29,351 nt of DNA from a virus. A program made the position numbers and the translations under genes. The DNA is taken from IMG/VR virus record IMGVR_UViG_3300022744_000079, positions 1 through 29,351 of that record. One strand, 5' to 3'. The stretch's first letter is position 1. Every line of letters starts with the position of its first letter. Under the pieces are notes generated by a model. The model made no database searches. It was not told where the DNA came from and saw only the letters and a program-made list of their open reading frames with translations. Below, one piece after another: positions 1 to 29,351 of this stretch.

Positions 1-1344
1 TGCCAAGGATGCAGCTGCACCCTCGTTTCCGCCCTTTGCAGACTCCCTGGAGAGCATGGACATCAGGTTCCTGTAGTCCTGCGGCGTAAACGGCTGGCCG
101 TTCTGGAACGCCTCCATGTACTTGCTGATAGCCGGGTTCATAAACGGCATCATCCCCTGCTCACCCAACGCAGCGTTGATATCGCTCAGTGGGTGTGCCG
201 AGATCGGCTGGCGGTAACCTGGAGATGTCTTTGCCGCGTCCCACGCAGCCGTTTCTGCACCGCGCAGGCCTGCCTGACGGCCAAGCACAGACGACGTCAC
301 AACCTCGCCAGCGCGGTTGGCGTTTCCACGGTCTGCCCCCAGCGCGTTCAGGTTGCCAATCAGCCGCGCGTTGTTTTGGTTCTGGATTAGGGCCAGCCCA
401 CTCAAGCCCTCGTCGGCTGAGTTCGCGCCGATCTTCGCAAGGTTCTGCTCGTTTGTGATCTGCACAGGGTTCTGTGAGATCATCCCGCGCGTCGGTGTAA
501 CGCCGGCCTCCTGGAACGCAAGCAGGCGAGATACCGCAGCCGGGTTCAGTGCCTTGTTTGCGTCCAGGGCGCCGGCCATCTCCAGGCGCAGAGATTGCTT
601 CACGCGCTCTGGCACCTGGCTGTAGTCCACTCCGGTCTGCCGAAGAACCTCGCCAATTTTCACATCGAGCTGCTGCTGTGTCATACCAGCGTTGAACAGT
701 CGCTTTGCCAACGCGGCTGCGCCCCCGGCGATGTCTGGGGCTTTTCCTCCAACAACGCCGCCCACCAGGGCCGCGACAGCTTGCCCAGCGTCAGATCCAC
801 CGGCCTCTTTTGATGCGCCGCCGGCCAACCCAGCTCCTGCCGCGCTGGATACCTGCTGCAGAGGGTTGGATGAAAACATATTTGGGGCTATGCCGGTTGA
901 GAACGTGCGCGCACCCAACTTCACTGGCGCCCCTGCAAGCCCCATGATTCCACCAGAGCCAGCCACCAGCTTGGTTGCCTCACCGACCACGCGCTCGTTG
1001 GCGCCTTGTGGCTTTGGAAGCCCAAGCCAGTCTGCACCACGCGACGCGAGCACTCCAGCAGGGACTGTCTTTCCGGTAGATCCCGTCAGCCGGTCTGTTG
1101 CATAACGGATTGGTTCAGTGAACAGCTGCGCCGAGTTCCCCAACCCCTCCATGGCATAACGCGCAGTCAGACCGAGCTGCCGCGGGATGTCGTTCAGCAC
1201 ACTTCCAGCGCGAACAGAGGCAGGCTTTGCGTCATTCTCACCTTGCATTTCAACTATTGCGTCAGCAAGCTGGCGCGCGGCCTCCTTGTCGCCGGCCTTG
1301 TCAGCGTTAACGAGCGCGTCTTGCAGTTCAGCGAGTGTTGCCAT
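1..1344 (-). CDS. Large internal virion / DNA-ejection-type protein (partial)
   Basis: The frame is open from an ATG at 1342-1344 to the left edge: 448 codons with no stop, so the C-terminus is outside the window. The N-terminus (MATLAELQDALVNADKAGDK) is a short alpha-helical segment of the kind seen at the start of many podoviral internal virion and polyvalent proteins. After it come an Ala/Gly-rich stretch around residues 120-215 (repeated AAGAGLAGG-like and VGGVVGG segments, possibly membrane-active) and a Gln/Asn/Ala-rich helical region. It follows gene 1345-2649 with no gap (TAG then ATG), as the last visible member of a run of ejection-type proteins. No enzymatic motif appears in the visible part; a transglycosylase or other domain could lie further on. 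The role is inferred from composition and position. Confidence 0.7.
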   Translation of the reverse strand, partial: MATLAELQDALVNADKAGDKEAARQLADAIVEMQGENDAKPASVRAGSVLNDIPRQLGLTARYAMEGLGNSAQLFTEPIRYATDRLTGSTGKTVPAGVLASRGADWLGLPKPQGANERVVGEATKLVAGSGGIMGLAGAPVKLGARTFSTGIAPNMFSSNPLQQVSSAAGAGLAGGASKEAGGSDAGQAVAALVGGVVGGKAPDIAGGAAALAKRLFNAGMTQQQLDVKIGEVLRQTGVDYSQVPERVKQSLRLEMAGALDANKALNPAAVSRLLAFQEAGVTPTRGMISQNPVQITNEQNLAKIGANSADEGLSGLALIQNQNNARLIGNLNALGADRGNANRAGEVVTSSVLGRQAGLRGAETAAWDAAKTSPGYRQPISAHPLSDINAALGEQGMMPFMNPAISKYMEAFQNGQPFTPQDYRNLMSMLSRESAKGGNEGAAASLA

Positions 1345-2649
1345 CTATTTGCTCCGGTGCAGTTTCACCAAGTCGTCGATTGTTCTGCCACCTGACGGCT
1401 GCTGCGTTGGCTGGTCGCCATAATCAAAGGAAGGAAGTGGCCGCACCTTGTAGAAGGCGCCCAACTTTGCTGTATCAGGGCTGCTGTTCAGGTTTTTCAG
1501 GTTGTCCTCATGCTGCTGATAGACAAACCGCGATGCGCGTGCAGACGCCCGTGCAAGCTGCTTTATCTCTGGGGCGGTCAGCTCGCTGATGTCTCCTGAG
1601 TTGGCCTTCTCTGCCAACTTTCCTTCGCTTTCGGTGATTGCGCCCTGGCCGGTCATTTGCTTGCGGCCCTGCAGCGTCATCTCTGCCAATCCACGGATCA
1701 CCTCCCTGGAGCGTGCGATGATTTCAGCGTCATCTTTGCCGGTTACCCCGAGGATCTGACCAACCTGCGCCGCGGTCATACGGGCGCCAGCAAGCGGCCC
1801 GGTGATAACCTTGCCGCTGTCTATAGCAGCCACGATGCGCTTTGCTGCGTCGACCTGTTGCACCGCGCCCTGCGCAGCTGTGTAGGTGTCCTTCACCATC
1901 GGACCAACCTGGCCGGCCAAGCTCTCGCCCATCTTTGTCTCAACCTTGGTCGTGACGTTGGTGGCCTTGGACTTGTTCTGCGACGTCGTCCACTGCTCAA
2001 ATGTGCCTGGGTAGCCCTGGCCCACTGCGTATTGATACCCCTGAATCTCAGCAGGTGCCGGGTGGTCTTTCGGCGCAGTAAACAAAGGCTTGAACGTACG
2101 CTTGTCAACCAAAGAAGCACCAGGTGCAACGGTGATAGGCGTGTTGTCCTTCTGGATGGTCTGCTGGTAGTTGAACCCGTTGATGGGGTCCAGTGCCTCC
2201 CACGCCTTGCCGAACCCTTCCCTGTCAAACGAAGCCGGCTGCGCTGGCATCGGCGCGACCTGTGCGCCAATCTGAAACTCGCCAGGGAGCGCTGAAGAAA
2301 CGTCCTGCGGCAGGCCACCAGATGTGGCAGGTTGTGCCGGTATGGAAAACCTCTTCTGCAGTGCGCGCAGTGCCACCGCGTCTTCCGTCTTCTTTTTGGC
2401 TTCGTCAATCTGCATCTGCTGGTGTGCCATCTGCAACTCGCGCGCACGCTTCATCTGCGCCGCCTCTGCCATTTGCGCCTGACGGTCTTGAGCCTGTCCG
2501 TATCCCATGATGCCGGCAAGTCCGGCACGCCCAAGGCTGTTAATAGGTTGCCCAAGCCTAGCCCCGGCCATTCCGCCAAATGCTGCAGACAGAAGGCCTT
2601 GGCCCTCTGGCGTCTTCACAAAATCACCAAATTCGTCCAGCAGTCCCAT
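1345..2649 (-). CDS. Probable internal virion / DNA ejection protein
   Basis: A 434-residue protein with a hydrophobic Gly/Ala N-terminus (GLLSAAFGGMAGARLGQ), then a Gln/Met/Ala-rich helical segment (about residues 50-90, AQMAEAAQMKRARELQMAHQQ) that is probably coiled coil, then a mixed C-terminal half. An in-frame GTG lies four codons upstream. I chose the ATG at 2647-2649 because a GGGGG Shine-Dalgarno, lying in the last codons of the upstream gene, sits at the right distance. Such long soluble proteins with an amphipathic N-terminus are typical podoviral ejection proteins, found after the tail genes. No catalytic motif is seen. The family assignment is by architecture only. Confidence 0.65.
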   Translation of the reverse strand: MGLLDEFGDFVKTPEGQGLLSAAFGGMAGARLGQPINSLGRAGLAGIMGYGQAQDRQAQMAEAAQMKRARELQMAHQQMQIDEAKKKTEDAVALRALQKRFSIPAQPATSGGLPQDVSSALPGEFQIGAQVAPMPAQPASFDREGFGKAWEALDPINGFNYQQTIQKDNTPITVAPGASLVDKRTFKPLFTAPKDHPAPAEIQGYQYAVGQGYPGTFEQWTTSQNKSKATNVTTKVETKMGESLAGQVGPMVKDTYTAAQGAVQQVDAAKRIVAAIDSGKVITGPLAGARMTAAQVGQILGVTGKDDAEIIARSREVIRGLAEMTLQGRKQMTGQGAITESEGKLAEKANSGDISELTAPEIKQLARASARASRFVYQQHEDNLKNLNSSPDTAKLGAFYKVRPLPSFDYGDQPTQQPSGGRTIDDLVKLHRSK

Positions 2650-2651
2650 GA

Positions 2652-3086
2652 TCACCCCCACATCTGCTTGCGTTGCATCATTGCCTGCATGCGCGCCTGA
2701 TCTTCAGGCGTCATCTGAGTGCCCTGCTGCGCGAGTTGCGCAAGCGTCTGCGAACCCTGTCCGTTGATTTGTGGCGGCTGACCAGGTGGATGTGGAGCGT
2801 CAGAAAGCAGCCCCTTTGCCATGTTCGCTGCGCCCAAGGCTTGCGTCGCCGGCTGCACATAGCTTCCAACAGCTCCAAGAAGACCACCAGATGTAGCTCC
2901 ACTTGCCGCCGCCGTGCTCCCTGCCCCTGTTGCTGCTGCCTCTCCAGCTAATGCAGGTGCAGCAGCGCCACCTGTGGCAACAACCGCGCCCATTAGTGCT
3001 GCCGTAGTCGCAGCGTCCTCTAGTGCCTTTTTTGGGTCTTTCCCAGACAAAATATCTGGAATAAATCCGAATGGTGAAAAGCCCAT
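2652..3086 (-). CDS. Small Ala/Gly-rich virion protein (probable ejection protein)
   Basis: A 144-residue protein opening with MGFSPFGFIPDIL and a charged DPKKALEDA segment. Residues about 25-90 are almost entirely Ala, Gly, Ser, Thr and Val and could form a membrane-inserting region. The tail is Gln/Pro/Met-rich (QTLAQLAQQG, ARMQAMMQRKQMW). It overlaps the stop of the upstream gene by one base and its own last codons carry the ribosome-binding site of the next gene, so the genes are tightly coupled. Small proteins of this composition between the tail genes and large ejection proteins are common in podoviruses, but I do not recognise a named family. Confidence 0.6.
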   Translation of the reverse strand: MGFSPFGFIPDILSGKDPKKALEDAATTAALMGAVVATGGAAAPALAGEAAATGAGSTAAASGATSGGLLGAVGSYVQPATQALGAANMAKGLLSDAPHPPGQPPQINGQGSQTLAQLAQQGTQMTPEDQARMQAMMQRKQMWG

Positions 3087-3760
3087 TATTTGCCACCTCC
3101 GCTGGTTGTTTGTGATGATGTCGCACCTGACGACCCGAGCAGGCCCGAGTAAGCGGCCATCTGCTTGTATGGCAAGTTCTGCTTCTCTTGAAACTGGTTG
3201 AACTGGAAGTCCTTGTTCTGCTGCGCCTGGTCTTGCATCTGGCCCCCAGCCTTCATCAGCTGTGCTGCGTCGGTGTAGGCCTGGTTCCCATACTGCGGCG
3301 CCATGCCGAGTGCCTGCATCTGGTTGGCGCGGTCAGTGTTGTATGCGTTTCCGTACATCTGTGTCGCGATATCGCCCATTTGCTGCATGCCGGTCTGGGC
3401 TATGCCTGAGTTGCCAAACGAGCCACTGCGTGCCTGAAGCGCACCCATGTTTGCCATGACTCCGGTCTGCGCCTTGTTGACCATGGAGTCGAGGTAGGGG
3501 TTTGTGTTACCACCCTTGAGCGTGTCTTGCAGAGTCTGGTTGGCCTGGTTCATCGTCGGGTCGCCGTTCTGCGCCCGGTTTTGAATCATGTTGATGCCAG
3601 CCTGCTGCGTGCCGTTCATATCGGCATAACGCTGTCCTCCGTATGGAGTAAAGCCAGACGAGTTGACCTTTGCAGCAGTCTGGGTTGCGTAGTCAATCAG
3701 CGGACTGAAACGAGCGTCCACCTGGTTAGTTGTTGTTTGTCCACCGCCACCACCGCTCAT
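3086..3760 (-). CDS. Gln/Asn/Gly-rich virion protein (probable ejection or tail-associated)
   Basis: A 224-residue protein beginning MSGGGGGQTTT and ending GATSSQTTSGGGK, with low-complexity ends around a Gln/Asn/Met-rich core (NPYLDSMVNKAQTGV, ARSGSFGNSGIAQTGMQQMG). The NPYLD...V and RSGSFGNSG segments recur in my recollection of phage proteins annotated as DNA transfer or tail-associated proteins. Start ATG 3758-3760 overlaps the upstream stop in an ATGA, and its end overlaps the next start by one base. No enzymatic motif is present. I infer a structural role from composition and from its place among ejection proteins. Confidence 0.6.
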   Translation of the reverse strand: MSGGGGGQTTTNQVDARFSPLIDYATQTAAKVNSSGFTPYGGQRYADMNGTQQAGINMIQNRAQNGDPTMNQANQTLQDTLKGGNTNPYLDSMVNKAQTGVMANMGALQARSGSFGNSGIAQTGMQQMGDIATQMYGNAYNTDRANQMQALGMAPQYGNQAYTDAAQLMKAGGQMQDQAQQNKDFQFNQFQEKQNLPYKQMAAYSGLLGSSGATSSQTTSGGGK

Positions 3761-4164
3761 GATGCCACCTCCAAAATTTCATAGACTGGTTCGAACCCAG
3801 CCTTCATCCTGTACAAACGCGCCTGCGCAGGCTTCGCAGCGCATCGCACCTTTGAGCACCCCAAATCCCTTGCGAGTTGTTTGATTGCGTCAAAATAATT
3901 TTCAAAACTGGCGTTGTGTGCGACCAGGTCGGTGATCATCAGAACCCGAACATTGGGCAGTTGATCTACGCGCACCACGCCCCACCCAACCGTCTGCGAG
4001 TCCATTGTCATCTCTAGTAAAGAGCGCTCACCACGGGACAGCAGCATCTTCAGCTGGTCGCCGGTGATCTCACCGCCTGATGTGTCGCACGCTTCGTGCA
4101 GGCACGACGCGCCGCGCTTCCACGCTATGTCTATGTGGGTCGATGGGACTGGTATGAGCTGCAT
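3757..4164 (-). CDS. GNAT-like phage protein
   Basis: A 135-residue protein starting MQLIPVPSTHIDIAW. The frame is open 20 codons further, but the ATG at 4162-4164 overlaps the upstream stop as TGATG and follows a GGGGG ribosome-binding site, so I use it. The layout (GVVRVDQLPNVRVLMITDLV, then FENYFDAIKQLARDLGCSKVRCAAKPAQARLYRMKAGFEPVYEIL) matches the beta4/alpha3 and C-terminal strands of GNAT-fold proteins, which often occur among podoviral tail and ejection genes. The acetyl-CoA-binding R/Q-x-x-G-x-G/A loop is not clearly present, so it may not be an active acetyltransferase. Its virion role is unknown. Confidence 0.65.
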   Translation of the reverse strand: MQLIPVPSTHIDIAWKRGASCLHEACDTSGGEITGDQLKMLLSRGERSLLEMTMDSQTVGWGVVRVDQLPNVRVLMITDLVAHNASFENYFDAIKQLARDLGCSKVRCAAKPAQARLYRMKAGFEPVYEILEVAS

Positions 4165-4454
4165 CAGGCCCCCGTCAGGAACCTGCACTGCACCCATGTG
4201 CCTGGTGTCCCACTCACGGTGCACATCCAGCCATAAATCACGTACTTCGAAGATGCCGCGCCGGCCTCAACCGGTGCGCTGTTCTTCACGAAGTCGCCCT
4301 GCTTCCAGGTGCCTGTAGTCGGAGCCGCAGTGGTCGCGCCGTAGAACGCCTCGGCCTTGCCCTCGCTGAGTGCGTTGACCGTGTACGCGATCTGCTTGTA
4401 CCAGCGCGTGGTTTCAGCGTCAACGCTGGAGCGCGGTGTGACGTTGAGCTTCAC
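4164..4454 (-). CDS. Small conserved-type phage protein, possible tail-fibre/decoration module
   Basis: A 96-residue protein. The second half (TGTWKQGDFVKNSAPVEAG, then VIYGWMCTVSGTPGTWVQ) has the G-x-W-x-x-G-D-x-V-x-N-x-x-P and G-W-x-C-x-x-x-G-x-P-G-T-W signatures common at the C-termini of phage tail-fibre and tail-spike proteins and of free-standing small virion proteins, which are often predicted to bind carbohydrate. Here the module is free-standing with a short N-terminal helix. It overlaps gene 4451-5905 by four bases (ATGA) and the next gene by one. The receptor-binding or decoration role is inferred from the motif alone. Confidence 0.6.
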   Translation of the reverse strand: MKLNVTPRSSVDAETTRWYKQIAYTVNALSEGKAEAFYGATTAAPTTGTWKQGDFVKNSAPVEAGAASSKYVIYGWMCTVSGTPGTWVQCRFLTGA

Positions 4455-5905
4455 GAATCACCCTCTGGCGTTAGATTCGCAACAACCCCTAGTGTGCGCA
4501 CATCACCCGTGAACGTAAAAGACGCCCGGTGGAACCTGGCAGACTGCAGGACATCAAACTTTCCGTTGACGATGGTGCCAGACGGCCCGGTGGTAAGAGC
4601 CTCACCCTCGGACATCTTTGAGTACGCCTGACCACTTGCCGTGGGCGGCGCATAGCCAGGTGCGAACCGCAGCCTGATTCCAGACAGCAGCGACACCGCA
4701 TCGTCGTCGCCCATGTCGCCGGTTGTGAACCCGCTGGGTCCTGCAACCCCGGTGATGGTCTGCAGTTGGTGCGAAGTATTGAACGCCGACAGCGCGCGGC
4801 CACCGGACAGCCACACCTGGGAGTCGAACGAGTATGGAGAAAGTCCGTCGATGGTTGAGGCGAAGCTGGTCAACCCGTCAATGGTTGTTCCAGCGGATGT
4901 GTAGTTCATCACCGACTCGACGCTCAGTGTGCACAAGCCCCACTGCTTTGTCTGCATGTGGTAGACCATGACAGAGTCCAGCGCCGTGGAACCCTGCGAT
5001 GCGTAGAAGATCCACACGGAGTTGTTCTGCTTGTCGAACACGCACTGCGTCTTGTACCGGTACGATGGGCTGGAGTTGGAGTAGAACCACTGGCGCACCT
5101 CTCCAACCCCCAACGGAGTTGGCCGAGATCCATCGAACAGCCAGATATTGTCTGCGCCGATGATGAAGTGAGCCCCACCAACATCGCACCAGGCATCTGG
5201 CCCAATACAACCTGCATCTCCACCAGGCACCTGGACAAAGTCCCAAACGGACGGTGCACCAACAAACTGCCCAACATGGATTGCCTTCTCTTTGTAGGCG
5301 ATTGCGTATTCACCCAAGCGGCCACCTGCTGTGATCTGCCCTGGGGTTGAAACAAGCAGGCCAGTCGCACACAGCGTGGCAACAGACGGGGTCCACGATG
5401 TCTCATCGTAGGTCGCGCAACACCACCATCGGTTCTGTGATGTGCCGTAGGTGCCGTCCACGGTGTTCATCGCCATGACGAACGAGCCAACCGTGAACAG
5501 GATCTTGGCCTTCGGCGCCGTGGCGATTGTGGAGAACCCAGCGCCAGTTGAGCGCTGGATGTAGTCGGACAGGTTCGCAGCCAAGGTCGAGTTGCCGAAC
5601 TGCGCGATCTGCCAGCGGGAGTCCGTGCCGCCCGTATAGACAGCGCCAGACACATCGACCCACGACCCTGCAGACAGCTCATACAGCTTGGTCTGCGTCC
5701 CTGCGATGATCCGGCGGGTATCGTCCAACTTTGTGACCACTGCAGCGCCCTGGCATGCAGCAGCAAGTGCCGGCGTGCTGGCCGGCGTGAATGGCGTTGG
5801 CGAGGCCTTCATGCCTTGCTCGTAGGGGATGAAGTTCGTGCATGACGTAACCACACCAGGCGTGGTCGGGTCAGCGTCAGGCGCAAAGCCTGTCAGCTTA
5901 AACAC
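4451..5905 (-). CDS. Probable tail hub / DNA-stabilisation protein, P22 gp10-like in size and place
   Basis: A 484-residue protein rich in beta strands, Trp, Tyr and Gly. Repeated blade-like segments are visible, for example TRRIIAGTQTKLYEL, DSRWQIAQFGNSTLAANLSDYIQRS, GGAHFIIGADNIWLFDGSRPTPLG and NSVWIFYASQ. This beta-propeller-like pattern is typical of podoviral head-tail completion (tail hub) proteins. P22 gp10 is about 470 residues and, like this one, lies just after the gp4-type adaptor gene. It overlaps the adaptor gene by eight bases. The assignment rests on fold-like repeats, length and gene order; I cannot confirm the family by search. Confidence 0.55.
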   Translation of the reverse strand: MFKLTGFAPDADPTTPGVVTSCTNFIPYEQGMKASPTPFTPASTPALAAACQGAAVVTKLDDTRRIIAGTQTKLYELSAGSWVDVSGAVYTGGTDSRWQIAQFGNSTLAANLSDYIQRSTGAGFSTIATAPKAKILFTVGSFVMAMNTVDGTYGTSQNRWWCCATYDETSWTPSVATLCATGLLVSTPGQITAGGRLGEYAIAYKEKAIHVGQFVGAPSVWDFVQVPGGDAGCIGPDAWCDVGGAHFIIGADNIWLFDGSRPTPLGVGEVRQWFYSNSSPSYRYKTQCVFDKQNNSVWIFYASQGSTALDSVMVYHMQTKQWGLCTLSVESVMNYTSAGTTIDGLTSFASTIDGLSPYSFDSQVWLSGGRALSAFNTSHQLQTITGVAGPSGFTTGDMGDDDAVSLLSGIRLRFAPGYAPPTASGQAYSKMSEGEALTTGPSGTIVNGKFDVLQSARFHRASFTFTGDVRTLGVVANLTPEGDS

Positions 5906-6497
5906 TGCTGCGCACCTTTATCTGCATGGAGCCGATGTATGGCTGTCCGCGGCGCTCTGAGAACCGCTTCACGGAGTCAATCGACAGCGTGATATTGCTT
6001 GTCAGCGTTGCAACAGCCGCATCGTTGCGCACGTACTTTGCACCATATAGGCAGGCAGCGTCCAGGTACAACTCGGGTGCGTTTTCGATCAGCCAGTTGG
6101 TTGGCGCCGCCTCGGACAGGTTCTGGAATTTCGGGATGTAGTACAGGGTGTACGTCTGGCCGTCAGACGCGCCCCAGATGCGCAGTTTGCCGCTCTCCAG
6201 CGAGTAGTATGCAGGGGCAGAGCTGTTGGCGATTGGCGCATTCGCCAGGGCCACGTAGTCCAGGGAGCGCGCAGCTCCGTTGTACGTCACAGAAACCCGG
6301 GCAACAGTGTCGAAGTCGGTTGGCAGCGTTGCGTACCCGCTGGTGGTCGTGCCATCGACGGAGATTTGCAGCTCCTTGATGTGGAGCTCACGGAACAGGT
6401 ACGCCTCTGCCAGCTCGATGAAGGTTGGGATCTTCGCCGTCAGGTCTGTACGGTGCAAAAAATCCGCAACATTCGATTGCAGTGTGGTGTAGTTCAT
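5898..6497 (-). CDS. Head-tail adaptor protein (gp6/P22 gp4-like)
   Basis: A 199-residue protein starting MNYTTLQSNVADFLHRTDLTAKIPTFIELAE. The pattern YxxLxxxVxxFLxRxDL...IPxFIxLAExxLxREL, followed by a beta-rich middle (GYATLPTDFDTVARVSV, LRIWGASDGQTYTLYYIPKF) and a helical tail (NAPELYLDAACLYGAKYV...), is the signature of phage adaptor proteins that dock below the portal. The start overlaps the upstream stop by four bases. The gene sits between small head-joining proteins and the probable tail hub, as expected. Confidence 0.75.
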   Translation of the reverse strand: MNYTTLQSNVADFLHRTDLTAKIPTFIELAEAYLFRELHIKELQISVDGTTTSGYATLPTDFDTVARVSVTYNGAARSLDYVALANAPIANSSAPAYYSLESGKLRIWGASDGQTYTLYYIPKFQNLSEAAPTNWLIENAPELYLDAACLYGAKYVRNDAAVATLTSNITLSIDSVKRFSERRGQPYIGSMQIKVRSSV

Positions 6498-6811
6498 TTC
6501 AGGAACTTATCAAACGTGACCATCTTGGGGTTGTCGCGCAGCCAGGTCAGGATCTGGTGCTTGCGCTCCGCGGCGCTCTTGTAGGTGTCGTTGATGCGCG
6601 TCAGCTCGGCCATGGGGATGAACCCAACATGGTGGCTGTCACCCCAGCGGTCACCAGCGGTGTGAATGCGACGCGCGTGCGCCTCTTCCAGCATCGGTGC
6701 GGCGTCATAGGTAAGTTTGCTGACGGCCTGGTCGCCCTCCAGGATGATCTGGCGTCGGATGCCGTACTCGTTGACACCCTCATCAATCGTGACATTGGCA
6801 TCGAGTTCCAT
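6494..6811 (-). CDS. Conserved-type phage protein of unknown function in the head-joining cluster
   Basis: A 105-residue charged protein (ILEGDQAVSKLTYDAAPMLEEAHARRIHTAGDRWGDSHHVGFIPMAEL) followed by a helical Lys/Arg-rich tail ending MVTFDKFLK. It abuts the preceding gene (stop 6812-6814) and overlaps the adaptor gene by four bases, so it is translated within the head-tail joining block. I recall similar short ORFs beside adaptor genes in podoviruses, always without assigned function. There is no transmembrane segment, signal peptide or catalytic motif. A head-completion role is inferred only from position. Confidence 0.65.
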   Translation of the reverse strand: MELDANVTIDEGVNEYGIRRQIILEGDQAVSKLTYDAAPMLEEAHARRIHTAGDRWGDSHHVGFIPMAELTRINDTYKSAAERKHQILTWLRDNPKMVTFDKFLK

Positions 6812-7102
6812 TTAGATGTCCTCGACTGGTGATACCTGGACAACGCCTGCGGCTGACTGCTGAATGGCGGCAATGTGCGTGCAGCCAAGTGTCGCCAGGA
6901 TCACCGCCTCTGACGGCTGCACCAGCAGGTCAGTGGCAACCGCTGTCTGCGCGCCTGTGCCGATCCGTACACATGCCGAAACAGTCGCAGAGATACGGAC
7001 ATAGCGGGGGACTGCGCCGTTAGATGCCAGGGGGATAGTGGCCCCCGCAGATGCCGCGCCGGTTGTGATGTTCACACCAGTAGCGAAGATTTGAAGGGCC
7101 AT
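6812..7102 (-). CDS. Small beta-rich virion protein (possible decoration protein)
   Basis: A 96-residue protein of short Ala/Val/Thr-rich strands (MALQIFATGVNITTGAASAGATIPL, PRYVRISATVSACVRIGTG, LLVQPSEAVILATLGCTHIAAIQ). This beta-sandwich-like composition and its position after the capsid gene fit a capsid decoration or stabilising protein. A GGAG ribosome-binding site lies eight bases before ATG 7100-7102. Between it and the capsid gene lie an HNH gene and two copies of the 20-bp motif, so it was probably directly next to the capsid gene before the insertion. No named family is recognised. Confidence 0.6.
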   Translation of the reverse strand: MALQIFATGVNITTGAASAGATIPLASNGAVPRYVRISATVSACVRIGTGAQTAVATDLLVQPSEAVILATLGCTHIAAIQQSAAGVVQVSPVEDI

Positions 7103-7130
7103 TTTGAATACTCCACAAGTTACTGAGGGT

Positions 7131-7150
7131 AATTGTCCAAAGTGGTAAAG
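7131..7150 (-). promoter_or_regulatory. 20-bp boxA-like motif, copy A
   Basis: Minus-strand CCTTTACCACTTTGGACAAT. It matches the other four copies at the fixed positions except C for A at position 10. It lies after the HNH stop and 28 bases before the ATG of gene 6812-7102. Its 5' end overlaps a short GC hairpin (7150-7163). Confidence 0.7.
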
Positions 7151-7163
7151 GGGCCAAAGCCCC
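7148..7163 (-). terminator. Short hairpin after HNH gene, weak intrinsic terminator
   Basis: On the minus strand GGGGC-TTTG-GCCCC is followed by only TTT. The five-base-pair GC stem lies eight bases past the HNH stop codon. The T-tract is short, so any termination is probably weak. Part of the 3' arm is shared with motif copy A. Confidence 0.4.
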
Positions 7164-7171
7164 TGCCTAGT

Positions 7172-7753
7172 TCAGATATGCCGCCACGTTTTGCGGTAGC
7201 GGATTCGCTCTATTGCGCTCTTGGAAACTCCATGCAGTTCTGCAAGTGTTTTCAAAGAGAGTTTTGATTCCCTAATTCCAAGAACAATCTCATTTGTAAG
7301 TTTTGCAGCGCCACACTCTTCGCCTTTTGCTTTCTTGAGTGGCTGAACCTTCCGCATCCGTGCGAATGCGTCTTTGATGTTTTGGCTTTGAGTACCTGCC
7401 TCTAGGTGGTCAGGGTTAACGCAGCGCGGGTTGTCGCAACTGTGCATGATGACCATTCCTTCAGGTATCTGGCCTTTATGGATTTCGTATGAGAGTCGGT
7501 GCGCTAAAACCTGCTTGGCACCCTTTCCACCTAGACCAATGCTTCCGTAACCCTTGCCAACCAACCTACCCTTCCATATCCAGCAAGAATCTGTTTTCTC
7601 TATCTGCCTGAAGAACCTTTCTTCTATCGGCGCTTCGGACCTACGAACATCCAAAAACAGCCCAGCCCGCTTATCTCTTGCGTAATGTGCACCGCACAAA
7701 CCGCGAGAAATAGACGGGCTGGAACAGCCAAATTCAGTACACAACTTAGACAT
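7172..7753 (-). CDS. HNH homing-type endonuclease (sense insertion after capsid gene)
   Basis: A 193-residue protein. Residues 5-23 form a C-x4-C-x9-C-x2-H zinc knuckle. The central block has the HNH_3 pattern: LAHRLSYEIHKGQIPEGM, then VIMHSCDNPRCVNPDHLEAGT, then Q-N. The C-terminus (TLAELHGVSKSAIERIRYRKTW) is a helix-turn-helix DNA-binding segment, and the A-K-L-T..V..I repeat before it is NUMOD-like. I chose ATG 7751-7753 because GGAGG sits five bases upstream; an in-frame GTG four codons earlier is less likely. That GGAGG is locked in a hairpin. The gene is a selfish insertion in the intergenic gap after the capsid gene, flanked on both sides by copies of the 20-bp motif. It has no expected virion role. 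Confidence 0.9.
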   Translation of the reverse strand: MSKLCTEFGCSSPSISRGLCGAHYARDKRAGLFLDVRRSEAPIEERFFRQIEKTDSCWIWKGRLVGKGYGSIGLGGKGAKQVLAHRLSYEIHKGQIPEGMVIMHSCDNPRCVNPDHLEAGTQSQNIKDAFARMRKVQPLKKAKGEECGAAKLTNEIVLGIRESKLSLKTLAELHGVSKSAIERIRYRKTWRHI

Positions 7754-7781
7754 AAAAACCTCCACTTGTTTAAGGTGGAGG
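7754..7781 (-). terminator. Intrinsic-terminator-like hairpin after capsid gene; sequesters the HNH ribosome-binding site
   Basis: Minus-strand arms CCTCCA(C)CTT and AAGTGGAGG close on an AAAC loop, followed by TTTTT. It lies about 20 bases after the capsid stop. The GGAGG ribosome-binding site of the HNH gene is in the 3' arm and the T-tract touches its ATG, so one structure can both end capsid mRNA and hide the HNH start. Confidence 0.65.
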
Positions 7782-7782
7782 A

Positions 7783-7802
7783 ATTGTCTAAATTGGTAAA
7801 GG
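7783..7802 (-). promoter_or_regulatory. 20-bp boxA-like motif, copy B
   Basis: Minus-strand CCTTTACCAATTTAGACAAT. It begins right after the TAA stop of the capsid gene and immediately precedes the terminator-like hairpin. With copy A it brackets the HNH gene. Confidence 0.7.
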
Positions 7803-7803
7803 G

Positions 7804-8775
7804 TTATGGGGTGAGATTGGTGATTTTTGCCTGTGCAGTCGGAGCGCGAACGCTCAAGCAGCAGTCGGCGGTGATCATCACCTTCTCGCCGTCGCCGGTC
7901 TTAGCCAATTGGCTGGTCTGGAAACCATCCAAGAAAGCCAGATCCAGGTAGTCAGTGTTCAACACATACGCGGTGTCCGAGCCGGACAGCAGGTAGTGAG
8001 GCACAACAGACAGTGCACCGAAGTCAGACATGTATACGTCTGCACCGGCCACCACAGCGCCTTGCTGAGACTTGCCCTTGACTTCCAAACGGTTCTGCGC
8101 AATGCCAGAGAAGGCAGAGAACAACACCTTGTGGGCAGGAGAAACCACCAACATCTCAGCGAACTGGCCGCTGGTTGTGTAGATGTTCTGGCATGCGGTG
8201 TCCAACAGCGCCTTGGTGAAGGTACGGTTTGTGCCTGCAGTGATGGCGGTTGTAGGAGCGCCTGAAGTCCATGCAGGGGTAGCACCAGCGCCGTTGTGCA
8301 ACGGGTTGGACACGCACTGAACACCCAAGCCACCGGACTGGCCGGCGACGGAGGTGGTAGCCGCGATAGCGACCTGTGTGGGGGACAGCACCATGGCCTC
8401 GATGTCGCGCTTCAACTCCAACATCTTCTTGCCCTTGAGGTAGGGCATCTCAGCAGCACGGCCTGCCTTCTTCACGATATTGGCACGACGAGAAACGCCG
8501 ATTGCACCGTTGAAGATTTGCAAGTGATTGCCAAGACGGTTGGTCGAGGTTTGTGCAGCCAGGGATGCATCATCGCCGTCGATCATCTTGTTGGCTGCGT
8601 TAGCTGCTGCCAAGCTGTCGGTCTGCCACTCATGGAAGTCGGTCACGGCGGTGACGCGGCCCATAGCAGAGGTGATGGGAGTCTCGCTGGGCGAGGTGTT
8701 GAAGATTTTGTCGATCAGATCTTCGCGGTTACCTTTGAGGGAAGCCTTCTGATATAGGTTGGTTGGAACTGTCAT
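7804..8775 (-). CDS. Major capsid protein, SU10/DUF5309-like (HK97 fold)
   Basis: A 323-residue protein. The N-terminal third (NREDLIDKIFNTSPSETPITSAMGRVTAV, then FHEWQTDSLAAANAANKMIDGDDAS) carries the signature of the SU10 major-head/DUF5309 family: EDL..I.NxSPxETP, then a HEWQTD block. It continues with RLGNHLQIFNGAIGVSRRANIVKKAGR and a helix PYLKGKKMLELKRDIEAMVL, then the P-domain and A-domain strands. It assembles the icosahedral shell with the scaffold encoded just upstream. AGGAG lies eight bases before ATG 8773-8775. Only 15 bases separate it from the scaffold gene. The SU10 match is from recalled family pattern. Confidence 0.85.
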   Translation of the reverse strand: MTVPTNLYQKASLKGNREDLIDKIFNTSPSETPITSAMGRVTAVTDFHEWQTDSLAAANAANKMIDGDDASLAAQTSTNRLGNHLQIFNGAIGVSRRANIVKKAGRAAEMPYLKGKKMLELKRDIEAMVLSPTQVAIAATTSVAGQSGGLGVQCVSNPLHNGAGATPAWTSGAPTTAITAGTNRTFTKALLDTACQNIYTTSGQFAEMLVVSPAHKVLFSAFSGIAQNRLEVKGKSQQGAVVAGADVYMSDFGALSVVPHYLLSGSDTAYVLNTDYLDLAFLDGFQTSQLAKTGDGEKVMITADCCLSVRAPTAQAKITNLTP

Positions 8776-8790
8776 TTTGAAATGCTCCTG

Positions 8791-9765
8791 TTACCGCAGG
8801 TATGCGGCTAAATCGTTTAACTTCGCACGACCAGACTTGAACTTGTTGTCCAGGGCCTTGTCGATGCGCTCTTGCGCGGGTGCTTGTTGTCTGGATGGCA
8901 TGCGCGGTGCGCTCTGTGCTTTAGCCATCACTGCTGGCTTTTGAGCCTTCAGCGCCTGGTAAGCAACGGCGTCTTTCATAATCCGCACAAAACGATAGTC
9001 GTAGACCTGTGCAAGCTCCTCGTTTGTAAGCCCGTACTTCTCCACCACATCGCCGTAAATCTTCGACAACTTTGGCTTATCAATGCCTTCTTTAGATAGC
9101 TCCTGCCATGCCTGCGAGAACTGCGCCTGCCGCTGCTGCGCCAGTTGCTGATCTGCCTGCGCCTTTGCAGCTTGCTTTTCACCCTCGATCTGCTGATTGA
9201 GTTGGTTCAAGTAGTTGCTAATCTGGCGCTGTCGCTGGTTTTCCGCCACCCACTCTGCCGGGTTTGAGCTGGCAAGTTCTGCCATCTCTGCTTCAGACTT
9301 GATCCCAGCCATCTGCACAATTGCCGCCCGCGTTAATTCGGCCTGTGAGAGGTACTGACTGCGGATCTCTTCATGCTTTTGTGTCAGGAACTTAACCGCC
9401 TCATTCTCACGCTGTGCCAATGCCTGAGTCTTTTTGGTGTAGTCCTGCTGGCGCATCCATGACTTTGCGATTTCCTCGGTAGTGGCCTCCACCGTTTCAT
9501 CGCTGCCATCTTCGCCTTTCACCTTGAAGGTGATCTTGTCAACGGGTGCAGGCTCGTCCTCAAACTCACCCTCGTCGGGCGCGTCAGGGTCAATATCCTG
9601 TTCGTCGCTTGTAGCCTCTGCCGTGTCAGCTTCTTCGCTGGTGGCTTCTTCTACGTTTTGTGCTTCGTTTTCCTCTTCGTTGGAGTCCGTTTCCGGTGAT
9701 TCCGCGAGAAAAGAAGCGAGTTCAGCTAATCCACCTGATTCGGGTGCCGAGGCTTGTCCGTCCAT
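8791..9765 (-). CDS. Scaffolding protein
   Basis: A 324-residue protein. Residues 1-80 are extremely acidic (runs of Glu/Asp in SPETDSNEEENEAQNVEEAT, DPDAPDEGEFEDEPAPVD). Residues 80-115 hold a KITFKVKGEDGSDETVEATTEEIAKSWMRQQDYTKKTQ segment. The rest is Gln/Ala-rich coiled coil (NQQIEGEKQAAKAQADQQLAQQRQ), ending in a basic capsid-binding tail (KFKSGRAKLNDLAAYLR). This order of acidic head, Gln-rich helix and basic C-terminus is typical of phage scaffolds, and the position directly before the capsid gene fits. No protease motif is present. Confidence 0.8.
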   Translation of the reverse strand: MDGQASAPESGGLAELASFLAESPETDSNEEENEAQNVEEATSEEADTAEATSDEQDIDPDAPDEGEFEDEPAPVDKITFKVKGEDGSDETVEATTEEIAKSWMRQQDYTKKTQALAQRENEAVKFLTQKHEEIRSQYLSQAELTRAAIVQMAGIKSEAEMAELASSNPAEWVAENQRQRQISNYLNQLNQQIEGEKQAAKAQADQQLAQQRQAQFSQAWQELSKEGIDKPKLSKIYGDVVEKYGLTNEELAQVYDYRFVRIMKDAVAYQALKAQKPAVMAKAQSAPRMPSRQQAPAQERIDKALDNKFKSGRAKLNDLAAYLR

Positions 9766-9843
9766 GATGTGATCTTTCTAAAAGCCACCCCACAGCATGA
9801 GAGTGGCGCAATGGTGGGTGTCTATCCCACAACAGCTACATGC

Positions 9844-10155
9844 CTAGCCGATAACCCTGCGCATGAACTGCCGTGCAGGTGGTTCATCACGCAACTTGTC
9901 CAAATCAATCCTTCGCTGTGCGAAATTGCCGTTTTGAACCATGCCAATCAGCGTGGACTCAAATTTATCGGCCAGCTTCGCAAGCTGCAGCAGCAACACC
10001 TGTCCCTCCCGATCACGCACCGGGCAAGATTTCCACTGCTCCTGAACGGAGTTCTTGATGCTGGACATAGCCAGCTTGAATGCCTCGTTGTCCAGAACCG
10101 CCTGCGCCTCTCTGCCGCGCAGAACTTCCTTGTGGTCGATGTTGGTTACTGTCAT
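9844..10155 (-). CDS. Conserved-type phage protein of unknown function
   Basis: A 103-residue, mainly helical protein: EVLRGREAQAVLDNEAFKLAMSSIKNSVQEQWKSCPVRDREGQVLLLQLAKLADKFESTLIGMVQNG. The QEQWKxCPVRDxEGQxLLLQLxKxxDKFExxLxGM block is one I recall from unassigned small ORFs next to portal, scaffold and capsid genes of many phages. The start could be the ATG at 10153-10155 or an in-frame GTG two codons upstream; neither has a clear ribosome-binding site. The upstream motif copy C ends only seven bases before the ATG. It may be a head-assembly accessory. Confidence 0.65.
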   Translation of the reverse strand: MTVTNIDHKEVLRGREAQAVLDNEAFKLAMSSIKNSVQEQWKSCPVRDREGQVLLLQLAKLADKFESTLIGMVQNGNFAQRRIDLDKLRDEPPARQFMRRVIG

Positions 10156-10161
10156 TCTCAC

Positions 10162-10181
10162 ATTGTCGAAATTGGTAAAGG
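10162..10181 (-). promoter_or_regulatory. 20-bp boxA-like motif, copy C
   Basis: Minus-strand CCTTTACCAATTTCGACAAT, starting two bases past the TAG stop of gene 10183-10461. It fills the whole gap before gene 9844-10155, leaving almost no room for a separate ribosome-binding site. Confidence 0.7.
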
Positions 10182-10182
10182 G

Positions 10183-10461
10183 CTATTGCCCGCCGCCCAG
10201 CAGGCCGCCACCCATGCGGCTTCGGCGAACCAACTCGATCTGCTCTGGTGTCATGGCCTCTTCCGGCACGCCAGGGCGCATGTAGGGCTGCAGCGGAGAC
10301 GTTGCCAGTGCCAGGTTGGAGTAGTTGGAGAACATATCCTGCGCAACCTGTGCTGCGCGCTTTGACTGGTCTGTTGGGTGCATTACGAAGTTGCCTGCGT
10401 TCTGCGCAGCAGCCTTCATTGCCTCTATTATTGGATTGAAGTATTCATTCTTTGTCGCCAT
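10183..10461 (-). CDS. Small phage protein of unknown function
   Basis: A 92-residue protein beginning MATKNEYFNPIIEAMKAAAQNAG and ending RSRMGGGLLGGGQ. The first half is helical (QSKRAAQVAQDMFSNYSNL). The Pro-rich middle (LQPYMRPGVPEEAMTPEQIELVRR) and Gly-rich end resemble small virion-associated proteins. A perfect AGGAGG lies six bases before ATG 10459-10461, so translation should be strong. No domain is recognised. It is separated from the next upstream minus-strand gene by about 200 bases that carry an ORF on the other strand. Confidence 0.6.
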   Translation of the reverse strand: MATKNEYFNPIIEAMKAAAQNAGNFVMHPTDQSKRAAQVAQDMFSNYSNLALATSPLQPYMRPGVPEEAMTPEQIELVRRSRMGGGLLGGGQ

Positions 10462-10464
10462 AAT
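10436..10464 (+). promoter_or_regulatory. Possible sigma70 promoter for the plus-strand membrane ORF
   Basis: TTGAAG (10436-10441), a 17-base spacer, then CATAAT (10459-10464), inside the 5' end of a minus-strand gene. The expected start of transcription is only a few bases before ATG 10473, so the transcript would be nearly leaderless. This is a pattern match only. Confidence 0.35.
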
Positions 10465-10472
10465 TGCCTCCT

Positions 10473-10679
10473 ATGTCCGTCACCCAGCGTTACTGGCTAA
10501 CCTTCGCACCTGGCTTGATCATTGCCGGGTTCTTTAGCGTCCAGTTGATGTTCGCGTTCTTCACCGTTACATACCTGGCCTACTTTGCCCACCGTAAACA
10601 GTGGACAATCTGGCAATTCGCTTGGCGCGCAACCGCTATGGCGTTTGCTGCATTCATGTTCGTCTGCCTCACAAGCTAA
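10473..10679 (+). CDS. Possible small two-TM membrane protein encoded against the late operon
   Basis: A 68-residue ORF with two clear hydrophobic segments (FAPGLIIAGFFSVQLMFAFF, about residues 10-35, and WRATAMAFAAFMFVCL near the C-terminus) separated by a charged turn (HRKQ). It exactly fills the only gap on the minus strand, between the end of gene 10669-11385 and the start of gene 10183-10461, and overlaps the former by 11 bases at its 3' end. There is no plus-strand ribosome-binding site; the CCTCCT just before it is the complement of the neighbour's site. A promoter-like sequence lies just upstream. A holin or a moron membrane protein are possibilities. It could also be a chance ORF. 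Confidence 0.45.
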   Translation: MSVTQRYWLTFAPGLIIAGFFSVQLMFAFFTVTYLAYFAHRKQWTIWQFAWRATAMAFAAFMFVCLTS

Positions 10680-11385
10680 GTAGCAACAGATCCAGATCAT
10701 CTTCCTCCTGCATCGCCATTGCCATCTGATGCACATGCAGTACTTTTTCCCAATCCTGCGCCGCCACCAGCGATGGCATGTCAACCTGTACACCGAAGCG
10801 CACAGCAACATCTGCAAGCCTGTCAATCTCAATTGTCTGGACTGGTAAAGCCTCACGACTGAAAACACGCTCCCGCAGGCGTTTTCGTGCCCTGCGCGAT
10901 GTCCTTTGAGCCTGCTCAACTGCTTCTTGGGCGGCTTTTTCTGCCTCGATGAAGGCGTCGGCCTCTTGCGCGGTGGCGAAGATGTGTAGCTTCTTTCCCC
11001 TGCGCACGTACCATGGACGCAGCTCGATCTCGTTGCTGGCAGACTTTGCCTCCCCACTCCATGAAAGTGTCGCGCTTGCCCCAGTGATGGAGTAGCTTCC
11101 TTGGCTTGCAGTGAGCGTGTAGCTCTGTGGGCCTCCACCTGTCTTTGTAAGTACCGCGCTGCCACCAGACAGCGAATAACCACCTGCCAGTGCAGACAGC
11201 GTGCGCGACACCTTCAGGCTTGCAGATCCACCTGTGAGGCTGTAGCTGCCAGCGTTGGCGGTGATCTTCCTGCCGACTGTTAGCGATGCAGACCCGCCAG
11301 TTAAGGTGTACACACCAGCGTTGGCCGTCAGCGTGTAGCTTGTCGCCCCTCCTGTGGGCTGGTTAAATAGTACGAGCAGCGTCAT
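10669..11385 (-). CDS. Repeat-containing virion protein
   Basis: A 238-residue protein. Residues about 15-110 consist of four to five imperfect repeats of roughly 20 residues with the pattern Y-T/S-L-T-A-x-A-G-x-Y-S/T-L-T/S-G-G-S-A-x-L, which suggests stacked beta hairpins. A linker (ELRPWYVRRGKKLHIFATAQEADAF) joins them to a long Glu/Ala/Arg-rich helix (residues about 145-180) and an acidic, leucine-rich end (MQEEDDLDLLLLSL). GGGGG lies nine bases before ATG 11383-11385. Similar repeat proteins occur in phage structural modules and may be fibre or surface proteins. The function is not known. Confidence 0.65.
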   Translation of the reverse strand: MTLLVLFNQPTGGATSYTLTANAGVYTLTGGSASLTVGRKITANAGSYSLTGGSASLKVSRTLSALAGGYSLSGGSAVLTKTGGGPQSYTLTASQGSYSITGASATLSWSGEAKSASNEIELRPWYVRRGKKLHIFATAQEADAFIEAEKAAQEAVEQAQRTSRRARKRLRERVFSREALPVQTIEIDRLADVAVRFGVQVDMPSLVAAQDWEKVLHVHQMAMAMQEEDDLDLLLLSL

Positions 11386-11403
11386 GTCTGCTGCCCCCTT
11401 CTA

Positions 11404-11724
11404 CTATGGGTTAGCTGCGATCTGTGCTTGACGGACAATGGCCAAGATGGACAGGAAAGTCTTGTTCAGCGATGTGTCAGCGCCAAGTGGCGCGGCAGTG
11501 ACCGGGCTGACCAGCGGAATGGGGTCGTCGCCGTTCGCCTTCAGGTTCAGCTTCAGCAGCATGGGCGCCAGCGGCTGGATGGAGCGCGTAGACCCATCGG
11601 CAAGCACCACGGCCAGCGACTGGTAAATAGTCGCCTCGGGGATGCCAGTCGAATCGGGGTAGTCGATCTCGATGCGGTGCGCCCGAACGAACGGGACGCC
11701 AACTTGTGATGCGTCGTAGTTCAT
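11404..11724 (-). CDS. Small phage structural-module protein of unknown function
   Basis: A 106-residue protein starting MNYDASQVGVPFVRAHRIEIDYPDS. The frame is open 26 codons further upstream, but the ATG at 11722-11724 overlaps the preceding stop as TGATG, and the extra N-terminal stretch (Cys/Arg-rich) is just the shadow of the upstream gene. The middle (ATIYQSLAVVLADGSTRSIQPLAPMLLKL) is beta-rich, and the end is helical. The pattern of an early tyrosine-rich strand followed by a DGS turn is seen in small baseplate or tail proteins, but I cannot assign a family. Confidence 0.65.
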   Translation of the reverse strand: MNYDASQVGVPFVRAHRIEIDYPDSTGIPEATIYQSLAVVLADGSTRSIQPLAPMLLKLNLKANGDDPIPLVSPVTAAPLGADTSLNKTFLSILAIVRQAQIAANP

Positions 11725-12341
11725 CAGACTGGTACCTCTTCCCACATCAGGCCGATGGTTGCAGCGGCAGCAGCAGATGCAGCGCCCAATGCAGCCAAAC
11801 AAATAAGCGACTGAGGTGGCACAACGATGGAGCCTTCAAAGTCCATCACAACGCTGTCAATTCCGGTGGTGGCGATTGCTGCAGTGTTATGCAGGATTGG
11901 GAACATCAGTGTAGGCGTGCCTACTACGGTGCCGATGTTGTATGCAGTACCTGCTGATGCAGAGCCATTGATGAAGTTATTGCCCGTTGCTGTGGCAGCT
12001 GTGGTGGTGGTTGGAGCCGACACCTGACCAGACAAGCGAGCAAGAGCCACGCCGGTCATGGTTGCAGATGTCACGGTGACTTGCAACGAAACCTTGAGCA
12101 GAACGAGGTTTACAGTTGACGATCCATTCCACAAGATCGCGCCAGTCATTGCTGTGCCGACTAATGGAAGTGCCACTCCCTGATGGAATGAGTGAAACAC
12201 GTTCTTGCGGTATGTCTGCTCATAGTAGCGTCCGTGTAGTTCGCTGACGACCAGATCGCCAAGTTGCCCTGAGCGCAATGCTGTATTAACCCCTGCAGCG
12301 GTTGATGAAATTGGGCCGACTTGTGCCTGTTGTAGTGCCAT
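11724..12341 (-). CDS. Virion structural protein of unknown family
   Basis: A 205-residue protein. The N-terminus GVNTALRSGQLGDLVVSELHGRYYEQTYRKNVFHS is a strongly conserved-looking head, as in phage proteins I recall from structural modules. It is followed by a beta-rich, Ala/Thr/Gly-rich body (ATMTGVALARLSGQVSAPTTTTAATATGNNF, SVVMDFEGSIVVPPQSLICLAAL) and ends MWEEVPV. AAGGAG lies six bases before ATG 12339-12341. The composition fits a jelly-roll-like surface or fibre protein. The next gene starts within its stop codon. Confidence 0.65.
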   Translation of the reverse strand: MALQQAQVGPISSTAAGVNTALRSGQLGDLVVSELHGRYYEQTYRKNVFHSFHQGVALPLVGTAMTGAILWNGSSTVNLVLLKVSLQVTVTSATMTGVALARLSGQVSAPTTTTAATATGNNFINGSASAGTAYNIGTVVGTPTLMFPILHNTAAIATTGIDSVVMDFEGSIVVPPQSLICLAALGAASAAAAATIGLMWEEVPV

Positions 12342-12350
12342 GATTGCTCC

Positions 12351-14060
12351 TTATGCGTAAGCGTAATTGAGAAGAACCGCGCCAGCAGTGGTTGCGGTGT
12401 TGTCTGTGAGAGATGATCCAGTTGTGATTGCGAAGCTGATACCAGTTCCACCAATGCACAGTCCAAGGTCGTTAATTTCAAGCGGCAAAATACCGTTTGC
12501 GGGAATTGCGAAGTTCAGCGTCGCGGAGGTAGTCCCCATCGTCACCGATGCTGATGGCAGTGCGAACAGTTTTAGGTACTGAATTGATGCCGTGGTATTT
12601 ACCGCAGACATGAAATAGATTCGCCCCAGAGAGCCTTTAATCTGTGTCAGATTGTTAGATGCTGCACTTACAAGTGTGCCAACTGTTGTTCCGTTGGTAG
12701 CGCCCGATGCATTGATTGCAGACACAGCTGCAACGTTGGTGATAGACCCCAGAGATGTAGACAATCCTATAACTGGCGTTATCGTGGCCCTGTTCCCATA
12801 CACCAAGGCATAGGTTGGCAATGTTCCGGTTGTCGCCAGCGACATAACAAGCCGGAAGTACCGCGCATAAACTGGCGTTGCCTTAAATCCGACGCCAGTG
12901 GTTGCTGTTGTTCCTGCCGCAGACGTTGCTGTGTCAATCCAGTTCGCGTTAGAACTCCACACAGCTCCATCATTTGACCACTGCCCTGAGATATTGCCGG
13001 TGGTTCCGATCTGGGTCTGAATCAGTAGAGAACTGTAGTTAACACAGTCCACCACACACAGCACCTGATTGATCGGGATTACTCCAAACCCACGGTACTC
13101 ACCAATCAACGCCATCGCAGGCTGAGCAATCTTCGAAACAGTGGTATCACTCAGCTCTGTGTACAGGGGCGCATTGTTCGCCTTATCCATCGCAAGCGAT
13201 AGCCTGTCGCTTGCATCGGTAGCCTGACTTACACGACCTACTGCCGTGAGCACAACCGTACCAACGACAGCTGTTAGCACAAACCGCAGGTAACGCCCGT
13301 TAGGACGGATGACGTATACACCAGAACCTGTCACGTTTTCCCGCAGAGACACATCATCAGACTCAATGGACATGACGGTATGCCAGTCTGTAGAAAGTCC
13401 GGTGTTGCTGCCCTCGAAATACCCGTTGCCCTGCCACACACCGCCAAGCTGGACAACCACAGTGCCATAACCGGCGGTGTCCATATTGGATGACGTACCC
13501 GCTGCGCTAAATGTCTGCGACAGTAGCTGCACGCAATCCGCGTTTGCTACAGGCAATCGCCCAGAGCCATCCGAGCTAGGCAGTGAGCCATACGCTGTAT
13601 TAAGGCTAAAAGTTGTTGTTGTCGCGGTGCCTGTGTTCTTGGCCGTGACATTGACGTAGTTACCATTCAACGCGAATGAAGCACTAAGACCTTGGTTTGC
13701 CGCGACGTAATAAATGATGTCAGGAACAGCCTGCGTTCCACCAGCGTCGATGTACTGTTTGACAGTCAGCGTAATAGGCTGATCGGACACCAGCAGCAGT
13801 GAAATACTTGGCTGGTCTAGTGCTGTCTCAATGACACCGGTAAATGTCGCATTGGACGCAAGTTGCGCACTGGATGTGTTGTTTGAACTGAATCGAAAAA
13901 TCGAAGCGTTCATTGATGTCGGCAGCGGATTTGTTGCCGTTACATCCCCTGCAACGCCATCCACCCCCCACGCGGGTTTTACACGCTGGTACTGAACACC
14001 GCCGATGTCGTCTGTGGCTACAACGCCGCCTGTGCCGGGTAGGGTTACGTTATCAGCCAT
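12351..14060 (-). CDS. Large virion structural protein (surface/tail-type), unknown family
   Basis: A 569-residue protein starting MADNVTLPGTGGVVATDDIGGVQYQRVKPAWG. This N-terminus, TLPGTGxxVAxDDIGGVQxQRVK, is one I recall from large structural proteins of unrelated podo- and siphoviruses. The rest is dominated by Ser/Thr/Gly/Val beta strands with several DGSG, SGTG and GTTA turns (NTGTATTTTFSLNTAYG, GSGVYVIRPNGRYLRFVL), as in beta-sandwich or beta-helix fibres. The start follows the stop of a small remnant coding tail (14064-14096). A surface or tail role is likely; no enzyme motif is seen. Confidence 0.7.
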   Translation of the reverse strand: MADNVTLPGTGGVVATDDIGGVQYQRVKPAWGVDGVAGDVTATNPLPTSMNASIFRFSSNNTSSAQLASNATFTGVIETALDQPSISLLLVSDQPITLTVKQYIDAGGTQAVPDIIYYVAANQGLSASFALNGNYVNVTAKNTGTATTTTFSLNTAYGSLPSSDGSGRLPVANADCVQLLSQTFSAAGTSSNMDTAGYGTVVVQLGGVWQGNGYFEGSNTGLSTDWHTVMSIESDDVSLRENVTGSGVYVIRPNGRYLRFVLTAVVGTVVLTAVGRVSQATDASDRLSLAMDKANNAPLYTELSDTTVSKIAQPAMALIGEYRGFGVIPINQVLCVVDCVNYSSLLIQTQIGTTGNISGQWSNDGAVWSSNANWIDTATSAAGTTATTGVGFKATPVYARYFRLVMSLATTGTLPTYALVYGNRATITPVIGLSTSLGSITNVAAVSAINASGATNGTTVGTLVSAASNNLTQIKGSLGRIYFMSAVNTTASIQYLKLFALPSASVTMGTTSATLNFAIPANGILPLEINDLGLCIGGTGISFAITTGSSLTDNTATTAGAVLLNYAYA

Positions 14061-14063
14061 CGC

Positions 14064-14096
14064 TTATGCCGCCGTGAATACATTGCCAGAGAATGT
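14064..14096 (-). repeat. Second copy of the gene ending SGNVFTA, left of the HNH insertion
   Basis: On the minus strand this encodes T-F-S-G-N-V-F-T-A-A-stop. The ending of gene 14731-15141 encodes T-W-S-G-N-V-F-T-A-S-stop. The two 33-base segments agree at 24 positions, and five of the nine differences are synonymous third bases. They lie on either side of the antisense HNH gene. The same frame is open to an ATG at 14157-14159 (31 codons in total), so a tiny independent gene is an alternative reading. Confidence 0.6.
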
Positions 14097-14111
14097 GTTA
14101 TACGTTATACT
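14083..14111 (+). promoter_or_regulatory. Sigma70-type promoter for the antisense HNH gene
   Basis: TTGCCA (14083-14088), a 17-base spacer, then TATACT (14106-14111): five of six matches to each consensus box with ideal spacing. The start of translation is 35 bases downstream of the -10 box. It lies within the duplicated gene ending, so the HNH gene would be expressed against late transcription from its own promoter. Confidence 0.6.
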
Positions 14112-14145
14112 GTGTAACATATTAAGCGCCACTCCATAGGTTGTT

Positions 14146-14793
14146 ATGCCAAAACTCATTGATCTGTCCGGTAGAAAATTTGGAAGGCTCACAGCTGTGT
14201 CCAAATGTGCGAACGAATCTCGCAATGTTTATTGGAACGTTGTTTGTGAATGCGGAAACTCCAAGTCCGTTATGGGGCAGTCCCTCAGGAACGGAATGAC
14301 TACATCCTGTGGATGCCTTCACAGAGAGGCTATTACCAAGCACGGAATGACCGGAACCCATGAATTCACGGTTTGGCAAATGATGATCCAGAGGTGCTAC
14401 AACCCTAACGCTACCAGCTACGATGTTTACGGTGGTGCTGGAATAACTATGAGCGATAGCTGGAAAGAGAGCTTTGTTAACTTTATTGCCGATATGGGAA
14501 TTGCACCAACCAAAAATCACACCGTTGACAGAATTGACAACAGCCTTGGCTACTCCAAAGAGAATTGCAAGTGGGCAACACCTCTTGAGCAAGGAGTTAA
14601 CAAACGAAACAATCACATCATTTCCTTAAATGGTGAGTCAATGACACTAGGGCAGTGGTGCAGAAAGTTAGGCATTCCAAAATCAACCGTCATGAACAGG
14701 TTAAGTCGTGGTAAATCTGTCGAAGAAGCATTAAGAAGCGGTAAACACATTTCCAGACCATGTGAAAGTAAAAGTGTCTCCAGAAGCCAATGA
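14146..14793 (+). CDS. HNH homing-type endonuclease (antisense insertion)
   Basis: A 215-residue protein. Residues 34-57 hold paired CxC and CGC cysteines (CECGN ... TSCGCL), a treble-clef-like zinc site. Residues 66-113 have the HGM...W..M..RCYNP.....Y..YGG.GI...W..SF..F pattern, and 125-146 the HTVDRIDNSLGYSKENCKWAT HNH core. The C-terminal part (MTLGQWCRKLGIPKSTVMNRLSRGKSVEEAL) is a NUMOD/helix-turn-helix-like segment. It is the opposite strand from every neighbouring late gene. Its last 21 codons are antisense to the final codons of gene 14731-15141. Only a weak AGG precedes ATG 14146. The residues after the SVEEAL segment (about the last 20) may be incidental read-through into target-derived sequence. 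Confidence 0.9.
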   Translation: MPKLIDLSGRKFGRLTAVSKCANESRNVYWNVVCECGNSKSVMGQSLRNGMTTSCGCLHREAITKHGMTGTHEFTVWQMMIQRCYNPNATSYDVYGGAGITMSDSWKESFVNFIADMGIAPTKNHTVDRIDNSLGYSKENCKWATPLEQGVNKRNNHIISLNGESMTLGQWCRKLGIPKSTVMNRLSRGKSVEEALRSGKHISRPCESKSVSRSQ

Positions 14794-15141
14794 AATTGAG
14801 GAGCCATAATCAAATTCCGCAACTGGCGTGCTAGTGGTCGTGTCCCAAAGCACCGCATAACGGAACGGCCCCACTGCGCCCGTAGCAGTCCACACCGCAG
14901 GATTTCCTAAGGTGAACGTATACGTGCCTGCACTCTGCGTTGCGCTGGTTACAGTGCATGCATTTCCGCCTGCCGTGTACCCGTTACCAGTTGCCAGGTC
15001 ATCTGTTCCTGCAACAAATGATGTCTTTGCTACTGCGCTGGCGTTCGTGAGCGCCACCTTCCATGTATCCGATCCAACATTGATGCCCTCAAGCAATGGC
15101 TCGATGGCTGCGGTGCATTTTGTATAGGTTGCTGTAGGCAT
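14731..15141 (-). CDS. Small virion protein; 3' end apparently rebuilt by HNH insertion
   Basis: A 136-residue protein: MPTATYTKCTAAIEPLLEGINVGSDTWKVALTNASAV, then FVAGTDDLATGNGYTAGGNACTV, a beta-rich core (GTYTFTLGNPAVWTATGAVGPFRYAVLWDT) and an end SLASGDTFTFTWSGNVFTAS. I recall similar proteins between portal and tail genes of phages, with unknown role. AAGGA precedes ATG 15139-15141 and the gene follows the portal stop by three bases. The last 63 bases overlap the antisense HNH ORF. A second, differently coded SGNVFTA-stop lies at 14064-14096 beyond the HNH gene, so the present ending may have come with the mobile gene. Confidence 0.75.
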   Translation of the reverse strand: MPTATYTKCTAAIEPLLEGINVGSDTWKVALTNASAVAKTSFVAGTDDLATGNGYTAGGNACTVTSATQSAGTYTFTLGNPAVWTATGAVGPFRYAVLWDTTTSTPVAEFDYGSSISLASGDTFTFTWSGNVFTAS

Positions 15142-15144
15142 TCT

Positions 15145-17409
15145 TTATCCTTGCGCGTGCTGTACGCCGATTGCGCGACCATCAGGGCCCCGCACAATTA
15201 CCTTTGGTGCATTCATCTGCTGGATAACTGCCTGCAGTCCTTGCAGCACCTGGGTCATGCTGTCAGCCTGGGCGGCTGCGCCTTGCGGTGTAGCCCCGTT
15301 AATCTTCATCTCTTCGATGTAAATTTTGTTTGCCTCTGTGAATTCGATCTTCCACTTGTCGAATGCAATTTGCTGCTGGGCAAGCGCCGCATCCATTTCA
15401 GCCTTGTGCTGTTCGCGCTCTGCATCTCGCGCATCGTTTGCAGCTTGCAACTGAAGGTTTGCCTCGATCTCTTTCTCTTTCAGCGCCGCCTGCAGTGTCT
15501 CCACTTGCATCTGCATCTGAGCCTCGGCCTGGAACTTCTGGACGTCCTGCTGGGCCTGTGCCTGGTGCTTCTGCGCATCTGCCTGGATCTTCATCTGCTC
15601 GATTTGGATTGGCAGTGGTGTCTGTGGCTGCTGTGGAGCGGCCTTATCAGGGTCTTGCAGGAAGTTCTGCACATCCTTGAAGCCTGCGTTCTCGATGATC
15701 TTTGATCCGGTGTGATACAGGTGTTTTGGTGTTGCTAAACCAACAGCCATCCCCTTCTCTTGAAGAGCAGCGATCATCATTAACTGCTGCGCTTTCTGGC
15801 TTGCATCGCCCGTTCCGAGTCCGACATTGATAGTCATGTCGTATTGGTCTCGCCACTCGTTTGGGTCGTATTCAACAAACTCATCGCGCAATCTAAACGC
15901 CAGTTTAGGCATATCTCCGTCTGTCAACACCTTCAGGATGCCCTGAAAGATTGGCTTGACCAGTGTTTCTGCGATGATGCGTGCAATCAACTCGATTCGC
16001 TGCATGGCTGCACTGGCATCAATTGCACGACCTGTAGCCGTGTTATTCATGCTGTCAGGATTTAACCCCTGACTTGTGCGCGACACACCAGTGCGGTTCT
16101 CGCGCATTCCCTGCACGTACTCCAGCATAGGCATAGATGCGCCAGCACTAAACGGGATTACCTGCTCAGTAATCGCATTGGCGTCGCGCTGACGAATGAC
16201 GCCACCCGCACGACTGTCAAGCAGATCGTCAATGTTTGCCAATGGCGACCAGTTTGCATCTGTGAGTACCTTCGTGCGTGGGTTGTTCGTCAGATACAGG
16301 TTATTTAGAGTCTGCCGCAGCAGCTCTGTGTGCAACTTTTGCAAGTCGCTCACAGCGTCTGCCATGCTCATCCCATCCCACCGATGTGTATTTAGTATTG
16401 GGCTAGATGTAGCGATTGGTACATGGCTAGTGACTTCGCACTTCAGAATCTTGTCGCGCAGCCTGTAAACACACAGCCTTTCTGCTACACCATCACCGTC
16501 TTTATCTGCAAGTACAAACTCAATGCGCAACCAACCCTCTGCCATTGCATCATCGTCGCTGTCGCCATCTCCTGCGAATTGGGATGCGGTCAACTCTGGG
16601 TTGTCAACATTAGAAATGCGTGTTTGCAGCGTGTTGCCGTTGTAGTCCAGCGAATCACTGGAGCGTAAATCATCTGCCGTGCAGTCAAACCCCATCATCT
16701 TCAAGTCGGATAGGGTGACGCGCATCATGCGGCACACATACGGGCAATCAGCCAATAGTGGGCTAGTCCAATCGCGTTGAACAAGCAGCGAATCAGGGCT
16801 AAACGCCTCGACCCTGACGATGGAGCGCGTTTCTGTCTTCTTAATGCGCCCACTGTAGACAACCACCGGCTGGCCTGTCATCGTGTCAATTGCCTGCTCT
16901 GGGGTCGCAGACTCAATTTCTGCGTCCTCTTCCTGCATCAGCATCGCCAGCATCTCTTCTGTCGCGCCCTTGAATGGAACGCTGCTGACTGTTTCCTGGT
17001 CTTCCTTGCGCCACATCACTGCGCAGTTGCGCACGGTTAGCATGTCCTTGATGGCCGTGTACAGGATCAGGAAGCCATTGTTCTGCTTGTAGAAGACGTA
17101 GTTGCATGCGTCCGTGGCCTGCTCTGCGCCTTTGACATCTGACTCGCGTGATGGCTCAAAGCTGACGGCCTTGTCGGTGGCCGTAAACGTCTTCAGGAGC
17201 GCCGGGAGAATCCACTCCACGCTGTCCTGTATGTCGGACGCGACAATCTGCGACTCGCCGTCCACCTCGTTGCCGTATGGCATACGGTGGTACTGGCGCA
17301 TGGCCTCCTCTCGCTCATTACCGAGTTGGCCGTGGATGAAGTGACTTGCGGCATCTTCCTTCAGCTGCAATATCTCTAGCAAGTCCTCATCGTCCATTCT
17401 CTCGGCCAT
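15145..17409 (-). CDS. Portal protein, P22-like
   Basis: A 754-residue protein, close to the length of P22 gp1 (725). The start MAERMDDEDLLEILQLKEDAASH is followed by the typical portal opening (REEAMRQYHRMPYGNEVDGESQIVASDIQDSVEWILPALLKTF) and a long alpha/beta wing. Around residues 465-490 the RTGVSRTSQGLNPDSMNNTATG stretch matches the clip/crown approach seen in P22-type portals. The C-terminal 150 residues are a Gln/Ala/Glu-rich coiled coil, like the P22 barrel. I use ATG 17407-17409 because AGAGG sits at the right distance; a GTG lies two codons upstream. It forms the dodecameric DNA entry channel with the terminase encoded upstream. Confidence 0.85.
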   Translation of the reverse strand: MAERMDDEDLLEILQLKEDAASHFIHGQLGNEREEAMRQYHRMPYGNEVDGESQIVASDIQDSVEWILPALLKTFTATDKAVSFEPSRESDVKGAEQATDACNYVFYKQNNGFLILYTAIKDMLTVRNCAVMWRKEDQETVSSVPFKGATEEMLAMLMQEEDAEIESATPEQAIDTMTGQPVVVYSGRIKKTETRSIVRVEAFSPDSLLVQRDWTSPLLADCPYVCRMMRVTLSDLKMMGFDCTADDLRSSDSLDYNGNTLQTRISNVDNPELTASQFAGDGDSDDDAMAEGWLRIEFVLADKDGDGVAERLCVYRLRDKILKCEVTSHVPIATSSPILNTHRWDGMSMADAVSDLQKLHTELLRQTLNNLYLTNNPRTKVLTDANWSPLANIDDLLDSRAGGVIRQRDANAITEQVIPFSAGASMPMLEYVQGMRENRTGVSRTSQGLNPDSMNNTATGRAIDASAAMQRIELIARIIAETLVKPIFQGILKVLTDGDMPKLAFRLRDEFVEYDPNEWRDQYDMTINVGLGTGDASQKAQQLMMIAALQEKGMAVGLATPKHLYHTGSKIIENAGFKDVQNFLQDPDKAAPQQPQTPLPIQIEQMKIQADAQKHQAQAQQDVQKFQAEAQMQMQVETLQAALKEKEIEANLQLQAANDARDAEREQHKAEMDAALAQQQIAFDKWKIEFTEANKIYIEEMKINGATPQGAAAQADSMTQVLQGLQAVIQQMNAPKVIVRGPDGRAIGVQHAQG

Positions 17410-17436
17410 GCACACCTCTTCTAATCAGTGGTTGGC

Positions 17437-17456
17437 ATTGTCCGAATTGGTAAAGG
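17437..17456 (-). promoter_or_regulatory. 20-bp boxA-like motif, copy D
   Basis: Minus-strand CCTTTACCAATTCGGACAAT, starting within one base of the TAG stop of the large terminase and 27 bases before the portal ATG. No terminator hairpin is visible here. Confidence 0.7.
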
Positions 17457-18779
17457 CTAAGTAAGGAATCTACCAATCCTGTAGTTAATGGGCCTTGCCG
17501 ATAGCGTCTGCGCCCCCACGGACTCAAATACCATGCACATCATGCCGAAGCTGTCCGCTCCGTGGCTTGACCAGTCATGATCTGGCCCTAGTCCAATATT
17601 TCGCTCTGCATCTCGTTTTTCGTGATACCAGCCAATAGCCTCTAAGCCAGCTTCACAGCCTGCATCATCCATCCAGATAGACTGGAATACCCGCTGGGCA
17701 GACTTCACACGCATCATTGCAGCCCCACGCCCTTGGTTAGGGACTACCTCCACAGCGTACCCGGCACCCTCAAATGCTTTTCGATACGAAACGTCAAACA
17801 CCTTATCTTGCGTATCCCCATCGTGCGGGAGCCATATAGTTGTGTTGTTTCCTTGAAACTGGTTATCGCGCAGCCACTGGATATGCGCCGCCGCTGGCTG
17901 TCCAACGGATTCGTAGTATTTCAACACCCGCAGCTCTTTTCCAATGAACTGCGCGACCCAGATGGTGAAGGCATCGGCCCTAGCTCCCGTTCCGCCAATG
18001 TCGCAGAACGCCCGGTATGTCATGTTCGGATCTGGGCCTACCCTGCCTATGCGACCATCTGTCCTGGCCTGCGTGATGCTCCTGGCGTAATAAGCACCGA
18101 CAACGGTGGATATGTAGTCTCCATCCCAGATGTGGTCGTACTGGTCTGGGTTTTCCTCTTTGTCTCTCAGGCGTTCACGCTCTAGCTTGGCTGGGAACTT
18201 GGGATTGTCACGCCAGTTGCATTGAACGACCTTAATCAGCGGGTCTGTGCTAAACCGGAAGCGTCGTTCAACAGGAGCGCTCTTGCGTTTTGGGTTCCAC
18301 GTTACCCATAGTTCTGCGTTCCAGTTATCGCCTTCTTCCCGCAGCGTAGGTATAAGCGTCTGCCATGCCTCATCCGTCACTGGTTCGGCTTCGTCTACCC
18401 AGCAAATGAGAATGCGCCCCTTGGATTTTATGGATGCGATATTGCGGTCAAGGCCAGCGAATGAGAACCAGATACGCCCATCACGGCTTTTGATGTACTT
18501 GTCCCCAACCTCGTAATACGCGGACATTACAGAGTCATCTTGGATAGCCCTCTTGCACTCCTCCAGGCTTGAGTCGTCTAGCGAGTTCATGAACTGACGA
18601 GCGCATAGAAGCTGCCCAGATAGCCCACCAATTCCGAATGCCATTCCAAACGCTGCAATCATTGTGGCAAAACTGCGGGTCTTGCCCGAACCCCGTCCAC
18701 CCCATGCGCCTCTTACGTCTGCTGGCCCGTCGAATACCTCTATCAGCTTGGGGACAATCGCAACTTGGTGCGCTGTCAT
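17457..18779 (-). CDS. Terminase large subunit
   Basis: A 440-residue protein. Walker A is GGRGSGKTRS (about residues 27-36) and Walker B is ILICWVDEAE (about 123-132), with a coupling-type TWNP (about 160). The nuclease domain shows AFCDIGGTGARADAF (first catalytic Asp), PHDGD, and DHDWSSHGADSFG near the C-terminus (last catalytic Asp). This domain order and length fit the Terminase_3/PBSX-type DNA-packaging ATPase-nuclease. It pumps DNA through the portal and cuts concatemers. The ATG overlaps the stop of the small-subunit-like gene (ATGA). All key residues appear present. Confidence 0.92.
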   Translation of the reverse strand: MTAHQVAIVPKLIEVFDGPADVRGAWGGRGSGKTRSFATMIAAFGMAFGIGGLSGQLLCARQFMNSLDDSSLEECKRAIQDDSVMSAYYEVGDKYIKSRDGRIWFSFAGLDRNIASIKSKGRILICWVDEAEPVTDEAWQTLIPTLREEGDNWNAELWVTWNPKRKSAPVERRFRFSTDPLIKVVQCNWRDNPKFPAKLERERLRDKEENPDQYDHIWDGDYISTVVGAYYARSITQARTDGRIGRVGPDPNMTYRAFCDIGGTGARADAFTIWVAQFIGKELRVLKYYESVGQPAAAHIQWLRDNQFQGNNTTIWLPHDGDTQDKVFDVSYRKAFEGAGYAVEVVPNQGRGAAMMRVKSAQRVFQSIWMDDAGCEAGLEAIGWYHEKRDAERNIGLGPDHDWSSHGADSFGMMCMVFESVGAQTLSARPINYRIGRFLT

Positions 18780-19024
18780 TTAAGAGCGACTATTTCCAAG
18801 CGGGTGACGGCTTGGACGGGGTTTTCAGCATCCCCTGTCAATGTGACTGCGCTCAAGTCTGGGATTGACTTGCGCAAAAGAATCTCGATGGCTTTCATGC
18901 GAGACATGCTTATTTCGCTGCCATCAGTAAGTGCGTGATTCTGCAAGACATTTATCAATTGACTTGCTTGGATTTTCATGCGTACATCTTCTTGATGTAG
19001 CTTGTTCATTGGCCTGCCTGCCAT
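18776..19024 (-). CDS. Terminase small subunit-like protein
   Basis: An 82-residue protein: MAGRPMNKLHQEDVRMKIQASQLINVLQNHAL, then SEISMSRMKAIEILLRKSIPDLSAVTLTGDAENPVQAV, ending IVALK. The helical N-terminal half with a MAGRP start and the ALxILLRKxxPDLSxVxLxGD segment fit short TerS-like DNA-recognition proteins encoded directly before the large terminase. GGGGA lies eight bases before ATG 19022-19024. It is shorter than classic small terminases (about 150 residues), so it may be a minimal form. It is the first full-sized gene after the intrinsic terminator and hairpin. Confidence 0.7.
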   Translation of the reverse strand: MAGRPMNKLHQEDVRMKIQASQLINVLQNHALTDGSEISMSRMKAIEILLRKSIPDLSAVTLTGDAENPVQAVTRLEIVALK

Positions 19025-19050
19025 AGCGAGTTCCCCTATAGAGAGTGTTC

Positions 19051-19081
19051 GCTGATACGGGACTTATCCCGCTATATCAGC
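19051..19081 (-). other. Two-part RNA hairpin upstream of the terminase genes
   Basis: Arms GCTGATA/TATCAGC enclose an inner stem CGGGA/TCCCG with a four-base loop (a three-base bulge on one side). No T-tract follows on either strand, so it is not a normal terminator. It lies between a 19-codon ORF, whose stop is inside the stem, and the small-terminase-like gene, where it could be an mRNA processing or protective structure. Confidence 0.5.
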
Positions 19082-19136
19082 ACTTCTTGCCGGGTTTTGT
19101 CGGCATTGGTTTCTTGATTGGTTTTTTGTTTGCCAT
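19077..19136 (-). CDS. Tiny Lys/Pro-rich peptide ORF (19 codons)
   Basis: ATG 19134-19136 with AAGGA about seven bases upstream encodes MANKKPIKKPMPTKPGKKC. It has seven lysines, four prolines, no acidic residue and a single C-terminal Cys. It lies between the terminator at 19150-19178 and the hairpin at 19051-19081. The good ribosome-binding site and biased composition argue for translation, either as a functional basic peptide or as a leader whose translation affects the hairpin. No family is recognised. Confidence 0.4.
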   Translation of the reverse strand: MANKKPIKKPMPTKPGKKC

Positions 19137-19149
19137 ATCAATTCCTTTG

Positions 19150-19178
19150 AAAAAAGCCCCCGCAGAAGCGGGAGCAAA
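19150..19178 (-). terminator. Strong intrinsic terminator between early and late minus-strand genes
   Basis: On the minus strand an eight-base stem GCTCCCGC / GCGGGGGC (one G-T pair) with a TTCT loop is followed directly by TTTTTT. It should end leftward early transcripts after gene 19240-19521 unless antitermination occurs. Motif copy E lies about 40 bases upstream of it. Confidence 0.8.
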
Positions 19179-19218
19179 GAAGAGGCAACTGCGCCTTACT
19201 ACCAAGGGGTATATGGTT

Positions 19219-19238
19219 ATTGTCCAGATTGGTAAAGG
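19219..19238 (-). promoter_or_regulatory. 20-bp boxA-like motif, copy E
   Basis: Minus-strand CCTTTACCAATCTGGACAAT, starting one base after the TAG stop of the winged-helix gene and lying upstream of the intrinsic terminator. This is the position expected of an antitermination (nut/boxA) site. Confidence 0.7.
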
Positions 19239-19239
19239 G

Positions 19240-19521
19240 CTACCCTACATCGAAGATAGACCGAACCCCACGCAGGCAGGGAGCAACGCAGTAGTTCGTG
19301 CCGGGTATCAAATACACAGACCTACCGTTGTCATCCACGTTCCGCACAACCACCCCGATATAGGTCAGGTTGTACAGAGCAGCCTGCACTTGGCCTGGTT
19401 TAAGTTTTGTCTCCATCAGTATGTCCTGCCGGTACTGAAACCCATGCTCCACCGCTAAAAGGACAGTTCGCATGGTGGACATTGGCCGGGAGAACTTCAC
19501 TGGCTGGTTCTTTTTCAGCAT
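19240..19521 (-). CDS. Winged-helix DNA-binding protein
   Basis: A 93-residue protein. Residues about 15-70 (TMRTVLLAVEHGFQYRQDILMETKLKPGQVQAALYNLTYIGVVVRNVDDNGRSVYLIPG) read as helix, helix, recognition helix (QVQAALYNLTYIG) and wing (RNVDDNGRSVYLIP), the usual winged-helix order. It is the last gene of the early minus-strand operon, right before motif copy E, the terminator and the late genes. That is a common place for a late-gene regulator. The start overlaps the Ref-like gene by seven bases. Its regulatory role is inferred from fold and position. Confidence 0.65.
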   Translation of the reverse strand: MLKKNQPVKFSRPMSTMRTVLLAVEHGFQYRQDILMETKLKPGQVQAALYNLTYIGVVVRNVDDNGRSVYLIPGTNYCVAPCLRGVRSIFDVG

Positions 19522-19796
19522 CCTGCTCGCTCCAATGTCCAGTTAAGTAAATCCTGCTGAGTTGTTCCACTTTCTCTATCAAAAGCGCGGGTTCCCATTC
19601 CATGCACACCTGTACGCCCTCGGTGGTGCTCTGGGCATAGTGGTATCAGGGTCTTGTAATCACCCTTGCCCCACCCGTCCGCACGGTAGTGATGCAGTTC
19701 TACAGGGCCTGGTGTATGTGGGCCATGGATGAAATGGCAGTACGCACAGCCCAATGCGGCCACTTTGCATTTGTGGATAAGTTCTGCTTTTGTCAT
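19515..19796 (-). CDS. Ref-like RecA-dependent nuclease (short form)
   Basis: A 93-residue protein. C17-x2-C20 (CAYC) and the later C-x2-HH (CPEHHRG) make a zinc-HNH site. The HFIHGPHTPGPVELHHYRADGWGKGDYKTLIPLCPEHHRGRTGVHGMGTRAFDRE segment matches the catalytic region of phage P1 Ref and its relatives, including the GDYKTLIPLCxxHHRGxxGVHGxG signature. P1 Ref is about 186 residues; this one lacks its basic N-terminal extension, as many phage homologues do. It probably makes RecA-directed cuts in recombination. It lies with RusA and the helicase in the replication/recombination operon. ATGA overlap joins it to the previous gene. Confidence 0.8.
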   Translation of the reverse strand: MTKAELIHKCKVAALGCAYCHFIHGPHTPGPVELHHYRADGWGKGDYKTLIPLCPEHHRGRTGVHGMGTRAFDRESGTTQQDLLNWTLERAGC

Positions 19797-20122
19797 TGCG
19801 CAGCCCTATCTTGCATACGGTTGTTGGCCTGCTCTGTCCTCCAGATTTCGACCCTCATGCGTGCTGCTTCAATGTCCCACTTCAGCTTTTCCTCAATTTC
19901 CACAGCTTCACGCAAACCCGCTATAAGCTCCAAATACTCTGCGTGGCTATATGCGTATTGCTCCCGAGCGTTTGCAGCCTCTGCGGTGCTTTGAGCCATC
20001 AGAATGGCCTTCTTTGACTTGCGGAATTCCTCAAGGTAAGTTCGTGTGGCTTTAGCTGCTGCAAACTTACTGGCGTTGGCGATGATGTAATCCACCGCGC
20101 GGTGTGGGTCTGTTTCTCTCAT
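19793..20122 (-). CDS. Helical phage protein of unknown function next to RusA
   Basis: A 109-residue, almost all-helical protein: RAVDYIIANASKFAAAKATRTYLEEFRKSKKAILMAQS, then NAREQYAYSHAEYLELIAGLREAVEIEEKLKWDIEAARMRVEIWR. I recall similar proteins with this AxAKAxRxYLEEFRKSKKAxLM signature beside rusA genes in many phages, without known function. I take ATG 20120-20122, which overlaps the RusA stop in ATGA, rather than the longer frame. A role with recombination or replication proteins is inferred from position. No catalytic motif is present. Confidence 0.75.
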   Translation of the reverse strand: MRETDPHRAVDYIIANASKFAAAKATRTYLEEFRKSKKAILMAQSTAEAANAREQYAYSHAEYLELIAGLREAVEIEEKLKWDIEAARMRVEIWRTEQANNRMQDRAAQ

Positions 20123-20502
20123 AGATTCACGCCACTCATGATCTGAATGCCCACAGCAGCCATTAAACAACCCTCACCGCCTGCGTATACGCTATCGACA
20201 AGGATTGGCTTAAACCTGCTGTCGTCAACTCCCAAGGCCTGCGCCATTCCGTCAATGATGGATTTAGATGCTGCCAACAGGTTGTCCAAGTCGCGGTGCC
20301 TGCGATCTGGTGCCATGTAGACAAGGCTTAGCGGGATGTTTCCACTCCACTCATTGGCTCCGCTTGTTTGCAGTGCCGCCATCGTACAAAGCGTTGCCGC
20401 TTCTTTCTGCTCTGTGCGGATTCTTGCCAATCCAGCCCATGCCCTGCCTTTTGCCTTGTTTGGCATCAGCTTTGAATCAGGCCAAGGTAGTCGAATAATC
20501 AC
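20119..20502 (-). CDS. rusA: RusA-like Holliday junction resolvase
   Basis: A 127-residue protein, the usual RusA length (120). It starts with strand LPWPDSKLMPNKAKGR and contains VYMAPDRRHRDLDNLLAASKSIIDGMAQALGVDDSRF, which matches the RusA core (P..RxRDxDN..K...D.L.....DD..I) with the catalytic aspartates in RDLDN and VDD. The family acts as a dimer that cuts four-way junctions, here probably before packaging. The start is GTG 20500-20502, which overlaps the stop of the 28-codon gene upstream. It sits with Ref-like and helicase genes. Confidence 0.85.
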   Translation of the reverse strand: MIIRLPWPDSKLMPNKAKGRAWAGLARIRTEQKEAATLCTMAALQTSGANEWSGNIPLSLVYMAPDRRHRDLDNLLAASKSIIDGMAQALGVDDSRFKPILVDSVYAGGEGCLMAAVGIQIMSGVNL

Positions 20503-20585
20503 TTGAAATACGCCTTTGCAACAACGTAAAAAGCCACAAGAGCGCCACAGATAGCGCCTATAGCGAAGTAGATTGCGTACATCAT
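20499..20585 (-). CDS. 28-residue single-TM peptide
   Basis: A short ORF whose product is one hydrophobic segment (AIYFAIGAICGALVAFYVV) with a basic end (AKAYFK). AGGAG lies eight to nine bases before ATG 20583-20585. Its stop overlaps the GTG start of rusA, and its start follows the previous stop at once, so the three reading frames are packed without gaps. That packing and the ribosome-binding site support a real gene. It could be a membrane-acting peptide of the early operon; no family is recognised. Confidence 0.6.
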   Translation of the reverse strand: MMYAIYFAIGAICGALVAFYVVAKAYFK

Positions 20586-20753
20586 TTAGCTGCTCCTGTG
20601 GATTTCATTTGCTGCGTCAATAACTCCGGTAAATCCGCCCAATCGTTTTGCATTTCTGCGTAGTTCTTGGCGCTCCACCATGCGTAGTGCTTCTCTACCT
20701 TCGCCATGTTGACCAGGTGTGCGAGGATGCGTTGTTTTAGGTTGTTCAATCAC
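20586..20753 (-). CDS. 55-residue basic protein of unknown function
   Basis: GTG 20751-20753 overlaps the stop of the helicase gene, and the frame ends just before the 28-codon gene. The product starts M/V-IEQPKTTHPRTPGQHGEG and continues with a basic helix (REALRMVERQELRRNAKRLGG), ending VIDAANEIHRSS. It has 12 Arg/Lys, so nucleic-acid binding is possible. It fills the whole gap in the operon. No family is recognised; the coupled start and the lack of free space argue that it is translated. Confidence 0.6.
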   Translation of the reverse strand: MIEQPKTTHPRTPGQHGEGREALRMVERQELRRNAKRLGGFTGVIDAANEIHRSS

Positions 20754-21733
20754 ATTGACTCCACATGTGGGTAGTAAGCCAGCATTTGTGCACGGTCTCC
20801 TGGTTGTGCAACAAACTGGCCAGCGTCACGATGACGCCATAGGCTTATTACTGGCTCACCGTCACACGAACCTTCATAGTTGCGCTGCTTGCGACAAAGT
20901 AGATAGCTATCAGGCTCCGTCTGCTTTGTGCTTGCATTACCGTTGGCCTTCCAAGCATCCTCCTTTGGCTTGTTGCGCCAAACCATGAAAAGGTTATCAA
21001 TCTGATCTGTGATTGAGCCGCTGCCCTTTGTGTCGTGTTTGTCGGGCATATCAGACTCTTTCGGTGGCTTTTTCAGGTGGTGTACCAAGTGGATGTGAAT
21101 ATCCAAATCCTTAGCCATCGCACACAACTGGTCTACGAATTCCTTTTGACCGTTGTAGTCATCTTCTGCCTTAACACACTTCATAAGGCTATCAATGAAA
21201 ACGTGCGTAACTCCAAGTTCCTGAGCGCAGTACTTGACCATTCCCAATACCGTGTTTGGCTTTGCCGTTCCTGTCTGGTCATACAGCCACATACGGCCAT
21301 CGCTCCATTGGCCGAATTGGTCGTACAACGTATCCAACGCATCCAATCCGGCTTCTGCTTGGTACTCAGGTGAAAATGGGTTTGTCATGGCAAACATGCG
21401 AACCATTCGGCCAATTGTTGTAACTGGCTTCATTTCAAAGCTGGCAATGCAAACCTTTTCATCCTGACCGGCAAGCGACAAAGCCACCTGCGTCGTTACA
21501 TCGGTCTTTCCGTGGCCGTTCTGACCAGCCCATGCTGTCACCTCGCCACGACGAAACTCAAACGATTCATTGCACTTAGGCCAAGGCAAAAATGTACGTT
21601 TGGCCTTTGCACGGCTGCGCAGCCGATCTTTAGCTACCTGTACAAAATCACCTGCTGGCCTCACCTTCTGCGTGTGATCTGTTTCCGTCAGGTACGCAGC
21701 AAAATCAATGTCATCTGCCAAAAACTCAGCCAT
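20750..21733 (-). CDS. DnaB/Twinkle-like replicative helicase (RecA-fold ATPase)
   Basis: A 327-residue protein. Walker A is AGQNGHGKTD (about residues 69-78), the form seen in Twinkle/T7 gp4-type helicases. IASFEMKPVTTIGRM is the H1a-like motif after it. THVFIDSLMKC (about 177-187) is Walker B, and HIHLVHHLKKP (about 210-220) with KGSGSITDQIDNLFMVWRNK is the H3/H4 segment of DnaB-like ATPases. There is no primase domain and no DnaB N-terminal domain, so it is a stand-alone helicase core. It should unwind the phage fork together with the initiator encoded two genes upstream. Overlap of eight bases joins it to gene 21726-22106. Confidence 0.82.
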   Translation of the reverse strand: MAEFLADDIDFAAYLTETDHTQKVRPAGDFVQVAKDRLRSRAKAKRTFLPWPKCNESFEFRRGEVTAWAGQNGHGKTDVTTQVALSLAGQDEKVCIASFEMKPVTTIGRMVRMFAMTNPFSPEYQAEAGLDALDTLYDQFGQWSDGRMWLYDQTGTAKPNTVLGMVKYCAQELGVTHVFIDSLMKCVKAEDDYNGQKEFVDQLCAMAKDLDIHIHLVHHLKKPPKESDMPDKHDTKGSGSITDQIDNLFMVWRNKPKEDAWKANGNASTKQTEPDSYLLCRKQRNYEGSCDGEPVISLWRHRDAGQFVAQPGDRAQMLAYYPHVESM

Positions 21734-22106
21734 TTGTCACCTCGGGTACTTTGTGCCAAACCTCACACCATCCGGCGCTGTTTGGTTTGTTTTTTTGTTG
21801 AATTACGTGGCATGCGCCAACCGTCGATGCGCCATGTGCCTTGGCCTGTTCAAACAGGGCTTTTGCGCGTATTTCTGACGTTGATGTGATGCTGACCCGC
21901 AGGCCAACCAAAAAACGCAGGTCTAGAAGTTGAATGACCTCGCCCACTGTGCAAACTGTTGCATGATCTGGTCCCCACGATTCACCGAACTTTTCTCCTG
22001 GCTGGTGCCAGTCCTTTGCGGTATCGCATGGGTAGTCGTTAAGGAAAACGATTCCTGGCTTTATGCCGCGTTTTCGCAGTGCGATAAGTGGTAGGTGGCC
22101 GATCAT
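21726..22106 (-). CDS. Phage protein of unknown function in the replication operon
   Basis: A 126-residue protein beginning MIGHLPLIALRKRGIKPGIVFLNDYPCDTAKDWHQPGE. The frame is open 39 codons further, but ATG 22104-22106 overlaps the initiator stop as TGATG and the longer form would lie over the initiator's C-terminus. Two alternating beta/alpha stretches (TVCTVGEVIQLLDLRFLVGLRVSITSTSEIRAKALFEQAKAHG, then GASTVGACHVI) suggest a small alpha/beta fold. It lies between the initiator and the helicase, where a helicase loader or accessory would be expected. There is no Walker motif, so I leave the function open. Confidence 0.65.
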   Translation of the reverse strand: MIGHLPLIALRKRGIKPGIVFLNDYPCDTAKDWHQPGEKFGESWGPDHATVCTVGEVIQLLDLRFLVGLRVSITSTSEIRAKALFEQAKAHGASTVGACHVIQQKNKPNSAGWCEVWHKVPEVTNG

Positions 22107-22801
22107 CAGATTGCCCCCGCCAAGATTCCAAATGGACGTGTATTTGAGTGCGCTCCCTCCCAGCGACGGTTGTTCAAATACACAAGCGGCGCAGGGATGA
22201 ATTGGCCTGAATCCTTCTGCCAATCTTGGCTGTTTTTCATTCTGTCAACATGTGCCAATATCACCGCAGCATCACGCTCTGCGTGTGCCTTTTTCCAAGC
22301 GTCAAAGCATTTGCCTTTGGCTTGTTTCCTGTCGGTGGTTGGCCATGTCTCCCAAAACGATTCAAAACCCGGAAGGGTTGATTCCGACGAGTCGGTGACG
22401 ACGCGTGTTCCTTTCCTTCCTTTCCCTTCCCTTCCTACCTGTGCGTCACTGTCGCGTAACGACGCGTCAACCACGCGTAACGACGCGTCAGGACTTGGTA
22501 ATGTGCTGGTGCTCTCGCGTGGGTTTATGTGTTGATGTTTGTTGAAACATGGGATGTACGCATACCCTGATCCATACAAAACCACTAAACCAGCATCTAC
22601 CAACTCTTTGCACATTGCATTGATGTCGCAGTTATCAGCCGGGAAATAGCGCAATTTGAATGTCATTGGCTTCCATGCCAAACGACCTTCCTTGTCTGCT
22701 TCACACCATGTTGCGATATAAAGCAGACGGGTTAAAGCTGGCAGCGCAACAATGTCCTCGCTTGTAAAAAACTCTGGTTTTATTGTTCTGATACGCGCCA
22801 T
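22106..22801 (-). CDS. Replication initiator / O-like replisome organiser
   Basis: A 231-residue protein. MARIRTIKPEFFTSEDIVALPALTRLLYIATWCEADKEGRLAWKPMTFKLRYFPADN is the typical N-terminal winged-helix start of phage replication proteins of the lambda O/DnaD-like type (MARIRxIKPExxxSExxxxLxxxxRLLFIGLWxxADxxGR). A flexible, low-complexity linker (about 105-135: DASLRVV, DASLRDS, GREGKGRKG) precedes a C-terminal domain FESFWETWPTTDRKQAKGKCFDAWKKA, the usual DnaD-like/YPxK-type block. The linker DNA contains direct repeats resembling origin iterons, as in lambda O. It should bind the origin and recruit the helicase. Confidence 0.82.
   Translation of the reverse strand: MARIRTIKPEFFTSEDIVALPALTRLLYIATWCEADKEGRLAWKPMTFKLRYFPADNCDINAMCKELVDAGLVVLYGSGYAYIPCFNKHQHINPRESTSTLPSPDASLRVVDASLRDSDAQVGREGKGRKGTRVVTDSSESTLPGFESFWETWPTTDRKQAKGKCFDAWKKAHAERDAAVILAHVDRMKNSQDWQKDSGQFIPAPLVYLNNRRWEGAHSNTRPFGILAGAI
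22391..22490. repeat. Candidate replication origin iterons inside the initiator gene
   Basis: CGCGTAACGACGCGTCA occurs twice exactly at 22453-22469 and 22474-22490 (21-base period). Partial copies are TGACGACGCGT (22396-22406) and GCGTCAC (22443-22449). A 30-base polypyrimidine tract (22410-22440) lies between. In lambda, iterons inside O are the origin. The 21-base period also fits a seven-residue protein repeat. Confidence 0.5.
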
Positions 22802-23089
22802 TTACACCCCCACCCATCCGGGTGCCAATGACCCATTGCCAAACGAACGCTTGAAAAGCACATCACTGCGACGGATGTATCCATCCCTTGCTGCTTGCTG
22901 AAACACTTTTCCCCAGTGCCGCAAATCCACAGGAGCTAGTCCGGTAGACAGCGCAGCAACAGTAACGTCCTCGCTGCTGAATGACTGACCACGGCTTGAG
23001 CGTGCGTAGCTAATCAGGAAACCCATTGCGTCCTCGTCAAAGCTGCGCATGGGCGACACGTTGCCGAAAATGTCTAGTTGTTGCTTCAT
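22802..23089 (-). CDS. Phage protein of unknown function before the initiator
   Basis: A 95-residue protein. SFDEDAMGFLISYARSSRGQSFSSEDVTVAALSTGLAPVDLRHWGKVFQQAARDGYIRRSD reads as a set of helices with a HW..V...A...G.I...D pattern like a winged-helix DNA-binding domain (recognition helix around DLRHWGKVFQQAARDG). The end is FKRSFGNGSLAPGWVGV. It overlaps the CII-like gene by four bases (ATGA) and abuts the initiator gene. I recall similar short ORFs before O-like genes in betaproteobacterial phages, all unassigned. A DNA-binding role is inferred from the sequence pattern. Confidence 0.6.
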   Translation of the reverse strand: MKQQLDIFGNVSPMRSFDEDAMGFLISYARSSRGQSFSSEDVTVAALSTGLAPVDLRHWGKVFQQAARDGYIRRSDVLFKRSFGNGSLAPGWVGV

Positions 23090-23466
23090 GCGACAGCCCT
23101 CACATTCACGCGGCTTGCTGCCTTCTCCATGCGTTCCACGATCTGTGCTTGCAATCGGACCGACTCCATAAACTGGCGTTGCAATTCTGCGGCTTCGTCA
23201 CGCGGCTCTATTGGTTGTGTTGATGCGTATCCAAGGTCATCAAGGATGTATCCAATGGACTCGTGATGACCAATTGAACGGGCCTTACGCAGAACCATCA
23301 TCAAGTGATCAGGAGACAAATGCTCTGGCCTATCCTCATTCAAGCAGGCCAATAAAAGTCGCTGCGCAGCGTCTGGAGTCTTCTCGGGCCAAAGGATTGG
23401 ACCTACTTGTTTTGAGCCTCCTAGGGCCTTTACAGCGGCTATCAGTGCATCGTTTATCGAGTCCAT
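23086..23466 (-). CDS. CII-like phage regulatory protein
   Basis: A 126-residue protein. The N-terminal part (INDALIAAVKALGGSKQVGPILWPEKTPDAAQRLLLACLNEDRPEHLSPDHLMMVLRKARSIGHHESIGYILDDLGY) contains the LGGxxxVGxxLWPExxPDxAxxxLxxCLNxxRxExLxPxxLxxxL pattern, which I recall from CII-type regulators of betaproteobacterial phages. The C-terminal part is a helix (EAAELQRQFMESVRLQAQIVERMEKA), probably for oligomerisation. I use ATG 23464-23466, preceded by AAGGGG at six bases, not the TTG five codons upstream. It probably activates lysogeny promoters. It is the first gene of the replication operon after the Cro-like gene. Confidence 0.7.
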   Translation of the reverse strand: MDSINDALIAAVKALGGSKQVGPILWPEKTPDAAQRLLLACLNEDRPEHLSPDHLMMVLRKARSIGHHESIGYILDDLGYASTQPIEPRDEAAELQRQFMESVRLQAQIVERMEKAASRVNVRAVA

Positions 23467-23481
23467 TGCAACCCCTTGCAA

Positions 23482-23641
23482 AAAGTTTGTGATCGTTTGT
23501 TAGAGCTTTTTTCGGGAAAAAAAGAGAATTCAGTCCATGAAGAAAGAACCGAACGGAATAAAGAAACCCACCGCAATCCGCGATGGGGTTGCCAACTTGC
23601 AATCGGAAGGGAGTAAACCGAGTGCATTTAATGTGGCAAAA
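23482..23641. other. 160-base gap between the Cro-like and CII-like genes
   Basis: No convincing gene. A 39-codon minus-strand ORF (starting inside the end of the Cro-like gene) and a plus-strand frame from 23537 exist, but neither has a ribosome-binding site or recognisable content. A weak A/T hairpin (about 23505-23523) has no GC stem. An untranslated leader or nut-type site for the leftward operon could be here; I see no clear copy of the 20-bp motif. Confidence 0.4.
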
Positions 23642-23884
23642 CTAGGCATTTGCAGCAGACTTTGGAGCGAGGTGCTCAAGGTCAGGCCAAATTCGCCAGA
23701 AATCGTTTGGTCGAAGCTCTTGTCGAGTAACGACACCTTTTGTCGCTCGCTCAATAGCCCTAGACAGCTCAGGACTTGGAATCTTCCTGCCTGTAAATAC
23801 TTGGTAGAGGTAATCAGGGCCTACATCGCAAGCCTCTGCAATATCGTCCCGTTGGGATGGCGTGAATTCATTCATGCCAATCAT
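23642..23884 (-). CDS. Cro/YdaS-like helix-turn-helix regulator
   Basis: An 80-residue protein. NEFTPSQRDDIAEACDVGPDYLYQVFTGRKIPSPELSRAIERATKGVVTRQELRPNDFWRIWPDL matches the YdaS/Cro-like regulators of phages, including the typical VVTRxELRPxDFxRIWPDL end and an HTH around AEACDVGPDYLYQVFTGRK. It is divergent from gene 23947-24303 across a 62-base region holding two 15-base palindromes. The first ATG (23882-23884) is two bases from an operator; a second ATG three codons later is also possible. By analogy it is the Cro-type early leftward regulator of the lytic operon. Confidence 0.8.
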   Translation of the reverse strand: MIGMNEFTPSQRDDIAEACDVGPDYLYQVFTGRKIPSPELSRAIERATKGVVTRQELRPNDFWRIWPDLEHLAPKSAANA

Positions 23885-23885
23885 T

Positions 23886-23900
23886 CTATCGAAAAGATAG
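23886..23900. promoter_or_regulatory. Repressor operator, copy 1
   Basis: CTATCGAAAAGATAG: arms CTATC/GATAG around a five-base centre. It is the reverse complement of CTATCTTTTCGATAG and lies two bases from the Cro-like start codon. Confidence 0.65.
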
Positions 23901-23908
23901 TCGTATTG

Positions 23909-23923
23909 CTAGCGTTTCGATAG
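23909..23923. promoter_or_regulatory. Repressor operator, copy 2
   Basis: CTAGCGTTTCGATAG matches the consensus CTAKCKTTTCGMTAG. It lies eight bases from copy 1 (23 bases centre to centre) and about 24 bases before the divergent plus-strand HTH gene, whose TATAAA at 23933-23938 is a possible -10 box for a near-leaderless transcript. Confidence 0.6.
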
Positions 23924-23946
23924 ATATTTTTCTATAAAGTGCAAAT

Positions 23947-24303
23947 ATGGACCGTTCAGACAATCCCGAAGTGGCTGCGCTTCAGGCTCTTTGCATAAGA
24001 GAAGGGGGTCACATTGCGGTTGCCAATGCGATAGGTGGCAACGACCAGTCCATATATCAGATCATCACAAGGCGCAAACTTCCTTCTGGGCGCGAGAAGG
24101 GAATAGGCCCTGGATTGCGCGACAAGCTAAACAGCCGATACCCTGGCTGGAATAACCAACAAGATCAATCAGGCGAAGTTCCACAGCGCCTAAAGGCCGC
24201 ACTTGCAACAGTTGCTGGGATGCTTAGAACTATTCCAGAGGATAAGTGGGGGGATGCACTGATGGACATTGCAGAAGTTCTGCAAAAGGGTCGTCGCTTG
24301 TAA
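23947..24303 (+). CDS. Phage repressor-like HTH protein without cleavage domain
   Basis: A 118-residue protein. DNPEVAALQALCIREGGHIAVANAIGGNDQSIYQIITRRKLPSGREKGIGPGLRDKLNSRYPGW is the N-terminal half of betaproteobacterial CI-like repressors: an HTH with the NDQSxYQIxTxRKLPSGxxKGIGPxLRxKLxxRYPGW pattern. The usual C-terminal S24/LexA-type peptidase domain is missing; instead a short helix (RLKAALATVAGMLRTIPEDKWGDALMDIAEVL) follows, probably for dimerisation. So RecA-stimulated self-cleavage should not be possible. The 3' end overlaps a minus-strand ORF by 74 bases. It is probably the lysogenic repressor, but it could be another immunity regulator. Confidence 0.75.
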   Translation: MDRSDNPEVAALQALCIREGGHIAVANAIGGNDQSIYQIITRRKLPSGREKGIGPGLRDKLNSRYPGWNNQQDQSGEVPQRLKAALATVAGMLRTIPEDKWGDALMDIAEVLQKGRRL

Positions 24304-24406
24304 CAATATCACTCCAGTCTCCATGAGGAAGTACGGCAACGGCACTCCCGGCATAGACTTGCAGTGTTTCAATGAACTTACCTTTTTCTGCAATGACAAT
24401 ATTCAT
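24230..24406 (-). CDS. Small ORF next to an SOS box, candidate antirepressor
   Basis: A 58-residue product, MNIVIAEKGKFIETLQVYAG then SAVAVLPHGDWSDIV...DDPFAELLQCPSVHPPTYPLE. GGGAG sits six bases before ATG 24404-24406. The sequence looks protein-like (strand, helix, strand, then a helix), and is convergent with, and overlaps by 74 bases, the repressor-like gene. A good LexA box lies 19 bases upstream of its start. Small SOS-induced antirepressors that inactivate uncleavable repressors are known in Gifsy prophages and in phage 186 (Tum). I do not recognise a family, and the ORF could be chance; the antirepressor role is a hypothesis. Confidence 0.5.
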   Translation of the reverse strand: MNIVIAEKGKFIETLQVYAGSAVAVLPHGDWSDIVTSDDPFAELLQCPSVHPPTYPLE

Positions 24407-24422
24407 TTTTTGCTCCCCGTAA

Positions 24423-24442
24423 TACTGTATGTTTTCACAGTG
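24423..24442. promoter_or_regulatory. LexA-type SOS box
   Basis: TACTGTATGTTTTCACAGTG carries the perfect CTGT-N8-ACAG core of the LexA site and a matching TA before it. It lies between the minus-strand 58-codon ORF (start 24406) and a possible plus-strand promoter (TTGTTT 24445-24450, 17 bases, TATAGC 24468-24473), so either direction could be SOS controlled. Confidence 0.65.
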
Positions 24443-24444
24443 TT

Positions 24445-24473
24445 TTGTTTTTGGCAATCCCAATTTTTATAGC
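24445..24473 (+). promoter_or_regulatory. Possible promoter for the lipoprotein/nuclease genes
   Basis: TTGTTT, a 17-base spacer, TATAGC. The first box is weak and the second has four of six matches. It lies just after the LexA box and 104 bases before the lipoprotein start. Confidence 0.35.
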
Positions 24474-24576
24474 TGAACTACCATTCACAGATTGCACTCT
24501 ACAGAAACAAAACAGAAAGCAGCGTGAAAAACTACTCGTTTTCTGGTCAAAAGTTGAAACTCATGGGACTATTTAT

Positions 24577-24813
24577 ATGCGCCAATTGATCGTTATGACT
24601 GCATTGCTGCTATCAGGATGCGTCATCGGAGATGACAATGACAAAGCCGAGTACGGCAAGGATTTGGGCCTACCGGTGAATTGCAGGGCATATGTTCAGG
24701 CATCAATTGATGGCTACAAAAGCAAGAAATACACAGCGGAAAAGGCGATGAATGGGCTGGAGCGCAACTGCGGAATTTATGGCGCTGCATGGAAAAATGA
24801 GCGAAACAAGTGA
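24577..24813 (+). CDS. Small lipoprotein
   Basis: A 78-residue product starting MRQLIVMTALLLSGCVIGDDNDK: a short basic start, a hydrophobic core and a lipobox LLSGC, with Cys 15 expected to be lipidated. The mature part is small and charged, with two further cysteines (LPVNCRAYVQASIDGYKSKKYTAEKAMNGLERNCGIY) that could form a disulfide. The ribosome-binding site is weak (GGGA at a long distance). Its stop overlaps the start of the exported HNH nuclease, so the two are probably made together. Residues after the lipobox do not match any family I know. Rz1-like lysis protein is unlikely (no proline-rich part). Confidence 0.65.
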   Translation: MRQLIVMTALLLSGCVIGDDNDKAEYGKDLGLPVNCRAYVQASIDGYKSKKYTAEKAMNGLERNCGIYGAAWKNERNK

Positions 24814-25088
24814 AACTCGCCATCGCTCTAGCTGCAGCATGCGTACTATCCACGGCGCATGCTGGCGAAATACACCGCAGCAAGGCAGTTCTGAGGGCTT
24901 TTGTTAAGCAGCAGGCATGCCCATCAACCGGCCTGCGCCGCCTTCCATGCCCTGGCTATGTGATCGACCACATCAAAGCTCTTGCCTGTGGTGGTGCTGA
25001 TGCCGTGGAAAACCTGCAATGGCAGACGCGAGAGGATGCCAAGGCTAAGGATAAGTGGGAATTGAATGAATGTAGAGGCAAGAAATGA
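24810..25088 (+). CDS. Exported HNH nuclease
   Basis: A 92-residue protein starting at GTG 24810-24812, with a cleavable signal peptide (KLAIALAAACVLSTAHA, cleavage after AHA). The mature part RSKAVLRAFVKQQACPSTGLRRLPCPGYVIDHIKALACGGADAVENLQWQTREDAKAKDKWELNEC matches a family of small HNH endonucleases with the CPSTG..G.CPGYVxDHIxPLaCGGaDaxxNxQWQ signature. DHI (about residue 51) holds the metal/catalytic His, and N67/W69 belong to the HNH fold. Four cysteines could stabilise it in the periplasm. It may degrade incoming DNA (superinfection exclusion) or scavenge nucleotides; the role is inferred from export and neighbours. Confidence 0.8.
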   Translation: MKLAIALAAACVLSTAHAGEIHRSKAVLRAFVKQQACPSTGLRRLPCPGYVIDHIKALACGGADAVENLQWQTREDAKAKDKWELNECRGKK

Positions 25089-25303
25089 GCGGTCTGCTTG
25101 GAACGTTTGGGAAAGTCAGATATTGTCCGCATGACAGGACTTCTCTCGAAAGGATTGAAGGATTCTGGAAGTTTGACCAGGTTACACAATCTCCAAACAA
25201 GCTCACATCTAACAATGACTGGATTCCTACTGGCTTCATTTTCACGGCAGTTTTGTACAAATGCAGGGCATGCGGCTATGTAGAAATGGTTGATGAAGTA
25301 TGA
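25085..25303 (+). CDS. Small zinc-ribbon-like protein of unknown function
   Basis: A 72-residue protein: MSGLLGTFGKVRYCPHDRTSLERIEG ... WIPTGFIFTAVLYKCRACGYVEMVDEV. The C-x-x-[D/R]-type pair near the N-terminus (YCPHD) and CRAC near the C-terminus could hold a zinc ion in a ribbon, though the first pair is C-P-H. A hydrophobic stretch GFIFTAVLY lies before the CxxC. It overlaps the nuclease by four bases and the next gene by four. No family is recognised. Confidence 0.55.
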   Translation: MSGLLGTFGKVRYCPHDRTSLERIEGFWKFDQVTQSPNKLTSNNDWIPTGFIFTAVLYKCRACGYVEMVDEV

Positions 25304-25557
25304 GCATTCACAAATTCCCTAGTCATGCAGTAGTTGACCAAGGCGGTGGCGGTGGTGACAATACCGATATGGAAGCCCGCGTTTCAAAACTTGAAGTCCT
25401 AATACAGTCAATGTCCACTAAGGAGGACTTGCTTCGCCTAGAGGTAAAGTTGCATCAGGAGCTAAACGCACAGACTTGGAAGTTCGTCACATGGATGACT
25501 GGTATCTGTACTGCTCTAATAGCAGCTACCTACTTCATAGCAAGATCAATACACTGA
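25300..25557 (+). CDS. XhlA-like coiled-coil membrane protein
   Basis: An 85-residue protein. After a Gly-rich start (DQGGGGGDN), residues 24-58 (MEARVSKLEVLIQSMSTKEDLLRLEVKLHQELNAQ) form a coiled coil, followed by one transmembrane segment (FVTWMTGICTALIAATYFIA) and a short basic tail. This order is that of XhlA-type/haemolysin-associated membrane proteins, which often accompany holins or inner-membrane complexes of phages. There is no endolysin or holin beside it. It is the last gene before the tandem terminators. Function is not certain; a partner of the upstream exported proteins is possible. Confidence 0.65.
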   Translation: MSIHKFPSHAVVDQGGGGGDNTDMEARVSKLEVLIQSMSTKEDLLRLEVKLHQELNAQTWKFVTWMTGICTALIAATYFIARSIH

Positions 25558-25578
25558 TCTAACAAAGCGTAAATCGCC

Positions 25579-25602
25579 AGCCCGACTAGATCGGGCTTTT
25601 TT
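25579..25602 (+). terminator. Intrinsic terminator 1 (tandem)
   Basis: AGCCCGA-CTAGA-TCGGGCT followed by TTTTTT and ACGTC. A seven-base-pair GC-rich stem after the XhlA-like gene. Confidence 0.9.
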
Positions 25603-25611
25603 ACGTCTGCA

Positions 25612-25633
25612 CCGCCCTAGAGGCGGTTTTTTT
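25612..25633 (+). terminator. Intrinsic terminator 2 (tandem)
   Basis: CCGCC-CTAGA-GGCGG followed by seven T and ACGCC. It has the same CTAGA loop and the same T-tract/ACGYC ending as terminator 1, which suggests duplication. Confidence 0.9.
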
Positions 25634-25685
25634 ACGCCTGTCACATTGCTACTGACTAGGCAGTCATATTTATTTTTGACTTTTT

Positions 25686-25700
25686 CTATCTTTTCGCTTG
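25686..25700. promoter_or_regulatory. Repressor operator, copy 3
   Basis: CTATCTTTTCGCTTG, 13 of 15 matches to CTATCTTTTCGATAG. It overlaps the -35 box of the following promoter, and TTGACT at 25676-25681 lies just upstream. Confidence 0.6.
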
Positions 25701-25725
25701 TCTTAATCTATCTTTTCGCTAGAAT
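25698..25725 (+). promoter_or_regulatory. Operator-controlled sigma70 promoter for the ncRNA and early right genes
   Basis: TTGTCT (25698-25703), a 16-base spacer, TAGAAT (25720-25725). Operator copy 4 fills the spacer and touches the -10 box, so a bound repressor would block it. Expected transcription start is about 25732. Confidence 0.65.
25708..25722. promoter_or_regulatory. Repressor operator, copy 4
   Basis: CTATCTTTTCGCTAG, one base different from the sequence of copy 1 read on its other strand. Spacing from copy 3 is 22 bases, similar to the 23 bases between copies 1 and 2. Confidence 0.65.
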
Positions 25726-25731
25726 TCATCC

Positions 25732-25920
25732 ATCGCAGCAAAACACTGCGACGGAGCGACTAAGTACCCAGCTCGATAAACCAGGGCAAACGCTAGCAAG
25801 TGCTGATTTCGGCATGCAAGGCTAGACGGAAGCTGGAACCCTGACAGGGGATACGTCAGCAAGGCCCTTGGCAACAGGGGCAAAAAGCAAGCGCATTGAT
25901 TAGTGCACTTGCTTTTTTTA
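25732..25920 (+). ncRNA. Structured noncoding RNA or attenuated leader (about 190 nt)
   Basis: There is no ORF of note between the operator-controlled promoter and the terminator at 25884-25919. Visible stems: TCGCAG/CTGCGA (25733/25746); CTAGC/GCTAG (25793/25821) enclosing GTGC/GCAT; GCTG/CAGC (25832/25857) enclosing CCCT/GGGG; GCCCT/AGGGGC (25864/25876); then the terminator stem. Five consecutive stems after a strong regulated promoter suggest a discrete small RNA. An attenuated 5' leader of gene 25937-26197 is the alternative, since its ribosome-binding site comes just after the terminator. I recognise no known riboswitch. Confidence 0.6.
25884..25919 (+). terminator. Intrinsic terminator at the end of the ncRNA
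   Basis: AAAGCAAG(C)GCA / TGC(A)CTTGCTTT with loop TTGATTAG, followed by seven T and ACGTC. It ends 17 bases before the start of gene 25937-26197. Confidence 0.85.
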
Positions 25921-25936
25921 CGTCAGGAGCAAGCAA

Positions 25937-26197
25937 ATGTTTGACACACCAGTTACAGACCGTGAGCTAGACCAGTTCTACGGCGAAGAAAGCGAAGCAG
26001 AGGACACAAGCATTAACACGCAGACATTGCGTGCCCTGCGTGCTATCCCTGCTAACAAGCTGTCGACCAAAGTTGCGATGGAGATTATTAGCTGCTTGGC
26101 AGCGCAGTTGCAGCAAAGCTACCACGGCATGCATGACCAGACAGTGGCGGCGATTGAACAGCTAGATGACGCATACGCAATGTTGGAGGCGTCATGA
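25937..26197 (+). CDS. Small acidic early protein of unknown function
   Basis: An 86-residue protein: MFDTPVTDRELDQFYGEESEAEDTS, then a helical part NTQTLRALRAIPANKLSTKVAMEIISCLAAQLQQSYHGMHDQTVAAIEQLDDAYAMLEAS. AGGAG stands ten bases before the ATG, directly after the terminator of the ncRNA. The helical C-terminal half with Gln- and Leu-rich heptads may dimerise. It overlaps the next gene by four bases (ATGA). No family is recognised; transcription probably depends on read-through of the ncRNA terminator or on a promoter I cannot see. Confidence 0.6.
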   Translation: MFDTPVTDRELDQFYGEESEAEDTSINTQTLRALRAIPANKLSTKVAMEIISCLAAQLQQSYHGMHDQTVAAIEQLDDAYAMLEAS

Positions 26198-26313
26198 TTC
26201 TTGAACAACTCTACGAGCGTTTAGGCCGTCCAGTCTGGTTCTGGCCTGCAGTAGTTACAACCATCTTTGTGGTGCTGCCATGCGCTGCCAGTGCATTGGA
26301 GGCTTCATTGTGA
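26194..26313 (+). CDS. 39-residue single-TM protein
   Basis: ATG 26194 overlaps the previous stop (ATGA). The product has a short amphipathic start (MILEQLYERLGRPVW), one hydrophobic segment (FWPAVVTTIFVVLPCAASAL) and ends EASL. The tight coupling on both sides supports translation, since the next ORF starts in its stop codon. A small membrane protein of an early gene block; no family is recognised. Confidence 0.5.
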   Translation: MILEQLYERLGRPVWFWPAVVTTIFVVLPCAASALEASL

Positions 26314-26408
26314 TTGAACGATACAAGCAATACAGGTACTGGCGCGAACGTGGATATACGCGGTATGCGGCTTGGTGGCTTTCTGGTTTAACTGGGGGGC
26401 AGTTATGA
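26310..26408 (+). CDS. 32-residue basic aromatic peptide
   Basis: GTG 26310-26312 overlaps the previous stop. The product (V/M)IERYKQYRYWRERGYTRYAAW... is rich in Tyr, Trp and Arg, and ends LSGLTGGQL. Its last codons carry the GGGGGG ribosome-binding site of the next gene. It may be a real small peptide or a coupling ORF that mainly carries ribosomes to the next gene. Confidence 0.4.
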   Translation: MIERYKQYRYWRERGYTRYAAWWLSGLTGGQL

Positions 26409-26632
26409 GCTACGACGAATGCATGGCCGATGCGCCATACGACACGGCAGAGAGTGACGCAGAGCAAGCTGCGCACCATCAGCGCAACCTTGATGTGATG
26501 TATTTCCTTGCCAATCAGTACGACATGCGATTAGACCATGCGCGCCTGCTGTGCGATTTATCGGGCATCAGCTTTGAGGAATTTTGTAAATATTCAGGTA
26601 AGCCGGTCACCTGTAAGACCAGTAATTTTTAA
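26405..26632 (+). CDS. Small early protein of unknown function
   Basis: A 75-residue acidic protein: MSYDECMADAPYDTAESDAEQAAHHQRNLDVMYFLANQYDMRLDHARLLCDLSGISFEEFCKYSGKPVTCKTSNF. ATG 26405-26407 is preceded by GGGGGG at seven bases and overlaps the previous stop. The second half (FLANQYDMRLDHARLLCDLSGISFEEFCKYSG) resembles a small helical domain. No family or motif is recognised. It lies just before the SSB-like gene, so a role in early DNA metabolism is possible. Confidence 0.6.
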   Translation: MSYDECMADAPYDTAESDAEQAAHHQRNLDVMYFLANQYDMRLDHARLLCDLSGISFEEFCKYSGKPVTCKTSNF

Positions 26633-26644
26633 TTGGAGATTGAA

Positions 26645-27286
26645 ATGGCATTTATTGCAAAAGACAGCGGTGGCGGTGACTTCAAAAAGGTGCCACCCGG
26701 CGCTTATATCGGGCGTTGCTATTCACTTATTGACCTTGGCACACAGCTTACATCCGGCCAGTACGGTGAAAAGATGCAGCACAAGATTCGCATTGGATGG
26801 GAGTTGTTTGGCGATGACGAGGAAGGCAACCCGCTAACCGTCGAAGTTGATGGAAAGCAGATGCCAATGACCATCAGCAAGTCATACACAGTCAGTCTGC
26901 ACGAAAAAGCAGGGCTGCGCAAAGACTTAGCCGCATGGCGTGGGCGTGACTTCACAGACGAAGAAGCAAAGGCGTTCGATGTGTCTAAGTTGCTTGGCGC
27001 GTATTGCATGGTGAACGCAACGACCAGCGAAACCAATGGCAAGACTTACACCAACGTGGCAGGGCTTACACCGCTGCCAGGCGCGCTGAAAAACGCGAAG
27101 CCTGCGCCAGTGCATGAAGCCATCATTTTCGATCTGGATAAGCCAGATATGAAGGTGTTTAACTCCTTCCATGAAAAGCTGCAAGACGCTATCAAGAAGT
27201 CACCAGAGTGGCAGAAACACGCAAACCAAGGGTCAGGCTTTGACGATATGCCCAATGACGGATTTGACGATACGCCGCCATTTTGA
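26645..27286 (+). CDS. Phage single-stranded DNA-binding-like protein
   Basis: A 213-residue protein. After MAFIAKDSGGGDFKKVPPGAYIGRCYSLIDLGTQ, a beta-rich part (QYGEKMQHKIRIGWELFGDD, PMTISKSYTVSLHEKAGLRKDLAAWRGRDFT, LLGAYCMVNATTSETNGKTYTNVAGLTPLP) has the layout of phage OB-fold SSB-type proteins. The C-terminus (GFDDMPNDGFDDTPPF) is an acidic tail ending in PPF, like the DDDIPF protein-interaction tip of bacterial SSB. GGAG precedes ATG 26645; a TTG four codons earlier is less likely. It should coat ssDNA at forks and recruit partners. Confidence 0.7.
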   Translation: MAFIAKDSGGGDFKKVPPGAYIGRCYSLIDLGTQLTSGQYGEKMQHKIRIGWELFGDDEEGNPLTVEVDGKQMPMTISKSYTVSLHEKAGLRKDLAAWRGRDFTDEEAKAFDVSKLLGAYCMVNATTSETNGKTYTNVAGLTPLPGALKNAKPAPVHEAIIFDLDKPDMKVFNSFHEKLQDAIKKSPEWQKHANQGSGFDDMPNDGFDDTPPF

Positions 27287-27290
27287 ATAG

Positions 27291-27307
27291 GCAGGGTAGC
27301 GCCCTGC
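27291..27307 (+). other. Hairpin after the SSB-like gene
   Basis: GCAGGG-TAGCG-CCCTGC without a T-tract, five bases after the SSB-like stop, in an 80-base gap before the Gp157-like gene. It may protect the mRNA end or regulate the next gene. Confidence 0.4.
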
Positions 27308-27366
27308 AAGCCTAGCGCGGGTTATGGCGCCCATCAGGTGCAAAGCCTGTCCACATTGGAGTAAAA

Positions 27367-27864
27367 ATGACAATATCCCTATATCACGCTGCACAAGATG
27401 TGCAAAACCAGATCGCTTTATGTGTTGATGAGGATGGCGTACTGGATACAGACAAGATCGACGCCATAGCCTGCACATTCAAAGAGCGCGCAGTTGCCGT
27501 TGTTGCTGTCTACAAGGGCAAAGGCCACACAATCGACACGCTCAAGGCTTACAAACAAGAGATTGATGACCGCATCAAGCGTGAGCAAAAAGACCAAGAG
27601 CGCCTAAAGGATTACCTGCTGGCGTCTATGTCAATCGCAGGAGTGGACAAAATCACAAGCGACGATGGCTTGCTTAACGCCACACGCTATCCAGACCGAG
27701 ACGAATCGGTAGAGATTGATGATGGCATCAACTTCCCGCCTGAGCTGTGCAATTCACCAAAACCACCAGAGCCAAGCAAAACAAAGATCAAAGCTGCAAT
27801 CCTTGCAGGCGAACCAATCATAGGTGCGCGAATCATCTACAAAGATAGATTGACTATCAAGTAA
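27367..27864 (+). CDS. Siphovirus Gp157-like protein
   Basis: A 165-residue protein. LYHAAQDVQNQIALCVDEDGVLDTD, then AVAVVAVYKGKGHTIDTLKAYKQEIDDRIKREQKDQERLKDYLLASMSIAGVDKITSDDGLLNATRYPDRDESVEID matches the Gp157 family (phage Sfi21-like): an N-terminal helix, a K..E...RxKxxExxxERLKxYL coiled coil, and a beta hairpin ending with an E/D-rich strand. The family is linked to phage resistance/DNA metabolism genes near SSB and RecT-like genes, and its biochemical role is not known. TTGGAG precedes the ATG. A strong terminator follows. Confidence 0.75.
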   Translation: MTISLYHAAQDVQNQIALCVDEDGVLDTDKIDAIACTFKERAVAVVAVYKGKGHTIDTLKAYKQEIDDRIKREQKDQERLKDYLLASMSIAGVDKITSDDGLLNATRYPDRDESVEIDDGINFPPELCNSPKPPEPSKTKIKAAILAGEPIIGARIIYKDRLTIK

Positions 27865-27871
27865 CAAGACA

Positions 27872-27894
27872 ACCCGCCAAGCGCGGGTTTTTTT
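27872..27894 (+). terminator. Intrinsic terminator after the Gp157-like gene
   Basis: ACCCGC-CAAGC-GCGGGT followed by seven T and ACGCC. A strong six-base stem. Again the T-tract is followed by ACGYC as in the other plus-strand terminators. Confidence 0.9.
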
Positions 27895-27904
27895 ACGCCT
27901 CAAA

Positions 27905-28150
27905 ATGACTAATCCAAAGTTTCTAAAACCGCAAGACGGTCTAACCGCAACCCAGCGAAAAAGCCTTGGCCTGCCAAAGACGCCGCCACGCGAACGGCTA
28001 CCAGAGGAAGCACGGCCACGCATCTATGTAAACGCTTCGCAGTTTGTAGGCAAGAAAGGCGAGAACAGCTACACAGGTGCAGAGCTAAAGCAAGCACCAG
28101 CGCGTGCTGGTTCTATGGCGGCTTATTCAATCAAATCAAAGGGATTCTGA
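27905..28150 (+). CDS. Small basic protein of unknown function
   Basis: An 81-residue, Lys/Arg/Pro-rich protein: MTNPKFLKPQDGLTATQRKSLGLPKTPPRERLPEEARPRIYVNASQFVGKKGENSYTGAELKQAPARAGSM, ending YSIKSKGF. It is probably partly disordered, with DNA or RNA binding possible from its charge. The ATG follows the terminator by 10 bases with no clear ribosome-binding site. It overlaps the next gene by one base (TGATG). No family is recognised. Confidence 0.55.
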   Translation: MTNPKFLKPQDGLTATQRKSLGLPKTPPRERLPEEARPRIYVNASQFVGKKGENSYTGAELKQAPARAGSMAAYSIKSKGF

Positions 28151-28392
28151 TGGACCGGCATTCCTACCTAGTCAGAGCGCATGAGTTCTGTAAGCGTGGC
28201 AAAGCCCTGCCACAGACGAAGCTTACCGACTTAGACGTTGTCGGCATACGCAGCGCAGCAAGGCAGCGCGAAGCACTGCGCAAACACATCAAAGACAACC
28301 TGAGCAATGAGGCTCTTGCCAAGGCACACGGAGTCCATTTATGCACGATCGAAAAGATCATTTCCAACTTAACACGGACAACAGTCACATGA
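28150..28392 (+). CDS. Small helix-turn-helix protein
   Basis: An 80-residue protein. The first half (DRHSYLVRAHEFCKRGKALPQTKLTDLDVVGIRSAARQREALRKHIKDNL) is helical and basic. SNEALAKAHGVHLCTIEKIISNLTRT is a helix-turn-helix with the A...G.H..TI.KI pattern typical of small phage regulators, and close to the C-terminal HTH of the HNH gene at 7172-7753. It starts in the previous stop codon and its own stop overlaps the next start. A DNA-binding role is likely; the target is unknown. Confidence 0.65.
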   Translation: MDRHSYLVRAHEFCKRGKALPQTKLTDLDVVGIRSAARQREALRKHIKDNLSNEALAKAHGVHLCTIEKIISNLTRTTVT

Positions 28393-28592
28393 ATGCACCA
28401 TTTACGCAATTCAAGGAATACGACCATGAGGATGTGGAGACTGAATTTACTGCTGATCGCACTCTGGCAGCTATCGCTGACCTGTTCGCAGCGTTTGTCA
28501 TTTTTTCTCTGCTGATGGCTGCGATTATTTTTCTGCTGCAAGTACCAGAGCGATGGATTACGAATCTGCTGCTGATGGCTGGAGGTGTGTGA
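28389..28592 (+). CDS. Small membrane protein of unknown function
   Basis: A 67-residue protein: an acidic start (MNAPFTQFKEYDHEDVETEF), then hydrophobic segments LAAIADLFAAFVIFSLLMAAIIFLL and a short WITNLLLMAGGV end. I use ATG 28389-28391, which overlaps the upstream stop in ATGA, not the frame 16 codons longer. One long or two short transmembrane segments are expected. It could be a holin-like or an accessory membrane protein, but there is no endolysin beside it. No family is recognised. Confidence 0.55.
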   Translation: MNAPFTQFKEYDHEDVETEFTADRTLAAIADLFAAFVIFSLLMAAIIFLLQVPERWITNLLLMAGGV

Positions 28593-28912
28593 TGGCTGAA
28601 ACAAGATGGATAGGCGGCTCTCCTTTTGCAGAGAAAAAGCCAGTCAAGAAGATTGCTCTGCTGTCTGATGTGGAAATCACAGACGAGCCATATGCACCTA
28701 CTGTCAGGGCGTATCACAAGAAGTATCTACCGACCATCAAAACGATGAAACCGGGTCAGGCAATCAAATGTGACCCTGAAATGGTCAAAGAGATTGCACG
28801 GGCAATGAATTACCACCTCAAGACGCTATCAAATGGAGAGAAGCTGATGGTCAGGTCAAGGAAGTATCACGACGATGGTAGGGGACGCGTATGGCTGCTA
28901 AAGGCAGAGTGA
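28592..28912 (+). CDS. Conserved-type phage protein of unknown function
   Basis: A 106-residue protein: [106 protein letters not shown]. The C-terminal half ([46 protein letters not shown]) is a compact alpha/beta-type unit seen in small phage ORFs near HTH genes. The start uses TGATG overlap. It overlaps the next gene by 22 bases. A nucleic-acid-binding role is possible from the Lys/Arg content; nothing more can be said. Confidence 0.55.
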   Translation: MAETRWIGGSPFAEKKPVKKIALLSDVEITDEPYAPTVRAYHKKYLPTIKTMKPGQAIKCDPEMVKEIARAMNYHLKTLSNGEKLMVRSRKYHDDGRGRVWLLKAE

Positions 28913-29097
28913 ACAACCGCCCACCAGTACCAGAGCGTGCGCTTGGTCCCGATGGTGTTGCAGCAGTGGATTCAATGGTTGCGCTAGGAGTGCCAAACCG
29001 CAAGATTGCTGTTCACCTGGGTGTGCATTGGCAGACCGTTGCAAAGGTTGTGCATCGTAAGGGTGCTTATGAATCAATACCAAGGGGTGAGAAATGA
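28891..29097 (+). CDS. Small HTH protein (resolvase/Hin-type)
   Basis: A 68-residue protein. [42 protein letters not shown] is a resolvase- or Hin-like helix-turn-helix, with recognition helix [12 protein letters not shown]. The N-terminus ([13 protein letters not shown]) is basic. It overlaps the previous gene by 22 bases in another frame and the following gene by four bases (ATGA). It is a likely DNA-binding regulator or accessory factor; no catalytic domain of a recombinase is attached. Confidence 0.6.
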
Positions 29098-29351
29098 CAA
29101 CTCAGATAAAAAACAGATACACAGGTGCTGTGCTATTTGAATGTGAAGCAGGCCTAACTACTAGACAGGCGCTTGAAAAGGCTACTGCAATGGGTGCCAA
29201 TCTGTACGGTGCCAATCTGTACGGTGCCAATCTGTACGGTGCCAATCTGTACGGTGCCAATCTGTACGGTGCCAATCTGTACGGTGCCGATCTGCGCGTT
29301 GCCAATCTGTACGGTGCCAATCTGTACGGTGCCAATCTGGGCGGTGCCGAT
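29094..29351 (+). CDS. Pentapeptide-repeat protein (partial)
   Basis: ATG 29094 to the right edge, 86 codons, no stop. After a non-repeat start ([20 protein letters not shown], then [12 protein letters not shown]), A-N/D-L-x-G pentapeptides follow one another without break. The consensus A(N/D)LxG is that of pentapeptide-repeat proteins, which fold as a right-handed quadrilateral beta helix; some (MfpA, Qnr) imitate DNA and bind gyrase. Here the role is not known. The Y at the middle position is less usual than x = R, S or T. The coding DNA is nearly pure tandem repeat. Confidence 0.85.
29193..29351 (+). repeat. 15-bp tandem coding repeat
   Basis: GGTGCCAATCTGTAC repeats about ten and a half times to the window end. 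Nearly all copies are identical at DNA level; the variant copies (GCCGATCTGCGCGTT near 29286, GGGCGGTGCCGAT at the end) are the only ones that break it. It encodes A-N-L-Y-G units. Confidence 0.9.

Follow-up and report, generated by a model that had tools for sequence, protein, structure and literature searches.

How can a nuclease gene come to lie inside the coding end of a conserved phage gene and leave that gene whole? The question is raised by a locus in IMG/VR virus record IMGVR_UViG_3300022744_000079, of which positions 1 to 29,351 (29,351 nucleotides, termed the window) were analyzed. On the minus strand, the order is the portal gene, a gene denoted gene B, a 33-nt repeat of the gene B ending, a GCG link, and gene C. 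Between gene B and the repeat of its ending sits an HNH-family endonuclease gene on the plus strand, which overlaps the last 63 nt of gene B in antisense. The features are as follows.

12351..14060, minus strand: gene C, next in the resident operon; directly after gene B in the closest relative (L001)
14064..14096, minus strand: stranded remnant of the original ending of gene B (TFSGNVFTAA-stop); 30/33 to L001
14083..14111, plus strand: promoter-like site for the HNH gene; 10/12 consensus matches, weak
14097..14145, no strand: A+T-rich spacer (37% G+C) from the remnant to the HNH start codon; not present in L001
14146..14793, plus strand: HNH-family endonuclease gene, 215 aa, antisense to its neighbors; phrog_374 match
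14731..14844, minus strand: foreign replacement ending of gene B, in frame (..VAEFDYGSSISLASGDTFTFTWSGNVFTAS-stop); 63% identity to L001
14845..15141, minus strand: resident 5′ part of gene B; 85–94% identity to L001 by 100-nt segment
14731–15141, minus strand: gene B, whole; PHROG 644 (phrog_644), function unknown
15145..17415, minus strand: portal protein gene, the resident flank on the other side; Pfam SU10_portal, 6.4e-184; collinear with L001

Two endings of gene B and the empty site

The ending now fused to gene B is ACATGGTCTGGAAATGTGTTTACCGCTTCTTAA (14731–14763, minus strand, encoding TWSGNVFTAS-stop), and the second copy beyond the HNH gene is ACATTCTCTGGCAATGTATTCACGGCGGCATAA (14064–14096, minus strand, encoding TFSGNVFTAA-stop). 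The copies agree at 24 of 33 bases, the number given by an earlier sequence-only reading of the locus, and their 11 codons comprise four identical, five synonymous, and two nonsynonymous pairs. That reading had proposed that the HNH gene inserted near the end of a virion gene and brought a differently coded last exon. It had predicted a relative without the HNH gene in which the 5′ part of gene B runs directly into the sequence at 14064–14096.

Such a relative exists. The closest one found, L001 (IMGVR_UViG_3300021440_000187), has 92% amino acid identity in gene B, lacks the HNH gene, and is collinear with the window across the portal gene, gene B, and gene C. Its gene B ends in ..TFTFTFSGNVFTAA-stop-GCG-ATG and passes directly into gene C. 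The ending ..TTCTCTGGCAACGTCTTCACGGCGGCATAAGCGATGGC of L001 is identical to the stranded copy of the window at 30 of 33 positions, with the same GCG-ATG link, and matches the ending now fused to gene B at only 22 of 33. The copy at 14064–14096 is therefore the native one, and that at 14731–14763 is part of an import. Neither of two findings that would have spoken against insertion was made: no relative has both segments without the HNH gene, and the frame at 14064–14096 is the own ending of gene B. The empty site of L001 thus supports an insertion with an imported ending, while cutting and the resistance of the new ending have not been demonstrated. Two details of the earlier proposal need amending. 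The imported ending is foreign, as claimed, but “exon” is a loose term for it, as there is no intron or splicing and no Rfam match; and gene B adjoins the portal gene without having been shown to be a virion gene, PHROG 644 being of unknown function.

This HNH gene is absent from all 80 gene B relatives examined, and the insertion in the window is known from one contig only. A donor of the new ending was sought among viral contigs with a degenerate pattern for FTWSGNVFTA, without a match.

The import and its nuclease

How much of gene B was imported can be estimated from its divergence. When gene B is divided into 100-nt segments, identity between the window and L001 is 94, 87, and 85% in the first three and 63% in what remains, a drop from ~89% to 63% in the last ~115 nt. 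The mean fall in identity along the gene is 0.25 for this pair versus 0.03 among relatives compared with one another. Codon changes relative to L001 shift likewise, from 30 synonymous and 2 nonsynonymous in the first 99 codons to 22 and 9 in the last 38. G+C content falls from 55% in the core of gene B to 41–44% in the new ending, close to the 45% of the HNH gene. Both identity and G+C drop abruptly near nucleotide 297 of gene B, although this boundary is approximate. The import alters VAQWDYG to VAEFDYG and TFSGN to TWSGN; the E-F and W residues are unique to the window, while all 12 of the closest relatives have Q-W and F. Judged by divergence and composition, gene B is chimeric and its fused ending foreign. 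From the identity, the codon-change pattern, and the G+C shift, it is inferred that the HNH gene brought about 115 nt of the gene B end, which replaced about 80 nt of native sequence but not the last 33 nt.

The HNH protein matches phrog_374, an HNH endonuclease family, over residues 1–198 (E 4.5e-70), which satisfies the criterion of whole-protein similarity, and relatives of it are contained in 966 phage records. No sequence match of weight was obtained in Pfam, NCBIfam, or the PDB; the family has hundreds of phage members and no Pfam or NCBIfam model that reaches its cut-off. An AlphaFold model (mean pLDDT 89.6) gave no Foldseek match at E 0.001. In VIA-align, the best solved structure among the chains compared was the HNH enzyme PacI (3ldy; Z 6.7, 75 residues, within residues 67–156), which is suggestive only, as a Z below 8 can reflect a common arrangement. 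The conserved part of the protein stops near residue 196 (position 14733), and later codons run antisense through the imported ending. The earlier reading had the HNH frame using the recoded segment as its antisense C-terminus. It does so with its last ~19 codons, on the new ending (14731–14793) and not on the old copy.

The HNH promoter that had been placed in the old ending fared less well. The motif TTGCCA-N17-TATACT is present, but only its −35 box lies in the remnant, with the −10 box in the insert. Because 1.3 such sites are expected by chance in the region, it constitutes no evidence. Other element types were also considered. A group I intron was rejected, with no Rfam match up to E 1 in 13900–15300, as was a switch or transposon, with no suggestive direct or inverted repeats apart from one chance-like 16-nt pair.

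Recurrence in the HNH family

Loci of the HNH family were collected from viral contigs, phage records, and bacterial genomes, giving 254 loci, or 224 after removal of redundancy. They were sampled for their closeness to a few queries and not at random. A stop-anchored scan asked whether any of 1,076 gene tails at the 224 loci is repeated, up to a stop codon, beyond the HNH gene. The window scored 42, and among 10,728 shuffled pairings one scored higher (53), with the next best at 34. Seven loci scored at least 40, whereas the shuffled pairings lead one to expect ~0.1. When the two flanks were compared in translation more generally, 13 loci scored 55 or above, against 0.5 expected, some of the 13 being of low complexity. 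Matches at L267, L320, L307, and L333 were excluded as apparent low complexity or paralogy, and the borderline matches at L270, L311, L268, and L285 were not counted either.

After reading, 14 of the 224 loci (~6%) were accepted, a rough figure since short or decayed remnants are missed. Duplications of the 3′ type lie in gene B of the window, a phiKZ-type DUF7484 gene (L175/L134, four contigs), and genes that are Mu Gam-like (L326), Rha-like (L295), MazG-like (L088), and amidase (L337), with further cases at L280, L235, L153, and L145. Those of the 5′ type lie in an ATPase gene (L340) and a RusA-like gene (L313), both recognized by eye, and at L092 and L203. The window is the only accepted 3′ case with the HNH gene on the opposite strand, and L203 is a 5′ case of this orientation. 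Changes between copies are largely synonymous in the clearest cases, with synonymous to nonsynonymous counts of 12:1 at L175, 9:0 at L203, 7:1 at L337, and 6:1 at L340. At L203 (minus strand, 2447 and 3163), the repeat consists of twelve codons, MAVALSPTLIPQ, nine of them changed synonymously and none nonsynonymously. The remaining ~94% of loci have no detectable end duplication; the duplication is therefore either optional or lost where a short remnant has decayed.

One criterion for free-standing homing endonucleases, that a site is occupied in some relatives and empty in others, is fulfilled at three sites: the window, a Vibrio MazG site, and the ATPase site. In Vibrio breoganii phage 1.133.O (L088), the MazG-like gene ends in INGCYVKEADL-TAA and is followed by the HNH gene, whose own last 11 codons are INGSFVKEADL-TGA, followed by the native flank AAGCATCAACAACTTACATCC. 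All seven sister phages examined (L255–L261) carry the empty allele, with the MazG ending joined directly to that flank. Both MazG endings, INGCYVKEADL and INGSFVKEADL, occur without the HNH gene among these seven phages, and the former may be a resistant allele that persisted when the element was lost. In some of them, nearby genes are annotated as GIY-YIG or HNH nucleases.

At L340, the HNH frame begins with the native ATPase start, MFKKAERKQA. The native 30-nt start is unchanged in 38 of 80 loci examined for this gene, one of these being the L340 phage itself, and the real ATPase start of L340 is recoded at 7 of 30 bases. A related HNH gene has the same arrangement at L394 and L398, and relatives from L348 onward carry empty alleles. 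At all three occupied loci (L340:2468–3134, L394, and L398), the start codon and upstream region that the HNH gene appears to use are the native ones of the target, whose own start is new and recoded.

A search for an empty site at the phiKZ-type locus recovered only the four HNH-bearing contigs. In the group L175–L178, L178 has a different sequence in its phiKZ-type gene immediately ahead of the shared ending (LKKILMMD versus WKKIAFCD), with the ending and HNH gene kept; the difference may mark the edge of a conversion tract.

Homing with a recoded gene end, its alternatives, and related systems

The HNH gene very probably encodes a homing endonuclease that travels with a recoded version of the end of the gene it targets, although no cleavage or transfer data exist. 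In the proposed sequence of events, the enzyme would cleave an empty gene B in its conserved end, about 33 nt short of the stop codon. The break would be resected and then repaired from the HNH-bearing DNA of a related phage, and the copied tract, consisting of the HNH gene and approximately 115 nt from the end of gene B, would join gene B. Since this tract would become part of the gene, the gene B protein would stay whole. The resident last 33 nt would be stranded on the far side or, at other loci, the native end may be captured as the terminus of the nuclease itself. The new ending encodes nearly the same peptide in other codons and replaces an otherwise fixed F with W, and on account of both changes it should escape cutting. 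Cutting at the gene end, resistance of the new ending, and mobility by break repair are all inferred.

The strongest alternative, though an unlikely one, is that the HNH gene homes by cutting elsewhere and that the swapped gene end merely travels along in the conversion tract, without a protective role. T4-type free-standing enzymes as a rule cleave at a distance from where they are inserted, hundreds or thousands of bases away from the gene (PMC2988022), and most loci of the HNH family lack a duplicated end. However, a simple conversion tract leaves no second copy of the gene end beyond the nuclease, and copies flank the HNH gene, 10–35 codons from the gene end, in at least three unrelated targets with empty-site relatives. 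Far less probable is a chance event in which mosaic illegitimate recombination between phages brought the HNH gene together with a second gene end, without any action of the nuclease. The gene after gene B does vary in most close relatives (L001–L012), which makes the end of gene B a general boundary of genetic exchange and a recombination-prone place, but duplicated ends with this HNH family far exceed those in shuffled pairings. An assembly artifact joining two phages can practically be set aside: the window is a single metagenomic contig whose insert has a foreign base composition, but it is collinear with L001 on the outer side of both junctions, gene B stays in frame through the foreign ending until a proper stop, and the same architecture is found in the isolate record of a named Vibrio phage as well as in four related phiKZ-type contigs.

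Homing with a carried, recoded gene end may well extend beyond this locus. It is somewhat favored, with less assurance than for the window itself, that widespread phage HNH elements are natural “home-and-rescue” drives that cut the conserved start or end of a gene and carry a synonymously recoded, cut-resistant piece of it. The displaced native piece would often become a terminus of the nuclease; in 5′ cases it would supply the start codon, and the nuclease would thereby take over the translation signals of its target. Such an element shows how a free-standing nuclease gene could settle in the coding end of a conserved gene while needing no splicing and sparing the host phage. Targets would thereby become readable from sequence alone, the remnant pointing to the native cut region and the recoded ending representing its resistant form, and predictions of cleavage could be tested directly. 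The chimeric gene ends that result can mislead phage gene annotation and phylogeny.

No report of this layout for phage HNH genes was found in the open literature, subscription papers being mostly not covered. The seg and mob genes of T4 and the homing endonuclease genes of ICP1 are alike in adjoining conserved phage genes, in their presence and absence among relatives, and in their imported flanks (PMC2988022, PMC10448857). They differ in being intergenic with distant cut sites, and the available parts of these sources mention no recoded gene end that travels with the nuclease. Group I introns and inteins that carry homing nucleases also keep the interrupted gene functional, but by splicing, whereas in the window the gene end is replaced.

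The kind of element is already known from fungal mitochondria. Mobile ORFs (mORFs) with duplicated C-termini occur in atp6 of Allomyces and in atp6, atp9, cox2, and nad3 of Glomus; for an mORF in atp6, the copies are 63.5% identical and the native copy is 91.2% identical to a relative (PMC3630166). These share with the window a foreign ending fused in frame, an endonuclease gene, and a displaced native ending. Unlike the phage element, they are mitochondrial, encode LAGLIDADG or GIY-YIG nucleases, and lie on the same strand as their target, while the HNH gene of the window is on the opposite strand and other HNH loci also lie at 5′ ends. The phage element is also a natural counterpart of synthetic recoded-rescue gene drives. 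The home-and-rescue drive HomeR targets a 3′ coding end and carries a re-coded ending of 22 or 27 amino acids that is immune to cutting (PMC7968924). The two are alike in the targeted 3′ end and the recoded ending, and differ in that HomeR is engineered, uses Cas9, and operates in Drosophila, whereas the phage element is natural.
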